Below, one piece after another: positions 1 to 64,000 of a DNA stretch of 64,000 nucleotides. The notes under the pieces were generated by a model. That model saw only the letters and a list, made by a program, of their open reading frames with translations. It ran no database searches and was not told the DNA's origin. Source of the DNA: Piscinibacter sp. (lineage in GTDB: Bacteria > Pseudomonadota > Gammaproteobacteria > Burkholderiales > Burkholderiaceae_C); assembly GCA_017983795.1 (NCBI GenBank), contig JAGOAS010000001.1, positions 372,001 through 436,000 of the forward strand. Reading direction: 5' to 3'. Position numbers and translations under genes: made by a program. The first letter of the stretch is position 1. The number at the start of each line of letters is the position of its first letter.

Positions 1-1
1 G

Positions 2-3000
2 CTGCCTTTCCTCTCCAACCTGCCCTCGCAGCTGGAGGTGACGGTCGAGCCGCACCTGGCCTTCCGCTTCGACGGCGCCACCTTCGACAGCGGCGCGCAG
101 GCCGTGCCCTTCGCCGAGCGGCGCCGCGGCGAGTTGAAGCTCCGCCTGGCCGATCTCGATCTCGCCCAGTTCGCCGCCTACGTGCCGGCCACGCTGCCGC
201 TGCGCCTGCGCGGCGGCGTGCTGGGGGCCGATCTCGCCTTGCGCTTCGAGGCACCGGAGGGCGCCGACCCGAGCGTGGTGCTGAGCGGCCGCGCCGGGCT
301 CGCCAAGCTCGCGCTCGCCGAGCCCGGCGGTGCGCCGTTGCTGGAATGGTCACGGCTCGAAATGGGCCTGCGCGACGTGCAGCCGCTGGCGCGCCGCATC
401 GCGCTCGGCGAAGTGCGGCTGGAGGGCGCGCAAGTGCATCTGGCGCGCGAGGCCGACGGGCGCTTGCAGCTGCAGCGCCTGTTCGCCGCCGAGGCGCCGG
501 CAGCGGCGGCCAGCGCGCCGGCATCGGCGCCGGCGTCGGGGTCGGGCTCGGCAGCACCGGCCTGGCAGGCGGCCATCGACCGCCTGGCGATCGAGGATGC
601 GCGGCTGCTCTGGAACGACGCCGCCACCAAGCCGGCCGCCGCGCTGCAGCTCGAAGCCGTGAAGCTGCAGGGCGAGAAGCTCGCCTGGCCGAGCAAGGAG
701 CCCATGCCGATCACGCTCGAAGCCACGCTGCGCCGCCAGGCGGCCGATGCCGCGCCGGCCGGGCATCTGCGCGTCGAGGCGCGGGCCAACGAGCGTGAAG
801 CCAGCGGCAGCGTGGCGCTGGCTGAACTGGCGCTGGCCGAACTCGCACCCTACGTGGCACAGGCCCTGCTGCCGCGCCTGGAAGGGCGTGCCGCGCTGGC
901 GGGTCGATTCGAATGGAGTGCCGCCGACAGCGCCGCGCCCAAGACGCGCCTGCTGCTCGACAGCGCCACCCTCGATGCCTTGCGGCTGGTCAGCGGCACG
1001 GGCCGCGGCGCGCGCGAGGAGATCGCCTTCAAGCAGCTGGCGCTGGCCGAGGCACGCATCGATCTGCTCGGCCGCGAGCTCGAGCTCGGCCGGATCACGC
1101 TGGCGCAGCCGACCGTGGCGCTGCAGCGCGACGGGGAAGGGCGCTGGAACCTGGCTTCGCTGACGCCGCCCGCAGCGTCGTCGTCGTCATCCAATGCGGC
1201 GGCGCAAGCGACGCCGCCCGGCCCGCCCTGGCAGATCCGCGTGAAGGATCTGCAGCTCGACGGCGGCCGCGTGCAGCTGGCCGACAGCTTCGCTGCCGGC
1301 CGCGCCGCCGAGACGCCGTTGCGCATCGACGCCAACGCGCTGCGCCTGCGCGTCCAGGACTTCGCCTGGCCGGCGGCCAAGGGCGCGGCGCCGGCGCGCG
1401 TGCAGCTGGGCGCGCGCATCGCCGCCGGCAGCATCGACTGGAACGGCCGCTTCGCCCCCGAGCCGCTGCTGGCCGCGGGCAAGCTGCGCATCGAACGCTT
1501 CCCGGTGCAGGCCTTCGAGCCCTATTTCGCCGATCGCTTGCCGCTCGCGCTCTTGCGCGCCGAGGCGGGCTGGCAGGGCGACGTCGACGTGCGCCAGTCT
1601 GCCGTCGGCTGGACGGTGAACGCCAGCGGCGATGCACGCCTGGCCGACGTGCGTGTGCACACGCGCAGCGATGCGGCCGGTGCCGGCGACGAGTTGCTCA
1701 GCTGGCAGAGCTTCGCGCTCGACGGCCTGCGCTTCGCGATGGCGCCGCAGGCCACGCCGCAGCTGGAGATCCGCCAGGCCGCGCTGAACGACTTCTTCGC
1801 GCGCCTGGTGGTCACCGAGCAGGGCCGGCTCAACCTGAGCAGCGCAGCCGCGGCGGAGGCGGCGGCCAGCGCACCTGCGCCGGCACCAGCGCCTGCACCC
1901 GCAGCGTCGGCCGCCTCCGCAGCGGCGGCCAGGGAACTGCCGATCGCCATCAGCGTCGGCGGCGTCAAGCTCAACAACGGCCGCGTCGATTTCAGCGATC
2001 ACTTCGTGCGCCCCAACTACAGCGCCAACCTCACCGAGCTGAACGGCACGCTGGGCGCGTTCCGCTCCGGCTCGCCCGAGATGGCGACGCTGGAGCTGCG
2101 CGGGCGCGCCGCCGGCACGGCGCTGCTGGACATCCGCGGCGCGCTCAACCCGACCGCCGACCCGCTCGCGCTGGACATCCAGGCCAAGGCCACCGATCTC
2201 GAGCTCGCGCCGCTCTCGCCCTATGCGGGCAAGTACGCCGGCTACGCCATCGAGCGCGGCAAGCTGAGCATGGAGGTGGCCTACAAGATCGCGCCCGACG
2301 GCAAGCTCGAGGCGCGCAACCAGGTCATCCTCAACCAGCTCACCTTCGGCGACAAGGTCGAGTCGCCCGATGCCACCAAGCTGCCGGTGCTGCTGGCGGT
2401 GGCGCTGCTGAAGGACCGCAACGGCGTCATCGACATCAACCTGCCGATCAGCGGCTCGATCAACGACCCGCAGTTCAGCGTCTTCGGCATCGTGCTCAAG
2501 GTGATCGGCAACCTGCTGGTGAAGGCGCTCACCGCGCCCTTCGCGCTGCTGGCCGGCGGCGGCGGCGAGGATCTCAGCGTGGTGGAGTTCCGCCCCGGCA
2601 CGGCGAGCGTGAGCGAGGCCGGCCGCGCGGCGCTCGACAAGGTGGCCAAGGCGCTGGCCGACCGCGAGGCGCTCAAGATGACGGTCACCGGCGCCGCCGA
2701 TGCGGCCGGCGAGCGCGAAGCCTTCCAGCGCGCGGCGCTGGAGGCGCGCCTGCTCGCCGAGCGGCGCCGCGAGATGCTGCGCGAAGGCGCCGCGGCGGCC
2801 GATGCCGATGCGCTGGCCACGCTGGACGCGCCGACGCGTGCGCGTCTGCTCAAGGAGGTCTACCGCGCCACCAGCCTGCCGAACAAGCCGCGCAATGCAA
2901 TCGGCCTGGCGCGTGACATCCCGGGGCCGGAGATGGAGGCGCTGCTGGTGGCCGCGATTCCCGTCGGCCCGGATGCGATGCGCGAGCTGGCACTGCAGCG

Positions 3001-3145
3001 CGGCCTGGCGGTGCGCGACGCGCTGCTCGCCAAGGGCCTGCCGGGCGAGCGCCTCTTCCTCGCCGCGCCCAAGCTGCGCGCCGCGGGCGAGGAGGGCGCG
3101 GCGAGCTGGACGCCGCGCGTGCAGCTGTCGCTGTCGACGAAGTGA
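2..3145 (+). CDS. DUF748 / AsmA-like envelope protein, 5' end outside window
   Basis: The reading frame is open from base 2, and the residues before the first possible start (LPFLSNLP...LEVTVEPHLAF) look like internal DUF748 sequence, so the gene begins left of the window. The visible part is about 1047 residues. Ala/Pro-rich linkers separate repeated modules that each carry a turn of the kind 'G-x-V-x-F-x-D' (for example GGRVQLADSFAAG and NGRVDFSDHFVRPNYSA). The last 200 residues resemble an OmpA-like end. DUF748 proteins are large AsmA-like proteins of the Gram-negative envelope, thought to act between the two membranes; their exact role is unsettled. No signal anchor can be seen because the N-terminus is missing. 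Confidence 0.85.
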   Translation: MPFLSNLPSQLEVTVEPHLAFRFDGATFDSGAQAVPFAERRRGELKLRLADLDLAQFAAYVPATLPLRLRGGVLGADLALRFEAPEGADPSVVLSGRAGLAKLALAEPGGAPLLEWSRLEMGLRDVQPLARRIALGEVRLEGAQVHLAREADGRLQLQRLFAAEAPAAAASAPASAPASGSGSAAPAWQAAIDRLAIEDARLLWNDAATKPAAALQLEAVKLQGEKLAWPSKEPMPITLEATLRRQAADAAPAGHLRVEARANEREASGSVALAELALAELAPYVAQALLPRLEGRAALAGRFEWSAADSAAPKTRLLLDSATLDALRLVSGTGRGAREEIAFKQLALAEARIDLLGRELELGRITLAQPTVALQRDGEGRWNLASLTPPAASSSSSNAAAQATPPGPPWQIRVKDLQLDGGRVQLADSFAAGRAAETPLRIDANALRLRVQDFAWPAAKGAAPARVQLGARIAAGSIDWNGRFAPEPLLAAGKLRIERFPVQAFEPYFADRLPLALLRAEAGWQGDVDVRQSAVGWTVNASGDARLADVRVHTRSDAAGAGDELLSWQSFALDGLRFAMAPQATPQLEIRQAALNDFFARLVVTEQGRLNLSSAAAAEAAASAPAPAPAPAPAASAASAAAARELPIAISVGGVKLNNGRVDFSDHFVRPNYSANLTELNGTLGAFRSGSPEMATLELRGRAAGTALLDIRGALNPTADPLALDIQAKATDLELAPLSPYAGKYAGYAIERGKLSMEVAYKIAPDGKLEARNQVILNQLTFGDKVESPDATKLPVLLAVALLKDRNGVIDINLPISGSINDPQFSVFGIVLKVIGNLLVKALTAPFALLAGGGGEDLSVVEFRPGTASVSEAGRAALDKVAKALADREALKMTVTGAADAAGEREAFQRAALEARLLAERRREMLREGAAAADADALATLDAPTRARLLKEVYRATSLPNKPRNAIGLARDIPGPEMEALLVAAIPVGPDAMRELALQRGLAVRDALLAKGLPGERLFLAAPKLRAAGEEGAASWTPRVQLSLSTK

Positions 3146-3187
3146 ACGCGGCGGCTCATACCGTTTCGCGTTCAATCGAATAGATCC

Positions 3188-3302
3188 CGTTCGGGCTGAG
3201 CCTGTCGAAGCCCCCGCGGGCCCTGAGCTTGCCGAAGGGGCTGAGCCTGTCGAAGCCCCTTGCGTGCCACGCACGGCCCTTCGACAAGCTCAGGGCGAAC
3301 GG
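3188..3302. repeat. Cluster of dispersed GAGC(C/T)TGTCGAAG-type repeats
   Basis: Four copies of a roughly 20-26 bp unit lie in the gap between two convergent genes. Three read as GGCTGAGCCTGTCGAAGCCC or a variant (3188-3213, 3221-3240, 3239-3259). One is inverted, CCTTCGACAAGCTCAGGGCG (3277-3296). A short hairpin, TGCGTG-C-CACGCA, separates the last two. This unit is a familiar intergenic repeat of beta-proteobacteria and sphingomonads. As inverted pairs it can fold in RNA and may end both convergent transcripts. Confidence 0.75.
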
Positions 3303-3327
3303 AGTTCGATGATCGGGCGACTTCGTA

Positions 3328-3825
3328 TCAGCGCCGCTTGCGCGCCGGCGCGTGCGCCGCGCCGGTGGGCACCGGCAGGCGCGTGTCGTGCTTCACTTCC
3401 TTGAGCACGATGCTCGAGCGCACGTGCGTCACGCCGGGCAGGCGGAACAGCGTGTCGTGCTGGAACTGCTCGTAGGCCTTGATGTCGGCGATCAGCACGT
3501 CGAGGATGTAGTCGGACGGGCCGGTGGTGCTGACGCAGCGCACGATCTGCGGGCTGGCGGCCACCGCGCGCTCGAAGCTGCGCAACAGCGTCTCGCTGTG
3601 CTCGCGCAGGTTCAGCTCCACCACCACCGCCAGCTGCAGGCCCAGGCGCTCGCGGTCCACCAGCGCGGTGTAGCCGCGGATCACGCCGGCCGCCTCCAGA
3701 TCCTTCACGCGCTTCCAGCACGGCGTGGGCGACAGGCCCACCGCGGCGGAGAGCTGCTGCACGGTCTGGCGCGCATCGCGCTGCAGCTCGGCGAGGATCA
3801 TCAGGCAGTAGCGGTCGAGCTCCAT
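3328..3825 (-). CDS. Lrp/AsnC family transcriptional regulator
   Basis: A 165-residue protein of normal Lrp length. It has an N-terminal winged helix-turn-helix (about residues 3-60, LDRYCLMILAELQRDARQTV onward) and a C-terminal RAM ligand-binding domain (about 70-150, including GPSDYILDVLIADIKAYEQF). The C-terminal tail is basic and Ala/Arg-rich. The gene is divergent from the indolepyruvate:ferredoxin oxidoreductase gene across a 130-bp gap, the classical arrangement of a local Lrp regulator and its amino-acid catabolic target. Control of that gene is inferred from position only. Confidence 0.9.
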   Translation of the reverse strand: MELDRYCLMILAELQRDARQTVQQLSAAVGLSPTPCWKRVKDLEAAGVIRGYTALVDRERLGLQLAVVVELNLREHSETLLRSFERAVAASPQIVRCVSTTGPSDYILDVLIADIKAYEQFQHDTLFRLPGVTHVRSSIVLKEVKHDTRLPVPTGAAHAPARKRR

Positions 3826-3955
3826 TTCTTCTCCATTGGCGCTGTTTTCGAGAAGGACATTCTCGGCCCGCGGCTATCCGCAGGTGAATAGGGAACATCA
3901 TTCGGATCGGCGCGCGTAAGCTCGCCACCCACCGCAACGCCTGCGAGAGCCGCCC

Positions 3956-6900
3956 ATGACCTCCGTTGCCGACCCGGTCGCGCCGCTGGCGCGCGCGCAC
4001 TACGAACTGCACGACAACCTGTGGGCCGAGGCCGGCAGCGTGTTCATCACCGGCACGCAGGCGCTGGTGCGGCTGCTCTTGATGCAGCGCGCGCGCGATG
4101 CCCTTGCCGGGCTGCACACCGAGGGCTTCGTCAGCGGCTACCGCGGCTCGCCGCTGGGCGGGGTGGACCAGGCGGCCTGGAAGGCCGGCCCCAAGCTCGC
4201 GCAGGCCGGCGTGCGTTTCGTGCCGGCGATCAACGAGGAGCTCGCCGCCACGCAGGTGCTGGGCACGCAGCGCGTCGAGTCCGACCCCGAGCGCACCGTC
4301 GACGGCGTGTTCGCGCTGTGGTACGGCAAGGGCCCCGGCGTCGACCGCGCCGGCGATGCGATCAAGCACGGCAACGCCTACGGCAGCTCGCCGCACGGCG
4401 GCGTGCTGGTGGTGGCGGGCGACGACCACGGTTGCGTGTCCTCCTCGATGCCGCACCAGAGCGAGGGCCTGTTCCAGGCCTTCTCGATGCCGGTGGTGGC
4501 GCCGGCCAACGTGGCCGAGATCCTGGAGTTCGGGCTGTACGGCTGGGCGCTGTCGCGCTACTCGGGCAACTGGGTCGGGCTGACCGCGCTGTCGGAGGTG
4601 GTGGAAAGCGGCACGACGGTGGATCTCGATGCGATCAACGCGCGCGCCGATGCGTGGGCCGATGCCGACGCGGTGCGCGCCGCCACCGGCCACGCCGCGC
4701 CGGCCGACGGCCTGCACTACCGCTGGCCCGATCTGCCCAGCCTGCGCATCGAATCGCGCCTGCACGACAAGCTGGCTGCGGTGCGCGCCTTCGCGCGCGT
4801 CAACAGCATCGACCGCGAGGTGATCGCCGCGCCGGCCGCGAGCGTGGGCATCGTCACCTGCGGCAAGGCGCACTACGACCTGATGGAGGTGCTGCGCCGT
4901 CTCGAGATCACGCCGGCGATGCTGGCCGCGGCCGGCGTGCGGCTCTACAAGGTGGGCCTGTCCTTCCCGCTCGAGACGACGCGCGCGCAGGCCTTTGCGC
5001 GCGGCCTGCGCGAGATCCTCGTGGTCGAGGAGAAGGCGCCCATCGTCGAGACGCAGCTGCGCGAGCTGTTCTACAACGCCCCGGAGCAGGCGCGGCCGGC
5101 GATCGTCGGCAAGCACGATGCGCAAGGGCGGCCGCTGGTGTCGGCGCTCGGCGAACTGCGGCCCTCGCGCCTGATCGAGATCGTCGCGCACTGGATCGCG
5201 CGCCACTTCCCCAACGACCGCACGCTCGGCGACCACCTGCAGCACGTGCGCGACTTCACGCTGCCCGAGCTGCTGTCCAACGCGGCCGATGCGGTCAAGC
5301 GCGTGCCCTACTTCTGCGCCGGCTGCCCGCACAACACCAGCACGCGCGTGCCCGAGGGCTCGCGCGCGCAGGCCGGCATCGGCTGCCACGTGATGGCGGC
5401 GTGGATGGACCGCTCGACCGAAGGCGTGATCCAGATGGGCGGCGAAGGCGTCGACTGGGTCAGCCATTCGATGTTCACGCGCGTGCCGCACGTCTTCCAG
5501 AACCTCGGCGACGGCACCTACTGGCACTCGGGCTACCTGGCGATCCGCCAGGCGGTGGCCTCGAAGGCCACCATCACCTACAAGATCCTCTTCAACGACG
5601 CCGTGGCCATGACCGGCGGCCAGCCGGTGGACGGCGCGATCAGCGTCGACCGCATCGCGCGCCAGGTGGAGAGCGAGGGCGTGGTCAAGGTCGTGGTGGT
5701 CAGCGACGACATCGCCAAGTACGACGCGCAGCGCGGCCTGTTCCCGGCCGGCACCGAGTTCCACCCGCGCGAAGCGCTCGACGAGGTGCAGCGCATGCTG
5801 CGCGCCACCGCGGGCGTGACGGTGCTGATCTACGAGCAGACCTGCGCGGCCGAGAAGCGGCGCCGGCGCAAGAAGGGCGAGATGCTCGACCCGGCGCGGC
5901 GCGTCTTCATCAACGAGCAGGTCTGCGAAGGCTGTGGCGACTGCACGGTGCAGAGCAACTGCGTCGCCGTGCTGCCGCACGAGACGCCGCTGGGCCGCAA
6001 GCGCCGCATCGACCAGAGCGCCTGCAACAAGGACTACTCCTGCGTGAAGGGCTTCTGCCCGAGTTTCGTCGGCGTGCTGGGCGGCACGCCGCGCAGGAAG
6101 TCGGGTGCGCTGAGCGAGGCCGGCGCGGCGAACGAGGAGTTCGAGCGCCGCGTGGCCGCGCTGCCGCTGCCGGCGCCGCACGTGTGGACCGGGCCCTACG
6201 ACCTGCTGGTCACCGGTGTCGGCGGCACCGGCGTGGTCACCGTGGGCGCGCTGATCGCGATGGCCGCGCACCTGGAAGGCAAGAGCGCGAGCGTGCTCGA
6301 CTTCACCGGCTTCGCGCAGAAGGGCGGCTCGGTGCTGAGCTTCGTGCGCTGGGCCGACCGGCCCGAGCGGCTCAACCAGGTGCGCATCGACACCCAGCAG
6401 GCCGACGCGCTGCTCGCCTGCGACCTGGTGGTGGGCGCCTCGCCCGAGGCGCTGCAGAGCGTGCGCCACGGCCGCACGCGCGTCCTGGCCAACCTGCACG
6501 AGGTGCCGGTGGCCGAGTCGCTGCGCAACCCCGATGCCAGCCTGCGCGTCGATGCGCTGCTCGAGAAGCTGCACTTCGCCGCCGGCCGCGAGCGCGTGCA
6601 GACCTTCGACGCGCAGACGCTGGCCGAAGACTTTCTGGGCGACACCATCGTCGCCAACATCGTCGCGCTCGGCTGCGCCTGGCAGCTCGGCCTGGTGCCG
6701 GTGGGCCTGCCGGCGCTGCAGCGCGCCATCGAGCTGAACGGCGTGGCGGTGCGCAACAACCGGCTCGCCTTCGCGCTCGGCCGGCTGGCGGCGGCCGATC
6801 CGGCCGCCTGCGAGGCGCTGCGCGCCGGCGCGGCCGACGACGCGGCGCAGGGCGCGGGCGACGGCATCGACGCGCTGATCGCGCGCGGCGTCGAGCACCT

Positions 6901-7564
6901 GAGCGGCTACCAGGACGCCGCCTATGCGCAGCGCTATGCCGAGCGCGTCCGGCGCGTGCGGATGCGCGAGCAGGCGCTCGGCGCCGACGCCGCGCTGCCG
7001 CTCACGCGCGCCGTGGCCGAGAGCCTGCGCAAGCTGATGGCCTACAAGGACGAATACGAGGTGGCGCGGCTCTATACCGATGGCCGCTTCGCGCGCCAGA
7101 TCAAGGAGCAGTTCGAGGGCGAGCTGAAGCTGGAGTTCTACATGGCGCCGCCGCTGCTCGCGCGCTCGGCGCACGGCAAGCCGCCGCGCAAGCTGCGCCT
7201 GGGCGCCTGGATGCTGCCGCTGCTGCGCGTGCTGGCGCGCGGCAAGGCGCTGCGCGGCGGCGCGCTCGACCTGTTCGGCCGCAGCGCCGAGCGGCGCATG
7301 GAGCGTGCGCTGATCACGCAGTACGAGGCGCGCATCGACGAGCTGCTGGAGCGGCTGCAGCCCGGGAACCTGGCGCTGGCCGCCGAGATCGCGCGCGTGC
7401 CGCTGGCGATGCGCGGCTTCGGCCACGTGAAGATCGCCAACGTGGCGCTGGCGCGCGCGCGCGAGGCCGAGCTGCTGCACCGCTTCGACCCGCAGCGCTA
7501 CCCGCGCCCGGCGCCCTCGACGCAGGCCGGGCAGCTCAAGGGCATCGCGATCGTGGCGCGTTGA
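3956..7564 (+). CDS. Indolepyruvate ferredoxin oxidoreductase, fused subunits
   Basis: A single 1202-residue chain combining the parts that are separate IorA and IorB subunits elsewhere. The N-terminal two-thirds is the thiamine-diphosphate part ([11 protein letters not shown] near residue 60, [15 protein letters not shown] near 490). A ferredoxin-like cysteine cluster follows ([13 protein letters not shown] near 660). The gamma-type domain starts at about 750 ([34 protein letters not shown]). The enzyme oxidatively decarboxylates aryl- or branched-chain 2-oxoacids from amino acid breakdown to acyl-CoA with reduction of ferredoxin. The ATG at 3956 gives the conserved N-terminal region. An Lrp regulator is encoded divergently. 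Confidence 0.93.
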
Positions 7565-7573
7565 GCGCAGCGC

Positions 7574-9458
<1,885 letters not shown>

Positions 9459-9562
9459 GTGTGTCTCCTGCGGCGCCGGTGCGTGCCGGCGGCTCTTCGC
9501 TTCTCGGGCTGCGCAAGGTAGCAGGCCGCTCGCAGGCCCGCAAGTGAACAGATCCTGGACAG

Positions 9563-9594
9563 CTGTGCAGCACAGGCGCTGCGCCGCTGCACAG
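9563..9594. promoter_or_regulatory. Inverted repeat, probable activator binding site (UAS)
   Basis: CTGTGCAGC (9563-9571) and GCTGCACAG (9586-9594) form a perfect 9-bp inverted repeat with a 14-bp gap. The left arm also overlaps a smaller near-palindrome, CTGTGC-A-GCACAG. It lies 70-100 bp upstream of a sigma-54 promoter and between the divergent activator gene and its presumed target, the usual place for an enhancer-like site. Confidence 0.6.
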
Positions 9595-9660
9595 GCTCGA
9601 CGAAGGCCGGCGCAGGAAGGCACCGGCGCCGCGATCCGCCGCATGCGGGTCTGCCCGCAG

Positions 9661-9676
9661 TGGCATGGCCGTTGCA
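9661..9676 (+). promoter_or_regulatory. Sigma-54 (-24/-12) promoter
   Basis: TGGCATGGCCGTTGCA matches the sigma-54 consensus TGGCAYRNNNNTTGCW. The invariant GG (9662-9663) and GC (9674-9675) are separated by exactly 10 bases. It sits 66 bp before the dehydrogenase start codon and downstream of the inverted repeat at 9563-9594, with a sigma-54 activator gene pointing the other way. Confidence 0.8.
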
Positions 9677-9741
9677 GTCTCCCTCGGCCGCGCACGCCGT
9701 GCGCGCGCATCCACGAGACCACAAGACGCAGGAGACAAGCC

Positions 9742-11031
9742 ATGCCCCGTTCGAAGATCGGTCCCACCCTCGTGTCGCTGGCCGCGGCCGCGTGCCTCGC
9801 GGCACCGGCGCTGGCCCAGCAGAACATCGAGAAGCTCAAGCAGATGAAGGTCGCCACCACCGACCTGAACATCCCCGTGGTGCCGCAGGAAGGCAGGAAC
9901 GCCGCCGCGATCCGCGAGAACCTCAAGCGCATCAAGCTGCCGCCCGGCTTCCGCATCGACCTGTTCGCCGTGGTGCCCGACGCGCGCCACATGGCCGTGG
10001 CGCCGAGCACCAACATGCTGTTCGTCGGCACGCGCAAGACCACGGTCTGGGCCGTCACCGACCGCAACTCCGACGGCGTGGCCGACGAGGTGAAGTCCTT
10101 CGCACCCAGCCTCAAGTTCACCAACCCCAACGGCGTGTGCTGGACCAAGGACGGCTTCCTGGTCGTCGCCGAGCACAACCGCGTGCTCAACTTCCCGGCC
10201 GCCGAGTTCTTCTACGAAGGCCCGGACGTCGCGGTGATCGAGGTGGTGGGCCAGGGCAAGCTGGTGCCGCCGGAGGAGGAGTCGTACAACCACGGCGCGC
10301 GCACCTGCCGCGTCGACGACAGCGGCACGCTCTACGTCACGCTCGGCCAGCCCTACAACGTGCAGCCGCGCGACAAGGTGGCGATGTACGAGCAGCTCGG
10401 CATCGGCGGCATGATCAAGATGAATGCCTTCGACGGCTCCAAGCGCGAGGTGGTGGCGCGCGGCGTGCGCAACTCGGTCGGCATGGACATCAACCCGAAG
10501 GACAAGACCGTCTGGTTCACCGACAACCAGACCGACGGCATGGGCGACGACACGCCGCCGGGCGAGCTCAACCGCGTCACCAAGTCGGGCGGCGAGCACT
10601 TCGGCTACCCGTTCATCCACGGCAACAACGTGCAGATCGCCGGCACGGCCGCCGCGCCCGACCTGAAGGACATGAAGGCACCGGCGCAGTGGACCAAGCC
10701 GCAGATCGAGTTCCCGGCGCACCAGGCGCAGCTCGGCATGACCTTCTACAACGGCAAGATGTTCCCGGCGCAATACCAGGGCGGCATCTTCGTCGCCTCG
10801 CACGGCTCGTGGAACCGCACCAAGGCGAGCGGCGGGCTGGTCAACTTCGTCTCGCTCAAGGCCGACGGCACGGCCGACAAGAGCACGGTGTTCGCCGAAG
10901 GCTGGCTGGACGGCGAGACCGGCATCTACCGCGGCCGCCCGGTCGACGTGGCGGTGATGAAGGACGGCTCGCTGCTGGTGTCGGACGACTACGCCGGCGC
11001 GATCTACCGCATCACCTACAGCGCACCGTGA
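9742..11031 (+). CDS. Periplasmic PQQ-dependent sugar (sorbosone/aldose) dehydrogenase
   Basis: A 429-residue protein. ATG 9742 follows AGGAGA at the right spacing and opens a clear Sec signal peptide (cleavage after ALA-Q near residue 26). The body is a six-bladed beta-propeller of the glucose/sorbosone dehydrogenase family; family features include [31 protein letters not shown] and the C-terminal [20 protein letters not shown]. Members such as E. coli YliI use PQQ to oxidise aldoses in the periplasm. A cytochrome c gene overlaps its stop and a PqqU-like receptor follows, so electrons probably go to the cytochrome and PQQ may be imported. The exact sugar cannot be told from sequence. Confidence 0.85.
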
Positions 11032-11366
11032 GGGGAGCGTTCCTCACGACGCTGCTGGCCGCCGCCGTGCTGACGATGGCCGGCACGGCGGCCGCCGGCG
11101 ACGCCGCGGCGGGGCGGCAGAAGGCCATGCAGGTCTGTGCCGTCTGCCACGGCCCCAACGGCGTGGCCGTGGCGCCCGAGACGCCCAATCTCGCCGGCGA
11201 GCCCGAGGGCTACCTCGGCCGCCAGCTGCGTGCCTTTCGCAGCGGCAAGCGCCAGCATGAGGTGATGGCCGTGATCGCGAAGAGCCTGAGCGACGAGGAC
11301 ATCGACAACGTCGCCGCCTGGTTCAACTCGATCAAGGTGTCGGCCGCCCCTCCAGAAAATCTCTAA
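11028..11366 (+). CDS. Small periplasmic c-type cytochrome
   Basis: A 112-residue class I cytochrome c. The GTG start overlaps the stop of the dehydrogenase gene (GTGA, 11028-11031), which indicates translational coupling. A Sec signal (residues 1-24, ending TAAAG) precedes the haem motif CAVCHG. A methionine in HEVMAV in the C-terminal half is the candidate sixth ligand. It is the likely electron acceptor of the PQQ dehydrogenase. Confidence 0.9.
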   Translation: MRGAFLTTLLAAAVLTMAGTAAAGDAAAGRQKAMQVCAVCHGPNGVAVAPETPNLAGEPEGYLGRQLRAFRSGKRQHEVMAVIAKSLSDEDIDNVAAWFNSIKVSAAPPENL

Positions 11367-11457
11367 CCACAAACCCCGTCGCGCTGCGCGAGGCCTTCAC
11401 GTAGCCTCGCGGCGTGCGCGCTCGCTCGCTTGCTGGCGCCAAGACCACCGACAGAAC

Positions 11458-13584
11458 ATGAACCAGCCGCTGACGCCCTCCACCCTCGCCCTGGCCCTTG
11501 CCGCCGCCTTCCCCACCACACCCGCCTTCGCCCAGGTCACCGAACTCGACCCGGTGGTCGTGACCGCCGAACGCGTGCGCCAGAACAGCTTCGACGCGCC
11601 GGCCGCGATCACCGCGATCGGCCGCGAGGTGATCGACAACGGCGGCATGCAGGTCAACCTCTCCGAGGCGCTGAACCGCGTGCCCGGCATCAGCGTGCTG
11701 AACCGGCAGAACTACGCGCAGGACCTGCAGCTCTCCATCCGCGGCTTCGGTTCGCGCTCGACCTTCGGCATCCGCGGCGTGCGCCTGATCGTCGACGGCA
11801 TCCCCGCCACCATGCCCGACGGCCAGGGCCAGGCCTCGACCATCGCGCTCGGCTCGGCGCAGCGCATCGAGGTGCTGCGCGGCCCGCTGGCGCAGCTGTA
11901 CGGCAACGCCGCCGGCGGCGTGGTGCAGGTGTTCAGCGGCACCGATGCCACCGTGCCCACGCTGAGCGCCGGCATCGCCTTCGGGCCCTGGGAGCAGAAC
12001 CGCGAGTTGCTGCGCTTCGGCCACAACGGCGAGCGCGACAGCGTCGTGATCGACGCGATGCGCTACGCCACCAACGGCTGGCGCGATTTCAGCGCCGCCC
12101 AGCGCACCCAGTTCAACGCCAAGTGGGAGCGCCAGATCGACCCGGCCTCGACCATCAGCGTGGTGGCCAACTCCTTCGACCAGCCGCTGTCCAAGGATCC
12201 GGCCGGGCTGACGCGTGCCGACTGGGAGGCCAACCCGCGCCAGGTGGCCGCGACCGTCAAGGCGCAGGACGCCGGCAAGGTCGTCAACCAGCAGCAGATC
12301 GGCAGCGTCTACGAGCGCCGGCTGAGCGACGCGACCACGCTCAATGCGCGTGTCTACTTCGGCAACCGCAACCTCTTCAACAAGCTCTCGGTGCCGCCGA
12401 CCGCGCCGGCGCAGACCTCGGTGACCGGCGCCGGCGGCATCGTCGATTTCGCGCGCAGCTACATGGGCCTGGGCGCGCAGCTCGCGCATGTGGTGAAGCT
12501 CGACGGCGAGCGCGCGCTGCGCCTGACCGGCGGCCTGGAGCACGACCGCAGCGAGGAAGACCGCCAGGGCTACCTCAACAACGCCGGCGTGCAGGGTGCC
12601 CTCAAGCGCGACGAGCTCAACACCGTGCGCAGCACCGACGTCTACGCGCAGGCGGCCTACGACATCCTCGCGTCGCTGACGGCCACCGCCGGCGTGCGCT
12701 CCAGCCAGGTGAAATTCCGCAGCGCCGACCGCTTCATCGTGCCCAACACGGCCAACGGCGACGACAGCGGCGGCGTCGACTACAGCGCCACCAACCCGGT
12801 GATCGGGCTGACCTTCCACGCCACGCCCGATCTGCACCTGTACGCCAACGCCGGCCGCGGCTTCGAGACGCCCACCTTCACCGAGCTCTCCTACCGCGCC
12901 GGCGGCCTGAGCGGCATGAACACCGACCTCAAGGCCTCGAAGAGCCGCCACGCGGAGATCGGCGCCAAGTGGAAGTTCGCTGCGGGCCACCGCATCGACG
13001 CCGCGCTGTTCGACATCACCACCCGCGACGAGATCGTCACCGACACCAACAGCGGCGGCCGCACCACGTTCAAGAACGCCGGCCGCACCAGCCGGCGCGG
13101 CGCCGAGTTCATGTATACGGGCCAGCTCGCCGAGTCGCTGCGCGCCACGCTGAGCCTGACGTCGCTGCGCGCGCGCTTCGACGAGGCCTTCGTCAGCGGC
13201 AGCGGCGCCACCGCCGTCAACATCCCGGCCGGCAACCGCCTGCCCGGCACGCCGGAGCGCAGCGCCTTCGCCGAGCTGGCCTGGGCGCCCAAGGCGGCCT
13301 GGGGCGGCTTCAATGCGGGCATCGAGCTCGTGCACACCGGCAAGCTCTACGTGAACGACGCCAACAGCGACGCCGCGCCGGCCGCGACCGTGCTCAATCT
13401 GCGCACCGGCTTCGCGCAGAAATTCGGCGACTGGACGCTCAGCCAGCTGCTGCGCGTGGACAACGCCACCGACAAGACCTACGCCGGCTCGGTGATCGTC
13501 AACGACGGCAACGGCCGCTTCTTCGAATCGGCGCTGCCGCGGAATTGGATGATCGCCTTCACGGCCAAGCACGAGTTCCGCTAA
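11458..13584 (+). CDS. pqqU: TonB-dependent outer-membrane receptor, PqqU (YncD)-like
   Basis: A 708-residue receptor with a signal peptide (cleavage after PAFA near residue 24), a TonB box-like stretch (DPVVVTAERV), a plug domain and a 22-strand barrel ending in F-R. The plug matches E. coli YncD/PqqU unusually well as I remember that sequence: LNRQNYAQDLQLSIRGFGSR is almost identical, and later blocks (DPAGLTRADWEANP, GRGFETPTFTELSYRA, SVIVNDGNGRFFE) also align. PqqU imports pyrroloquinoline quinone. The position right after a PQQ-type dehydrogenase and its cytochrome supports the same substrate here. The start at ATG 11458 gives a proper signal peptide. The PQQ assignment is strong for the family and inferred for this copy. 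Confidence 0.85.
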   Translation: MNQPLTPSTLALALAAAFPTTPAFAQVTELDPVVVTAERVRQNSFDAPAAITAIGREVIDNGGMQVNLSEALNRVPGISVLNRQNYAQDLQLSIRGFGSRSTFGIRGVRLIVDGIPATMPDGQGQASTIALGSAQRIEVLRGPLAQLYGNAAGGVVQVFSGTDATVPTLSAGIAFGPWEQNRELLRFGHNGERDSVVIDAMRYATNGWRDFSAAQRTQFNAKWERQIDPASTISVVANSFDQPLSKDPAGLTRADWEANPRQVAATVKAQDAGKVVNQQQIGSVYERRLSDATTLNARVYFGNRNLFNKLSVPPTAPAQTSVTGAGGIVDFARSYMGLGAQLAHVVKLDGERALRLTGGLEHDRSEEDRQGYLNNAGVQGALKRDELNTVRSTDVYAQAAYDILASLTATAGVRSSQVKFRSADRFIVPNTANGDDSGGVDYSATNPVIGLTFHATPDLHLYANAGRGFETPTFTELSYRAGGLSGMNTDLKASKSRHAEIGAKWKFAAGHRIDAALFDITTRDEIVTDTNSGGRTTFKNAGRTSRRGAEFMYTGQLAESLRATLSLTSLRARFDEAFVSGSGATAVNIPAGNRLPGTPERSAFAELAWAPKAAWGGFNAGIELVHTGKLYVNDANSDAAPAATVLNLRTGFAQKFGDWTLSQLLRVDNATDKTYAGSVIVNDGNGRFFESALPRNWMIAFTAKHEFR

Positions 13585-13594
13585 GGTTGCGGGC

Positions 13595-14140
13595 ATGAGC
13601 CCGACCCCGACCCCGCAAACCATCACCCTGGCCGGCGGCTGCTTCTGGTGCCTCGAAGCGGTCTACGAGCGCGTGCGCGGCGTGCTCGGGGTCGAGTCGG
13701 GCTACAGCAACGGCCAGGCCGAACGCCCGAACTACGAGCAGGTGTGCGGCGGCGATACCGGCTGCGCCGAGGTGGTGCGCGTGCGCTTCGATCCGGCGCA
13801 GATCGGCTTGCGCGATCTGCTGGAGATCTTCTTCGTCGTGCACGACCCGACCACGCTGAACCGCCAGGGCAACGATGTCGGCACGCAGTACCGCTCCGGC
13901 ATCTATTTCCACACGCCCGAGCAGGAGCGCGTGGCGCGCGAGGTGGTGGCCGAGGTGAATGCGAAAGTCGGCGGGCGCGTCGTCACCGAGATCGAACCCG
14001 AGCGCCACTACTGGCGCGCCGAGGACTACCACCAGCACTACTTCGCCAAGCACCCGGGCCAGGGCTACTGTGCCTTCGTCGTGGCGCCCAAGGTGGAGAA
14101 GTTCCGCAAGACCTTCGCGCAGCGCGTGCGCGACGCCTGA
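13595..14140 (+). CDS. msrA: Peptide methionine sulfoxide reductase MsrA
   Basis: A 181-residue enzyme with the signature GGCFWC at residues 14-19 (catalytic Cys16), followed by VESGYSNGQ and the conserved EQVCGGDTGCAEVV and HYWRAEDYHQHY blocks. It reduces methionine-S-sulfoxide in proteins with thioredoxin. It starts 10 bp after the pqqU-like gene and no signal peptide is seen, so it is cytoplasmic. Confidence 0.95.
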   Translation: MSPTPTPQTITLAGGCFWCLEAVYERVRGVLGVESGYSNGQAERPNYEQVCGGDTGCAEVVRVRFDPAQIGLRDLLEIFFVVHDPTTLNRQGNDVGTQYRSGIYFHTPEQERVAREVVAEVNAKVGGRVVTEIEPERHYWRAEDYHQHYFAKHPGQGYCAFVVAPKVEKFRKTFAQRVRDA

Positions 14141-14141
14141 A

Positions 14142-14792
14142 TCAAGGCGCGAGGCGTTCGCGCACCCAGGCGCCGGCCTCGTCGAGGCGGTAGCGCAGGC
14201 GGTCGTGCAGGCGCGACTTGCGGCCCTGCCAGAACTCCCAGCGATCCGGCACCAGCCGGAAGCCGCCCCAGTGCGGCGGGCGCGGCGGGTGCAGCAGGTA
14301 TTGCGCGCCGTAGCGCGCGGCGTTGGCGACCAGCACGGCGCGCGAGGCGATCACCTGGCTCTGCGGCGAGGCCCAGGCGCCGATGCGCGAATCGAGCGGG
14401 CGCGACTGGTAGTAGGCGTCCGACTCGGCGCCATCGACCTTCTCGACGCGACCCTCGATGCGCACCACGCGTTCGAGCTCGACCCAGTGGAATTGCAGCG
14501 CCGCGTGCGGGTTGCCGGCCAGTTCGCGGCCCTTGCGGCTCTCGTAGTTGGTGTACCAGACGATGCCGCGCGCGTCGTAGCCCTTGATCAGCACCACGCG
14601 CGTCGAGGGCCGGCCGTCGGCGCCGACGGTGGCCACGGTCATCGCGTTGGGCTCGGGCAGCTCGGCCGCCAGCGCCTGCTGGAACCAGCGTTCGAACTGC
14701 TGCAGCGGATCGGCCGCGCTGGCGCTCTCGTCGAGTTCGTCGCGCTCATAGCTCTTGCGCAGATCTGCGATCGCGCGTGATTTGTCGGTCAT
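14142..14792 (-). CDS. pdxH: Pyridoxamine 5'-phosphate oxidase
   Basis: A 216-residue protein, normal for PdxH, counted from ATG 14792 ([20 protein letters not shown]). FMN/PLP-binding blocks are present: [38 protein letters not shown] and the C-terminal [17 protein letters not shown]. It makes pyridoxal 5'-phosphate by oxidising PMP or PNP. It is convergent with msrA, with only one base between the stop codons. An upstream in-frame ATG at 14837 was not chosen because conservation begins at MTDK. Confidence 0.95.
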
Positions 14793-15009
14793 GGTTCGTG
14801 TCTCGATGGCCTGGTGTTCGCCTGCGGCAGATCGCATGCTAGGGCTAACCCGGCTGGCAGTTCTGATTGGGCAATTCTGCGTACGGGGAAGGCCTTAGGT
14901 GATGGTCCCACTACCTGCGGGGCGCCGCCCAACCCATTCTTGATGCAACCGGGCGCCGCGGCCATGCCGTGACGCAAGATCTGGAGCGGGCATCAGGAGG
15001 GGTGGCGCC

Positions 15010-15636
15010 ATGGGTGCGCAACCGGCGGTGATCGTGTTGGCGGCAGGGCGGGGCAGCCGTTTCCTGGGGGCGGACCACAAGCTCGCCCAGCGCCTGGGCA
15101 GCGCGACCGTGTTCGCCACCACGCTGCGCCACGCCGTGGCCACGCAGCTGCCGGTGGTGGTGGTCACCACCCAGGCTTTCGCCGACGTGGCGCGCCGCAG
15201 CGTCGCCGCGCGCGACGTGATCGTCCTGCCCGAGGTGGGCACGCCCGGCCAGGAAGCGCTGGGCATGGGCTACTCGATCTCCAGCGGCGTCAGCGCGATT
15301 CCCGATGCCGGCGGCTGGCTGATCCTGCCCGGCGACATGCCGATGGTGCGCAGCGACACCATGCTGGAGGTGGCGCGCGAACTCGCCGATCACGCCGTGG
15401 TATTCGCGCAGCACAAGGGCGTGCGCGGCCATCCGGTCGGCTTCTCGGCCGAGCTCTATTCCGAGCTGGTGACGCTGCGCGGCGACGAGGGCGCGCGCCG
15501 CCTGGTGGCGCGCTACCCGGCGATCGGCGTCGAGGTGGACGATCCCGGCGTGCTGATCGACGTCGACACCGAGGCCGATCTCGAGAGCGTGCGGCTCGCC
15601 CAGCAGGGCGGCACCGTGCCGCAGCAGCGGCTCTGA
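15010..15636 (+). CDS. MobA/MocA-like nucleotidyltransferase
   Basis: A 208-residue protein with the NTP-transferase motif LAAGRGSRF at residues 10-18, a conserved Lys in DHKLAQ and the metal-binding turn LPGDMPMV. ATG 15010 follows AGGAGGGG. Relatives load CTP or GTP onto molybdopterin (MocA, MobA) and are often recruited to molybdenum hydroxylase maturation. No molybdoenzyme gene is nearby, so the partner is unknown. Confidence 0.8.
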   Translation: MGAQPAVIVLAAGRGSRFLGADHKLAQRLGSATVFATTLRHAVATQLPVVVVTTQAFADVARRSVAARDVIVLPEVGTPGQEALGMGYSISSGVSAIPDAGGWLILPGDMPMVRSDTMLEVARELADHAVVFAQHKGVRGHPVGFSAELYSELVTLRGDEGARRLVARYPAIGVEVDDPGVLIDVDTEADLESVRLAQQGGTVPQQRL

Positions 15637-15643
15637 GCTGGCC

Positions 15644-16252
15644 TCAGCGCGCCGCGGCAATGCGGCGCGCGAGCCGCTCCAGCCGCTCGATCTCGCGGTC
15701 ACGGATGCCGCGTTCGCGCAGGCAGGCGGCCGTCTCGAGCAGGTAGTCCAGCGTGCTGCCGTAGCGGCCGCGCGCGTGGCGCAGGATCTCGAGCATCTCG
15801 CCGTCGGGGATGACGCCAGTGTGCGACGGGCTCGCGCGATCCAGCGTGAACGCCAGTGCGCGCACCGGGCCGGCGGGCGTGCGGCAGGGCAGCCAGCGCG
15901 GGTCGTAGACGCCGGTGGGCATCTCGCGCAGCCAGAGCCGTTCGAGCTCGCGCTCGGCGCGTGAACGCGCGATGCGGTAGACCACACCGCGGCAGGAGCC
16001 GCCGGCCACCAGCGCGAATACCAGCCCGGGGCGCTCCGGCGTGCCGCGGTTGATGCGCGAGCGCATGCGCAGCGCGCGGTGCCAGCCGTGCACGGCCGCG
16101 CCGCGGGTTTCGTCGGCAGCGAACTCGGGGCGCCAGATCAGCGAGGCGTAGCCGAATACCCAGAGGTCGCTGCCGGCCGGCCAGTCGCGCAGCGTCTGCG
16201 CCAGCAGGGCCTGCGGATCGCGCAGCGTCAGCGCCTCGTCAGGGGTGTGCAT
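15644..16252 (-). CDS. ChaC-like gamma-glutamylcyclotransferase
   Basis: A 202-residue protein with the family's opening motif WVFGYASLIWRPEF (about residues 31-44). A Glu in LWLREMPTGVYDPRW is the candidate catalytic acid. ChaC enzymes cleave glutathione to 5-oxoproline and Cys-Gly in the cytoplasm. It is convergent with the nucleotidyltransferase gene (7 bp apart) and divergent from the small OmpA-like gene. Confidence 0.85.
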   Translation of the reverse strand: MHTPDEALTLRDPQALLAQTLRDWPAGSDLWVFGYASLIWRPEFAADETRGAAVHGWHRALRMRSRINRGTPERPGLVFALVAGGSCRGVVYRIARSRAERELERLWLREMPTGVYDPRWLPCRTPAGPVRALAFTLDRASPSHTGVIPDGEMLEILRHARGRYGSTLDYLLETAACLRERGIRDREIERLERLARRIAAAR

Positions 16253-16297
16253 GGGTGAACTCTAGAATGAAGCCGGCAACCACAAGGGGAGGAACGC

Positions 16298-16768
16298 ATG
16301 AGTGATGCCAACGATGACGCGCAGAACTACGCACTGGCAGTGATCGCGGCCGTCGTCGCGCTGGTGATCGCGGGCGTGCTGACGCTGTCGATCTCGCGCT
16401 CCGGCCCGCCCAAGGCGCCCAAGGCGCCGGCCCAGGCGGCTGCGGCACCGGCCGCTGCCGCCGCGCCGCGCGTGTATTTCGAGGTCGATTCGGATGCGCT
16501 GCCGGGCGATGCCGCCGAGCTGCTGGCGCGCGTCGCCGAGGAGGCGCGCGCCAAGCCGGGCGCCGCGGTGCTGATCTCGGGCTTCCACGACGCCAGCGGC
16601 GACCCCGAGCACAACGCCGATCTGGCCAAGCGCCGAGCCCAGGCCGTGCGCCACGCGCTCGAGGCCAACGGCGTGGCGCCCGCCCAGCTGGTGCTCGACA
16701 AGCCGCAGCAGACGCTCGGCGGCGGCGATGCGCGCGAGGCGCGCCGCGTCGAGCTGCGCATCCAGTAA
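16298..16768 (+). CDS. Small OmpA-family protein with one membrane anchor
   Basis: A 156-residue protein with a short cytoplasmic start and one transmembrane helix (about residues 12-32, ALAVIAAVVALVIAGVLTLS). An Ala/Pro linker leads to a compact OmpA-like peptidoglycan-binding domain (YFEVDSDALP, LISGFHDASGDPEHNADLAK RRAQAVRHAL). It is probably an inner-membrane protein that touches peptidoglycan. The RBS GGGGAGG precedes the ATG. Confidence 0.8.
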   Translation: MSDANDDAQNYALAVIAAVVALVIAGVLTLSISRSGPPKAPKAPAQAAAAPAAAAAPRVYFEVDSDALPGDAAELLARVAEEARAKPGAAVLISGFHDASGDPEHNADLAKRRAQAVRHALEANGVAPAQLVLDKPQQTLGGGDAREARRVELRIQ

Positions 16769-16818
16769 GCAGCCGGTCGGCGAGGCCGACCCGCGGCGAG
16801 GGTGAAGGCGCGCTTGTT

Positions 16819-16847
16819 TTGACGATGTAACTTGGTTACGTGATAAT
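16819..16847 (+). promoter_or_regulatory. edd promoter with embedded palindromic operator
   Basis: TTGACG (16819-16824) and GATAAT (16842-16847) are spaced by 17 bp, a good sigma-70 promoter. The spacer holds the perfect inverted repeat GTAAC-TTG-GTTAC (16827-16839), and a further GTTAC occurs at 16858-16862. The site resembles the HexR-type operator TGTAAT-N3-ATTACA known for edd/zwf genes. HexR is an inference; the palindrome and promoter are visible. Confidence 0.7.
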
Positions 16848-16881
16848 TCTCGGCGGAGTTACAACCGCTCGGGGTGTCGTC

Positions 16882-18699
16882 ATGAAGCCGGTTCTGATCG
16901 AGGTCACGCAGCGCATCCGCGAGCGCAGCGCGGCCAGCCGTGCCGCCTACCTGGCGCGCGTGCAGGCCGCCATCGATCGCCCGCGCGGCGCCGACCGCAT
17001 GGGCTGCGCCAACGTCGCGCACGCCTTCGCCGCGCTGCCGGCCAACGACAAGCTGCGCGTGGTGGCCGAACGCGCGCCGAACATCGGCGTGGTGACGGCC
17101 TACAACGACATGCTCTCGGCGCACCAGCCCTACGAGGGCTTTCCCGCCGTGATCCGCGACGAGGCGCGCAAGCTCGGCGCCACCACGCAGGTGGCCGGCG
17201 GCGTGCCGGCGATGTGCGACGGCGTGACGCAGGGCCTGCCCGGCATGGAGCTGAGCCTGTTCTCGCGCGACACCATCGCGATGGGTACGGCGATCGCGCT
17301 GACGCACGACGTGTTCGACGCCGCGCTGCTGCTCGGCGTGTGCGACAAGATCGTGCCGGGCCTGCTGATCGGCGCGCTGCACTTCGGCCATCTGCCCTGC
17401 GTGTTCGTGCCGGCCGGGCCCATGAGCAGCGGTCTGTCGAACACCGAGAAGTCCAAGGTGCGAGAGCAGTTCGCGCAAGGCCTGGTCGGGCGCGACAAGC
17501 TGCTCGAAGCCGAATCGGCCGCCTATCACTCGAGCGGCACCTGCACCTTCTACGGCACCGCCAACAGCAACCAGATGCTGCTCGAGGCCATGGGCCTGCA
17601 CGTGCCCGGCGCGGCCTTCGTGCACCCGCTTGCCGGGCTGCGCGAGGCGCTGACGCGCGAGGCGGTGCGCAGCGTGCTCGCGATCCGCAAGGGTGGCGCG
17701 CGCTTCACGCCGATCGGGCAACTCGTCGACGAACGCGTGATCGTCAACGCGATGGTGGCGCTGCTGGCCACCGGCGGCTCCACCAACCACCTGATCCACT
17801 GGGTGGCGGTGGCGCGTGCCGCCGGCATCCTGATCGACTGGACCGACTTCGGCGATCTCTCCCGCGCCACGCCGCTGCTGGCGCGCGTCTACCCGAACGG
17901 CAGCGCCGACGTGAACCAGTTCCAGGCGGCCGGCGGCCCCGGCTTCGTGATCCGCGAACTGCTCGACGCCGGCTTCATGCACGCCGATGTGGCCACCGTG
18001 GCCGAGGGCGGCCTGCGGGCCTACGGCGCCCTGCCGGTGCAGGAGGGCGCGGCGCTGCGCTGGAATGCGCTGCCGGGCAAGAGCGGCGACGCGAGCGTGC
18101 TGCGCAGTGCTGCCGAGCCCTTCAGCGCCGAAGGCGGGCTCAAGCTGCTGACCGGCAACCTCGGGCGCTCGGTGATCAAGGTGTCCGCCGTGCCGGACGA
18201 CCGCCACGTGATCGAGGCGCCGGCGCGCGTATTCGAGTCGCAGGAGTCCTTGCTGGCCGCGTTCAAGGCCGGCGAACTGGAGCGCGACCTCGTCGCCGTG
18301 GTGCGCTTCCAGGGCCCGCGCGCCAACGGCATGCCGGAGCTGCACAAGCTGACGCCGCCGCTGGCGGTGCTGCAGGGCAAGGGCTTCAAGGTGGCGCTGG
18401 TCACCGACGGCCGCATGAGCGGCGCCTCGGGCAAGGTGCCGGCGGCCATCCACGTCAGCCCCGAGTCGCTGGCCGCAGGGCCGCTGGCGCGCGTGCGCGA
18501 CGGTGATCGCATCCGCCTCGACGCGGTGGCCGGCACGCTCGATGCGTTGGTGGATGCCGCCGAGTGGGCGGCGCGTGCGCCGGCGAAGATCAGCGACGCG
18601 GCCGCCGAGACCAACGCCCACGGCCTTGGCCGCGAACTCTTCGGCGGTCTGCGCCGCAACGTGCTGAGCGCCGAAGAGGGCGCCATCACCTGGCTTTGA
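16882..18699 (+). CDS. edd: Phosphogluconate dehydratase
   Basis: A 605-residue enzyme, close to the 603 of E. coli Edd. ATG 16882 gives the conserved N-terminus [16 protein letters not shown]. Family blocks run along the whole length: [46 protein letters not shown]... as separate blocks, and [15 protein letters not shown]. Cysteines in MCDG and CTFYG are the Fe-S ligands. It dehydrates 6-phosphogluconate to KDPG in the Entner-Doudoroff pathway. It forms an operon with eda, which starts 17 bp later. Confidence 0.96.
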
Positions 18700-18716
18700 T
18701 CGCTATGGAGTTGCGC

Positions 18717-19343
18717 ATGAACACCCTCGAACTCGCCTCGCACGGCCCGGTGATTCCGGTGATCGTGATCCACGAACTCGCCGATGCCGTGCCGCTGGCG
18801 CGTGCGCTGGTCGAGGGCGGCGTCAAGGTGCTGGAAGTGACGCTGCGCACGCCGGTGGCGCTGCGCTGCATGGAGGCGATCGCCGCCGAGGTGCCGGGCG
18901 CCATCGTCGGCGCCGGCACGATCCGCAGCGTGGCCGATGCGCGCGACGCGAAGAACGCCGGCTGCGCCTTCGGCGTCAGCCCCGGCTACACGAGCGACGT
19001 CGGCCGCGCCTGCCGCGACATCGGCCTGCCGCTGCTGCCCGGTGTGGCCACGGCCAGCGAGGTCATGCAGGCCAATGCCGACGGCTATTCGTTCCTGAAG
19101 TTTTTCCCGGCCACGGCGGCCGGCGGCATCCCCTTGCTCAAGGCGCTGCACGGGCCCTTTCCCGATGTGGTCTTCTGCCCCACCGGCGGCATCACGCCGG
19201 AGAGCGCGCCGCAGTTTCTCGCCCTGCCCAACGTGAAGGTCTGCGGCGGTTCGTGGCTGACGCCGGCGGATGCGGTGGCCGCCAAGGACTGGGCCCGCAT
19301 CACCATGCTGGCACGCCAGACGCAGACCCTGCGCGCGACCTGA
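18717..19343 (+). CDS. eda: KDPG/KHG aldolase
   Basis: A 208-residue class I aldolase that splits KDPG to pyruvate and glyceraldehyde-3-phosphate. The catalytic Glu lies in VLEVTLRTP and the Schiff-base Lys in YSFLKFFPA; the phosphate-binding TGGIT is also present. ATG 18717 was preferred to ATG 18705 because GGAG sits 6 bases before it. It is the second gene of the edd-eda operon. Confidence 0.95.
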
Positions 19344-19386
19344 CGAACCGTAACAGGCGTGAATGGCACTGGGGCAGAATTTGCCC

Positions 19387-20256
19387 ATGAGTGCCGTGCA
19401 ACAGACCCAAGCCGTCACGCCCGAACTGCGCGCGTGGATCATCGAACAGGCCCAGGCCGGCGCGCAGCCGGAGGCCGTGCTGGCGTCGATGAAGGCGAGC
19501 GGCTGGAACGAAGACGTGGCCATCGCCGCGCTCGAGGAAACGCTGCGTGGTTTCCTCGACGAGCGCGCCAAGTCCGTATTGCTGCCGCCGCCCGTGCCGG
19601 TGCCCGACCCGCTGCCCAAGGAGGGCGGCCTGCCGACCGTGCTGCGCCTGCCCGACCGCGAGGTGCGCGTGGTGATGGCGATGAACGAGCCGCGCGTGGT
19701 GGTGCTCGGCGGCCTGCTCTCGCACGAGGAATGCGACGAACTGGTGGCCCAGGCCGAGCGCCGCCTGACGCGCTCCGAGACCGTGCAGACCGACACCGGC
19801 GCGAGCGAGGTCAACGCGGCGCGCACCAGCCAGGGCATGTTCTTCGAGCGCGGCGAGAGCGAGCTGTGCCGGCGCATCGAGGCGCGTATCGCCGCGCTGA
19901 TCGGCTGGCCGGTGGACAACGGCGAGGGCATCCAGGTGCTGCGCTACCGCCCCGGCGCCGAATACAAGCCGCACTACGACTATTTCGACCCGGCCCAGCC
20001 CGGCACGCCGCGCATCCTCGAGCGCGGCGGGCAGCGCGTCGCCACCGTGGTGATGTACCTGAACGACCCGGAGATCGGCGGCGGCACCACCTTCCCCGAC
20101 GTCAAGGTCGAGGTCGCGCCGGTCAAGGGCAACGCGGTGTTCTTCAGCTACGAGCGTGCGCACCCGAGCAGCAAGACGCTGCATGGCGGCGCGCCGGTGG
20201 TGGCGGGCGAAAAATGGGTCGCCACCAAGTGGCTGCGTGAAGGGGTGTTCCGTTGA
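19387..20256 (+). CDS. 2-oxoglutarate/Fe(II) oxygenase, prolyl-4-hydroxylase type
   Basis: A 289-residue protein. An N-terminal helical segment (about residues 10-60, a UBA-like repeat region: [19 protein letters not shown]) precedes the P4H alpha-subunit-like catalytic domain. Iron ligands are the His and Asp of KPHYDYFDP and the distal His of [14 protein letters not shown]; the Lys of EKW would bind 2-oxoglutarate. The usual substrates are peptidyl prolines, but none is known here. An upstream in-frame ATG at 19363 is possible. Its end overlaps the next gene by four bases. Confidence 0.85.
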
Positions 20257-21311
20257 GCCGTGATGCCGGCCTGCTCGCCGGCATCAGCGTGCTCGATCTC
20301 ACCAAGTTGTTGCCCGGCCCGCTGGCCACCCTGCACCTCGCCCAGATGGGCGCGACGGTGCTCAAGATCGAAGGGCCGGCCAGCGACGGCCAGGACGACG
20401 GCACGCGCCAGATGTTCCTCACGCGCGCCGACCGCGAGGCCGGCCGGCCCAGCCTGGCCTTCCGCGCCCTCAACGAGGGCAAGCAGCTGCGCGAGATCGA
20501 TCTGCGCAGCGAGGCGGGGCGCACGCAGCTGCTCGAGCTGGCGCGCGGCGCCGATCTGCTGGTCGAGGGCTTTCGCCCCGGCGTGATGGACAAGCTCGGC
20601 CTCGGTTGGGAGACGCTGCATGCGCTCAACCCGCGGCTGGTGATGTGCGCGATCAGCGGCTACGGCCAGCGCAACGCCTGGTCGCACCGCGCCGGCCACG
20701 ACATCAACTACATCGCCATGGCCGGCGTGCTGGAGCAGAACGCCACCGTCGACGGCGAGGTGGCCGTGCCCAACTTCCAGATCGGCGACCTGATGGGCGG
20801 CACGCAGGCGGCGGTGTCGGGCATGCTGGCCGCGCTGCTCGGCGCGCAGCGCAGCGGCCGCGGCAGCTTCGTCGACATCTCGATGACGCACGAGGTCTGG
20901 CGCCACCACGCGCTGGCGCGCATCACGCTCGCCGCCACCGGCCGCCCGCCCGTGCCGGGGCGCGATCTGCTGTCCGGCGGCGCGCCCTGCTACGGCGCCT
21001 ACCGTTGCGCCGACGGGCGCTACATGGCGGTGGGTTCGCTGGAGATGAAGTTCTGGCGCGCGCTGTGCGAGACGCTGGAGCGGCCGCAATGGGTCGAACG
21101 CCACTGGACGCGCGGCCTGCTGCCGGGCAGCGCGGAATCGATGGCGCTGCGTGCCGAGCTGGCGGCGCTGTTCGCGCTGCGACCAATGGCGCACTGGGCC
21201 GAACGCTTCGAAAGCGTCGACGCCTGCGTCACGCCGGTGCTCAGGCTCGACGAACTAGAGGCTCATCCGGTTCACGCGGGCAGTCAACCGATCGTCGCGA
21301 CGCCGCGTTGA
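20253..21311 (+). CDS. CaiB/BaiF family CoA-transferase (racemase-like)
   Basis: A 352-residue class III CoA-transferase with the N-terminal LDLTKLLPGPLATLHLAQMG, the central GYGQRNAWSHRAGHDINYIA (whose Asp is the candidate CoA-carrying residue) and PNFQIGDLMGG. It is most like alpha-methylacyl-CoA racemases. The TTG start overlaps the stop of the oxygenase gene (TTGA), indicating coupling. Acyl substrate unknown. Confidence 0.88.
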   Translation: MSRDAGLLAGISVLDLTKLLPGPLATLHLAQMGATVLKIEGPASDGQDDGTRQMFLTRADREAGRPSLAFRALNEGKQLREIDLRSEAGRTQLLELARGADLLVEGFRPGVMDKLGLGWETLHALNPRLVMCAISGYGQRNAWSHRAGHDINYIAMAGVLEQNATVDGEVAVPNFQIGDLMGGTQAAVSGMLAALLGAQRSGRGSFVDISMTHEVWRHHALARITLAATGRPPVPGRDLLSGGAPCYGAYRCADGRYMAVGSLEMKFWRALCETLERPQWVERHWTRGLLPGSAESMALRAELAALFALRPMAHWAERFESVDACVTPVLRLDELEAHPVHAGSQPIVATPR

Positions 21312-21357
21312 GGACCGCGAGCGTCTTGCTCTCTTTCCATCCTCGAGGAAATATCAC

Positions 21358-21570
21358 ATGAACAAGCTCGTTGCCCTGCTGGTCGCCGCCGGTTTTACCG
21401 CGGGCGCCTTCGCCCAAGCCGCTGCTCCGGCCGCTCCCGCTGCCCCGGCTGCTCCGGCCGCCGCTGCCGCCCCGGCCGCCAAGGAAGCCGCCAAGCCGGC
21501 TGCCAAGAAGGCTGCCAAGAAGCACGCCAAGAAGAAGAGCAAGGCCGCTGCCGCCAAGCCGGCCGCCTGA
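21358..21570 (+). CDS. Tiny secreted Ala/Pro/Lys-rich protein
   Basis: A 70-residue protein with a signal peptide (MNKLVALLVAAGFTAGAFAQ) followed by only Ala/Pro repeats and then an AK-rich tail (KKAAKKHAKKKSKAAA). The mature part is strongly basic, like histone-H1 tails or acid-shock Asr-type proteins, but export would place it in the envelope. ATG 21358 follows GAGGAAATATC. A strong terminator follows at once, so it is a stand-alone, probably well-expressed gene. Function not known. Confidence 0.75.
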   Translation: MNKLVALLVAAGFTAGAFAQAAAPAAPAAPAAPAAAAAPAAKEAAKPAAKKAAKKHAKKKSKAAAAKPAA

Positions 21571-21592
21571 GCTGCGCTCACGACCGCAAGCA

Positions 21593-21617
21593 AACCCGGC
21601 CAAAGGCCGGGTTTTTT
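21593..21617 (+). terminator. Intrinsic terminator
   Basis: AACCCGGCC-AAA-GGCCGGGTT followed by TTTTT; a perfect 9-bp stem that ends the small Ala/Lys-rich gene. Confidence 0.93.
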
Positions 21618-21627
21618 CATTCTTGAT

Positions 21628-22113
21628 TCAGGCGTGCAACTGCCCCGGCGCCGAGTTCGAGAACGGCCGGCTGTTCTCGATGCGCCGCCACTTGCGCTGC
21701 TCCCAGGTCTGCGGGCCGTCGAGCGGCCAGCCGTCCAGCAGCCCGGCCAGCTCGGCGCGCGGCACGCGCGCATAGGCGGGCCCGGCGCTGCGCAGCAGCC
21801 AGTGGCCGCGGCGCAGCCGGGCCGGCAGCGTGGCATGCCGCTCCGATACCCAGAAGACGCAGCCGCGTTCGGCCCAGAAGGCCTGGCGCTCGAAATTCAC
21901 GCGCCCGGCGAAGCCGGTGTAGTCGGGAAAGAGCAGCACCTCGTCGGCGGTCTCGACGATCGCAAAGAGCAGATCGCCGGGCGAATCACCCGTGCCCTGG
22001 TGCACGAACACCACGCGCGCGATGTCCTGCGCCTGCACGCGGTCCACCGCCTGTTCCTCGCGGTAGACGACGATCTCCTGGCCCTGCCACGCGGTGCGCC
22101 AGTGGGTCTTCAT
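21628..22113 (-). CDS. Hypothetical protein, about 161 residues
   Basis: From ATG 22113 (MKTHWRTAWQGQEIVVYREE) this encodes 161 residues without signal peptide or membrane segments. It is rich in Trp and aromatic residues (GFAGRVNFERQAFWAERGCVF). I do not recognise the family. It is convergent with the terminator of the preceding gene. An earlier in-frame start at 22152 is possible. Confidence 0.65.
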   Translation of the reverse strand: MKTHWRTAWQGQEIVVYREEQAVDRVQAQDIARVVFVHQGTGDSPGDLLFAIVETADEVLLFPDYTGFAGRVNFERQAFWAERGCVFWVSERHATLPARLRRGHWLLRSAGPAYARVPRAELAGLLDGWPLDGPQTWEQRKWRRIENSRPFSNSAPGQLHA

Positions 22114-22187
22114 GCGGTCCTCCAACGACTCCTCGGTTTGGAGGCCAACCATAGCCCCGCAGCGCTGTCACACTGTGTCGAGTCGCA

Positions 22188-23441
22188 TCAAGCTGCAAGC
22201 ATGCCTGCGGCCAGCGCAGCGAGCAGTCCGGCGAGCAGCGCGCTGCCGACGCGCAGCGCATAGGCGAGGCCGCCGGACACCCACGCCGTGATGAGGCGCG
22301 TCGCGGTGTTCGCCACCAGCGCGACGAATACGCCGGTGCGCAGCATGTCGGCATCGATGCGCGCCGCGGCGAACAGCGAAAGCAGCGAGGCGATCGGCGC
22401 GTGGGCATCGCCGAAGGCGGCCAGCCCCACGCCTGCGAGCAGGCCGGCGCTGCCGAAGCGCTGCTGGGCCTGCGACACCAGCAAGGCCACGCCGGCCAGC
22501 AGCAGCGTCACCACCAGGGCCTCGCGCAGGCGCAGCGCACCGCGTTCATCGGCCGGCGGCGCGTGGCCGTCGCGCGCGCCGCGCAGCGACCACAGGGCTG
22601 CCACGGCGCCGGTGGCCGCGACGCCGGCCAGCGCCGGCGCCCACAGCAGGGCCAAGCCGGGGCGTGTCAGCGCTGCCGCCATCAACAGCATCTGCACCCA
22701 GGTGGCGCAGCCCGACAGCGCACCGGCGGACGCGGCCAGCGCCACCGGCAGCTGCCGTGCGCGCGAACGCGAGCCGAAGCTCGCGATGGTGGCCGTGCTC
22801 GACACGAAGCCGCCGAAGAAGCCCGAGGCCGCCAGCCCGCGGCGCGCACCGAACAGGCGCAGCGCGACGTGGCCGGCCGCCTGCAGCACCAGGATCAGCA
22901 GCACCAGCGAGGCGAGCGGGCGCGCGCGCATGCCGGCCAGCCAGGGCAGGGGCTCGTCGGGCATCAGCGGCAGGATCACCAGCGCCAGCGCGGCCAGCAT
23001 CAAGCCGTCGTGCAGCTCCTGCTCGCGCAGCCAGTGCGTGGCGAAGCGGTGCAGTTGCGTGCGCGCCGCCAGCAGCACGGCCAGCAGCGTGCCGCAGGCC
23101 GCGCCGAGCAGCGGCGAGCGCATCGCCAGCACGCCGACGAGGTAGGTGGCGATCAGCGCCAGCTCGGTGGTGAGGCCGGGGTCGCGCGAGTGGCTGCGCG
23201 CATAGGCGAGCGCAGCCATCGCGCCGACCACCAGCGCGCCCACCGGCACCAGCCCCGCCACGGCCACCGCCTGCGCCAGCGCGCCCAGCAGCGCCACGAT
23301 GCTGAAGCTGCGCACACCGGCGGCCGCGCGGTCGGCGCCGCGGCCCTTGCGACGCTCGCGCTCCAGGCCGACCATCAGCCCGCAGCCGAGCGCGACCGCG
23401 AGGCCCTCGACGTTGGCGCCGCTGGCGGCCAGCAGGTTCAG
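22188..23441 (-). CDS. MgtC/DUF4010-type integral membrane protein
   Basis: A 417-residue, very hydrophobic protein with about 11 predicted helices. The MgtC-like signature GCGLMVGLERERRKGRGADRA appears near the start in two blocks, and DUF4010-like FFGGFVSSTATIASFGSRSR sits in the middle. No ATG precedes this signature. The best start is a CTG at 23441 that overlaps the stop of the upstream metallo-hydrolase gene (CTGA) and has AGG 8 bases before it. The start is uncertain. Probable transport or membrane homeostasis role. Confidence 0.75.
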   Translation of the reverse strand: MNLLAASGANVEGLAVALGCGLMVGLERERRKGRGADRAAAGVRSFSIVALLGALAQAVAVAGLVPVGALVVGAMAALAYARSHSRDPGLTTELALIATYLVGVLAMRSPLLGAACGTLLAVLLAARTQLHRFATHWLREQELHDGLMLAALALVILPLMPDEPLPWLAGMRARPLASLVLLILVLQAAGHVALRLFGARRGLAASGFFGGFVSSTATIASFGSRSRARQLPVALAASAGALSGCATWVQMLLMAAALTRPGLALLWAPALAGVAATGAVAALWSLRGARDGHAPPADERGALRLREALVVTLLLAGVALLVSQAQQRFGSAGLLAGVGLAAFGDAHAPIASLLSLFAAARIDADMLRTGVFVALVANTATRLITAWVSGGLAYALRVGSALLAGLLAALAAGMLAA

Positions 23442-24793
23442 ACCGACACCTGCGAAAGATGCTCGGGCACGGCGACGCGCCAGCCGAGCTCGTCGCCGAT
23501 GCGGCTGCGCAGCGCATCGGCCGCGGCGGGTTCGCCGTGCACCACCCAGGTCTGCGCCGGCGCATGCTCGAAGCCGCCCAGCCAGCGCATCAGTTCGTTG
23601 GCGTCGGCATGGCCCGAGAAGCCCTCGAGGTGGCTCACCTGCGCCTTCACCGCGACGTACTCGCCGAAGATCTTGATCTCGCTGGCGCCCTCGACCATCT
23701 TGGCGCCGCGCGTGCCGCCGACCTGGAAGCCGGGGAAGACGATCGAGTGCTTCGGGTTCGGCGCCATCGCCTTGAGGTGGTGCAGCACGCGCCCGCCGGT
23801 GGCCATGCCGCTGGCCGAGATGATCACGCTCGGGTAACGCGTGCGCGACACCTTTTCCGACTGCTGCGGCGTGGCGACCACCGTGACGCCGTCGCACAGC
23901 GTATTGGCCTCGCGCGCGGCGAGGCGCAGCAGCCTGCGGTGCTTCTGGTACAGCGTGGTGGCGGCGGTGGCCATCGGGCTGTCGAGAAAGACCGGCGTGT
24001 CTTCGGGGATCTCGCCGGCCGCCTTGAGGCGCTGCAGCACCAGCATCAGCGCTTGCGCGCGGCCGACCGCGAAGGAGGGCAGCAGCACCGAGCCGCCGCG
24101 CCGCAGCGTGGCGCGGATGATGGCGCCGAGCGCCTGCTGCGGATCTTCCGGCGGGTGCAGGCGGTCGCCGTAGGTCGATTCGACCAGCAGCACGTCGGCA
24201 TGCGCGATGTGCTGCGGTGCGGGCATCAGCAGATCGCTGTCGCGGCCGAGGTCGCCGGAGTAGACCAGCGTCGTCTCGCGGTGGCGCAGCGTCACCGCGC
24301 AGGCGCCCAGCAGATGGCCCACCGGCGTCAGCTCGGCCAGCACCTTGCCGATGCGTGCCGTCTTGCCGGCGGGCAAGGGCGCGAGCTTCGCGATCGCACG
24401 CTTGGCATCGTTGACCGTGTAGAGCGGCAGCGCCGGCGCGTGGCGCGAGAAGCCGAAGCGGTTGGCGCGCCGCGCGTCCTCCTCCTGCAGGTGCGCGCTG
24501 TCGAGCAGCAGCACCTCGGCGAGATCACGCGTCGCCTGCGTGCAGTGGATGGGCCCCTTGAAGCCCTGCTTGACCAGCGCCGGCAGATAACCGCTGTGGT
24601 CGAGGTGGGCGTGGCTGAGGATCACCGCGTCGATCTCGCGCGCCGGCAGCGGCAGCGGCGCCCAGTTGCGCTCGCGCAGCGTCTTGAAGCCCTGGAACAG
24701 CCCGCAGTCGAGCAGGATGGTCTGGCCGTCGAGTTCGACGAGGTGGCGCGAGCCGGTGACGGTGTCGGCGGCGCCGAGGAAGTGGATCTTCAT
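23438..24793 (-). CDS. MBL-fold/beta-CASP RNA-processing type hydrolase
   Basis: A 451-residue metallo-beta-lactamase-fold enzyme with the zinc motif SHAHLDHSG, the first loop [11 protein letters not shown], a beta-CASP insertion, [12 protein letters not shown] and the C-terminal RMMBL domain ([11 protein letters not shown]). This is the bacterial CPSF73-like group, so nuclease action on RNA is likely. ATG 24793 begins the conserved MKIHFLGA. Its 3' end overlaps the DUF4010 gene. Confidence 0.9.
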
Positions 24794-24893
24794 GCGCGGG
24801 AGACTAGCGCAGCCGCGTGGCGCGCCGATTGACGCCGCTCGCCGCTGCCTGCGGATACATGCCGCAACAGGCCATGCGCGACAATCGGCGCCC

Positions 24894-27236
24894 ATGACGT
24901 TTCCCCTCGGATCGCTGCGTGCCGAGCCCGGCGCGCCGGCTTCTTCTTCAGCGTCGACGACGCGCGTGGTGCCGCACTGGCGCGCCCGCCTGCTGCTGGG
25001 CATCGGCGCGGTGCTGTGGCTGCTGGCGCTGATCGCGCTGGTCACGCACAGCGCCACCGACCCGGCCTTCACCACCTCGGGCAGCGCCGAGCAGGCCGCC
25101 AACAAGGCCGGCGCGCTCGGTGCGCTGTTTTCCGACGCGCTGTATTTCCTGTTCGGCTTCTCGGCCTGGTGGCTGATGCTGGTGAGCCTGCGCGCCTGGC
25201 TGGGCGGGCTGGCGCGCGTGCTGCGCAGCGAACAGGCGCCGGCCGCGCCGGTCGACCCGCACGAGCCGCCCACCTGGCTGTTCTGGGTCGGCGTGCTGGT
25301 GCTGCTGGCGGCCAGTTGCGCGCTCGAGAATACGCGGCTCTACCAGTTCGAGTCCGGCGTGGCCGGCGGCCATGCCGGCGGGGTGCTCGGCCATCTGCTC
25401 GGGCCCGCCAGCCAGAAGCTGCTCGGCTTCGCCGGCTCGGGCGTGCTGTGGATCGCCGCACTGGTGGCGGGCCTGGCGATGTCGCTGCGCTTCTCCTGGC
25501 TGCGCGTGGCCGAGGCCATCGGCACCTGGCTCGAGTCGTTCCGCGAGAAGCGCGCCGAACGCATCGAGCGCGCCGAAGACATCCGCCTCGGCGAGCGCGC
25601 GCTGCGCGAGCGCGAGGAGGTGGTCGAGGTCGAGCACCACCTGCAGGAGGAACACCTGCCCATCGTCATCGAGGCGCCGCTGCCCGAGCTGGAGAAATCC
25701 AAGCGCGTCGCCAAGGAGCGCCAGAAGCCGCTCTTCACCGAACTGGCCGATACCAAGCTGCCGCAGGTCGACCTGCTCGACGCCGCGCCGGGCCGGCAGG
25801 AGAGCGTCTCGCCCGAGACGCTGGAGATGACCTCGCGCCTGATCGAGAAGAAGCTCAAGGATTTCGGCGTCGAGGTGCGCGTGGTGGCGGCCTCGCCGGG
25901 CCCGGTGATCACGCGCTACGAGATCGAGCCGGCCACCGGCGTGAAGGGTGCGCAGATCGTCAACCTCGCCAAGGACCTGGCGCGCTCGCTCTCGCTGGTG
26001 AGCATCCGCGTCGTCGAGACGATTCCCGGCAAGACGACGATGGCGCTCGAGCTGCCCAACGCCAAGCGCCAGACCATTCGCCTGTCGGAGATCCTCGGCT
26101 CGCAGGTCTACAACGACGCCGCCTCGATGCTGACCATGGGCCTGGGCAAGGACATCATCGGCAACGCCGTGGTGGCCGACCTCGGCAAGATGCCGCACTG
26201 CCTGGTCGCCGGCACCACCGGCTCGGGCAAGTCGGTGGGCATCAACGCGATGATCCTCAGCCTGCTCTACAAGGCCGAGGCACGCGACGTGCGCCTGATC
26301 CTCATCGACCCGAAGATGCTGGAGCTCTCCGTCTACGAAGGCATTCCGCACCTGCTCGCGCCCGTCGTCACCGACATGAAGCAGGCCGGCAACGCGCTCA
26401 ACTGGTGCGTGGGCGAGATGGAGCGGCGCTACAAGCTGCTCTCGACCATGCGCGTGCGCAACCTCGCCGGCTACAACAAGAAGATCGAGGAGGCGGCGGA
26501 GAAGGGCGAGAAGATCCCCAACCCCTTCAGCCTCACGCCCGAGCAGCCCGAGCCGCTGGAGCGCTTGCCGCACATCGTGGTCGTGATCGACGAGCTCGCC
26601 GACCTGATGATGGTGGTGGGCAAGAAGATCGAGGAGCTGATCGCGCGCCTGGCGCAGAAGGCGCGCGCCTCGGGCATCCACCTCATCCTCGCCACGCAGC
26701 GGCCCAGCGTGGATGTGATCACCGGCCTGATCAAGGCCAACATCCCGACGCGCCTCTCGTTCCAGGTGTCGAGCAAGATCGACAGCCGCACCATCCTTGA
26801 CCAGATGGGCGCCGAGGCCCTGCTCGGCCAGGGCGACATGCTCTACCTCACGCCCGGCGGCGGCATCCCGGTGCGCGTGCACGGCGCCTTCGTGTCGGAC
26901 GACGAAGTGCATCGCGTCGTCGAATACCTCAAGAGCCAGGGCGAGCCCAACTACATCGAGGGCATCCTCGAGGGCGGCACGCTGGAAGGCGAGGGCGGCG
27001 ACATCCTGGCCGGCGAAGGCGGCGCGGGCGGCGGCGAGAGCGACCCGATGTACGACCAGGCGGTGGCCATCGTGCTGCAGCACAAGCGCGCCTCGATCTC
27101 GCTGGTGCAGCGCCACCTGCGCATCGGCTACAACCGCGCGGCGCGGCTGCTGGAACAAATGGAGAAATCCGGGCTCGTAAGCGGCATGTCCAGCAACGGC
27201 AACCGGGACATCATCGTTCCCAACCGCGACGCATGA
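24894..27236 (+). CDS. ftsK: DNA translocase FtsK
   Basis: A 780-residue protein: four N-terminal transmembrane helices (about residues 30-210), a short linker, the alpha/beta motor with Walker [11 protein letters not shown] and Walker [15 protein letters not shown], and the C-terminal gamma winged helix ([18 protein letters not shown]) that reads KOPS sites. It acts at the septum in chromosome dimer resolution and segregation. ATG 24894 chosen because the first helix follows directly. It overlaps lolA by four bases (ATGA). Confidence 0.96.
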
Positions 27237-27844
27237 ACTTTCGTTTCCCCCTGATGCTGATTCTTTGCGGCGCGGCCTTCGCGGCGCGCGCCGATGCGGT
27301 CGATACGTTGCGCGACTTCGTGCGCGAGGTGAAGAGCGGCCGCGCGCAGTTCACGCAGACCGTCACCTCGCCCGACGGCGCGAAGAAGAAGGTGAGCAGC
27401 GGCAGCTTCGAGTTCGCGCGGCCGAACCGCTTCCGCTTCGCCTACACCAAGCCCTTCGAGCAGACCATCGTGGCCGACGGGCAGAAGGTCTGGATCTACG
27501 ACGCCGACCTCAACCAGGTCAGCTCGCGCAAGCTCTCGGCCGCGATCGGCGCCACGCCCGCGGCGCTGCTGGCCGGCGGCAACCTCGAGAAGGACTTCGA
27601 GCTGTCTGCGCTGCCGGCCGCCGACGGCCTGGAGTGGACGGCGGCGAGACCGAAGGCCAAGGAAGGCAGCTTCGAATCGCTGAAGGTGGGCTTCCGCGGC
27701 AAGGAACTCGCCGCGGTGGAGATCGTCGACAGCTTCGGCCAGCGCTCGCTGCTGCAGTTCAGCCAGTTCAAGCCGAACGTGGCGACGGCGGCCGAGGCCT
27801 TCAAATTCGTTGTGCCCAAGGGGGCCGACGTGGTCGAGCAGTGA
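27233..27844 (+). CDS. lolA: Outer-membrane lipoprotein carrier LolA
   Basis: A 203-residue periplasmic chaperone with a signal peptide (residues 1-20, ending AARA). LolA blocks are present: [30 protein letters not shown] and [20 protein letters not shown]. It ferries lipoproteins from LolCDE to LolB. Translation is coupled to ftsK through the ATGA overlap, the standard arrangement in beta-proteobacteria. Confidence 0.95.
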
Positions 27845-27868
27845 GCCTGCTCGACCGGGTGGAACGGA

Positions 27869-28555
27869 TCAGAACGCGTACTTGAGTCCGACCGTCCACA
27901 GGTGCAGCCGGGGCGTGTCGTTCTGCACCGCCACCGAGGCGTTCAGGCTCAGCCGATCCGATGCTGACCAGCGCAGCCCGGTGCCCACCCAGGGCTTGCT
28001 GCGGTCGTCGCCGTAGACCTCGCCCACCACGTCCAGCCCCTCGCGCAGCGACTTCTCGATCGCCAGGTTCCAGGTCGTGCTGTTGGTGCCGGCGCTCTCG
28101 CTGCGCACCCAGCCGAGGTTGGCGTGCGCCGTCCAGCTCGCCGCGATCTCGCGCGTGGCGACGAGGTTCAGGTAGGTCTGCTCGTGCTCGAACGAGCTGC
28201 CCTGGGCCTTCACACCGGTCAGCCCCCAGGCGAGCGTGAGGCCGAGGCCCTGGCCTTCGCGCGTGATGATGGCGGTCTTGCCGCCGAGCAGCAGGCCCTG
28301 CGCGGTCTCGTCGCCGCTGCGCGCGCGGCTGTAGGCGAGGATCAGCTGCGTGTTGGCGCCGATGCCGCAGCTGCCCTGCAGCGTCCAGCCCTTGCTCGCG
28401 TCGAAGCCGGAAGGCTTGAGGTGCGCGTAGAAGCCTTCGGCCTCGCATTTGCCCTTGTCGAGGACGTCGGCGTCCTCGGTCGCCAGCGGCCGGGCGGCGT
28501 GGCTCGCGCCGGCGAGGGCGAGCAGGGCCGCGGCGAGCAGCGGGGTTCGGGTCAT
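27869..28555 (-). CDS. Small outer-membrane beta-barrel protein
   Basis: A 228-residue protein from ATG 28555 with a signal peptide (LLAAALLALAGASHA) and a mature part made of alternating strands, ending in the barrel signature KYAF. Repeated strand-turn units (GLTLAWGLTGVKAQG, TAHANLGWVRSESAG, VGTGLRWSASDRLSLNASV) suggest 10-12 strands. Family not recognised. Probably co-transcribed with the hypothetical gene 26 bp upstream. Confidence 0.75.
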   Translation of the reverse strand: MTRTPLLAAALLALAGASHAARPLATEDADVLDKGKCEAEGFYAHLKPSGFDASKGWTLQGSCGIGANTQLILAYSRARSGDETAQGLLLGGKTAIITREGQGLGLTLAWGLTGVKAQGSSFEHEQTYLNLVATREIAASWTAHANLGWVRSESAGTNSTTWNLAIEKSLREGLDVVGEVYGDDRSKPWVGTGLRWSASDRLSLNASVAVQNDTPRLHLWTVGLKYAF

Positions 28556-28581
28556 GGCTTGTCCTTGTCGTGGTTCGTGGT

Positions 28582-28929
28582 TCAGAAGGGTTCCCAGTCC
28601 GCGGGGCCCGGGGCCGCGCGATCCTGGTTGTCGTCGGGGCGTTCGGGCAGGCGCGCCACGTTGGTGGCGCGGTTCGGGCCGCGTCGCTCCTGGCCGCGCC
28701 AGGGCGCGGGGCCTGATTGTGCCGGTGCGGCGTCGAGCACGGCGACGATGCGCGAGGCCTGCACGCGCAGATGCATCGCGGCGCGCCGCGCGCGTTCGCG
28801 CTCGCTGAGCGCGTGGCTGCTGGCGGTCAGCCACAGCTCGAGTTGCGGCTCGAGCCGGGCCAGTGCCGTGGCCAGCGCGTCCAGCGTTGCGATCGGGTCG
28901 GCGTCGGGCGTAGCGCGCAGGTCGTTCAT
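28582..28929 (-). CDS. Hypothetical helical protein, 115 residues
   Basis: A 115-residue soluble protein. Residues 10-75 are predicted helical (TLDALATALARLEPQLELWL) and the C-terminal 40 are polar and disordered. No family recognised. It lies upstream of the barrel-protein gene on the same strand. Confidence 0.6.
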   Translation of the reverse strand: MNDLRATPDADPIATLDALATALARLEPQLELWLTASSHALSERERARRAAMHLRVQASRIVAVLDAAPAQSGPAPWRGQERRGPNRATNVARLPERPDDNQDRAAPGPADWEPF

Positions 28930-29010
28930 CCGCAGGTTCCGGGGGTGACGAACGCAGCTTCGTCACTTCGGACCGGAACTTGAGCGCGGGGCGGCTGCGA
29001 CAATCGTTGC

Positions 29011-30339
29011 ATGTCCACGCTCGAACTGCCGCTCGACCCGCCCGCGCCGCCACCCGCAGTGCCTGCGGACGCGCCGCTGGCCGAGCGCTTGCGCCCGCAC
29101 ACGCTGGCCGAGGTGATCGGCCAGCAGCACCTGCTCGGACCCGGCAAGCCGCTGCGCGTGGCCTTCGAGTCGGGGCGGCTGCACTCGATGATCCTGTGGG
29201 GCCCGCCGGGGGTGGGCAAGACCACGCTGGCGCGCCTGGTGGCGGGCGCCTTCGACGCGCAATTCATCGCCATCTCGGCGGTGCTCGGCGGCGTCAAGGA
29301 CATCCGCGAGGCCGTCGAGCGCGCGCAGGCGGTGCAGGCGCAGGGGCGGCGCACCGTGGTGTTCGTCGACGAGGTGCACCGCTTCAACAAGAGCCAGCAG
29401 GACGCCTTCCTGCCGCACGTCGAGTCGGGCCTGTTCACCTTCATCGGCGCGACCACCGAGAACCCGTCCTTCGAGGTGAACTCGGCGCTGCTGTCGCGCG
29501 CGACGGTGCACGTGCTCAGGAGCCTTTCCGACGAGGACATGTTGGCGCTGATCGCGCGCGCACGCGCGCTGCTGCAGGCCGCGCCGCTCGCCGAGCCCGC
29601 CGCGCTGCGCCTGATCGGCTATGCCGACGGCGATGCACGCCGCCTGCTCAACGCCTACGAGAACCTCGTCGCGATGACCGGGCCGGTGGCCGAGATCGAC
29701 GAGGCCATGCTCGAGAAATCGCTCGGCGAGCAGCTGCGCCGCTACGACAAGGGCGGCGAGCAGTTCTACGACACGATCTCGGCGCTGCACAAGGCGGTGC
29801 GCGGCAGCGACCCGGACGCGGCGCTCTACTGGTTCGTGCGCATGCTCGACGGCGGCGTCGACCCGCGCTACGCGGCGCGTCGCATCGTGCGCATGGCCAG
29901 CGAGGACATCGGCCTGGCCGACCCGCGTGCGCTGCGCCTTGCGCTCGACGCCGCCGAGACCTACGAGCGCCTCGGCTCGCCGGAGGGCGAACTGACGCTG
30001 GCGCAGGCGGTGCTCTACCTCGCCGTCGCGCCCAAGAGCAACGCCGTCTACACCGCCTACAAGGCGGCGCGTGCCTTCATCGCGGCCGACGGCACGCGGC
30101 CGGTGCCGCTGCACCTGCGCAATGCACCGACGCGGCTGATGAAGCAGCTCGACTACGGCCGTGGGTATCGCTACGCCCACGACGAGGAGGGTGGTTTCGC
30201 CGCCGGCGAGAGCTACTGGCCCGAAGGGATGGAGCCGCCGAGCTTCTACCAGCCGGTCGATCGCGGGCTGGAGATCCGCATCGCCGAGAAGCTGGAGGAA
30301 TTGCGCCGTTTGAATGACGAGGCGAAGAATCGTCGGTAG
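29011..30339 (+). CDS. rarA: Replication-associated recombination ATPase RarA
   Basis: A 442-residue AAA+ protein of clamp-loader type. Walker A is GPPGVGKTTLARL, Walker B is VVFVDEVHRFNKSQQ, sensor 1 is FIGATTEN and the tetramerisation C-terminus ends SYWPEGMEPPSFYQP. It acts at stalled replication forks with SSB. ATG 29011 gives the usual N-terminus before LAERLRPHTLAEVIGQQHLL. Confidence 0.96.
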   Translation: MSTLELPLDPPAPPPAVPADAPLAERLRPHTLAEVIGQQHLLGPGKPLRVAFESGRLHSMILWGPPGVGKTTLARLVAGAFDAQFIAISAVLGGVKDIREAVERAQAVQAQGRRTVVFVDEVHRFNKSQQDAFLPHVESGLFTFIGATTENPSFEVNSALLSRATVHVLRSLSDEDMLALIARARALLQAAPLAEPAALRLIGYADGDARRLLNAYENLVAMTGPVAEIDEAMLEKSLGEQLRRYDKGGEQFYDTISALHKAVRGSDPDAALYWFVRMLDGGVDPRYAARRIVRMASEDIGLADPRALRLALDAAETYERLGSPEGELTLAQAVLYLAVAPKSNAVYTAYKAARAFIAADGTRPVPLHLRNAPTRLMKQLDYGRGYRYAHDEEGGFAAGESYWPEGMEPPSFYQPVDRGLEIRIAEKLEELRRLNDEAKNRR

Positions 30340-30412
30340 TTGTCCAGGATCATGTTCTGTTTACCGTGTTGCTGTGTGGAAACTCCGTAGGATTCTTCTG
30401 GTAACGCGCGCC

Positions 30413-30538
30413 TAGAATGCGCCCCCAACGCCAAACCCTGTAGGTGAAAGCCAGGCCCGACGCAGAGCATGCGGCGGGCTTTTTGCTAATAGAGTGAAAG
30501 CGCCCGGGTGGTGCCACGAGTACCACCCGCCGAGGCCG
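30413..30538 (+). promoter_or_regulatory. livH leader: promoter -10, terminator-like hairpin and second hairpin
   Basis: A -10 box TAGAAT (30413-30418) lies 169 bp before livH. Then comes a hairpin, GCCCGACGC...GCGGCGGGC (30455-30479, one mismatch), followed by TTTTT. Further on is a perfect hairpin GGGTGGT (30506-30512)/ACCACCC (30532-30538). A possible 17-codon leader ORF (GTG 30444 to TGA 30497) ends Phe-Leu-Leu-Ile-Glu using TTT TTG CTA ATA, codons that are rare here. The layout resembles transcription attenuation, but the leader peptide is only a suggestion. Confidence 0.45.
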
Positions 30539-30586
30539 CCGCCTCGAACAAGGTGGCCCGATCGACAACGGCAGGAGATTCCCTCG

Positions 30587-31510
30587 ATGGAGACCTTCAT
30601 CCAGCAGATCATCAATGGTCTGGTGCTCGGCAGCATGTATGCGCTGGTGGCACTGGGCTACACGATGGTCTACGGCATCATCAACCTGATCAACTTCGCC
30701 CACGGCGAGGTGCTGATGGTCGGGGCCCTCGTCAGCTGGACGATCGTCACCGCGATGGCCGATTCGGGCCTGCCCGGCTGGCTGCTGCTGCTGATCTCGC
30801 TGGTGGCCTCCATCGTGGTCTGCGCGGCGCTCAACTTCACGATCGAGAAAGTAGCCTATCGGCCGCTGCGCAACGCGCCCCGGCTGGCGCCGCTGATCAC
30901 CGCGATGGGCATGAGCCTCTTGCTGCAGACGCTGGCGATGATCCTGTGGAAGCCGACCATCAAGAGCTACCCGATCCTGCTGCCCACCGAGCCGATCTTC
31001 ATCTTCGGCGCGGTGATCAACACGGTGCAGATCATCATCCTCGTCACCACCGCGGTGGTGCTGGCCGGGCTGATGTACCTGGTCAACTACACCAAGCTCG
31101 GCCGCGCGATGCGCGCCACTGCCGAGAACCCGCGCGTGGCCGGCCTGATGGGCGTGCGCCCCGACATGGTGATCTCGGCCACCTTCGTGATCGGCGCGGC
31201 GCTCGCCGCCATCGCCGGCGTGATGTGGGCCGCCAACTACGGCTCGGCCTCGCACACCATGGGCTTCCTGCCCGGCCTGAAGGCGTTCACGGCCGCGGTG
31301 TTCGGTGGCATCGGCAACCTTGCCGGCGCGATGGTGGGCGGCGTGGCGCTGGGCATCATCGAGGCGCTGGGCGCGGGCTACATCGGCGCGCTCACCGGCG
31401 GCGTGCTGGGCAGCCACTACCAGGACATCTTCGCCTTCATCGTGCTCATCCTCGTGCTGACGCTGCGGCCCTCGGGCCTGCTCGGCGAGCGCGTGGCGGA
31501 CCGGGCCTGA
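30587..31510 (+). CDS. livH: Branched-chain amino acid ABC permease LivH
   Basis: A 307-residue inner-membrane permease with about eight helices and the family start FIQQIINGLVLGSMYALVAL, then INFAHGEVLMVGA. ATG 30587 follows AGGAGATT. It is the first gene of livHMGF, which imports Leu/Ile/Val or related compounds. Confidence 0.95.
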   Translation: METFIQQIINGLVLGSMYALVALGYTMVYGIINLINFAHGEVLMVGALVSWTIVTAMADSGLPGWLLLLISLVASIVVCAALNFTIEKVAYRPLRNAPRLAPLITAMGMSLLLQTLAMILWKPTIKSYPILLPTEPIFIFGAVINTVQIIILVTTAVVLAGLMYLVNYTKLGRAMRATAENPRVAGLMGVRPDMVISATFVIGAALAAIAGVMWAANYGSASHTMGFLPGLKAFTAAVFGGIGNLAGAMVGGVALGIIEALGAGYIGALTGGVLGSHYQDIFAFIVLILVLTLRPSGLLGERVADRA

Positions 31511-31528
31511 CGCGAGGAGCACCGCATC

Positions 31529-32611
31529 ATGAAGAACAAGCTCCTCGTCATCGTGCTGGCCGGCCTCGGCCTGCTGATCCTGCCCTTCATCGCCCAGCAG
31601 TTCGGCAACGCCTGGGTGCGCATCATCGACATCGCGCTGCTGTATGTGCTGCTCGCGCTCGGCCTGAACATCGTGGTCGGCTATGCCGGCCTGCTCGACC
31701 TCGGCTATGTCGCGTTCTACGCGGTGGGCGCCTACATGTTCGGCCTGCTGGCCAGCTCGCAGCTGTGGGAGCAGTTCCCGGCCGTTGCGGCGATGTTCCC
31801 CAACGGCCTGCACGCACCGCTGTGGATCGTCATTCCCGCCGCGGCCTTCGTCGCCGGCGTGGCCGGCGTGCTGCTGGGCGCGCCCACGCTGCGGCTGCGC
31901 GGCGACTACCTCGCCATCGTGACGCTCGGCTTCGGCGAGATCATCCGCGTGTTCCTGAACAACCTGGACCATCCCGTCAACATCACCAACGGCCCCAAGG
32001 GCATCGGCCCGATCGACGGCATGCACGTCTTCGGCTTCGAGATGTCCAAGCGCCACGAGCTGTTCGGCTACGACATCCCGCCGGTCGTCAACTACTACTT
32101 CCTGTTCCTCGTGCTGGTGCTGGCCAGCGTGCTGATCTGCTACCGCCTCGAGCGCAGCCGCATCGGCCGCGCCTGGATGGCGATCCGCGAGGACGAGATC
32201 GCCGCCAAGGCGATGGGCATCAACACCCGCAACATGAAGCTGCTCGCCTTCGGCATGGGTGCCACCTTCGGCGGCGTGGCCGGGGTGATGTTTGCGGGCT
32301 ACCAGTCGTTCATCACGCCCGAGGCCTTCAGCCTGCAGGAGTCGATCATGATCGTCGCGATGGTGGTGCTGGGCGGCATCGGCCACATCCCGGGCGTGAT
32401 CGTCGGTGCGCTGCTGCTGGCGGCGCTGCCCGAGGTGCTGCGCTACGTCGCCGGCCCGCTGCAGGCGGCCACCGACGGCCGGCTCGACGCCTCCATCCTG
32501 CGCCAGCTGCTCATCGCCACGGCGATGATCGTGATCATGCTGCTGCGCCCGCGCGGCCTGTGGCCCTCGCCCGAGCACGGCAAGGCCGCGCCCACCCCGG
32601 CGAGCAAGTGA
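31529..32611 (+). CDS. livM: Branched-chain amino acid ABC permease LivM
   Basis: A 360-residue permease, with about ten helices and family blocks LGLNIVVGYAGLLDLGYVAF, LRLRGDYLAIVTLGFGEIIR and GRAWMAIREDEIAAKAMGIN. It starts 18 bp after livH behind GAGGAGC, and pairs with LivH in the membrane channel. Confidence 0.95.
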   Translation: MKNKLLVIVLAGLGLLILPFIAQQFGNAWVRIIDIALLYVLLALGLNIVVGYAGLLDLGYVAFYAVGAYMFGLLASSQLWEQFPAVAAMFPNGLHAPLWIVIPAAAFVAGVAGVLLGAPTLRLRGDYLAIVTLGFGEIIRVFLNNLDHPVNITNGPKGIGPIDGMHVFGFEMSKRHELFGYDIPPVVNYYFLFLVLVLASVLICYRLERSRIGRAWMAIREDEIAAKAMGINTRNMKLLAFGMGATFGGVAGVMFAGYQSFITPEAFSLQESIMIVAMVVLGGIGHIPGVIVGALLLAALPEVLRYVAGPLQAATDGRLDASILRQLLIATAMIVIMLLRPRGLWPSPEHGKAAPTPASK

Positions 32612-32621
32612 GGAGCATCAG

Positions 32622-33398
32622 ATGAGCGAAACCGTCCTCAAGGTCGCGGGTGTCTCCAAGCGCTTCGGCGGCCTGCAAGCCCTCTCCGACGTCGGCATCA
32701 CGATCACCAAGGGCCAGGTCTACGGCCTGATCGGCCCGAACGGCGCCGGCAAGACCACCTTCTTCAACGTCATCACCGGCCTGTATACGCCCGACTCGGG
32801 CAGCTTCGAGCTCGGCGGCGCGCCCTACAAGCCCAGCGCGGTGCACGAGGTGGCCAAGGCGGGCATCGCGCGCACTTTCCAGAACATCCGCCTGTTCGCC
32901 GAGATGACGGCGCTGGAGAACGTGATGGTCGGCCGCCACGTGCGCAGCCAGTCGGGCCTGATCGGCGCGGTGCTGCGCACCGCCGGCTTCAAGGCCGAAG
33001 AGAAGGCGATCGCACAGCGCGCCCAGGAACTGCTCGACTACGTGGGCATCGGCAAGTACGCCGAGTTCAAGGCGCGCACGCTCTCCTACGGCGACCAGCG
33101 CCGCCTGGAGATCGCCCGCGCGCTGGCCACCGACCCCAAGCTGATCGCGCTCGACGAACCCGCCGCCGGCATGAACGCCACCGAGAAGGTGGTGCTGCGC
33201 GAGCTGATCGACCGCATCCGCAAGGACGGCCGCACCATCCTGCTGATCGAGCACGACGTGAAGCTGGTGATGGGCCTGTGCGACCGCGTGACCGTGCTCG
33301 ACTACGGCAAGCAGATCGCCGAAGGCACGCCGCACGACGTGCAGCGCAACGAGAAGGTGATCGAGGCCTACCTCGGCGCCGGTCACAAGGCGCATTGA
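32622..33398 (+). CDS. livG: Branched-chain amino acid ABC ATPase LivG
   Basis: A 258-residue ATPase: Walker A GPNGAGKTTFFNV, the LivG-type signature LSYGDQRRLEIARALATDP in place of LSGGQ, and Walker B LIALDEPAAGMN. The start follows GAGGAGC, 10 bp after livM. Confidence 0.95.
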   Translation: MSETVLKVAGVSKRFGGLQALSDVGITITKGQVYGLIGPNGAGKTTFFNVITGLYTPDSGSFELGGAPYKPSAVHEVAKAGIARTFQNIRLFAEMTALENVMVGRHVRSQSGLIGAVLRTAGFKAEEKAIAQRAQELLDYVGIGKYAEFKARTLSYGDQRRLEIARALATDPKLIALDEPAAGMNATEKVVLRELIDRIRKDGRTILLIEHDVKLVMGLCDRVTVLDYGKQIAEGTPHDVQRNEKVIEAYLGAGHKAH

Positions 33399-33408
33399 GG
33401 AAGTCGAC

Positions 33409-34122
33409 ATGGCAAACACATTGCTCGAGGTCAATGGCCTGAAGGTGGCCTACGGCGGCATCCAGGCCGTCAAGGGCGTCTCGTTCGAGGTGCAGGAGGG
33501 CGAACTGGTCAGCCTGATCGGCGCCAACGGCGCCGGCAAGACGACCACGCTGAAGGCCGTCACCGGCCTGCAGCCGGTGGCCGCCGGCGAGATCAAGTTC
33601 ATGGGGCGCAGCATCAAGGGCCAGGGCGCCTGGGATCTGGTCAAGCAGGGCCTGGTGATGGTGCCGGAGGGGCGCGGCACCTTCACGCGCATGACCATCA
33701 CCGAGAACCTGCAGATGGGCGCCTTCGTGCGCAACGACAACGAGATCGAGGCCGACATCGAGAAGGTGTTCGGCATCTTCCCGCGCCTCAAGGAGCGCCG
33801 CAACCAGCTCGCCGGCACCATGTCCGGCGGCGAGCAGCAGATGCTCGCGATGGGGCGCGCGCTGCTGGCGCGGCCCAAGGTGCTGCTGCTCGACGAGCCC
33901 TCGATGGGCCTGTCGCCCATCATGGTCGACAAGATCTTCGAGGTGGTGGCCGACATCCACTCGCGCGGCACCACCGTCCTGCTGGTCGAGCAGAACGCCA
34001 GCCGCGCGCTGGCGCTGGCCAACCGCGGCTACGTGATGGATTCCGGCGAGATCACCATGACCGGCGAGGCGAAGACGCTGCTGGCCGATCCGAAGGTGCG
34101 GGCCGCTTACCTCGGCGAGTGA
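33409..34122 (+). CDS. livF: Branched-chain amino acid ABC ATPase LivF
   Basis: A 237-residue ATPase: Walker A GANGAGKTTTLKAV, signature MSGGEQQMLAMGRAL and Walker B LLLDEPSMGLSP. It is the last gene of the operon. A short GC-rich hairpin (GCGGGC-CAT-GCCCG) follows the stop. Confidence 0.95.
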   Translation: MANTLLEVNGLKVAYGGIQAVKGVSFEVQEGELVSLIGANGAGKTTTLKAVTGLQPVAAGEIKFMGRSIKGQGAWDLVKQGLVMVPEGRGTFTRMTITENLQMGAFVRNDNEIEADIEKVFGIFPRLKERRNQLAGTMSGGEQQMLAMGRALLARPKVLLLDEPSMGLSPIMVDKIFEVVADIHSRGTTVLLVEQNASRALALANRGYVMDSGEITMTGEAKTLLADPKVRAAYLGE

Positions 34123-34214
34123 GTCAAGCGCGGGCCATGCCCGATTTAGGTGTGTTTCGAGATGAGTCCGACGCCTATACTCGCCGCGCCCTTTCGCCCA
34201 CCAGGAGAACAAGC

Positions 34215-35102
34215 ATGACCCTGCACATCCGATCGCTCACCGCCCTGTCGGCCGCCGCGGCCGCTGCCCTGCTGTCCGGCTGCATGGCCACCGCCCCCAC
34301 GGTGGGCGGCGGCGACAAGGGCACCGTCACCGGCGCGGCCGGCGGCGGCACCGCCGAGAACAACAACTCGGCGCTCGAGAAGTGCACCGAGACGCTCGGC
34401 ACCCTGGCGATGCAGGAGGATGCCAACGCGCCCTGGTACGTGGGCCTGCGCGAGCACCAGCTCGGCTCCACGCTGCCGGTGCTGCGCCTGATGGTGCAGC
34501 AGAGCAACTGCTTCGTCATCGTCGAGCGCGGCCGCGCGATGAACAACATGATGACCGAGCGCAACCTGCAGGCCAGCGGCGAGATGCGCGACAACAGCAA
34601 CTTCGGCAAGGGCCAGATGGTGGCGGCCGACTACACGATGAGCCCGAGCATCCAGTTCGCGCAGAAGACCGGCGGCGCGAGCGCCGGCCTGCTGACGCGC
34701 GCCTTCGGCGGCCTGGGCGCGCTGGCCGGCGGCATGAGCGCCAACGAGGCTTCGACCACGCTGCTGCTGATCGACAACCGCTCGGGCGTGCAGATCTCGG
34801 CGGCCGAGGGCACCTCGAAGAACTACGACTTCAGCCTGTTCGGCGGCTTCTTCGGCGGCTTCGCCGGCGCCGGCGGCGGCTACTCGAACACGCCGCAGGG
34901 CAAGGTGGTGGTGGCGGCCTTCGCCGACTCGTACAACCAGATGGTCAAGGCGCTGCGCAACTACAAGGCGCAGACCGTCAAGGGCGGCCTGGGCACGGGC
35001 GGGCGCCTGGGCGTGGACGGCGGCACGACGCCGGCCTCCAAGGAAGCCAGCCAGCCGGCCCCGGCGGCGCAGCCCACCAAGCCGCCCGTCAAGAAGAAGT
35101 AA
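34215..35102 (+). CDS. CsgG-like outer-membrane lipoprotein
   Basis: A 295-residue lipoprotein from ATG 34215 (AGGAGA upstream). The signal ends at lipobox LLSGC (Cys near residue 21). The middle resembles the CsgG/HfaB family: STLPVLRLMVQQSNCFVIVE, RGRAMNNMMTERNLQASGEM and a GADY-like VAADYTMSPSIQF. A Gly-rich stretch follows (FGGFFGGFAGAGGGY), and the C-terminal tail is Pro/Lys-rich. CsgG proteins form secretion channels, but no curli genes are nearby, so the role is open. A TATACT -10 box (34176-34181) gives it its own promoter. Confidence 0.8.
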   Translation: MTLHIRSLTALSAAAAAALLSGCMATAPTVGGGDKGTVTGAAGGGTAENNNSALEKCTETLGTLAMQEDANAPWYVGLREHQLGSTLPVLRLMVQQSNCFVIVERGRAMNNMMTERNLQASGEMRDNSNFGKGQMVAADYTMSPSIQFAQKTGGASAGLLTRAFGGLGALAGGMSANEASTTLLLIDNRSGVQISAAEGTSKNYDFSLFGGFFGGFAGAGGGYSNTPQGKVVVAAFADSYNQMVKALRNYKAQTVKGGLGTGGRLGVDGGTTPASKEASQPAPAAQPTKPPVKKK

Positions 35103-35154
35103 CCCCCGCCGGGCCCGCGCGGCCCGACGTGACGGGTGAGCCCGCGGCGCGAGG

Positions 35155-36129
35155 TCAGTCGACCTTCGCGCCGCTTCTCTTCACCACGCCGTCGTACTTC
35201 GCCAGCTCGGCCTTCACGAAGGCGCCGAACTGCTCCGGCGTGCCCGCCATCGTCTCGGCCATCAGCGTGGCCAGGCGGGCCTTCAGCTCGGGCGTGGCCA
35301 GCGCCTCGACGAAGGCCTTGTTGAGCCGTTGCGTCACCTCGGCCGGCAGCTTCGCCGGGCCGAACAGGCCGAACCAGGTGTGGATGTCGAAGTTCGCCAG
35401 CGCGCCGCCGCTCTCGGCGATCGTCGGCAGCTCGGGCACCGCAGCCGAGCGCTTCGCAGTGGTGACGGCGAGCGCGCGCAGCTTGCCGGCCTTGACGTTG
35501 GCCGAGGCCGAGGCAAGGTTGTCGAAGTTGAGATCGACCTGGCCCGACAGCAGCGCCAGCTGCGCCGGGTTGCCGCCGGCGTAGGGGATGTGCACCATGA
35601 ACACGCCCGCTTGCGCCTTGAACATCTCGCCGGCCAGGTGCCCGGCACTGCCGTTGCCGCCCGAGCCGTAGTTGAGCTTGCCGGGGTTGCGCTTGGCGAA
35701 GGCGACCAGATCGGCCACGCTCTTCACGCCGTAGCGATCGGCCGCCTCGGGGTTCATCACCAGCACGTTGGGCACCTGCGCCACGCCGGTGATGGGCGTG
35801 AAGTCGCGCAGCGGGTCGTAGGGCATCTTCGCGTACAGCCACGGGTTGATGGCGTGCGTGGCCACCGCACCCATCACGAGGGTCGTGCCGTCGGGTGCGG
35901 CCTTGGCGGCGAGGTCGGCGCCGAGGTTGCCGCCCGCGCCGGGCCGGTTGTCGACGATCACGGTGCCGAGGCTGTCCTTGACCCGCTCGGCCAGCGCCCG
36001 CGCGACGATGTCCAGCGGGCCGCCGGGCGGGTAGGGCACGATCAGGCGGATGGGCTTGCCCGGTTGGGCGAAGGCCGGGGCGGCCAGCGCGGCCGCGGCC
36101 AGGGTCAGGAGATCACGCCTGCGCGCCAT
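35155..36129 (-). CDS. Bug-type tripartite tricarboxylate transporter binding protein
   Basis: A 324-residue periplasmic binding protein with a signal peptide (MARRRDLLTLAAAALAAPAFA, cleaved near residue 21) and family blocks IRLIVPYPPGGPLDIVARAL, TVIVDNRPGAGGNLGAD and LNYGSGGNGSAGHLAGEMF. Such proteins are very numerous in Burkholderiales and bind carboxylates or other small acids. No TctA/TctB membrane genes lie nearby, as is common. Its start overlaps the flavoprotein gene by 17 bp. Confidence 0.93.
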   Translation of the reverse strand: MARRRDLLTLAAAALAAPAFAQPGKPIRLIVPYPPGGPLDIVARALAERVKDSLGTVIVDNRPGAGGNLGADLAAKAAPDGTTLVMGAVATHAINPWLYAKMPYDPLRDFTPITGVAQVPNVLVMNPEAADRYGVKSVADLVAFAKRNPGKLNYGSGGNGSAGHLAGEMFKAQAGVFMVHIPYAGGNPAQLALLSGQVDLNFDNLASASANVKAGKLRALAVTTAKRSAAVPELPTIAESGGALANFDIHTWFGLFGPAKLPAEVTQRLNKAFVEALATPELKARLATLMAETMAGTPEQFGAFVKAELAKYDGVVKRSGAKVD

Positions 36130-37156
36130 GCTTGTCTGCTTCCGAAGTGAAACTGTCTGCGTAGAACTCGTCCGCGGGCAGGCCGCAGCGAGCGAGAAAA
36201 TCCTTCTGGGCCGACTCCACCATGATGGGCGCGCCGCAGGCGTAGACCTGATGGCCGGAGAGATCGGGCAGATCGGCCATCACGGCCTGGTGCACGAGGC
36301 CGGTGCGCCCCTTCCAGCCGTCCTCCGGCTTCGGCTCGGAAAGCACCGGCACGTAGCGCAGGTTCGGCAGTCGCGCCGCCGCGGCCTCGGCCCAGTCGTG
36401 CAGGTAGAGATCGGCCTTGCTGCGGCAACCCCAGTAGAGCACCGCCGGCCGCGTGAGGCCCTTGAACTCCAGGTATTCGATGATGGCCTTGATGGGCGCG
36501 AAGCCGGTGCCCGAGGCGAGCAGCACGATGGGCTTGTCGCTGTCCTCGCGCAGGAAGAAGCTGCCGAACGGCCCTTCGAGGCGCAGGATCTCCTTCTCCT
36601 TCATCGCGCCGAAGACATGCTCGGTGAACTTGCCGCCCGGCATGTGGCGGATGTGCAGCTCGATGGCCGGCTTGTCGGCCTGCGTGTGCGGCGCGTTGGC
36701 CATCGAGTAGCTGCGCCGCGCGCCGTCGCGCAGGATGAACTCGACGTACTGGCCGGCGTGGTAGCGCAGCACTTCATTGGCGGGCAGCTGCAGCGTGAGC
36801 ACGGCCACGTCGGGCGCGGGCCTGGCGATCGCCATCACGCGCGCCGGCATCTTGCGCACCGGGAACTCGCCGGCGCCGGGCACGGTGCGTGCCTCGATCA
36901 CCACGTCGCTCTGCGGCGCGGCGCAGCAGGTCAGCATGAAGCCGGCGGCTTCCTCCTCGGCCGAGAGTGCCTTGGCCTGGTGCGCACCGTGGATCACGCG
37001 GCCTTCGAGCAGGCGGCTCTTGCAGGAGCCGCAGGCGCCGTCCTTGCAGCCGTAGGGCAGGCCGATGCCAGCCTGGATCGCGGCGTGGAGGATGGGCTCG
37101 TCGCGTTCGACGCTGAAGCTGCGGCCGCTGGGCCGCACGGTCACGGTGAAGGGCAT
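36113..37156 (-). CDS. 2Fe-2S/FAD oxidoreductase, CDP-6-deoxy-glucoseen reductase type
   Basis: A 347-residue reductase. The N-terminal plant-type ferredoxin domain has cysteines in GCKDGACGSCKSRLL and MLTCC. The FAD domain (RRSYSMANAP) and NAD(P)H domain (LASGTGFAPIKAIIE, VYACGAPIMVESA) follow. It is the family annotated as CDP-6-deoxy-delta-3,4-glucoseen reductase (AscD). In Burkholderiales it is usually found without deoxysugar genes, so it may serve another oxygenase or reductase. None is adjacent here. Confidence 0.85.
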   Translation of the reverse strand: MPFTVTVRPSGRSFSVERDEPILHAAIQAGIGLPYGCKDGACGSCKSRLLEGRVIHGAHQAKALSAEEEAAGFMLTCCAAPQSDVVIEARTVPGAGEFPVRKMPARVMAIARPAPDVAVLTLQLPANEVLRYHAGQYVEFILRDGARRSYSMANAPHTQADKPAIELHIRHMPGGKFTEHVFGAMKEKEILRLEGPFGSFFLREDSDKPIVLLASGTGFAPIKAIIEYLEFKGLTRPAVLYWGCRSKADLYLHDWAEAAAARLPNLRYVPVLSEPKPEDGWKGRTGLVHQAVMADLPDLSGHQVYACGAPIMVESAQKDFLARCGLPADEFYADSFTSEADKHGAQA

Positions 37157-37212
37157 GGCGAGGGTCTTAGACTGGCGGGAAGACGCAACCCGCGATTGTG
37201 CCCCGAGCCACC

Positions 37213-38115
37213 ATGACCCTGGCCTGCCCCTCTCCCGCGCGCCGCAAGCGGCCGGTGCTCCTGATCGTCGGCTGCGGCGACGTCGGCCTGCGCGTGGCGC
37301 GCCTGCTGCGCGGCCGCTGGCGGCTGCTCGGCATCACCACCAGTACGGAGCGCAAGGCCGAGTTGCGTGCGGCCGGCATCGTGCCGCTGGTGGCCGATCT
37401 CGACGCGCCGGCAACGCTGCAGCGCGCCGCCGGCCTGGCCGACGCGGTGCTGCACCTCGCGCCGCCGCCGCTGCAGGGGCGCAGCGATCCGCGCACCGCC
37501 AGCCTGCTGGCCGCGCTGGCGCGGCGCGGCGGCGTGCGCCGCATTGTCTACGGCAGCACCACCGGCGTGTACGGCGATTGCGGCGGCGCGCGCTTCGACG
37601 AGACACGCGCCGTCGCGCCGGCCACCGATCGCGCGCGGCGCCGCGTCGATGCCGAGCAGCGCCTGCGCGTGTTCGGGCGCCGCACCGGCACGCCGGTGAC
37701 GATCCTGCGCATCCCGGGCATCTACGCGTCGGATAGGCCCGGCGGTCATCCGCGCGAGCGCCTGGCGCGCGGCACGCCGGTGCTGGCCGCGGACGACGAC
37801 GTCTACACCAACCACATCCACGCCGACGACCTGGCGCGCGCCTGCGTGGCCGCGCTGCACCGCGGGCTGCCGCAGCGCATCGTGCACGCCAGCGACGACA
37901 CCGAGCTGAAGATGGGCGACTACTTCGACCTCGCCGCCGGGCTCTGCGGCCTGCCGCGCCCGCCGCGCATCACGCGCGCGCAGGCGCGCGAGCAGCTCGC
38001 GCCGATGGCGCTCAGCTTCATGAGCGAATCGCGGCGGCTCGCGAACATGCGCCTCAAGCGCGAGCTGCGGCTGGTGCTGCAGTACCCGACGGTCCACACG
38101 GGCTTGAGCGCCTGA
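37213..38115 (+). CDS. NAD-dependent epimerase/dehydratase (YeeZ-like SDR)
   Basis: A 300-residue atypical SDR with a nucleotide-binding loop VGCGDVGLRVARLL near the N-terminus, STTGVYGDCGG at the active-site region and YTNHIHADDLARACVAAL. The usual YxxxK is not obvious, as in other YeeZ-like members. ATG 37213 is preferred over a GTG at 37198. Substrate unknown. It is divergent from the flavoprotein gene. Confidence 0.8.
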   Translation: MTLACPSPARRKRPVLLIVGCGDVGLRVARLLRGRWRLLGITTSTERKAELRAAGIVPLVADLDAPATLQRAAGLADAVLHLAPPPLQGRSDPRTASLLAALARRGGVRRIVYGSTTGVYGDCGGARFDETRAVAPATDRARRRVDAEQRLRVFGRRTGTPVTILRIPGIYASDRPGGHPRERLARGTPVLAADDDVYTNHIHADDLARACVAALHRGLPQRIVHASDDTELKMGDYFDLAAGLCGLPRPPRITRAQAREQLAPMALSFMSESRRLANMRLKRELRLVLQYPTVHTGLSA

Positions 38116-38137
38116 CGCTCAGAGCCCGCGCGCCATC

Positions 38138-38725
38138 TCAGCGCCGGCCGAAAGGCGGCTGGCCGCGCCAGTAGCGCATCATCAGGAAGCCGCCGAGCAT
38201 GCCGCCGAGGTGGGCGAAGTGGGCGACGCCGGAGGCCGTGCCGGTCACGCCGAAGAGCAGCTCGAGACCGCCGAACACCATCACGAAGGTCTTGGCCTTC
38301 ATCGGGATGGGCGGGAACAGCGGCATGATGATGCGGTTGGGGAACATCATGCCGAAGGCCAGCAGCAGGCCGAACAGGCCGCCGGAGGCGCCCACGGTGG
38401 GCGCGCCGCCGATCAGCAGGCCCACCACGAGCTGCGTCAGCGCCGCGGTGAGCACGCTGGCGAAGTAGAACTGCAGGTAGCGCTTGCCGCCCCACAGGCG
38501 CTCGAGTTCCGAGCCGAACATCCACAGGCCGAGCATGTTGAAGAACAGGTGGCCGACGCTGCCGTGCAGGAAGGCGTACGTCACCACCTGCCAGGGCATG
38601 AAGTGCGTGCCCAGCGGCCAGAGCGCGAACAGGGCCGTCAGCATGCGGCCGAACAGCATGTCGGCGGCGAACAGCGCCACGTTGATGAGCAGCAGCGCCT
38701 GGGTGATGGGGGGAAGAGGTGGCAT
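38138..38725 (-). CDS. Rhomboid family intramembrane serine protease
   Basis: A 195-residue membrane protein with six helices. The catalytic Ser is in GASGGLFG, the catalytic His in AHFAHLGGMLGG, and the HxxxN-type block is FLHGSVGHLFFNMLGLW. ATG 38725 follows CCACCT-type spacing. Substrates unknown. Confidence 0.92.
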   Translation of the reverse strand: MPPLPPITQALLLINVALFAADMLFGRMLTALFALWPLGTHFMPWQVVTYAFLHGSVGHLFFNMLGLWMFGSELERLWGGKRYLQFYFASVLTAALTQLVVGLLIGGAPTVGASGGLFGLLLAFGMMFPNRIIMPLFPPIPMKAKTFVMVFGGLELLFGVTGTASGVAHFAHLGGMLGGFLMMRYWRGQPPFGRR

Positions 38726-38746
38726 GAACGCAGCCTGAGAGTGGTC

Positions 38747-38831
38747 TGGTGCCCCGGGTCGGACTCGAACCGACACTCCTTGCGGAACGGGATTTTGAGT
38801 CCCGCGTGTCTACCGGTTTCACCACCGGGGC
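38747..38831 (-). tRNA. tRNA-Leu(CAA)
   Basis: An 85-nt class II tRNA with acceptor GCCCCGG/CCGGGGC, discriminator A and encoded CCA. The anticodon loop CTCAAAA gives CAA. The T-loop is TTCGAGT and there is a long variable arm. Fully canonical, unlike the array at the right of the window. Confidence 0.95.
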
Positions 38832-38925
38832 AGGTGCGCCTTGCCGCAGCGGCAAGGGCGCGGATTATGTCATGCACCCTGCGCGGGCTCGCAGCGCCTG
38901 CGACAATCGCCGCGAGGAGAGACCC

Positions 38926-39852
38926 GTGAGCGACGACACCCGAGAGGCCCCCCGCTACCCGACGCTGGAAGACGTGATCGGCAACACGCCGCTGGTGCGG
39001 CTGGTGCGCCTGCCCGGCGCCGAGAACGAGCGCCGCGGCAACGTGATCCTCGGCAAGCTCGAGGGCAACAACCCGGCCGGTTCGGTGAAGGATCGCCCGG
39101 CCATCAGCATGATCCGGCGCGCCGAGGAGCGCGGCGAGATCAAGCCGGGCGACACGCTGATCGAGGCGACCTCGGGCAACACCGGCATCGCGCTGGCGAT
39201 GGCCGCGGCGATGCGTGGCTACCGCATGCTGCTGATCATGCCGGAGGATCTTTCCATCGAGCGTGCGCAGACCATGAAGGCCTTCGGCGCGGAACTCATC
39301 CTCACGCCGCGCTCGGGCGGCATGGAGTACGCGCGCGACCTCGCCGAGCAGATGCAGCGCGAGGGCAAGGGCCGCGTGCTCGACCAGTTCGCCAATGCCG
39401 ACAACCCGCGCATCCACTACGAGACCACCGGCCCGGAGATCTGGCGCGACACGGCCGGGCGCGTCACGCACTTCGTCAGCGCGATGGGCACCACCGGCAG
39501 CATCACCGGCACCTCGCGCTTCCTCAAGGAACGCAACGAGGCGGTGCGCGTGATCGGCGCGCAGCCGAGCGAAGGCTCGCGCATTCCTGGCATCCGCAAG
39601 TGGCCGGCCGAGTACATGCCGAAGATCTACGACCCGGCCTGGATCGACGAGACGGTGTCGGTGAGCCAGGCCGATGCGGAGGAGATGGCGCGCCGCCTCG
39701 CGCGCGAGGAAGGCCTGTTCGCGGGCATCTCCGCCGCCGGCGCCTGCTGGGTGGCGCTGCAGGTTGCCAAGCAGGTGCAGAACGCGACCATCGTCTTCAT
39801 CGTCTGCGACCGAGGCGACCGCTACCTGTCCACCGGCGTGTTCCCGGCATGA
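38926..39852 (+). CDS. cysM: Cysteine synthase B
   Basis: A 308-residue PLP enzyme. The Lys is in NNPAGSVKDRPA and the Asn loop is EATSGNTGIALAM. The CysM type is indicated by SEGSRIPGIRKWP. It makes cysteine from O-acetylserine and sulfide or thiosulfate. GTG 38926 follows GAGGAGA. The NUDIX gene overlaps its stop (ATGA). Confidence 0.95.
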   Translation: MSDDTREAPRYPTLEDVIGNTPLVRLVRLPGAENERRGNVILGKLEGNNPAGSVKDRPAISMIRRAEERGEIKPGDTLIEATSGNTGIALAMAAAMRGYRMLLIMPEDLSIERAQTMKAFGAELILTPRSGGMEYARDLAEQMQREGKGRVLDQFANADNPRIHYETTGPEIWRDTAGRVTHFVSAMGTTGSITGTSRFLKERNEAVRVIGAQPSEGSRIPGIRKWPAEYMPKIYDPAWIDETVSVSQADAEEMARRLAREEGLFAGISAAGACWVALQVAKQVQNATIVFIVCDRGDRYLSTGVFPA

Positions 39853-40388
39853 CGGGAGACTTCCGCTTCTGCCCGCAGTGCGCGACGCCGCTGCAATGGC
39901 TGGCGCGCGAGGAAGACGGCGGGCCGAAGGAACGCCTGCGCTGCCCGGCCTGCGAGTGGACGCACTGGAACAACCCCACGCCGGTGCTGGCGGCGGTGGT
40001 CGAGATGATCGACCGCGAGGGCCGCATCCTGCTGGCGCGCAACGCCGCCTGGAGCGGCCGCATGTTCGCGCTCATCACCGGCTTCATGGAAGCGGGCGAG
40101 ACGCCGCAAGACGGCATCGCGCGCGAGGTGCTGGAGGAGACGGCCGTCGCCGTCGAGTCGGTGAACCTGATCGGCGTGTACGACTTCCAGCGCATGAACC
40201 AGGTGATCATCGCCTACCACGTGGCGGCGCGCGGCGAGATCCGGCTCTCGCCCGAACTGGCCGAGTACAAGCTGTTCGCGCCGCAGGACCTGCGCTGCTG
40301 GCCGGCCGGCACGGGCTATGCGCTGGCCGACTGGCTGCGCTCGCGGGGGCATCAACCCCAGTTCATGGAGCTTCCGCCGCGCCCGTAG
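39849..40388 (+). CDS. NUDIX hydrolase with N-terminal zinc ribbon
   Basis: A 179-residue protein with a zinc ribbon, CPQC (residues 8-11) and CPAC (about 33-36), then a NUDIX fold with the box GFMEAGETPQ...REVLEETAV. The layout resembles NudC-like NADH pyrophosphatases but is shorter. It is translationally coupled to cysM. Confidence 0.88.
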   Translation: MTGDFRFCPQCATPLQWLAREEDGGPKERLRCPACEWTHWNNPTPVLAAVVEMIDREGRILLARNAAWSGRMFALITGFMEAGETPQDGIAREVLEETAVAVESVNLIGVYDFQRMNQVIIAYHVAARGEIRLSPELAEYKLFAPQDLRCWPAGTGYALADWLRSRGHQPQFMELPPRP

Positions 40389-40420
40389 AATCCCGGTTCG
40401 CCCGCCAGCCAGCCACCGAT

Positions 40421-40648
40421 ATGGACGCCCAGAAAGAGATCGACACCCGCGGCCTGAACTGCCCGCTGCCCATCCTGAAGGCCAAGAAGGCCTTGGCGGA
40501 CATGCAGAGCGGCGACATCCTGAAGGTGGTGGCCACCGACCCCGGTTCGGTGCGCGACTTCCAGGCCTTCGCGCGCCAGACCGGCAACGAACTCGTCGAG
40601 CAGTCTTCGGCCAACGACGAGTTCACGCACTTCCTCAGAAGGCGCTGA
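40421..40648 (+). CDS. TusA/SirA-family sulfur carrier
   Basis: A 75-residue protein with the family motif DTRGLNCPLPILKAKKAL, in which the Cys of CPxP carries persulfide. TusA-like proteins pass sulfur for tRNA thiolation or molybdopterin. It stands 32 bp after the NUDIX gene, in a sulfur-related group with cysM. Confidence 0.9.
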   Translation: MDAQKEIDTRGLNCPLPILKAKKALADMQSGDILKVVATDPGSVRDFQAFARQTGNELVEQSSANDEFTHFLRRR

Positions 40649-40657
40649 GCGCGCCTT

Positions 40658-41524
40658 TCAGAGCTCCAGCGATTTCAGGTAGTCGCGGAAGCCCGCACCG
40701 AGTTGCGGGTGTGCCAGCGCCAGCTCCACGTTGGCCTGCAGGAAGCCTTCCTTGCTGCCGCAGTCGTAGCGCCGGCCGTCGTAGCGGTAGGCGAATACCT
40801 TCTCGCGGCGCAGCAGCCCGGCGATGCCGTCGGTGAGCTGGATCTCGCCGCCCACGCCGCGCGGCTGGTTCAGGATCTCATGGAACACGCCCGGCGTGAG
40901 GATGTAGCGGCCCGCCACGCCCAGCCGTGAGGGCGCCACTTCCGGGGCGGGCTTCTCGACGATGCGCTGGATGTCGATCATGCGATCGTTGACCGGGTTG
41001 CCCGCCACGATGCCGTAGCGGCGCGTGTGTTCGGCCGGCACTTCCTGCACCGCGATGATGGAGGTGCGCCACTCGGCGAACTGCTCGGTCATCTGCGCGA
41101 GGATGGGCTTCTCGCCGACCATCAGGTCGTCGGCCAGCAAGACCGCGAAGGGTTCGTTGCCCACCAGGCGCTGGCCGCACAGCACGGCGTGGCCGAGGCC
41201 GAGCGCCTGGGCCTGGCGCACGTAGATGCACTCCATGTCGTCGGGCTTGACGCTGCGCACCACGTCGAGCAGTTCCTGCTTGCCCGCCTGTTCGAGGGCT
41301 ACTTCCAGCTCGAAGGTCATGTCAAAGTGGTCTTCGATCGGGCGTTTGTGGCGGCCGGTCACGAAGATCATCTCGCGCACGCCGGCGGCATAGGCCTCCT
41401 CGACGGCATACTGGATCAGCGGCTTATCCACCACCGGCAGCATCTCCTTGGGCTGGGCCTTGGTGGCGGGAAGGAAACGGGTGCCGAGGCCGGCTACCGG
41501 AAAGATCGCCTTGTTGACTTTCAT
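40658..41524 (-). CDS. galU: UTP-glucose-1-phosphate uridylyltransferase
   Basis: A 288-residue enzyme with [20 protein letters not shown] near the N-terminus, [13 protein letters not shown] and the Asp-containing LLADDLMVG. It makes UDP-glucose for envelope polysaccharides. Convergent with the TusA-like gene. Confidence 0.95.
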
Positions 41525-41604
41525 TTACTTACAATGCGTGCTCGATAGCCAAATTCTTGCACGGGCTTCGATGGCCGGAGCGGCACCCAACCTCCCTCGA
41601 ACGC

Positions 41605-42582
41605 ATGGATCTGCTGGTCGTTGAGCCCCTCGAACAAGAGGTGATGCAGTGGCTCGAATCGCGCCACGCGGTGCGCTTCGCGCCCGAGCTGGCGCTGGAG
41701 CCGCGCGCGCTGCGCCAGGCGCTGTACAACGTGCGCGCCATCATCGTGCCGCCGAGTTGCGCGATCGACGCCCAGGCACTGCACTACGCGCCGGTGCTGC
41801 GCGCGGTGGGCCGGGTCAGCGCCGGCGCCGAGAATATCGACCTGGATGCCTGCGCGCGCGCCGGCGTCGAGGTGGTGCGCAGCCTCACGGCCAGCGCCCA
41901 GGCCGAGGCCGAGTTCATGATCGGCGCGCTGCTGTCGATGCTGCGCCGCGTGCCGGTGGTGGGCAGCGACGGCATGCTGGTCGGCCGCGAGCTCGGTGCC
42001 GCCACGGTGGGCCTGATCGGCATGCCGCCGGCGGCGCGCTCGATGTCGCAACTGCTCGGCGCCTTCGGCTCCAAGGTGGTGGGCTACGACCCCTCGCTGC
42101 ACGCCAGCGACTCGGTGTGGGAGCGCTGGCGCGTGCGCCCCATGGGCCTGCGCGAGCTGCTCGAATGCGCCGACGCGGTGTGCGTGCAGCTGGCCTATTT
42201 CAGCCGCTACCAGGGCCTGCTCGGCGACCGCTTCCTGCCCTACTGCAAGCCCAACCAGGTGATCGTCAGCACGGCGCACTCGGCGCTGTTCGACGAGCGC
42301 GCGCTGGCCGACGTGCTCGCCAGCGGCCGCGTGGCCGCGGCGTGGTTCGACAGCCTGGAACCCGGTGCACTCGACAGCGGCCGGCCGCTGGCCGGCATCG
42401 GCACGCTGCAGGTCACGCCGCGCGTGGCCAGCACCACGCGCGAATCGCGCCTGCGCAGCGCCTGGGCGGTGGCGCGGCGCATCGACGAGCTGGTCGCGAT
42501 CGCGCCGCAGCCGCAGCGCGACTTCAGGCCGACGGACCCAAGCGTGCCAGCTGATCTCGCAGACGGTCCCTTGTCGCCGTGA
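41605..42582 (+). CDS. D-2-hydroxyacid-dehydrogenase-like protein with altered active site
   Basis: A 325-residue protein of the D-isomer dehydrogenase fold: substrate domain about 1-95 and 280-310, NAD domain between. Two key positions are exchanged. The usual NTARG arginine reads STAHS, and the usual TPH histidine reads TPRVAS. The dinucleotide loop is [11 protein letters not shown] instead of GxGxxG. It may be catalytically dead or have a new activity. ATG 41605 chosen. Its last 59 bp overlap the end of convergent valS. Confidence 0.75.
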
Positions 42583-45340
42583 AGTCGGCGATGCGCTGAC
42601 GCTCCTGCGCCACCACGGCCGCCGGCGCGCGCGCGACGAAGCTCTCGTTGGCGAGCTTGGCGGTGGCCTTGCCGATCTCGCCTTCCAGCCGCGCGATCTC
42701 CTTGCCGAGGCGCTCGGATTCCGCAGCGACGTCGATCTCCACGTGCAGCGCCAGGCGCGACGCGCCACGCACCACCACCGGCGCGGTGCGCGTGGCCTGC
42801 GCGAAGGCGGCCTCGTCGTCGAACACCTGCACTTCGCTGAGCTTGGCCAGCGCGGCCAGCAGCGGCGCGGCCTCGCGCAGGAAAACCTGGTCGCCGATGG
42901 CGCGCAGCGGCACGCGCTGCGCGGGCGACAGGCTCATCTCGCTGCGCAGCGCGCGGCAGGCGCCGGCCAGCTCCTTGAGCTTGCCCATCCACGCGTCGGC
43001 GGCGGCGTCGATGTTCTGCGGCTGCGCCTGCGGGTAGGGCGCGGCGACGATGCCGCGCGCATCGTGCTTGCCCGCCACCGGCGCGACCTTCTCCCACAGC
43101 TCGGCGGTGATGAAGGGCGTGATCGGGTGCAGCAGGCGCAGCGCCGCCTCCAGCACGCGGATCAGCGTGCGTCGCGTGGCGCGCTGCTGCTCAGGCGTGC
43201 CATTGGCGATCTGCACCTTGGCGATCTCGATGTACCAGTCGCAGTACTCGTCCCACACGAAGCTGTAGATCGCGTTGGCGACGTTGTCGAGGCGGTAGTC
43301 GGCGAAGCCCTGCGCCGCCGCGGCCTCGACGCGCTGCAGCTCGCCGATGATCCAGCGATCGGCCGGCGAGCGGCCTGCATCGCCTTCGGAACAGTCCTGC
43401 CCCTCGCAGTTCATCAGCACGAACTTGCTGGCGTTCCAGAGCTTGTTGCAGAAGTTGCGGTAGCCCTCGCAGCGCTTGCTGTCGAAGTTGATGTTGCGGC
43501 CCAGGCTCGCCAGCGAGGCGAAGGTGAAGCGCAGCGCGTCGGCGCCGAAGGCGGGAATGCCCTCGGGGAACTCCTTCTCGGTGTCCTTGCGCACGCGCGG
43601 CGCGGTCTCGGGGCGGCGCAGGCCGGTGGTGCGCTTGTCGAGCAATGCGGGAAGCGCGATGCCGTCGATCAGGTCGACCGGATCGAGCACGTTGCCTTCG
43701 CTCTTGCTCATCTTGCGGCCTTGCGCGTCGCGCACCAGGCCGTGGATGTAGACGTGGCGGAACGGCACCTGGCCGGTGAAGTGCACCGTCATCATGATCA
43801 TCCGGGCGACCCAGAAGAAGATGATGTCGAAGCCGGTGACCAGCACCGACGAGGGCAGGAAGAGATCCTGCTCCACCGTCCTGGCCGGCCAGCCCAGCGT
43901 GGAGAAGGGCACCAGCGCCGAGGAGTACCAGGTGTCCAGCACGTCGGGGTCGCGCGTCAGCGGGCCGGCGTAGCCGTCGGCCGTGGCCTTGGCGCGTGCG
44001 TCCTCCTCGCTGCGTGCCACGTAGACCTGGCCGTCGATGCCGTACCAGGCCGGGATCTGGTGGCCCCACCAGAGCTGGCGCGAGATGCACCAGTCCTGGA
44101 TGTTGTTCATCCACTGGTTGTAGGTGTTGACCCATTGCTCGGGCACGAACTTCACCGAGCCGTTCTCCACCACCTCGATCGCCTGCTGCGCGATGCTCTT
44201 GCCGTTCGCGCCCGGCTTGGTGGTGGCGACGAACCACTGGTCGGTCAGCATGGGCTCGACCACCTGGCCGGTGCGCGCGCAGCGCGGCACCATCAGCTTG
44301 TGCTTCTTCACCTCGACGAGCAGGCCCTGCGCTTCGAGATCGGCCACCACCTTCTTGCGCGCGACGAATCGATCCAGCCCGCGATAGGCCGCGGGGGCGT
44401 GATCGTTGATCTTGGCGTCCAGCGAGAGGATGCCAATGAGCGGCAGGCCGTGGCGCTGGCCGACCGCGTAGTCGTTGGCGTCGTGCGCCGGCGTGACCTT
44501 GACGACGCCGGTACCGAACTCGCGGTCGACGTAGGCGTCGGCGATCACCGGGATCTCGCGCCCGGTGAGTGGCAGGCGCACCGTCTTGCCCACCAGCGCC
44601 GCATAGCGCTCGTCTTCGGGGTGCACCATCACCGCCACGTCGCCCAGCATGGTCTCGGGCCGCGTGGTGGCCACCACCAGCGAGCCGGGGCCCTCGGCGC
44701 CTGCGGCGCCGTCGTCATCCGTCAGCGGGTAGGCGATCAGCCACAGCGAGCCGTCTTCCTCTTCGCTCTCGACCTCGAGGTCGGAGACCGCCGACATCAG
44801 CACCGGATCCCAGTTCACCAGGCGCTTGCCGCGGTAGATCAGGCCTTCCTCGTAGAGCTTCACGAAGGTGTCGGTGACCACCTTCGAGAGCTTGTCGTCC
44901 ATCGTGAAGTATTCGTGCTCCCAGCTCACGCTCGCGCCCATGCGGCGCATCTGGCGCGTGATGGTCGCGCCCGAGCTGTGCTTCCAGTCCCACACGTGCT
45001 TGAGGAAGCTCTCGCGGCCGAGTTCGTGGCGGCTGATGCCGGCTTCCTGCAGCTGGCGCTCGACGACGATCTGCGTGGCGATGCCGGCATGGTCGGTGCC
45101 CGGCACCCACAGCGTGTTGAAGCCGCGCATGCGGTGGTAGCGCGTCAACGAGTCCATGATGGTCTGGTTGAACGCGTGGCCCATGTGCAGCGTGCCGGTC
45201 ACGTTCGGCGGCGGCAGCTGGATGGAGAACGAGGGCTTGCTCGTATCCAGCGTGGGGCGGTAGGCGCCCGCCGATTCCCACAGCGGGCCCCAGTGGGCCT
45301 CGATGGCAGCGGGTTCGAAGGATTTCGCGAGTTCGGTCAT
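42524..45340 (-). CDS. valS: Valyl-tRNA synthetase
   Basis: A 938-residue class I synthetase. The HIGH motif is [15 protein letters not shown] is [10 protein letters not shown], and the editing domain contains [17 protein letters not shown]. The anticodon-binding domain and a C-terminal coiled coil ([17 protein letters not shown]) follow. ATG 45340 gives [14 protein letters not shown]. Its 3' end overlaps the dehydrogenase-like gene. Val is the only amino acid without a tRNA in the array far to the right. Confidence 0.97.
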
Positions 45341-45436
45341 GGCGCGAGCAGGCACGGCCGGCAGCCGTGAAACGAAGTGCAAGGCGGGGAGAGCGCGATT
45401 GTAGGTGGAGGTGCCCTGCTGCTAAGGTGCGCGGCC

Positions 45437-46720
45437 ATGACGCTCGAGCGCTTCGCCCGGCACCTTTGCGGCCTCGCCGCGGCCGTGCTGCTCGCCGCCT
45501 GCGGCGGCGGCGGTGGCGACGGCGCCTCCTGCGACCTCGCCAGCCAGAAGACCTGGCTGCGCAGCTACATGCTCGACTGGTACTACTGGAGCGGGCTCTC
45601 GCCCAACCCCGATCCGGCCGGCTACGCGACGCTGTCGGATTACTTCCGGGCGCTCAAGTACACGAACTATCCCGGCATCGGCGTCGAGCCCTGGAGCTAC
45701 ATCGAGGACGCCGCCAGCTACAACCAGTTCTTCGCCGAAGGCAAGGCGACCGACTACGGCGTCGCTGTCAATGGTCGCGAGGGTTTGCTGCCGCTGAAGG
45801 TGCGCTACGTCGAGCCGCTGTCGCCGGCGGCGGGCCGGCTGCAGCGCGGTGATGTGATCAAGGCGATCGACGGCGTGGCTGACGCCGCGCTGATGACCGC
45901 CGGCGACTTCGCGGTGCTCAGTCCGGGGCGCGCCGGCGTGCAGATAACGATCGACATCGAACGCGGCGGCGTCGCGCAGCGTGTGGCGCTCACCTCCGCC
46001 GAGTATTCGCTCACGCCAGTACCAGCTTCGGCGACGCTGCCCGGCAAGGTCGGCTACCTGCTGCTGAAGGACTTCATCGTGCAGGCCGAGAGCGAGCTGA
46101 CGACGCGGCTCGACGCGATCAAGGCCGCCGGCGCCACCGACCTGATCATCGACCTGCGCTACAACGGCGGCGGCCGCATCTCCACCGCCAACCACTTCGC
46201 CTCGCAGGTGGTGGGGGCCGTGCAAGCCGGCAAGGTCTTCGCGACGCTGAACTACAACGCGGCGCACCAGGCCGCGAACCGCAGCTTCGTGATGAGCGGC
46301 GCGAGCGGCCCGGCCTTCGCCCGCGTCGTGATCCTCACCGGGCTGCGCACCTGCTCGGCCAGCGAATTGCTGGTCAACGGCCTGCGGCCCCATGCGCAGC
46401 AGGTGGTCACCATCGGCGGCACGAGCTGCGGCAAGCCCTATGGCTTCAGCCCGGTGGAGGCCTGCGGCAACGTCTTCAGCGCCGTCAACTTCAAGGCCGT
46501 GAACGCGGCCGGCCAGGCCGACTACGAGGCCGGCATCGCGCCGACCTGCGCGGTGGCTGACGACTTCTCCGGCAGCTTCGGCGACCCGGCCGAGACGCTG
46601 ACCGCGGCAGCGCTGTCCTACCTGCAGACCGGGAGTTGTCCGGCGACAGCCGCGCAGCCACAGCGCCTGCGCCGCGCCGGGGTCGAGCCCGGCGAGCGGC
46701 GCGGCATGACAGCCAACTGA
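45437..46720 (+). CDS. S41-family peptidase lipoprotein
   Basis: A 427-residue lipoprotein with lipobox LLAAC (Cys near 21) followed by a Gly run. A PDZ-like segment (VEPLSPAAGRLQRGDVIKAI) precedes the tail-specific protease domain. The catalytic Ser lies in TCSASELLVNG and the Lys in GTSCGKPYGF; DLRYNGGGRIST is the core motif. Probably an envelope protease. Divergent from valS. Confidence 0.88.
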   Translation: MTLERFARHLCGLAAAVLLAACGGGGGDGASCDLASQKTWLRSYMLDWYYWSGLSPNPDPAGYATLSDYFRALKYTNYPGIGVEPWSYIEDAASYNQFFAEGKATDYGVAVNGREGLLPLKVRYVEPLSPAAGRLQRGDVIKAIDGVADAALMTAGDFAVLSPGRAGVQITIDIERGGVAQRVALTSAEYSLTPVPASATLPGKVGYLLLKDFIVQAESELTTRLDAIKAAGATDLIIDLRYNGGGRISTANHFASQVVGAVQAGKVFATLNYNAAHQAANRSFVMSGASGPAFARVVILTGLRTCSASELLVNGLRPHAQQVVTIGGTSCGKPYGFSPVEACGNVFSAVNFKAVNAAGQADYEAGIAPTCAVADDFSGSFGDPAETLTAAALSYLQTGSCPATAAQPQRLRRAGVEPGERRGMTAN

Positions 46721-46755
46721 CAGGCTGGCGCAGCCGCCAGACACATTCGGACATG

Positions 46756-46774
46756 TTGCGGCATCGCGCCGCAA
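46756..46774. promoter_or_regulatory. Perfect inverted repeat before the response regulator
   Basis: TTGCGGC-ATCGC-GCCGCAA, arms 46756-46762 and 46768-46774, 24 bp before the response-regulator ATG. It could be an operator or, as RNA, a hairpin near the ribosome site. Confidence 0.5.
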
Positions 46775-46797
46775 CGCAGGCTCGCGAGCATGCGGCC

Positions 46798-47577
46798 ATG
46801 AGCAGCTATCACGTCCACGTCGTCGATGCCGACCGCGCCAGCCGCGACGGCCTGGCGCGCTACTTCGAGGCCCATGGCCTGACCGTCACGACCATGGAGT
46901 CCGCGGCCGATCTGCTGCGGCGCATGCACCGGCAGCGGCCCGATGTGGTCGTGATGGACGCGGCGCTGCCTGGCCAGAGCGGGTTGCAGGCCTGCCGCCA
47001 GCTGCGCGGCGAGGGCGACCGCGTGCCGCTGATCCTGCTGACCGAGCGCAACGAGGAGATCGACCGCGTGCTCGCCCTCGAGATGGGCGCCGACGACGTG
47101 CTCGGCAAGCCCTGCCCGATGCGCGAGTTGCTGGCGCGCGTGCAGGCGCTGCTGCGCCGCGCCAACGTGGCGCCGGGCCAGCCGATGCTGGCGATGGCGC
47201 CGGTCGACATCGGCGCGCTGCGTTTCGATATCGCCTCGCGCAGCCTGCTGCGCGACGGCTGCATCCACGTGCTGAGCACCGTCGAATACGCCGTGCTCGC
47301 CGAGCTGGTGGCCAACCCCGGCGTGGCGGTGTCGCGCGAGCGCCTGCTGGCCGCCTCGCACGGCCGCAGCGACGGTCTGCTGCCGCGCGCCATCGACGTG
47401 GCCGTGATGCGCCTGCGCAAGCGCGTCGAGCCGGACCCGACGCACCCGCGCTTCCTGCAGACCATCCGCGGCCACGGCTACATGTTCGTGCCCGCGCTTG
47501 CTGCTGCCGAGCGTCAGCGGCCGCAGCGCTACATCAGCAGGTGTTCACCGGCGTTCTCGCCGCCCAGCACGACGTAG
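46798..47577 (+). CDS. Orphan OmpR-family response regulator
   Basis: A 259-residue protein. The receiver domain (residues 1-120) has its phospho-acceptor Asp in [10 protein letters not shown] and Lys in LGKPCP. The winged helix follows (about 135-240, ending TIRGHGYMF). The acidic pocket is VVDADR. No histidine kinase gene is next to it. Start ATG 46798 is chosen over an upstream in-frame start because the receiver begins there. Its 3' end overlaps convergent guaC by 49 bp. Confidence 0.88.
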
Positions 47578-48506
47578 TTCACGCGCCGCAGATCGGCCAG
47601 CTTGGTGCCGCCGCCGTAGCTGATCGAGCTTTGCACGTCCTCGCGCATCTCGCGCAGCGTGTCGGCGAGCTTGCCCTTGACCGGCTCGAGAATGCGCTTG
47701 CCCTCGACGTGCTTGTACTCGCCCTTGTTGAAGTCGCTGGCCGAGCCGTAGTACTCCTTGAAGAGCTGGCCGTCGACCTCGACGGTGCGGCCGGGCGACT
47801 CCTCGTGGCCGGCGAACAGCGAGCCGATCATCACCATCGAGGCGCCGAAGCGCACGCTCTTGGCGATGTCGCCGTGGTGGCGGATGCCGCCGTCGGCGAT
47901 GATGGGCTTGGTGGCCACGCGCGCGCACCACTTCAGCGCCGAGAGCTGCCAGCCGCCGGTGCCGAAGCCGGTCTTGAGCTTGGTGATGCACACCTTGCCC
48001 GGGCCGACGCCGACCTTGGTGGCATCGGCGCCCCAGTTCTCCAGGTCGATCACCGCCTCGGGCGTGGCCACGTTGCCGGCGATCACGAAGGCGCGCGGCA
48101 TCTTCTCCTTGATGTACGCGATCATGCGCCGCACGCTCTCGGCGTGGCCGTGCGCGATGTCGATGGTGATGTAGTCGGCGCCTATGCCTTCGAGCGCGAG
48201 ATGGTCGATCACCTGGTAGTCGGCCGGCTTGACGCCGGAGCTGATCGAGACGAACAGGCCGCGTTCGCGCATGCGCTTGGCGAAGGCCACGTTGTCGATC
48301 TCGAAGCGGTGCATCACGTAGAAGTGGTCGTTGGCGGCCAGCCACTGCGCGATCGGCTCGTCGAGCACCGTCTTCATGTTGGCCGGCACCACCGGCAGCG
48401 CGAAGCGCCGCCCGCCGAATTCCACCGAGGGATCGCACTCGCTGCGGCTTTCGACGCGGCACTTGCGCGGCAGCAGGAGGATGTTGTCGTAGTCGAAGAT
48501 TTCCAT
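47529..48506 (-). CDS. guaC: GMP reductase
   Basis: A 325-residue IMPDH/GMPR-family barrel with [20 protein letters not shown] (catalytic Cys) and [13 protein letters not shown]. The N-terminus is [20 protein letters not shown], and there are no CBS domains. It converts GMP to IMP with NADPH. The start is fixed by ATG 48506. Confidence 0.93.
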
Positions 48507-48560
48507 GAAGCGGCTCCTGAACAAGATGCGAGCGCTTGACTTGGAAAACCCGGTTCGCCA

Positions 48561-48593
48561 AAAGAAAACCGGGCGCCAAAATTTGGGCCCGGT
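48561..48593 (-). terminator. Intrinsic terminator of the patatin gene
   Basis: On the minus strand ACCGGGC (48593-48587), a 12-base loop, GCCCGGT (48574-48568), then TTTCTTTT. Located 9 bp past the patatin stop. Confidence 0.75.
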
Positions 48594-48601
48594 GGCGAAT
48601 T

Positions 48602-49648
48602 CTACGCGGAGCGCGCCGGCGGCGCGAAGCGCGCCGCCAGATCCACGCTGCAAGCGTGGCCGACCTTCGCGCCGTGCTCGGCCAGCCAGCGCTGCGCCCG
48701 CGTGCGGCCGAGATCGCGCAGGCGCTCGAGGAAGGGCAGGTGGGCGATCAGCTTGGTCTCGGACGAGAGTGAGCCCAGGTCGTCGTGCGCGTCGATGAGG
48801 TGCGTGCGCAGGGCGCGCAGGCGGCGCTCCAGCCGCCCGAAGGCGAAGCGCGAGCGGCGCGCCTCGGCGCTCGCTTCGGCCAGCAGCGTGGCCTCGCGCA
48901 GGAAGCCGGCGTTGAAGCTGAATTCGAGCGCGCGGGTGCGGATGTCTTCGGCGGTCACCGGCACGCTGCCATGGTCCATCGGGCTGAGCGCGACGATGAG
49001 CAGATCGGCCGTGCCCGAGCGCAGCAGCGGGAACAGCGCCGGGTTGGCGCTGTAGCCGCCGTCCCAATAGGGTTCGCCGCCGATCATCACGGCCTGGTGC
49101 AGCGTGGGCAGGCAGGCCGAGGCGAGCGCGGCGTTCACGCTCAACTCGTCGTTGGCGAACAGGCGCAGCCGGCCGGTGCCGGCGTGCGTGGAGGCGATGA
49201 ACAGGCGCGGCGCGTCGCGCCGGCGCAGGCGCTCGAAGTCGATCTGCGCGGCGAGCACGTCGCGCAGCGGGTTCAGGCCCAGCGGGTTGAGCTGGTAGGG
49301 CGAGAACAGGCGTGTCCAGTGCATCAGCGCGCGCAGCCCCGGCGCGAGGCCGGGGCTCTCGGTCGTGCCCACCAGCCATTGTTCGAAGGGCAGCTGCGTG
49401 CCCACCGCGCGCCAGAAGGCGGCGAGCGCCTCGCGTGCGCCTTCGGCGCCGCCGCGCATCCAGCCGTCGGCCAGCGCGAGCGCATTCATGGCCCCGGCGC
49501 TGGTGCCGCTGATGGCGTCGAAGCGGAAGCGGCCGGCCTCGAGCAGCGCGTCGAGCACGCCCCAGGTATAGGCGCCGTGCGCGCCGCCGCCTTGCAGGGC
49601 GAGACCGACGGCAGGTCGCGAGGCAGGGGAGGAGAAAGGCCAGACCAT
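48602..49648 (-). CDS. Patatin-like phospholipase
   Basis: A 348-residue lipid acyl hydrolase. The oxyanion loop is [13 protein letters not shown], the nucleophile elbow GTSAG, and the catalytic Asp is in [10 protein letters not shown]. It is the bacterial RssA-like type without a signal peptide. Divergent from uvrD, with 22 bp between starts. Confidence 0.92.
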
Positions 49649-49670
49649 GCCCCGATCCTAGAATGCCTCG

Positions 49671-52055
<2,385 letters not shown>

Positions 52056-52071
52056 CAGGCGGCGAGCGCGG

Positions 52072-52707
52072 CTATTCCTTGGTGCTGATCGCCGTCACGC
52101 GGCCGCTGCGCGGCTCGACTTCGCAGCGGTAGCTGAACGGAATCAGGTTCATGCCCGGCGCGCGCTCCACCGAGCCGTCGCCCGTCATCGCCACTCGCCC
52201 GAGCTCGGCCGGCTGCAGGCGCCGCGAGTCGGAGCCGAAGTTGATGCGGGCCACGCGCGGATGCAGCTTCTTGAGTGCCTCGGCGGCAGCGCTCTCGCAG
52301 GCCTGCGGCGAGACGTTGGTGAGATCGGGATCGAAGCTCCTCTCGGCCGCCGCCGCGCGCTGACCGCCGGCTTCGCGCAGCACCACGCCCGAGGTGCTGT
52401 CGCTGGCCGCGTTGTAGGCGCAGCCATAGCTGAAGCTCACGCTCGCCCCGCCGGCCGTGCGGTAACGCCCCTCGCCGCGGATCGCGGTTTCGTCGTCGCT
52501 CTGCGGCGTGAGCACGCGGCGCGCGGCGAGAAACTGCACCTCCTTCGCGTCGCGGCCGCGCAGGCGGCGCAGGTTCTCGGCCACCTCGTGCTCGCAGCGC
52601 TCGGTGGCGCGCGCCGTGTCGGCGGCCGCGAAGGCCGGGGTCGCCGGAAGGAGCAACCCGAGCAGGAAGGCCGGCACCAGGGCGAAAGGTCGCAGCGGCA
52701 TGGACAT
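52072..52707 (-). CDS. Exported protein with a tandem duplicated domain
   Basis: From ATG 52707 (or 52701) this gives 211 residues with a signal peptide (FLLGLLLPATPAFA). The mature part looks like two copies of a 75-residue unit. Each begins with a Cys (ATERCEHEVAENL; SPQACESAAAEALKKL), continues with V-x-F/I-N-F and an ..RRxL.. stretch, then G-x-G, and ends FSY-x-C (VSFSYGCAYN; IPFSYRCEVE). The paired Cys suggest a disulfide in each unit. Family not recognised. Convergent with uvrD. Confidence 0.7.
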   Translation of the reverse strand: MSMPLRPFALVPAFLLGLLLPATPAFAAADTARATERCEHEVAENLRRLRGRDAKEVQFLAARRVLTPQSDDETAIRGEGRYRTAGGASVSFSYGCAYNAASDSTSGVVLREAGGQRAAAAERSFDPDLTNVSPQACESAAAEALKKLHPRVARINFGSDSRRLQPAELGRVAMTGDGSVERAPGMNLIPFSYRCEVEPRSGRVTAISTKE

Positions 52708-52975
52708 CGTGCGTCGTGGGATGTGGGGATGCCCGATGGTCGCCGCTTTGGTGCGTGCGGGCAAGCGCGACGGCCGATTGCTGCGGCGCCAGGCGATCCA
52801 GCGCAGACCCGCACGGCGCAAGGGCCTCGCTTCGGACTCCACCGCTTGTGCACAGGGTTCTCCACCGGCGATGTGGACAAGCCTCAGGCCCGTTTCACCC
52901 TCTGCCGGCGCGTCCGATGCGGGCAATCCCTGTTCGACTTGATCACGAACAGTCGACAAGGCGCATGTGGACAAC

Positions 52976-53004
52976 AAAAAGGCCCCGCACGTGAGTGCGG
53001 GGCC
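52976..53004 (-). terminator. Intrinsic terminator behind the tRNA-Asn fragment
   Basis: GGCCCCGCAC-GTGA-GTGCGGGGCC, perfect 10-bp stem (52981-53004), with five T on the minus strand (52976-52980). It served the original tRNA-Asn gene. Confidence 0.93.
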
Positions 53005-53013
53005 TTCGATGTT

Positions 53014-53060
53014 TGGCTCCCCGACCTGGGCTCGAACCAGGGACCTACGGATTAACAGTC
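53014..53060 (-). tRNA. Truncated tRNA-Asn(GTT), 3' part only: island attachment scar
   Basis: 47 nt from the anticodon arm to the encoded CCA. The anticodon region reads GACTGTTAATC; then come the variable loop, the T-arm (CCTGG-TTCGAGC-CCAGG) and the acceptor 3' strand TCGGGGA-G-CCA. The D-arm and 5' acceptor are absent; upstream sequence is unrelated from 53061 on. The homology stops inside the anticodon stem, the usual crossover place for tyrosine integrases, so this is probably an attachment site with the element to the right. Confidence 0.88.
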
Positions 53061-53215
53061 GAACCGGACGGGTTCAAGGAAGTGGCGTAAGTCGTTGTCG
53101 CTGTTGATGAATTCGGCGTTCTGAAGACGCGCGTTTTGAGCCGAAAAGTGGCTGTTTTCAGGCTGTTTTTTCGAAGTTACGGCACAAATCCGTCACAGTG
53201 TTTGTGGCCTCAAGG
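53061..53215. other. Left end of the putative island, no gene seen
   Basis: 155 bp between the broken tRNA and the first accessory gene. It is AT-richer than the flanking chromosome and holds three T-runs with GCTGTTTT-type repeats (53150-53172). No ORF is convincing. It may contain integrase arm-binding sites. Confidence 0.4.
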
Positions 53216-53911
53216 TCATGGTCCTGCAGGACCGGGGAAGCCCTGCAGGAACCCCGTTGCTCGGGCCGCAGCTTCATCGAATGTCGGGCGATATTGAAGT
53301 GTGTCGATGGCCTCGAACTGAGCGCGAAGCACGTCCGAACGGCTGTGCAACTGGTCGATGAGCGCGTGCCGGTGGCGTGTCAAGAATCGATGCGCCTGGC
53401 GCAGAGCATCCGGTTCCCGCTCAATGACCAACGATAGATCGAAGAGGTCCCGAGCACTGAGCGTATCGCCGCGATGCCAAAGCTTCTTCGCGATGATCTC
53501 GGTCGCAGTCTCCACTCGCACCTGCCGCCTGAGAACCCGCCATCGCTCGTAGGGCATGTCCGTGAGGTTGGGCGAGGCGACGAAGTCGATCTCGCCCTCG
53601 GGACGCAGGAGTTTCACGTAGCCGGCGCCCTCGACGTAGTCCGGGGCGATGGTCTCCGCCAGGTCACTGAGGCGAGGCGTTACGTGCCCGAGGTATTGCG
53701 GGTCGGGCACGAAGATGTCGATATCCTTGCTGCGCCGGTGACGGTAGCGGAACATGAGCACCGTTCCACCTCCCAGCGTCCAGAAGGGATCGCTGAGACC
53801 GCGCGTGCTCAGTTCGTCGATCAGAAGGAAGGCCTGCGCGAGCAGGGCTCGCCAAGGACCTTCTGGCAACCGGGCAGGCTGGCGGCGGACGACATCGGTC
53901 GTCATGCCCAT
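53216..53911 (-). CDS. AbiEii/AbiGii-like nucleotidyltransferase (putative toxin)
   Basis: A 231-residue protein with the nucleotidyltransferase core WTLGGGTVLMFRYRHRRSKD followed by IDIF (metal Asp pair) and a later SARDLFDL that matches the AbiEii end motif. Toxins of this group can nucleotidylate tRNA or other targets. It overlaps the XRE gene upstream by 10 bp, giving an antitoxin-toxin order. The second ATG at 53905 could also be used. Toxicity is inferred. Confidence 0.75.
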   Translation of the reverse strand: MGMTTDVVRRQPARLPEGPWRALLAQAFLLIDELSTRGLSDPFWTLGGGTVLMFRYRHRRSKDIDIFVPDPQYLGHVTPRLSDLAETIAPDYVEGAGYVKLLRPEGEIDFVASPNLTDMPYERWRVLRRQVRVETATEIIAKKLWHRGDTLSARDLFDLSLVIEREPDALRQAHRFLTRHRHALIDQLHSRSDVLRAQFEAIDTLQYRPTFDEAAARATGFLQGFPGPAGP

Positions 53912-54393
53912 GCAGCTCGCGGTGACTTCAGTTCATGGGCCCAGCGCAGCAGGTGCTGCCAGACCACCTTGGCCGGCACGCCCTGCGAGTGCGCGGCCTC
54001 TTCGACGGCCGAGACGATGAACTTTGCCGGTGCTTCATCGAGCATCGTCGAGACATGCGGCAACCACATCGGCGGAATCTCACCACTGGCAAGGGCCGTG
54101 GCCAGCAGTTTCGGGGTCAGCGTTCGCCTGTAGCTGACGCTGGCTGTCTGGCTGATGGCCTGCAGCCCCCGACTCCGACTCCCTTCATGCTCCGCACGCA
54201 AGGACAGGCCGAGGAGGTCCAGAAGCTGCGCAAGTTTGGTGACGCCGAGGTCAACGATGGTGCCGGTTTCAAGTTGGTTGATCGTTGCGCGCGACAGACC
54301 GGAAAGGCGCGCCAATCGTGCCTGGGAGAGGCCGAGCTCCTCGCGGCGCGTGCGAACCATCCGACCGATCTCGTCGAGACGCAATGAAGACAT
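53902..54393 (-). CDS. XRE-family regulator, putative antitoxin
   Basis: A 163-residue protein with an N-terminal HTH (about 10-65: RREELGLSQARLARLSGLSR, ATINQLETG) and a C-terminal extension that may contact the toxin. It is co-transcribed with the AbiEii-like gene. A perfect palindrome lies 29 bp upstream of its ATG and is the likely autoregulatory operator. Confidence 0.82.
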   Translation of the reverse strand: MSSLRLDEIGRMVRTRREELGLSQARLARLSGLSRATINQLETGTIVDLGVTKLAQLLDLLGLSLRAEHEGSRSRGLQAISQTASVSYRRTLTPKLLATALASGEIPPMWLPHVSTMLDEAPAKFIVSAVEEAAHSQGVPAKVVWQHLLRWAHELKSPRAAWA

Positions 54394-54421
54394 TGGAGAC
54401 GCCTGCGCAAGTACTCAGATG

Positions 54422-54439
54422 TGTCGAATATATTCGACA
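54422..54439. promoter_or_regulatory. Perfect 18-bp palindromic operator
   Basis: TGTCGAATA|TATTCGACA, a fully symmetric AT-rich site in front of the XRE/AbiEii-like operon. The central TATATTC region overlaps where a -10 box would lie on the minus strand. Confidence 0.75.
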
Positions 54440-54536
54440 TTTGCGCTTTGTGCCAGTGTGCAGAACTCACGACTGGGCATGCGCGACTTGGCTGGTCAGG
54501 GTGTCTTCCCCACGCCGTACCGAAGCACGTTGCCGG

Positions 54537-55208
54537 TCATGCCGATGCTGGCGGCGTTGGGCCACCGAGCGCGATACCCCTTCGCAGCTCACGCACTTGT
54601 TGCAGGACGTCCTGTCGCACTTTCGCGGGGAGCGCCGCCGTCAGTGGCGATGCCTGGCGAAGCTCCTGCGCCCGCCGAGTTCGCCCCAGCACCTTGCGCC
54701 ACTTCCTGCCGCGAAGAATCTCCTGCCATTCCTGCCACAAGCCCATCGTGCGTGAGTTGCCTGACGCCAGCCAGCGGTCCAGCGTGTTCTGGGCCTGGAG
54801 GAGAAGTTCAGGGGCGGAGCGCACCAGCCGAATAGCCTCTTCGTGCAGCGCCAGGCTTTGAAGGTCCTGGGTTTGATGTCGGGTCTCCTCGGTGGAGACG
54901 GTCATTTGCACGACCGGGCGGGCGCGCTTGGACCTGGCCGCCGCCGTCCCAGGCGGCCCGGGCCGCAACACGTCGCCGGCCAACAAGGCCAGTTCACCGC
55001 TGATGCCCAGCACCGACATCACGCGCAGGTAGGTCCCGATGGCCGGACCCGGATCGCCCGATTCGACTGAACTCAGCGTGGTGCGGGAGATGCCGGCACG
55101 CTTTGACATCTCCACCGTGCCAAGGCCCTGTGCCTTGCGCAGGCGCTTGAGCCGATCGCCGAGTTGGAGCAGCAGCTGGCGCTCGAGGACCATGGAACTG
55201 TCGGGCAC
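54537..55208 (-). CDS. HTH (XRE) regulator with long C-terminal domain
   Basis: A 223-residue protein with an N-terminal HTH (about 15-70: LKRLRKAQGLGTVEMSKRAG, ISRTTLSSVESG), the rest helical and unrecognised (ETRHQTQDLQSLALHEEAIR, LWQEWQEILRGRKWRKVLG). The start may be GTG 55208 or ATG 55193; neither has a clear RBS. An AT-rich stretch with TATTAAT just upstream is a probable promoter. No partner gene overlaps it. Confidence 0.7.
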   Translation of the reverse strand: MPDSSMVLERQLLLQLGDRLKRLRKAQGLGTVEMSKRAGISRTTLSSVESGDPGPAIGTYLRVMSVLGISGELALLAGDVLRPGPPGTAAARSKRARPVVQMTVSTEETRHQTQDLQSLALHEEAIRLVRSAPELLLQAQNTLDRWLASGNSRTMGLWQEWQEILRGRKWRKVLGRTRRAQELRQASPLTAALPAKVRQDVLQQVRELRRGIALGGPTPPASA

Positions 55209-55493
55209 GTTCGTTTGTCCAGAATATTAATCAAAATTTGGAAGTATGCCCAGAAAAATGGTCATTCTTCTTGAGCCTAAGATGATGACTGGGGGCGCTC
55301 AACCGTCCTGCTGTCGGGCCGTCGTCCAGCCACAGCAGGAAGACTTCTGGGCGCTGGACGTCGATGCTGATGGCAACGAACTTGCGGAATCAAGTGCAGG
55401 CGAACCTGTCCGTTGTGGTCGAAGTGGATCAACAGGTCGCAGGTGGTCGCGCCGAACAAGGTGTCGCCGTCGCCGGCGACGGGTATCGCGAAC
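55209..55493. other. Gap with possible remains of a small coding region
   Basis: No intact gene. On the minus strand one frame reads LFGATTCDLLIHFDHNGQVR and, after about 30 bases, a second frame reads AISIDVQRPEVFLLWLDDG. Together they look like a short protein interrupted by a frame change, directly after the HTH gene at 55494. It could be a decayed toxin, but I cannot place it. Confidence 0.3.
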
Positions 55494-55952
55494 TCAGCCC
55501 GAGAGGATCTCGCATTCGAGGTCAGCGCCGAGTTGGCCCAGGGCCTTGCGGCGCCGGGTCTGCTCCTGGCGGTGCCAGACCAAGACTGCGGATCGGAGTA
55601 CCCGTCGCTGGTTCCCAACCTGCTGGTGCAGCGGGATGTCGCCGGCCTCGATGCGGGCCACGATGTAGGGGCGCGATGCGCCGACCAGGTCGGCTGCTTC
55701 CTGGGTGGTGAGAATGTGTTCGGCGGCCGGCTCAGGCCGGGCAGTGGCGTTCTCTCGAGCGCTGGCGCTGGCGCTGATCGCTGGGATCTGGAAGACCTGC
55801 GCAAACTCGCCCTTGATCAATCGCGTGGCCTGAGCCGTCAGCTTGACATGGCGCCGCACGACTTCGACCAGCAGGTCGAGGTCGACATTCACGGACAGCG
55901 CAAGAGGGGCGACGTGCCGCTTGGATTCGGTGGTCTTGCGGGCGCTCTTCAT
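55494..55952 (-). CDS. MerR/excisionase-like HTH protein
   Basis: A 152-residue protein whose C-terminal half is an excisionase-type winged HTH (ILTTQEAADLVGASRPYIVA, RIEAGDIPLHQQVGNQRRVL). The N-terminal half is a helical dimerisation region. Proteins of this build often act as antitoxins to PIN toxins, but no intact toxin follows. ATG 55952. Confidence 0.75.
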   Translation of the reverse strand: MKSARKTTESKRHVAPLALSVNVDLDLLVEVVRRHVKLTAQATRLIKGEFAQVFQIPAISASASARENATARPEPAAEHILTTQEAADLVGASRPYIVARIEAGDIPLHQQVGNQRRVLRSAVLVWHRQEQTRRRKALGQLGADLECEILSG

Positions 55953-56098
55953 GCGGGCAAGTTTGGCATGCTGACTCGAAGCATGCGAAACAGACGAAAC
56001 GCGAATGGCGCATGCGGCGGCGCTCGCAACGTCGGATCATCCTCGGTGCACCCGGTCCGGACACCCGCCGTCGGGCCCTCCCGCAAAATGCGCAAACC

Positions 56099-57043
56099 AT
56101 GCACCACCTGATCCTGCGCCCAGGCCCGGAACTGGTCCTGCGGGCCTTCCGCCCCGAGCCTGATGAACTCGGCCCGCGCCCCAAGGAGCGCAAGGTCACC
56201 GACCGTGCGCACGAGTTCCTGTTCGAGGCCATCACCCTGCATCCGCAAGTCACGCTGGCCGATGTCTTCGCCCTGATGGAGGCCAGCCCGCTGCTCAAGC
56301 GCATCTATCGACCGTCGTTCGTCGGCGAGCTCTGTGCCGAGGCGAGCAAAGGCCCGGTCCATGGTGAGCAGCAGCCTGCGCACGACCGCATCGAAACCCT
56401 GGAGCTTTACGCGCAGTGGGGCCTGGACACGCACACCCAGACCTACAGCGGCACGACCCGACTGCGCCTGCATGGCGTGGGGCCGGTGCTGCAGGAAGAC
56501 CATCCGGAGGAGCACAAGCGCAAGGGCGAACGCATCGAGTGGGCCGTGTCGCTCACGCCGCTGCGCAGCCTGCTGGCGCTGCCGGTCCGCGTGAACCAAA
56601 GCGTGCGCATCACCGAGGACGACCAGGCGGCCCAGGCCTGGATGCAGGAGATCGGGCGCGCCCAGGTGGAAGACGTGACCTTGGGCCAGGTGATCGAAGG
56701 GCTGATGTGGGAACTGTCGTTCCATGGCGGCCCCGCCGAGCAGGAGGCCGTGGCCGAGGGCCTGCGCCAGCAGGTGGCCGAGTTGAAGGACGGCACGGCC
56801 AAGACGTATTCGTCCGACGAGGTTTTCGAGCGCCTGGGGCTGCCTGGCTGTGAGGGCCTATTCGATGAGTTTGGCGGGCACGAACCCCGCGAGGTGGACC
56901 AGGCCTTGCGGGACATCGGCGACACGGAGAACGCTGCCGACTGGATAGCCCGCAAGTTCGAGGGTCGCGTGGTCGTCAAGCCCGAGTTCCGACACCTCAA
57001 CGGGCGCGAGTTCCGCCGCGCGCGGCAAGACCTGCGGCGATGA
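56099..57043 (+). CDS. Unknown protein coupled to a SWIM zinc-finger protein
   Basis: A 314-residue soluble protein from ATG 56099 with no family I recognise. Visible blocks: LILRPGPELVLRAFRPEPDE, KVTDRAHEFLFEAITLHPQV, RLRLHGVGPVLQEDHPEEHK, LGQVIEGLMWELSFHGGP. The reading frame is well behaved, with normal codon use and no membrane segments. Its stop overlaps the SWIM gene start (ATGA), so the two work together. A 45-bp diverged copy of its codons 30-44 is found at 59812-59856. Confidence 0.75.
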   Translation: MHHLILRPGPELVLRAFRPEPDELGPRPKERKVTDRAHEFLFEAITLHPQVTLADVFALMEASPLLKRIYRPSFVGELCAEASKGPVHGEQQPAHDRIETLELYAQWGLDTHTQTYSGTTRLRLHGVGPVLQEDHPEEHKRKGERIEWAVSLTPLRSLLALPVRVNQSVRITEDDQAAQAWMQEIGRAQVEDVTLGQVIEGLMWELSFHGGPAEQEAVAEGLRQQVAELKDGTAKTYSSDEVFERLGLPGCEGLFDEFGGHEPREVDQALRDIGDTENAADWIARKFEGRVVVKPEFRHLNGREFRRARQDLRR

Positions 57044-58890
57044 GCCATCCGGCGGATCACGCCCTGCTGCAGGCACTGAGCGATGGGGCCCTGAAGGCCA
57101 CCAGCAACGCCACCATCTTCAAGCGCGGCCAGGCCTATGCCCAGTCCGATGCGGTGCAGGCCGTTGAACAGGAAGACGGGCCCGTGCCCGCGGCGCGCGC
57201 GACGGTGGTGGGCACGCAGCCCTACGAGGTTGAAGTCTGGGTCGACGAGGGCGCCGTGGGTGGCCAGTGCGACTGCCCTAATGCCGAGGACGGCTGGTTC
57301 TGCAAGCACCAGGTGGCGCTGGCCATGGTCTGGCGCGGCTTGCTTGGCGGCGATGCGCCGGCCCCGGACGAGGGCGCCCGTGCGAAAACGGCTGCGGCAG
57401 CCAAGCGTGCCCGCACCATCGAGGACCGCCGCGAGGCCCTGGCCGAGTTCCTGCGCGGCCAGGACGCGCAGGTGATGGCGCAGCGCCTGCTCGAACTGGC
57501 CGACCGCGACCCCGCCGTCGAACGTGAACTGCAGCAGTGGCGCAAGCTCAGCGAGGTGCAGCGAGGCGCCGCCGGCCTGACCGAGCTGAAGGCCCTGGCC
57601 ACGCAGATCCTGGCACCGGGCCGCGACTTCCTGGACTGGCGCCAGACCTTCGGCTACGCGCAACGCGCCGCCGACGTGTTGCCGCTGCTGGCGCAGACCC
57701 GGGCGCGACATCCGGAAGATGCGCTGGCGCTGGGCCTGCACGCCCTGCGCCGCGCCTGGGCCGCGATGGAGCAGGCCGATGATTCCGGCGGCGACATCGG
57801 CGGCCTGGCGCGCGCCATCGGCGACGAATGGGTCGAAGCGCTGCGCGCCGCTGGTCCGCGGCCCGCTGCCTTCGGCGACAGCTACCTGCAGGTGCTGCTG
57901 GACGATCCGATGATGAGCTTCGACACCGCGGCCGCCGAAGCGGCTTTGGGCGATGCCGCGCGCGAGCGCTTCAGTCGCAGCCTGGCCGCCCGCTGGCGCG
58001 CCGCGAAGGACGCTGTGCTGGCCGCGCGGGCCGCCCACGCCGCCAAGGTGGCCGAGGCGCGGCGGCTGAAGCGCCGCGAACCCTACTACGACCGGCACAA
58101 CGAACGCCCGGCCGGGCTCCTGACGCTGGAGCACCTGTACCTCAGGCGCCTGGAAGCCGATGGCGACATCGACGGCGCCCTGGCCGTGCTGCGAGAAGAC
58201 TTGCCTGCCGCGGGCACCTATGGGGCTGTCACCGCCTTCCTGGAGCGGAATGGGCGCCTGCGCGAAGCCTTCGCCAATGCCGAGGTGGCGCTGAAGGCCC
58301 ATCCGGAGGATGACCACCTGCAACTGGACATGCTGCGCTGCTACGAGCGTGATGGCTGGGCCGACGAGGCCCAGGCCCTGCGCCGCAGGCGTTTCGAGCG
58401 CTGGCCCAGCGTCGAGGGCTACCGCGAGCTGTTGCGTGCCGGTGCTGCGGCCGGCCGCGATGCAGACGCACTGCGCACCGAACTGCAGGCGGTGCTGGTA
58501 GCGCGCGAGCAGCAGGTGGCCCCGCACATCCGCGCCCGCACCGGCGAGGCCGGCACCGACGTGACCTTGCGCGTGGACGTGCTGTGCATGGAGCAACGCT
58601 GGGGCGACGCGCTGGCCCTCGTGCAGCCGCCTGCGCGTTGCCAGCCCAACACGCTGCGGACGCTGGTGCGCAACCTGGGCAAGGAACACCAGGCGCAGCG
58701 CTTCGAACTGCTGCAGCGTGTGCTGGTGCAGGCCATGCAGACGGCCACCAGCCCCTACGCGGCCGAGCTGAAACTGGTCGAAGAAATCTGCGGCCTGCTG
58801 GATGCTGCCCGGCGCCTGGCCTGGCTGGCCAGCCTGCGGGCGGAGTTCAAGGCCAAGCGCAACTTCGTAGGCGGGTTGCCGACGGGTTGA
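57040..58890 (+). CDS. SWIM zinc-finger protein with helical repeats
   Basis: A 616-residue protein. An N-terminal domain (about 1-60) leads to the SWIM motif CDCPNAEDGWFCKH (about residues 71-84, CxC...CxH). A long TPR-like helical region follows (LTLEHLYLRRLEADGDIDGA, WADEAQALRRRRFERWPSVE). SWIM domains bind DNA or proteins. It is the second gene of a two-gene unit with the unknown protein before it; the function of the pair is unknown. Confidence 0.82.
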   Translation: MSHPADHALLQALSDGALKATSNATIFKRGQAYAQSDAVQAVEQEDGPVPAARATVVGTQPYEVEVWVDEGAVGGQCDCPNAEDGWFCKHQVALAMVWRGLLGGDAPAPDEGARAKTAAAAKRARTIEDRREALAEFLRGQDAQVMAQRLLELADRDPAVERELQQWRKLSEVQRGAAGLTELKALATQILAPGRDFLDWRQTFGYAQRAADVLPLLAQTRARHPEDALALGLHALRRAWAAMEQADDSGGDIGGLARAIGDEWVEALRAAGPRPAAFGDSYLQVLLDDPMMSFDTAAAEAALGDAARERFSRSLAARWRAAKDAVLAARAAHAAKVAEARRLKRREPYYDRHNERPAGLLTLEHLYLRRLEADGDIDGALAVLREDLPAAGTYGAVTAFLERNGRLREAFANAEVALKAHPEDDHLQLDMLRCYERDGWADEAQALRRRRFERWPSVEGYRELLRAGAAAGRDADALRTELQAVLVAREQQVAPHIRARTGEAGTDVTLRVDVLCMEQRWGDALALVQPPARCQPNTLRTLVRNLGKEHQAQRFELLQRVLVQAMQTATSPYAAELKLVEEICGLLDAARRLAWLASLRAEFKAKRNFVGGLPTG

Positions 58891-59137
58891 CGATCCCTTT
58901 TTGCAGGCGCCCGGGCTCAAGGTCTGCGCGCTCACCTGGTTGCCGCGACAACTGTGCGGCGTCACATCGACCTGGTGAACTTCTTCGTCAGTTCGATGCA
59001 TCAATGCTCAACGAACCTGTCGGTCTGACCTTAATGCCGGAAGTCACTCTTGCGGTGCCCTTGATGGATCTTTGCCATTGGCATAATCTGCCAGCGCTAC
59101 CTACAAGGCCTTGTGCACCCCATCTGGAGTCAATGAC

Positions 59138-59428
59138 ATGCCGACACGCAATGTGGTCCTGAGCGACCACCAGCACAAGCTGGTTGAGGGCCTGGTGCAG
59201 TCCGGCCGCTATCAGAACGCCAGCGAGGTGCTTCGGGAAGGACTGCGCCTGATCGAAGAGCGTGAGCGTGTAGAGCAGGCCAAGCTCAAGGCACTGAAGC
59301 AGGCCGCGCGGCAGGGATGGGCGGATGTGTCGGCTGGTCGGTTCGCGGATGTGGCCGACGATCAACTCGACGACTTCATCGGGCAACTGGGTCGTCGTGC
59401 CGCGTCGAAGGTCAACTCCGCCGCTTGA
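59138..59428 (+). CDS. parD: ParD-type antitoxin
   Basis: A 96-residue CopG/ParD antitoxin with a ribbon-helix-helix (MPTRNVVLSDHQHKLVEGLV, SGRYQNASEVLREGLRLIEE) and an acidic C-terminal toxin-binding tail. GGAG precedes ATG 59138. A CATAAT -10-like box lies about 57 bp upstream. Its stop overlaps the parE start (TGATG). Confidence 0.9.
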   Translation: MPTRNVVLSDHQHKLVEGLVQSGRYQNASEVLREGLRLIEERERVEQAKLKALKQAARQGWADVSAGRFADVADDQLDDFIGQLGRRAASKVNSAA

Positions 59429-59793
59429 TGATCCGCTATCGCTTGTCGGACGCCGCCCAGGCAGACATCGGGCAGATCTTGGGGTGGACGCACGAACAGT
59501 TCGGCGAGCCGGCGCGCCTGCGGTACCAGAGCCTCATCGTCGCGGCCCTTCGCGATCTGGCAACCGATCCAGATCGACCTGGCAGCATCGATCGTCCCGA
59601 ACTTGGCTCTGGCGTCAGGACATGGCACCTTCGGCTGAGTCGGCATCATGTCGACGCCGCGGCCGGCGTGGTACGGCGCCCGCGCCACTTCTTGATCTAC
59701 CGGATGGAGCCCGACTTGCTTGTTGTGGGCCGCGTTCTGCATGAGGCCATGGAACTGGCTCTCCATCTCGAGCCCGAGTCCACCTGGAAGTAG
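59428..59793 (+). CDS. parE: ParE/RelE-family toxin
   Basis: A 121-residue ParE-fold protein (YRLSDAAQADIGQILGWTHE, VRTWHLRLSRHHV, FLIYRMEPDLLVVGRVLHEA MEL). ParE toxins block gyrase. It directly follows parD with overlapping codons. The tail LEPESTWK is slightly longer than usual. Confidence 0.88.
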   Translation: MIRYRLSDAAQADIGQILGWTHEQFGEPARLRYQSLIVAALRDLATDPDRPGSIDRPELGSGVRTWHLRLSRHHVDAAAGVVRRPRHFLIYRMEPDLLVVGRVLHEAMELALHLEPESTWK

Positions 59794-59811
59794 CTGGCAA
59801 GACGCAGAGTG

Positions 59812-59856
59812 GAGCGCCACGTCGCCGATCGTGCACACGAGTTCCCGTTCAAGGCG
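59812..59856 (+). repeat. Short diverged duplicate of part of the 56099 gene
   Basis: 45 bp matching 56185-56229 at about 37 of 45 positions in the same frame: ERHVADRAHEFPFKA here, ERKVTDRAHEFLFEA there. Flanking sequence is unrelated, so it is a fragment left by rearrangement. Confidence 0.7.
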
Positions 59857-59864
59857 GCTGAGAC

Positions 59865-60236
59865 TTACCCGGCGTTGGCAATGCTCGCCTTGAGCTGCTC
59901 GCGCAGCGCCTTGCGGCCGACGCTGTTCGTTGCCCGCCAGGCCGCCAGAGCGAGTTCAAGGAACGCTGTCTCCGCGGGTGTCGGCGACGCATCCTTTCGC
60001 TCCGCATCGAGCCAGCCCACAGGCCGCCCTGTCATCGCCTCGATCTGCCGCGCCAGCTTGTCGCCGATGGGCCGTGACGATTTGATCTGGCTCCACATGC
60101 TGGGCGAGATCTGCAGTGTGGCCGCGAACGTCTGCTCCAGGCCCTTCGGCGGTGTGCCTTGCGCCAATGCCTTCTCGGCGTAGTCCTGGAACAGGGCCAG
60201 TGCGTTCTGTCTTCGGGCGACGGTGATGTTGGGCAC
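59865..60236 (-). CDS. Small phage-type HTH regulator
   Basis: A 123-residue protein from GTG 60236 with an HTH near the middle (FAATLQISPSMWSQIKSSRP, IGDKLARQIEAMTGRPVGWL) and a helical C-terminus. It resembles Cro/CI-like regulators. A palindromic operator-promoter lies 55 bp upstream, and the opposite strand carries a transcript towards the tRNA array. It is the best candidate for the array's repressor, by position only. Confidence 0.75.
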   Translation of the reverse strand: MPNITVARRQNALALFQDYAEKALAQGTPPKGLEQTFAATLQISPSMWSQIKSSRPIGDKLARQIEAMTGRPVGWLDAERKDASPTPAETAFLELALAAWRATNSVGRKALREQLKASIANAG

Positions 60237-60285
60237 GTGTTGTGTGTGGAATGCACCGAGGGCTGAACATCATTCTCGCAGGGGG

Positions 60286-60315
60286 TTGACGACTGGGTAA
60301 AGACTCTTTACAGTC
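60286..60315 (+). promoter_or_regulatory. Rightward promoter overlapped by a palindromic operator
   Basis: TTGACG (60286-60291), 17 bp, then TACAGT (60309-60314). The operator TAAAGA-C-TCTTTA (60298-60310) is flanked by GACTG (60291-60295) and CAGTC (60311-60315), an almost complete 25-bp palindrome with two extra G on one side. It lies between the divergent HTH gene and a rightward transcript. Confidence 0.65.
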
Positions 60316-60387
60316 CGCTCCACTTTGAATCCCCGACTGAATTGTCAAATGTTGGGGCCAAGACTCTTCTTCACCGAGGCACAGACC

Positions 60388-60579
60388 GTGAAACCAGGCA
60401 ACGTCATCAGGACACACCGACCCGAGCAGGGTCTGGGTGCGTTCGTGCGCGCCGCCTTGGGGCTTGCCTCGCTGAGCCATGGCATGCACGTCAGTGCCCA
60501 GGGTTCGTTCGTCCCGGCCAGCTATTGCTGGCTGGATCGGGCGGAGGACCAGGTGCATCCGGGAGAAGGAAGCGCATAG
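60388..60579 (+). CDS. Possible small protein, 63 residues
   Basis: GTG 60388 opens MKPGNVIRTHRPEQGLGAFV; the same frame could start at TTG 60325. There is no known domain and only a weak RBS. It is kept because it sits exactly between a promoter-operator and a strong terminator. It may equally be an untranslated leader. Confidence 0.35.
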   Translation: MKPGNVIRTHRPEQGLGAFVRAALGLASLSHGMHVSAQGSFVPASYCWLDRAEDQVHPGEGSA

Positions 60580-60605
60580 CGCGTCCTTCCTAGCTCTGTT
60601 CGCAG

Positions 60606-60638
60606 AGGCCCGGATTCCGCAAGGATCCGGGCCTTTTT
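60606..60638 (+). terminator. Intrinsic terminator between promoter and tRNA array
   Basis: AGGCCCGGAT, 7-base loop region TCCGCAAGG, ATCCGGGCCT, followed by TTTTT. A strong stop for the rightward transcript before the boxA-like site. Confidence 0.9.
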
Positions 60639-60680
60639 CATTTCCGACCCAACCGGCCTGCGCATCGGCACAGGCCAGCG

Positions 60681-60696
60681 ATCGATGGATCGCACC
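60681..60696 (+). repeat. 16-bp direct repeat, left copy
   Basis: ATCGATGGATCGCACC, identical to 63832-63847. The two copies bracket the tRNA array from the boxA leader to the tRNA-like unit after the HNH gene. Confidence 0.85.
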
Positions 60697-60724
60697 ACCG
60701 CTCGCGGTGGACGCTCTTTAACAA
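60695..60724 (+). promoter_or_regulatory. boxB/boxA-like antitermination signal
   Basis: A perfect hairpin CCACCGC-TC-GCGGTGG (60695-60710) is followed two bases later by GCTCTTTAACAA (60713-60724). This matches the rRNA-operon boxA (TGCTCTTTAACA) in 11 of 12 positions. The hairpin-then-boxA order is that of rrn leaders. It lies 51 bp before the first tRNA. Confidence 0.75.
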
Positions 60725-60775
60725 GTTGCAGCAAGGCAGCCTCGGTACTGGCCGATGGCATGCCTTGCACCTTTT

Positions 60776-60851
60776 GTGGATGTAGCTCAGATGGCAGAGC
60801 GCGGCCACGCCATGGCCGAGGCCACGAGTTCAAGACTCGTCATCCGCTCCA
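60776..60851 (+). tRNA. tRNA-Gly(GCC), array unit 1
   Basis: 76 nt: acceptor GTGGATG/CATCCGC, discriminator T and CCA encoded. The anticodon loop ACGCCAT gives GCC but has C instead of U at position 33. T-loop TTCAAGA. The 3' half resembles canonical tRNA-Gly. Confidence 0.85.
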
Positions 60852-60994
60852 CTTCGGGTGTGTCCATGCACTCCGAGGCCACATTACATGGTGTTGGTGG
60901 CCCGGGATGTGCGCGGTCCTTGGCCAGACCACGTGCAGCGAGACACCACATCCGACGGGATGCTCGCGTTTGGGCACAGCCGAAGTGGATTCAT
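60852..60994. other. 143-bp spacer in the array, no clear tRNA
   Basis: The longest gap near the array start. It holds a hairpin GGCCAC...GTGGCC around ATTACAT (60888 region), which contains a TAC triplet and might be a decayed tRNA-Val. No acceptor or T-arm can be matched, so nothing is called. Confidence 0.3.
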
Positions 60995-61071
60995 GCCCTC
61001 GTAGCTCAGCAGGCAGAGCAGCCGCCTTGTAAGCGGCAGGCCGCGCGTTCGAATCGTCGCCGAGGGCACCA
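60995..61071 (+). tRNA. tRNA-Thr(TGT), array unit 2
   Basis: 77 nt: acceptor GCCCTCG/CGAGGGC, A-CCA encoded, loop CTTGTAA. The T-arm is imperfect: GCGCG before TTCGAAT faces CGTCGC, with one extra base and mismatches. Confidence 0.85.
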
Positions 61072-61079
61072 CCAGTCAA

Positions 61080-61156
61080 GTCGCGTTCGTCTAGACGGCC
61101 GAGGACACCACTCTTTCAAGGTGGATACGCGGGTTCGAATCCCGCACGCGACGCCA
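61080..61156 (+). tRNA. tRNA-Glu(TTC), array unit 3
   Basis: 77 nt: acceptor GTCGCGT/ACGCGAC, G-CCA encoded, anticodon loop CTTTCAA, T-loop TTCGAAT. The D-region TCGTCTAGAC is typical of bacterial tRNA-Glu. Confidence 0.9.
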
Positions 61157-61249
61157 GCACAAGGAACCCTCGTCGAGCTCACGCTTCGGGGTGGAAATCG
61201 GCCGCAACGATTGGGCGGCGCCGGAACCCGTGACCGGATGGATTTCAGT
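61157..61249. other. 93-bp spacer in the array
   Basis: No tRNA or ORF found; GC-rich. Contains a GTGACCGG segment with a GAC triplet but no surrounding stem. Confidence 0.3.
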
Positions 61250-61328
61250 GGGGGTGTAGCTCAACACCCGGAAGAGCAGCCGCCTTGCAAGCGGCAGGCT
61301 GCAGGTTCGAACCCTGTCACCTCCACCA
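61250..61328 (+). tRNA. tRNA-Ala(TGC), array unit 4
   Basis: 79 nt: acceptor GGGGGTG/CACCTCC (one G-T pair), A-CCA encoded, loop CTTGCAA, T-loop TTCGAAC. The D-loop is long (AACACCCGGAA). Confidence 0.87.
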
Positions 61329-61338
61329 AAAAATCAAC

Positions 61339-61414
61339 GCCTCGTTAACTCAGTGGCCAGAGTGCCGGCCTGTCTAGCCGGAAGCCGCGGGTTCGACTCC
61401 CGCACGAGGCGCCA
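61339..61414 (+). tRNA. tRNA-Asp(GTC), array unit 5
   Basis: 76 nt: acceptor GCCTCGT/ACGAGGC, G-CCA encoded, loop CTGTCTA, T-loop TTCGACT. All arms pair. Confidence 0.92.
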
Positions 61415-61423
61415 GATCAATTT

Positions 61424-61499
61424 GCCGAGATAGCTCAGCAGGTAGAGCGGCGCGTTGAAGGCGCGTGCGTCGGGGGATCGAGGCCCTCTCTCGGCACCA
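61424..61499 (+). tRNA. tRNA-Phe(GAA), array unit 6
   Basis: 76 nt: acceptor GCCGAGA/TCTCGGC, A-CCA encoded, loop TTGAAGG. The T-loop is ATCGAGG, so the invariant T54 is replaced. Confidence 0.85.
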
Positions 61500-61508
61500 G
61501 TAGCCAGA

Positions 61509-61588
61509 ACCTCGTTAGCTCAGCGGGAATTCAGAGCGCCGGTCTACGAAGCCGGAGGTCGCACGTTCGAGTCGTGCACGAGGTGCCA
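61509..61588 (+). tRNA. tRNA-Arg(ACG), array unit 7
   Basis: 80 nt: acceptor ACCTCGT/ACGAGGT, G-CCA encoded, loop CTACGAA (A34 would be edited to inosine), T-loop TTCGAGT. Enlarged D-loop. Confidence 0.9.
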
Positions 61589-61593
61589 ACAAC

Positions 61594-61739
61594 GGGTGCG
61601 TGGCAGAGAGGCCGATTGCGGCTGCCTGTAAAGCAGGCTCCCACGAGGACACGGTGGTTCGCTCAGCGCGCAGCGCTGGACGCGGCGCCAGCCGCGGGCC
61701 GCAGGCCGAGCGCAGCGAGCAATCCATCCGCACCCACCA
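61594..61739 (+). tRNA. tRNA-Tyr(GTA) with a 59-nt T-loop insertion, array unit 8
   Basis: Acceptor GGGTGCG/CGCACCC with A-CCA, loop CTGTAAA, long variable arm (TCC-CACGA-GGA). The T-stem is GGTGG (61653-61657)/CCATC (61724-61728). Its loop TTCG...AAT is interrupted by 59 bases (about 61662-61720, limits uncertain by one base). The insert is very GC-rich, can form GCTGG/CCAGC and GGCC/GGCC hairpins, and starts CTCAGCG and ends GCGAGC. Without it the tRNA is 87 nt with loop TTCGAAT, a normal tRNA-Tyr. Confidence 0.82.
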
Positions 61740-61746
61740 CAGCCAT

Positions 61747-61822
61747 ACCGGGCTAGCTCAACTGGCAGAGCGGCGGCCTCCAAAGCCGAAGGTTCGCGGT
61801 TCGATCCCGTGGTCCGGTGCCA
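61747..61822 (+). tRNA. tRNA-Trp(CCA), array unit 9
   Basis: 76 nt: acceptor ACCGGGC/GTCCGGT, G-CCA encoded, loop CTCCAAA, T-loop TTCGATC. The first anticodon-stem pair is a mismatch. Confidence 0.9.
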
Positions 61823-61827
61823 GACAT

Positions 61828-61913
61828 CTCGACGTAGCCAAGTGGTCGAAGGCGGCGGCCTGCAAAGCCGCAGGCGCAATCCCGCATCCGTTCGAATCGG
61901 ATCGTCGAGTCCA
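61828..61913 (+). tRNA. tRNA-Cys(GCA) with long variable region, array unit 10
   Basis: 86 nt: acceptor CTCGACG/CGTCGAG, T-CCA encoded (T73 is the Cys identity base), loop CTGCAAA, T-loop TTCGAAT. The variable region is 14 nt (AGGCGCAATCCCGC) instead of about 4-5. Confidence 0.85.
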
Positions 61914-61920
61914 GTGCAGT

Positions 61921-62064
61921 TCCCCGATAGCGCAGTTGGCAGAGCGCCTGGCAGTTAGCCAGGAGGTCCGTGGCTGCGCGGGCCCTGCCCGCGGCCTTCG
62001 GCCCGTTGCTGCGCAACGTCCTGCATGGCTGCGCCCTGCAGAGCCAAGCCACGTCGGGGAGCCA
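61921..62064 (+). tRNA. tRNA-Asn(GTT) with a 68-nt T-loop insertion, array unit 11
   Basis: Acceptor TCCCCGA/TCGGGGA with G-CCA, anticodon loop CAGTTAG (GTT, but A33). The T-stem is CGTGG (61969-61973)/CCACG (62049-62053). Its loop holds 68 extra bases (61976-62043 or shifted by two). The insert folds into consecutive hairpins: CGCGGGC-CCT-GCCCGCG, GGCC-TTC-GGCC, GTTGC-TGC-GCAAC and CTGCA...TGCAG. Without it the tRNA is exactly 76 nt. It differs from the truncated chromosomal tRNA-Asn at 53014. Confidence 0.8.
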
Positions 62065-62076
62065 ACTCAGTTTCAT

Positions 62077-62152
62077 CTCGGTGTGGCGCAGATGGCAGCG
62101 CGCGTGATTTGGGATCACGAGGCCGCAGGTTCGAGACCTGCCACCGAGACCA
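62077..62152 (+). tRNA. tRNA-Pro(TGG), array unit 12
   Basis: 76 nt: acceptor CTCGGTG/CACCGAG, A-CCA encoded, loop TTTGGGA, T-loop TTCGAGA, D-stem GCGC/GCGC as in other tRNA-Pro. Confidence 0.92.
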
Positions 62153-62173
62153 GCGTCAGGCGTGTGCTTGGGT

Positions 62174-62248
62174 GTGGCCGTAGCTCAATGGCAGAGCTGT
62201 GGGCTGTGATCCCGCGGGTGCCGGTTCGACTCCGGCCGGCCACCCCCA
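62174..62248 (+). tRNA. tRNA-His(GTG) lacking G-1, array unit 13
   Basis: Acceptor GTGGCCG/CGGCCAC, loop CTGTGAT, T-loop TTCGACT. The base before position 1 is T, not the G-1 needed by HisRS, and one extra C stands before CCA. Confidence 0.82.
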
Positions 62249-62266
62249 AGCACATGCGAACTCCAT

Positions 62267-62342
62267 GCGTCGCGAACTCGAGCGGCAGAGTACCGGCCTC
62301 TTAAGCCGGCGAGTCAGGGTTCGAGCCCCTGGCGACGCACCA
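62267..62342 (+). tRNA. tRNA-Lys(CTT), array unit 14
   Basis: 76 nt: acceptor GCGTCGC/GCGACGC, A-CCA encoded, loop CTCTTAA, T-loop TTCGAGC. All arms pair. Confidence 0.92.
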
Positions 62343-62349
62343 GCAACAA

Positions 62350-62436
62350 CCCCTTGTGGCGGAAATGGCAGACGCACCGGTCTCAGAAACCGGGGCCCGC
62401 ACGGGCATGTCCGTTCGACTCGGACCGAGGGGACCA
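62350..62436 (+). tRNA. tRNA-Leu(CAG), array unit 15
   Basis: 87-nt class II tRNA: acceptor CCCCTTG/CGAGGGG (C1-G72 instead of the usual G1-C72), A-CCA, loop CTCAGAA, variable arm GCCCGCACGGGC, T-loop TTCGACT. Confidence 0.88.
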
Positions 62437-62442
62437 AACAGC

Positions 62443-62517
62443 AGTCCTGTAGCTCAGCGGCAGAGCGGCGCCCTCATAAGGCGAAGGCCGGTGGATCGTA
62501 CCCACCCAGGACGATCA
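62443..62517 (+). tRNA. tRNA-Met/Ile(CAT) with 1:72 mismatch, array unit 16
   Basis: 75 nt: AGTCCTG faces CAGGACG, so position 1 (A) and 72 (G) do not pair, as in initiator tRNA. The D-stem (C11-G24) is of the elongator type. Loop CTCATAA, T-loop ATCGTAC (T54 replaced). The encoded end is TCA, not CCA. A lysidine-type Ile tRNA cannot be excluded. Confidence 0.75.
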
Positions 62518-62586
62518 GTTCCATCAACCACCCGAGGAGGTGTGCCATGAAACCGTTCGACGAAGACGACACGTGCTTTCACGACC

Positions 62587-62755
62587 ATGAGCAAGCGGCG
62601 CAAGGGATTCCCGTCCGAGACGGGCGTCAAGCGCGGTGATCGCGTCGTGCGAGGAACCAAGGAGCTGAGCGAGAAGCTCGGTCGCAACGACCCATGCCCC
62701 TGCGGCTCCGCGAGGTTGTTTCAAGCACTGCTGTCTGCGCAGCGGGTCTCTTTGA
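62587..62755 (+). pseudogene. SEC-C motif mini-gene, frameshifted
   Basis: ATG 62587 opens [20 protein letters not shown] and reaches the SEC-C zinc motif [11 protein letters not shown]. One extra T in GTTTC (62719-62721) then shifts the frame. The next frame continues [11 protein letters not shown] to TGA 62755, completing the consensus CPCGSxxxFKHCC. As read, the protein would be 58 residues ending SAQRVSLTA at 62763. A separate 30-codon ORF (ATG 62547, strong GAGGAGG) overlaps its start. Confidence 0.6.
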
Positions 62756-62810
62756 CGGCGTGAACCGTCATCACTATCGGCGCTGACGACGCGTCGGCGC
62801 AGAACGACAC

Positions 62811-62901
62811 GGAGAGCTGCCCGAGTGGCAAGGGGCTGGCTTGCTAAGCCAAGGCCGGTGATCACATCGCCGCGGGCGTTCGATTCGCCCGCTCTCCGCC
62901 A
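62811..62901 (+). tRNA. tRNA-Ser(GCT), array unit 17
   Basis: 91-nt class II tRNA: acceptor GGAGAGC/GCTCTCC, G-CCA encoded, loop TTGCTAA, long variable arm GGCCGGTGATCACATCGCCG, T-loop TTCGATT. Confidence 0.9.
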
Positions 62902-62907
62902 GACAGG

Positions 62908-62983
62908 TGCGGCGTAGTCGAGAGGCCTCAGACACCAGCCTTTGAAGCTGGGGACGTTGGTTCGAATCCAACCGCCGCTGCCA
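62908..62983 (+). tRNA. tRNA-Gln(TTG), array unit 18
   Basis: 76 nt: TGCGGCG faces CGCCGCT, so 1:72 is a T-T mismatch (Gln normally has a weak 1:72 pair). G-CCA encoded, loop CTTTGAA, T-loop TTCGAAT. Confidence 0.85.
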
Positions 62984-62993
62984 GGAACTCAGT

Positions 62994-63069
62994 ACGTCCG
63001 TAGCTCAGCGGCAAGAGCGCGACTCTCCGAAGGTCGAGGCCGGTGGTTCGAGCCCACCCGGACGTTCCA
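62994..63069 (+). tRNA. tRNA-Arg(CCG), array unit 19
   Basis: 76 nt: acceptor ACGTCCG/CGGACGT, loop CTCCGAA, T-loop TTCGAGC, CCA encoded. Discriminator T is unusual for Arg. Confidence 0.85.
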
Positions 63070-63110
63070 ACCATCCACCCCAAGCTCTGGCCGATGAAAG
63101 GAGGCCGCCC

Positions 63111-63686
63111 ATGCACCACCCACACCACAGCCATGTGCTGCAACTCGACATCCATGGCACGCCACAGGCGTGGATCTCGCTCGAGCACGCGGCGCTGCAT
63201 GTGGCCACGGGCTCGGTGGCCTGGGTCGACGGCGACGGCCCGCTGGCCACGCTGCGTGGTGGCTACAACGTCGCTCGCGGCCGGCAGTCGCATATTGACA
63301 TCCACCCGATCATGGCGCTCACCGGTGCCTCCAAGGTCAACCTGTTCGGCGTGGTGCCGGCGTTCACCAAGGCCAAGCTGTTCCGGCGTGACCGGATGAC
63401 CTGCGCCTACTGCGGCCAGCGGTTCAACGAACGCGACCTGTCGTGCGAGCACATCCTGCCGCAGTCGCGCGGTGGCCGCTGGACCTGGATGAACCTGGTC
63501 TCGGCCTGCGGCGCGTGCAACGGCCGCAAGGCCGACCGCACGCCGGAGGAAGCGGGCATGCCGCTGCTGTACCTGCCGTACGTGCCAAGCCGCTTCGAGG
63601 ACTTTCTGCTCGAAGGCCGGCACATCCGCGCCGACGTGCACGAGTGGCTGGCCTCGCGCCTGCCGAAGGGATCGCGCCTGAGCTGA
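63111..63686 (+). CDS. HNH endonuclease inside the tRNA array
   Basis: A 191-residue protein. ATG 63111 follows AGGAGG. The C-terminal half is an HNH domain of the McrA-like type: CAYCGQRFNERDLSCEHILP provides two zinc Cys and the catalytic His, and NLVSACGACNGRKADRTPEE supplies the Asn and the second Cys pair. The N-terminal part (LEHAALHVATGSVAWVDGDG) may recognise DNA. HNH genes are repeatedly found in mobile tRNA clusters; here it may promote spread or homing of the array. Confidence 0.9.
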   Translation: MHHPHHSHVLQLDIHGTPQAWISLEHAALHVATGSVAWVDGDGPLATLRGGYNVARGRQSHIDIHPIMALTGASKVNLFGVVPAFTKAKLFRRDRMTCAYCGQRFNERDLSCEHILPQSRGGRWTWMNLVSACGACNGRKADRTPEEAGMPLLYLPYVPSRFEDFLLEGRHIRADVHEWLASRLPKGSRLS

Positions 63687-63827
63687 TGAAGCTTTGGCGC
63701 CCACGCATCTGCCGTGAAAGGCGAACGCTCACAGGCCAGGGGTTCGTGAACCCCGCCGGTGGGCGGTGTCCGGGCGCAAGTCCGTCGATGCCGTCCATGC
63801 CGCGTCGCCGGAAGCGGTGGATACCCC
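63687..63827. other. 141-bp spacer after the HNH gene
   Basis: No ORF. Contains a hairpin GGGGTTC-GT-GAACCCC (63740 region) that looks like a T-arm but lacks the T-loop consensus. No tRNA can be assembled. Confidence 0.3.
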
Positions 63828-63882
63828 GGCCATCGATGGATCGCACCGCAAGGTGCCAGGTTCGATTCCTGGATGGCCTCCA
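63828..63882 (+). tRNA. 55-nt tRNA-like unit without D and anticodon arms, array unit 20
   Basis: Acceptor GGCCAT/ATGGCC, discriminator T and CCA encoded. The T-arm CCAGG-TTCGATT-CCTGG is perfect. Between acceptor and T-arm stands only CGATGGATC and a hairpin GCACC-GCAA-GGTGC with a GNRA loop. There is no anticodon. It could be a minimal tRNA mimic or a deletion product. Confidence 0.6.
63832..63847 (+). repeat. 16-bp direct repeat, right copy
   Basis: ATCGATGGATCGCACC, identical to 60681-60696; lies within the 55-nt tRNA-like unit. Confidence 0.85.
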
Positions 63883-63958
63883 CTGGATAGCTCAGTCGGG
63901 TAGAGCAACGACCTGATAAGTCGTCTGTCGCGGGTTCGACTCCCGCTCCAAGCAGCCA
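63881..63958 (+). tRNA. tRNA-Ile(GAT) with degenerate acceptor, array unit 21
   Basis: Good D-arm, anticodon arm (ACGAC-CTGATAA-GTCGT) and T-arm (GCGGG-TTCGACT-CCCGC). The acceptor pairs only over TGGA/TCCA; the outer part (CAC versus AGC) does not match, and the 5' end overlaps the CCA of the previous unit. An encoded CCA ends at 63958. Confidence 0.75.
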
Positions 63959-64000
63959 GAACCGGTCGAGAGACCACCGCCGAACGTGCACCGAGGGCGC

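What the first reader, a model, noticed from the sequence alone, without database searches (positions are those of the whole stretch)
61594..62064. Intron-like insertions in the T-loops of two tRNAs
tRNA-Tyr and tRNA-Asn carry 59- and 68-nt insertions at almost the same place (between T-loop positions 55 and 58). In both, removing the insert restores a standard tRNA (87 and 76 nt) with 7-base loop and paired stems. Both inserts are GC-rich, fold into hairpins and end in GAGC. Bacterial tRNA introns known to me are group I or II introns, mainly in the anticodon loop; these are far too short for that and lack such cores. They may be spliced by an unknown route, tolerated as extended loops, or be palindromic elements that inactivate the genes.
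Basis: seen in the sequence. Interest (0 to 1): 0.85.

Follow-up and report, generated by a model that had tools for sequence, protein, structure and literature searches.

The report
Structured inserts in bacterial tRNA T-loops
Short folded DNA inserts, similar in architecture to a little-known E. coli RNA repeat, sit at exactly the same point of the T-loop in many different accessory tRNA genes of environmental bacteria, which raises the question whether they kill these tRNAs or are cut out again.

Summary
tRNA-Tyr (61594-61739) carries a 59-nt insert, tRNA-Asn (61921-62064) a 68-nt insert. Both belong to one family of structured elements: closing helix CTC/GAG, four hairpins, conserved GGA and GGCC-GAA-GGCC. 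I saw it at 23 places in Burkholderiales: 20 in array tRNA genes (10 isotypes), 3 in truncated or degenerate tRNA-like genes. Where an empty ortholog covers the junction (15 of 17 forward places compared, and window Asn), the point is G57^A58 of the T-loop, without target duplication. Base-pair covariation is strong. In Asn the element is inverted. A similar domain lies at the same T-loop point in the E. coli tyrT RtT repeats (Rfam RF00391), but the Rfam score is below its cut-off. It is no group I/II intron and no genome-wide repeat, and was not seen in housekeeping tRNAs. Carriers are scattered over the tips of the gene tree; several are decayed, and the window's Asn has A at position 33. 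Best reading: a recurrently acquired, T-loop-specific, RtT-like DNA insert in dispensable tRNA arrays, which probably disables the tRNA. Excision from the RNA and sealing by the RtcB ligase encoded beside the array is not excluded and would be striking; no data here show it.

The parts
61594..61739 (+). tRNA-Tyr(GTA) gene interrupted in the T-loop
   Evidence: missed by ARAGORN and Rfam tRNA as it stands; accepted by ARAGORN as tRNA-Tyr when the flanks are joined; 97.7% identical to uninterrupted tRNA-Tyr of L041/L043
61662..61720 (+). 59-nt RtT-like T-loop element, forward orientation, between G57 and A58
   Evidence: models R1/R2: 50.2 and 57.1 bits; empty site in L041, L043, L076; with the tRNA around it, RtT RF00391 29.7 bits, gathering 45
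61921..62064 (+). tRNA-Asn(GTT) gene interrupted in the T-loop; anticodon loop CAGTTAG (A at position 33)
   Evidence: uninterrupted orthologs in L039, L041, L048, L054, L060, L103 and others; base 33 read from sequence; 0 of 652 ARAGORN tRNAs of array loci have A33
61976..62043 (-). 68-nt RtT-like T-loop element, reverse orientation, between U55 and C56 of the + strand (= G57^A58 of the palindromic TTCGAA on the other strand)
   Evidence: R1 45.4 bits, R2 57.8 bits on the - strand; ends set by comparison with empty orthologs
60776..63960 (+). tRNA array (17 ARAGORN tRNAs plus Tyr, Asn and a further Rfam tRNA match at 63884-63950)
63111..63686 (+). array-associated HNH endonuclease gene (PF14279)
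   Evidence: beside arrays in related genomes
60712..60723 (+). boxA-like leader CGCTCTTTAACA ahead of the array (function recalled, not tested)
   Evidence: read from sequence; GCTCTTTAACA also ahead of the PM1 plasmid array

Best explanation
The inserts are copies of one family of structured elements, 59-69 nt in array tRNAs that keep the whole element and about 86 nt in two RtT-like copies: a closing helix, hairpin 1, GGA, hairpin 2, hairpin GGCC-GAA-GGCC, GA, hairpin 4. They enter T-loops of accessory array tRNA genes at the DNA level, precisely between G57 and A58 (NTCG^A), without duplicating or losing a base, mostly but not always in the sense orientation. A similar module sits at the same T-loop point in the E. 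coli tyrT RtT repeats. Gains (or losses) are recurrent and recent. In the array tRNAs the insert most likely stops formation of the D-loop/T-loop contact and so disables the tRNA; arrays are dispensable, so this is tolerated. Shown: family, structure, exact site, both orientations, scatter, restriction to tRNA or RtT-like contexts in the genomes searched. Inferred: entry as DNA, loss of tRNA function. Unknown: the enzyme that moves the element.
For: Precise empty sites for 15 of 17 forward places compared; L050 and L064 have lost one side; L113 was not compared. Covariation: 97.3% of 439 cells paired, 64 double-change cells against 18.5 shuffled, 0 of 500 shuffles as high (the alignment was fitted to the structure). 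Two inverted copies, window Asn and L100 Asp. In 399 genomes the 9 R1 hits that hold the whole element lie in T-loop or RtT-like contexts; the same for 7 of 37 core-pattern places and 6 of 16 T-loop-end places. The own genome has an uninterrupted tRNA-Tyr and tRNA-Asn elsewhere. HNH tree: 16 changes for 17 carrier rows, at least 10 forced by well-supported branches; L105 (insert in His) is sister to L109 (empty) at 100/99. Decay: 4 of 20 array carriers broken against at most 32 of 624 other array tRNAs, p=0.02, post hoc; window Asn A33, L039 Tyr anticodon TTA. RtT: R2's four best hits in the E. coli stretch L132 are the four RtT domains.
Against: No transposase found: Y1_Tnp is absent from 6 of 11 carrier genomes, the own one included. 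The own genome has only two copies found, 57% alike, and within-genome pairs are no more alike than the rest, unlike an amplifying element. Forward orientation is favoured (about 13:2 events counted by hand, p=0.007), which a palindromic DNA target alone does not explain. Exons of 7 of 10 carriers tested are not clearly more diverged than their array neighbours. The RtT match is below its gathering score, and the R2 scores on E. coli RtT (16.3-18.8 bits) are no higher than some chance hits of the same call (17.2 and 16.6 bits in L140 and L125).
Confidence: 0.55

Rival explanations
1. RNA-level intron: the domain is cut out at its base (by a ribozyme activity of its own or an endoribonuclease leaving 2',3'-cyclic phosphate and 5'-OH), and the exons are sealed by RtcB, encoded beside the array.
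For: Exact, size-neutral junctions; exons often intact, e.g. L056 Pro identical over 76 bases to three uninterrupted orthologs; exon divergence not clearly raised in 7 of 10 carriers; conserved fold with unpaired GGA and GA; L056 folds as cloverleaf plus domain; rtcB lies 0.7-5.5 kb from the element in 9 of 11 carrier genomes, and in G217 a single degenerate carrier lies between a Band_7 gene and rtcB without an array; sense orientation favoured.
Against: RtcB accompanies arrays with and without inserts (7 of 10 with inserts and 18 of 33 without have it, p=0.48). Two inverted copies. No housekeeping carrier seen. The junction is a 3x3 internal loop, not a bulge-helix-bulge (by eye). Several carriers are decayed.
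Confidence: 0.15
2. Tolerated extension: the transcript folds as a tRNA with an enlarged T-loop and works, or works in a special role, without removal of the insert.
For: L056 Pro with insert folds into a cloverleaf with the domain in the T-loop, 24% of the ensemble, z -3.2; exons conserved in many carriers.
Against: Of five carriers folded, only L056 gives that fold as its minimum; window Tyr, window Asn, L105 and L060 do not. Insertion between 57 and 58 separates bases of the D-loop/T-loop contact (established tRNA structure, recalled). Decayed carriers.
Confidence: 0.12
3. RtT-type RNA: the tRNA gene is converted into another structured RNA (acceptor/T-stem plus four-hairpin domain), as RtT in E. 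coli, perhaps with a role in the RtcB repair setting.
For: RtT-like copies with the domain after tRNA-Ser in L140 and L125, and between Band_7 and rtcB genes in G217; structure kept by compensatory changes.
Against: Most array carriers keep D and anticodon arms (14 of 22 places give an ARAGORN tRNA when joined); no expression data.
Confidence: 0.13
4. Ordinary repeat (REP/BIME, MITE) or assembly artefact that happens to lie in two tRNAs.
For: GC-rich hairpins.
Against: Same site in 10 isotypes in independent assemblies; only two copies found in the own genome; no target duplication; no Y1 transposase in the own genome.
Confidence: 0.05

Closest known systems
RtT RNA of the E. coli tyrT operon (Rfam RF00391; rttR)
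   Same: Domain with closing helix, CGTTGC..GCAACG hairpin, CCGAAGG hairpin, GA and hairpin 4, placed between TTCG and AATCC of a T-loop
   Different: RtT sits in copies of the tRNA-Tyr 3' part without D and anticodon arms; linker unlike GGA; the window's match is 29.7 bits, below the gathering score of 45
Rickettsia palindromic elements (recalled, not looked up)
   Same: Short palindromic elements inside genes, RNA genes included
   Different: Not limited to one tRNA position as far as I recall; no sequence comparison made here
IS200/IS605-type non-autonomous elements and RAYT/REP (defining features recalled)
   Same: Insertion 3' of a short fixed sequence without target duplication; hairpins
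   Different: No Y1 transposase in the own genome and 5 further carriers; only T-loop sites seen
Archaeal tRNA introns, spliced by EndA and a ligase (T-loop positions recalled)
   Same: Short insert in a tRNA; RtcB ligase gene nearby
   Different: No bulge-helix-bulge by eye; inverted copies. For bacteria the passages seen of PMC4090602 name only group I introns in the anticodon region
Accessory tRNA arrays with rtcB, slipin and HNH genes (Anabaena trn operon and TrcR regulon, PMC10272220, passages seen)
   Same: Array, rtcB, slipin/Band_7 and HNH genes belong together, there by regulation, here by place
   Different: T-loop inserts are not mentioned in the passages seen

Membership tests
RtT (RF00391) | covariance model score above gathering (45 bits) | tested here: not met
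   29.7 bits over model 1-130 for window Tyr, E 7.6e-4 in 471 nt; 25.9 (L140) and 25.6 bits (L141); 0 of 150 family genomes over the cut-off
RtT (RF00391) | structured domain inside the T-loop between TTCG and AAT | tested here: met
RtT (RF00391) | four-hairpin fold shared with the E. coli domains | tested here: inconclusive
   R2 aligns all four E. coli domains full length, but at 16.3-18.8 bits, E 0.05-0.13, near chance level in that call
RtT (RF00391) | truncated tRNA 3' copy downstream of a tRNA gene | tested here: not met
   window genes keep all arms; met for L140 and L125
Group I / group II introns | conserved catalytic core | tested here: not met
   no Rfam match to these families; 59 and 68 nt
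Archaeal-type tRNA intron | bulge-helix-bulge at the junctions | tested here: not met
   by eye only: GCTC/GAGC helix bounded by a 3x3 internal loop
Archaeal-type tRNA intron | removed from the transcript | not testable with these tools
   no RNA data
REP/RAYT or IS200/IS605 non-autonomous element | Y1 transposase in the genome | tested here: not met
   absent from G000, G002, G371, G361, G297, G418; present in the other 5 of 11 carriers
REP/RAYT or IS200/IS605 non-autonomous element | insertion 3' of a fixed short sequence, no target duplication | tested here: met
   empty orthologs read NTCG^A at the 15 junctions covered, except one of three for L039 Cys (L103: TTCA^A); the L111 His carrier itself has T at 58
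MITE | many similar copies in the genome, target duplication | tested here: not met
   two copies found in the own genome, 57% alike, no duplication

The most novel reading that the evidence does not exclude
Bacterial tRNA splicing: the RtT-like domain is a minimal intron of accessory tRNA arrays, excised at G57/A58 and sealed by the array-linked RtcB ligase, so that these tRNAs mature only when the RNA repair system is on.
Probability: 0.12. Interest if true: 0.95.

Novelty: new variant of a known kind. Interest (0 to 1): 0.7.

Why it matters
It connects an orphan E. coli RNA (RtT, known as a repeat in the tyrT operon) with a family of precise T-loop inserts across Burkholderiales, and gives a site, a structure and a set of species with empty and filled orthologs. 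That makes two questions directly testable: what moves the element, and whether bacteria with an array-linked RtcB can remove an insert from a tRNA. It also warns annotators: both genes of the window are missed by ARAGORN and Rfam.

Tried and rejected
Group I/II intron: no Rfam match. Genome-wide repeat: pattern and model searches found only the two copies in the own genome. RAYT/IS200 transposase: not consistently present. RtcB as a partner specific to inserts: not supported. Loss of U33 as a general sign of decay: weak. Four of 17 carriers lack U33 against 50 of 652 array tRNAs (p=0.04), but C33 is common in arrays and one of the four (L111 Glu) shares it with empty orthologs. An unfiltered TTCG[CG]TC listing was too noisy and its output was cut. 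Rfam RtT over 150 family genomes gave 12 genomes at E<=1, none over the cut-off; of the loci I looked at, the own one and L125 are real, and the others are chance; four (L126, L127, L129, L130) I did not look at.

Limits: genome searches with the models ran with strict filters. R1 over 399 genomes found one of the two own copies, so absence elsewhere is a lower bound; R2 over 274 genomes of the class matched only the own genome. The core-pattern search had about 32 matches of its reversed control (counted by hand) against 37 matches, so most of its matches are chance and the real ones rest on structure; the T-loop-end search had no control match in the rows shown, yet 10 of its 16 places lack a T-stem with a CCA end.

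Chance hits dropped: 8 of 26 (L058, L040, L083, L114, L110, L115, L113:6087, L111:6087; four of them looked at, the rest judged by their place in the HNH gene), 6 of 15 genomes, 11 of 17 with a paired hairpin 2, 10 of 16. Five core-pattern places without a locus were judged on their matched letters only. L113 and L125 are not in alignment A6: L113 is a remnant, and R1 missed L125.

Full report
What is there. The window is G000:C45:372001-436000 of a 4.24-Mb draft genome in 45 contigs. Its end holds a tRNA array: 17 tRNAs found by ARAGORN between 60776 and 63069, an HNH endonuclease gene (63111-63686) and a further tRNA match at 63884-63950. Just beyond the window lie a Band_7 gene, rtcB (G000:C45:437495-438616) and a Fic gene. 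The nearest HNH relatives are Ideonella sp. A 288 and unnamed Burkholderiales genomes, then Rubrivivax. A homologous array lies on the Methylibium PM1 plasmid RPME01, where tRNA-Tyr and tRNA-Asn are uninterrupted.

The two inserts. tRNA-Tyr is interrupted after G57 by 59 nt (61662-61720), tRNA-Asn after U55 by 68 nt (61976-62043). Uninterrupted orthologs show the bases left and right of the inserts: TTCG^AATCC for Tyr, TTCGAAG for Asn (the window's Asn has two changed bases in that loop). The Asn element reads as the same family on the minus strand, so both insertions are at TTCG^A, on opposite strands.

A family. A scan of 119 sequences for tRNAs with enlarged T-loops found the same element in other arrays. 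Model R1, from four His-tRNA inserts, and R2, from 21 copies, were used for searches. Places seen: window Tyr, L039 Tyr, L039 Cys, L064 Cys, L134 Cys, L048 (anticodon TGC, nearest empty ortholog the window's tRNA-Thr), L056 Pro, L060 Gln, L135 Phe, His in L017, L105, L111 and L117, Glu in L050, L055, L104, L111 and L113 (18 forward); window Asn and L100 Asp (2 reverse); and three truncated or degenerate tRNA-like genes, L140, L125 and L136. L133, L138, L139, L141 and L149 are places reached twice.

Structure. On the 21 copies aligned to R1, 97.3% of 439 cells are paired, 11 of 22 pairs show changes on both sides, and 64 cells carry double changes against 18.5 in shuffles. No shuffle reaches these three values (2 of 500 reach the number of pair types), and sliding the partners destroys the pairing. 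The alignment was fitted to the structure, which favours it, but hairpin 1 changes on both sides at all five of its pairs. Of 19 cells that are not Watson-Crick, 7 are G-U and 3 A-C. Of five carriers folded whole, L056 tRNA-Pro gives a cloverleaf with the four hairpins in the T-loop; the other four do not.

Site. For 17 forward places I joined the flanks and compared them with uninterrupted array tRNAs. In 15 an empty ortholog covers the junction, and the point is 57^58 with no base gained or lost there. L064 and L050 have lost material on one side. T-loops differ between cases (TTCG^AAT, TTCG^AGA, ATCG^AAG), so the constant part is TCG^A, apart from one ortholog (L103, TTCA^A) and one carrier (L111 His, T58). 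The window alone has 563 TCGA sites, 32 of them in the array, so this sequence alone cannot direct insertion to T-loops.

Where it is not. In 399 genomes of the family, R1 gave 15 genomes with a match, of which 9 hold the whole element and 6 are chance by inspection; all 9 are in T-loop or RtT-like contexts. A core pattern without the T-loop found 37 places in 34 of 399 genomes, about as many as its reversed control; the 7 places that show the whole element are all in tRNA T-loops (with G297 known). A pattern of the two T-loop ends found 16 places in 16 genomes; 6 are real, and the other 10 lack a T-stem followed by CCA. The own genome has uninterrupted tRNA-Tyr and tRNA-Asn elsewhere. Of 274 genomes of the class only the own one matched R2. 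Filters were strict, so these are lower bounds.

Relation to RtT. Rfam RtT matches window Tyr with its insert over the whole model at 29.7 bits (gathering 45), and L140 and L141 at 25.9 and 25.6 bits; over 150 family genomes none reaches the cut-off, while the control genome of E. coli does. In the E. coli K-12 tyrT region, R2 without filters puts its four best L132 hits (16.3-18.8 bits, E 0.05-0.13) on the four RtT domains, on the tyrT strand and full length; the next L132 hit has 9.0 bits, but two chance hits in the GC-rich loci of the same call reach 17.2 and 16.6. Each RtT domain lies between TTCG and AATCC of a copy of the tRNA-Tyr 3' part. The scores alone are weak; place, strand, register and order of hairpins together make a common architecture likely. 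L140 and L125 show RtT-like copies just downstream of a tRNA-Ser. In G217 a single degenerate carrier lies between a Band_7 gene and an unknown gene followed by rtcB, without an array.

Age and fate. On the HNH gene tree (43 rows), carriers are scattered: 16 changes for 17 carriers, against 13.7 in shuffles, with at least 10 forced by well-supported branches. L105 (insert in His) is sister to L109 (empty) at 100/99. The label is any insert in the locus or contig, so this shows recurrent gain or loss, not which. Copies in one genome are no more alike (57-59%, three pairs) than copies in general (median 59%). Of 10 carriers tested, the exons of Tyr (two), Cys, Thr-like, Gln and Glu (two) are not clearly more diverged than array neighbours, whereas His of L111, L117 and, against L109, L105 is; L056 could not be tested. 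Four of 20 array carriers (L050, L055, L064, L113) are structurally broken, against at most 32 of 624 other array tRNAs, a baseline that includes genes cut by contig ends (p=0.02; post hoc). Window Asn has A at position 33 (0 of 652 others), and L039 Tyr has anticodon TTA.

RtcB. An rtcB gene lies 0.7-5.5 kb from the element in 9 of 11 carrier genomes; in G361 it is on another contig, and in G175 none was found. It accompanies arrays with and without inserts: 7 of 10 against 18 of 33, p=0.48. In Anabaena, rtcB, slipin and HNH genes belong to one repressor's regulon with a tRNA array (PMC10272220, passages read). So the ligase needed for splicing would be at hand, but its presence is explained without splicing.

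Judgement. The most economical account is a T-loop-specific DNA insert with an RtT-like fold that keeps entering dispensable tRNA genes. What remains unexplained is the machinery, the source of the copies, and the bias to the sense orientation. Ten searches of the paper library listed no paper whose title or abstract start speaks of T-loop inserts in bacterial tRNAs. Beyond the listings I read only passages of PMC10272220 and PMC4090602; a listed review of non-canonical tRNAs (PMC7609411) was not read.

Noticed in passing
window 53014-53061 (-): Exact copy of positions 30-76 of a tRNA-Asn, not a whole tRNA; possibly the attachment-site scar of a genomic island. AbiEii-type and ParDE genes lie between it and the array.
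   Followed up: partly
window 63828-63882: Mini tRNA-like sequence: acceptor GGCCATC/GATGGCC, T-arm CAGG-TTCGATT-CCTG and TCCA end, but only one hairpin in place of D and anticodon arms; a weak YrlA (Y RNA-like) match overlaps it (E 0.049).
   Followed up: no
L111 4746-4904: tRNA-Arg(ACG) with an insert of about 83 nt near the variable region/T-stem that is not the RtT-like element.
   Followed up: no
L060 4888-4986: tRNA-Pro with an extra hairpin of about 18 nt in or near the variable region.
   Followed up: no
652 ARAGORN tRNAs of array loci: 49 have C and one G instead of U at position 33, many of them Gly(GCC), Val(TAC), Glu(TTC) and His; array tRNAs depart from a near-universal rule.
   Followed up: partly
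L140 1333-1471, L125 1370-1526: Rfam sX4 matches below gathering over tRNA-Ser and its downstream region, next to the RtT-like copies.
   Followed up: no
L005 1206-2267: An RNA ligase family gene inside the tRNA array of a Variovorax plasmid.
   Followed up: no
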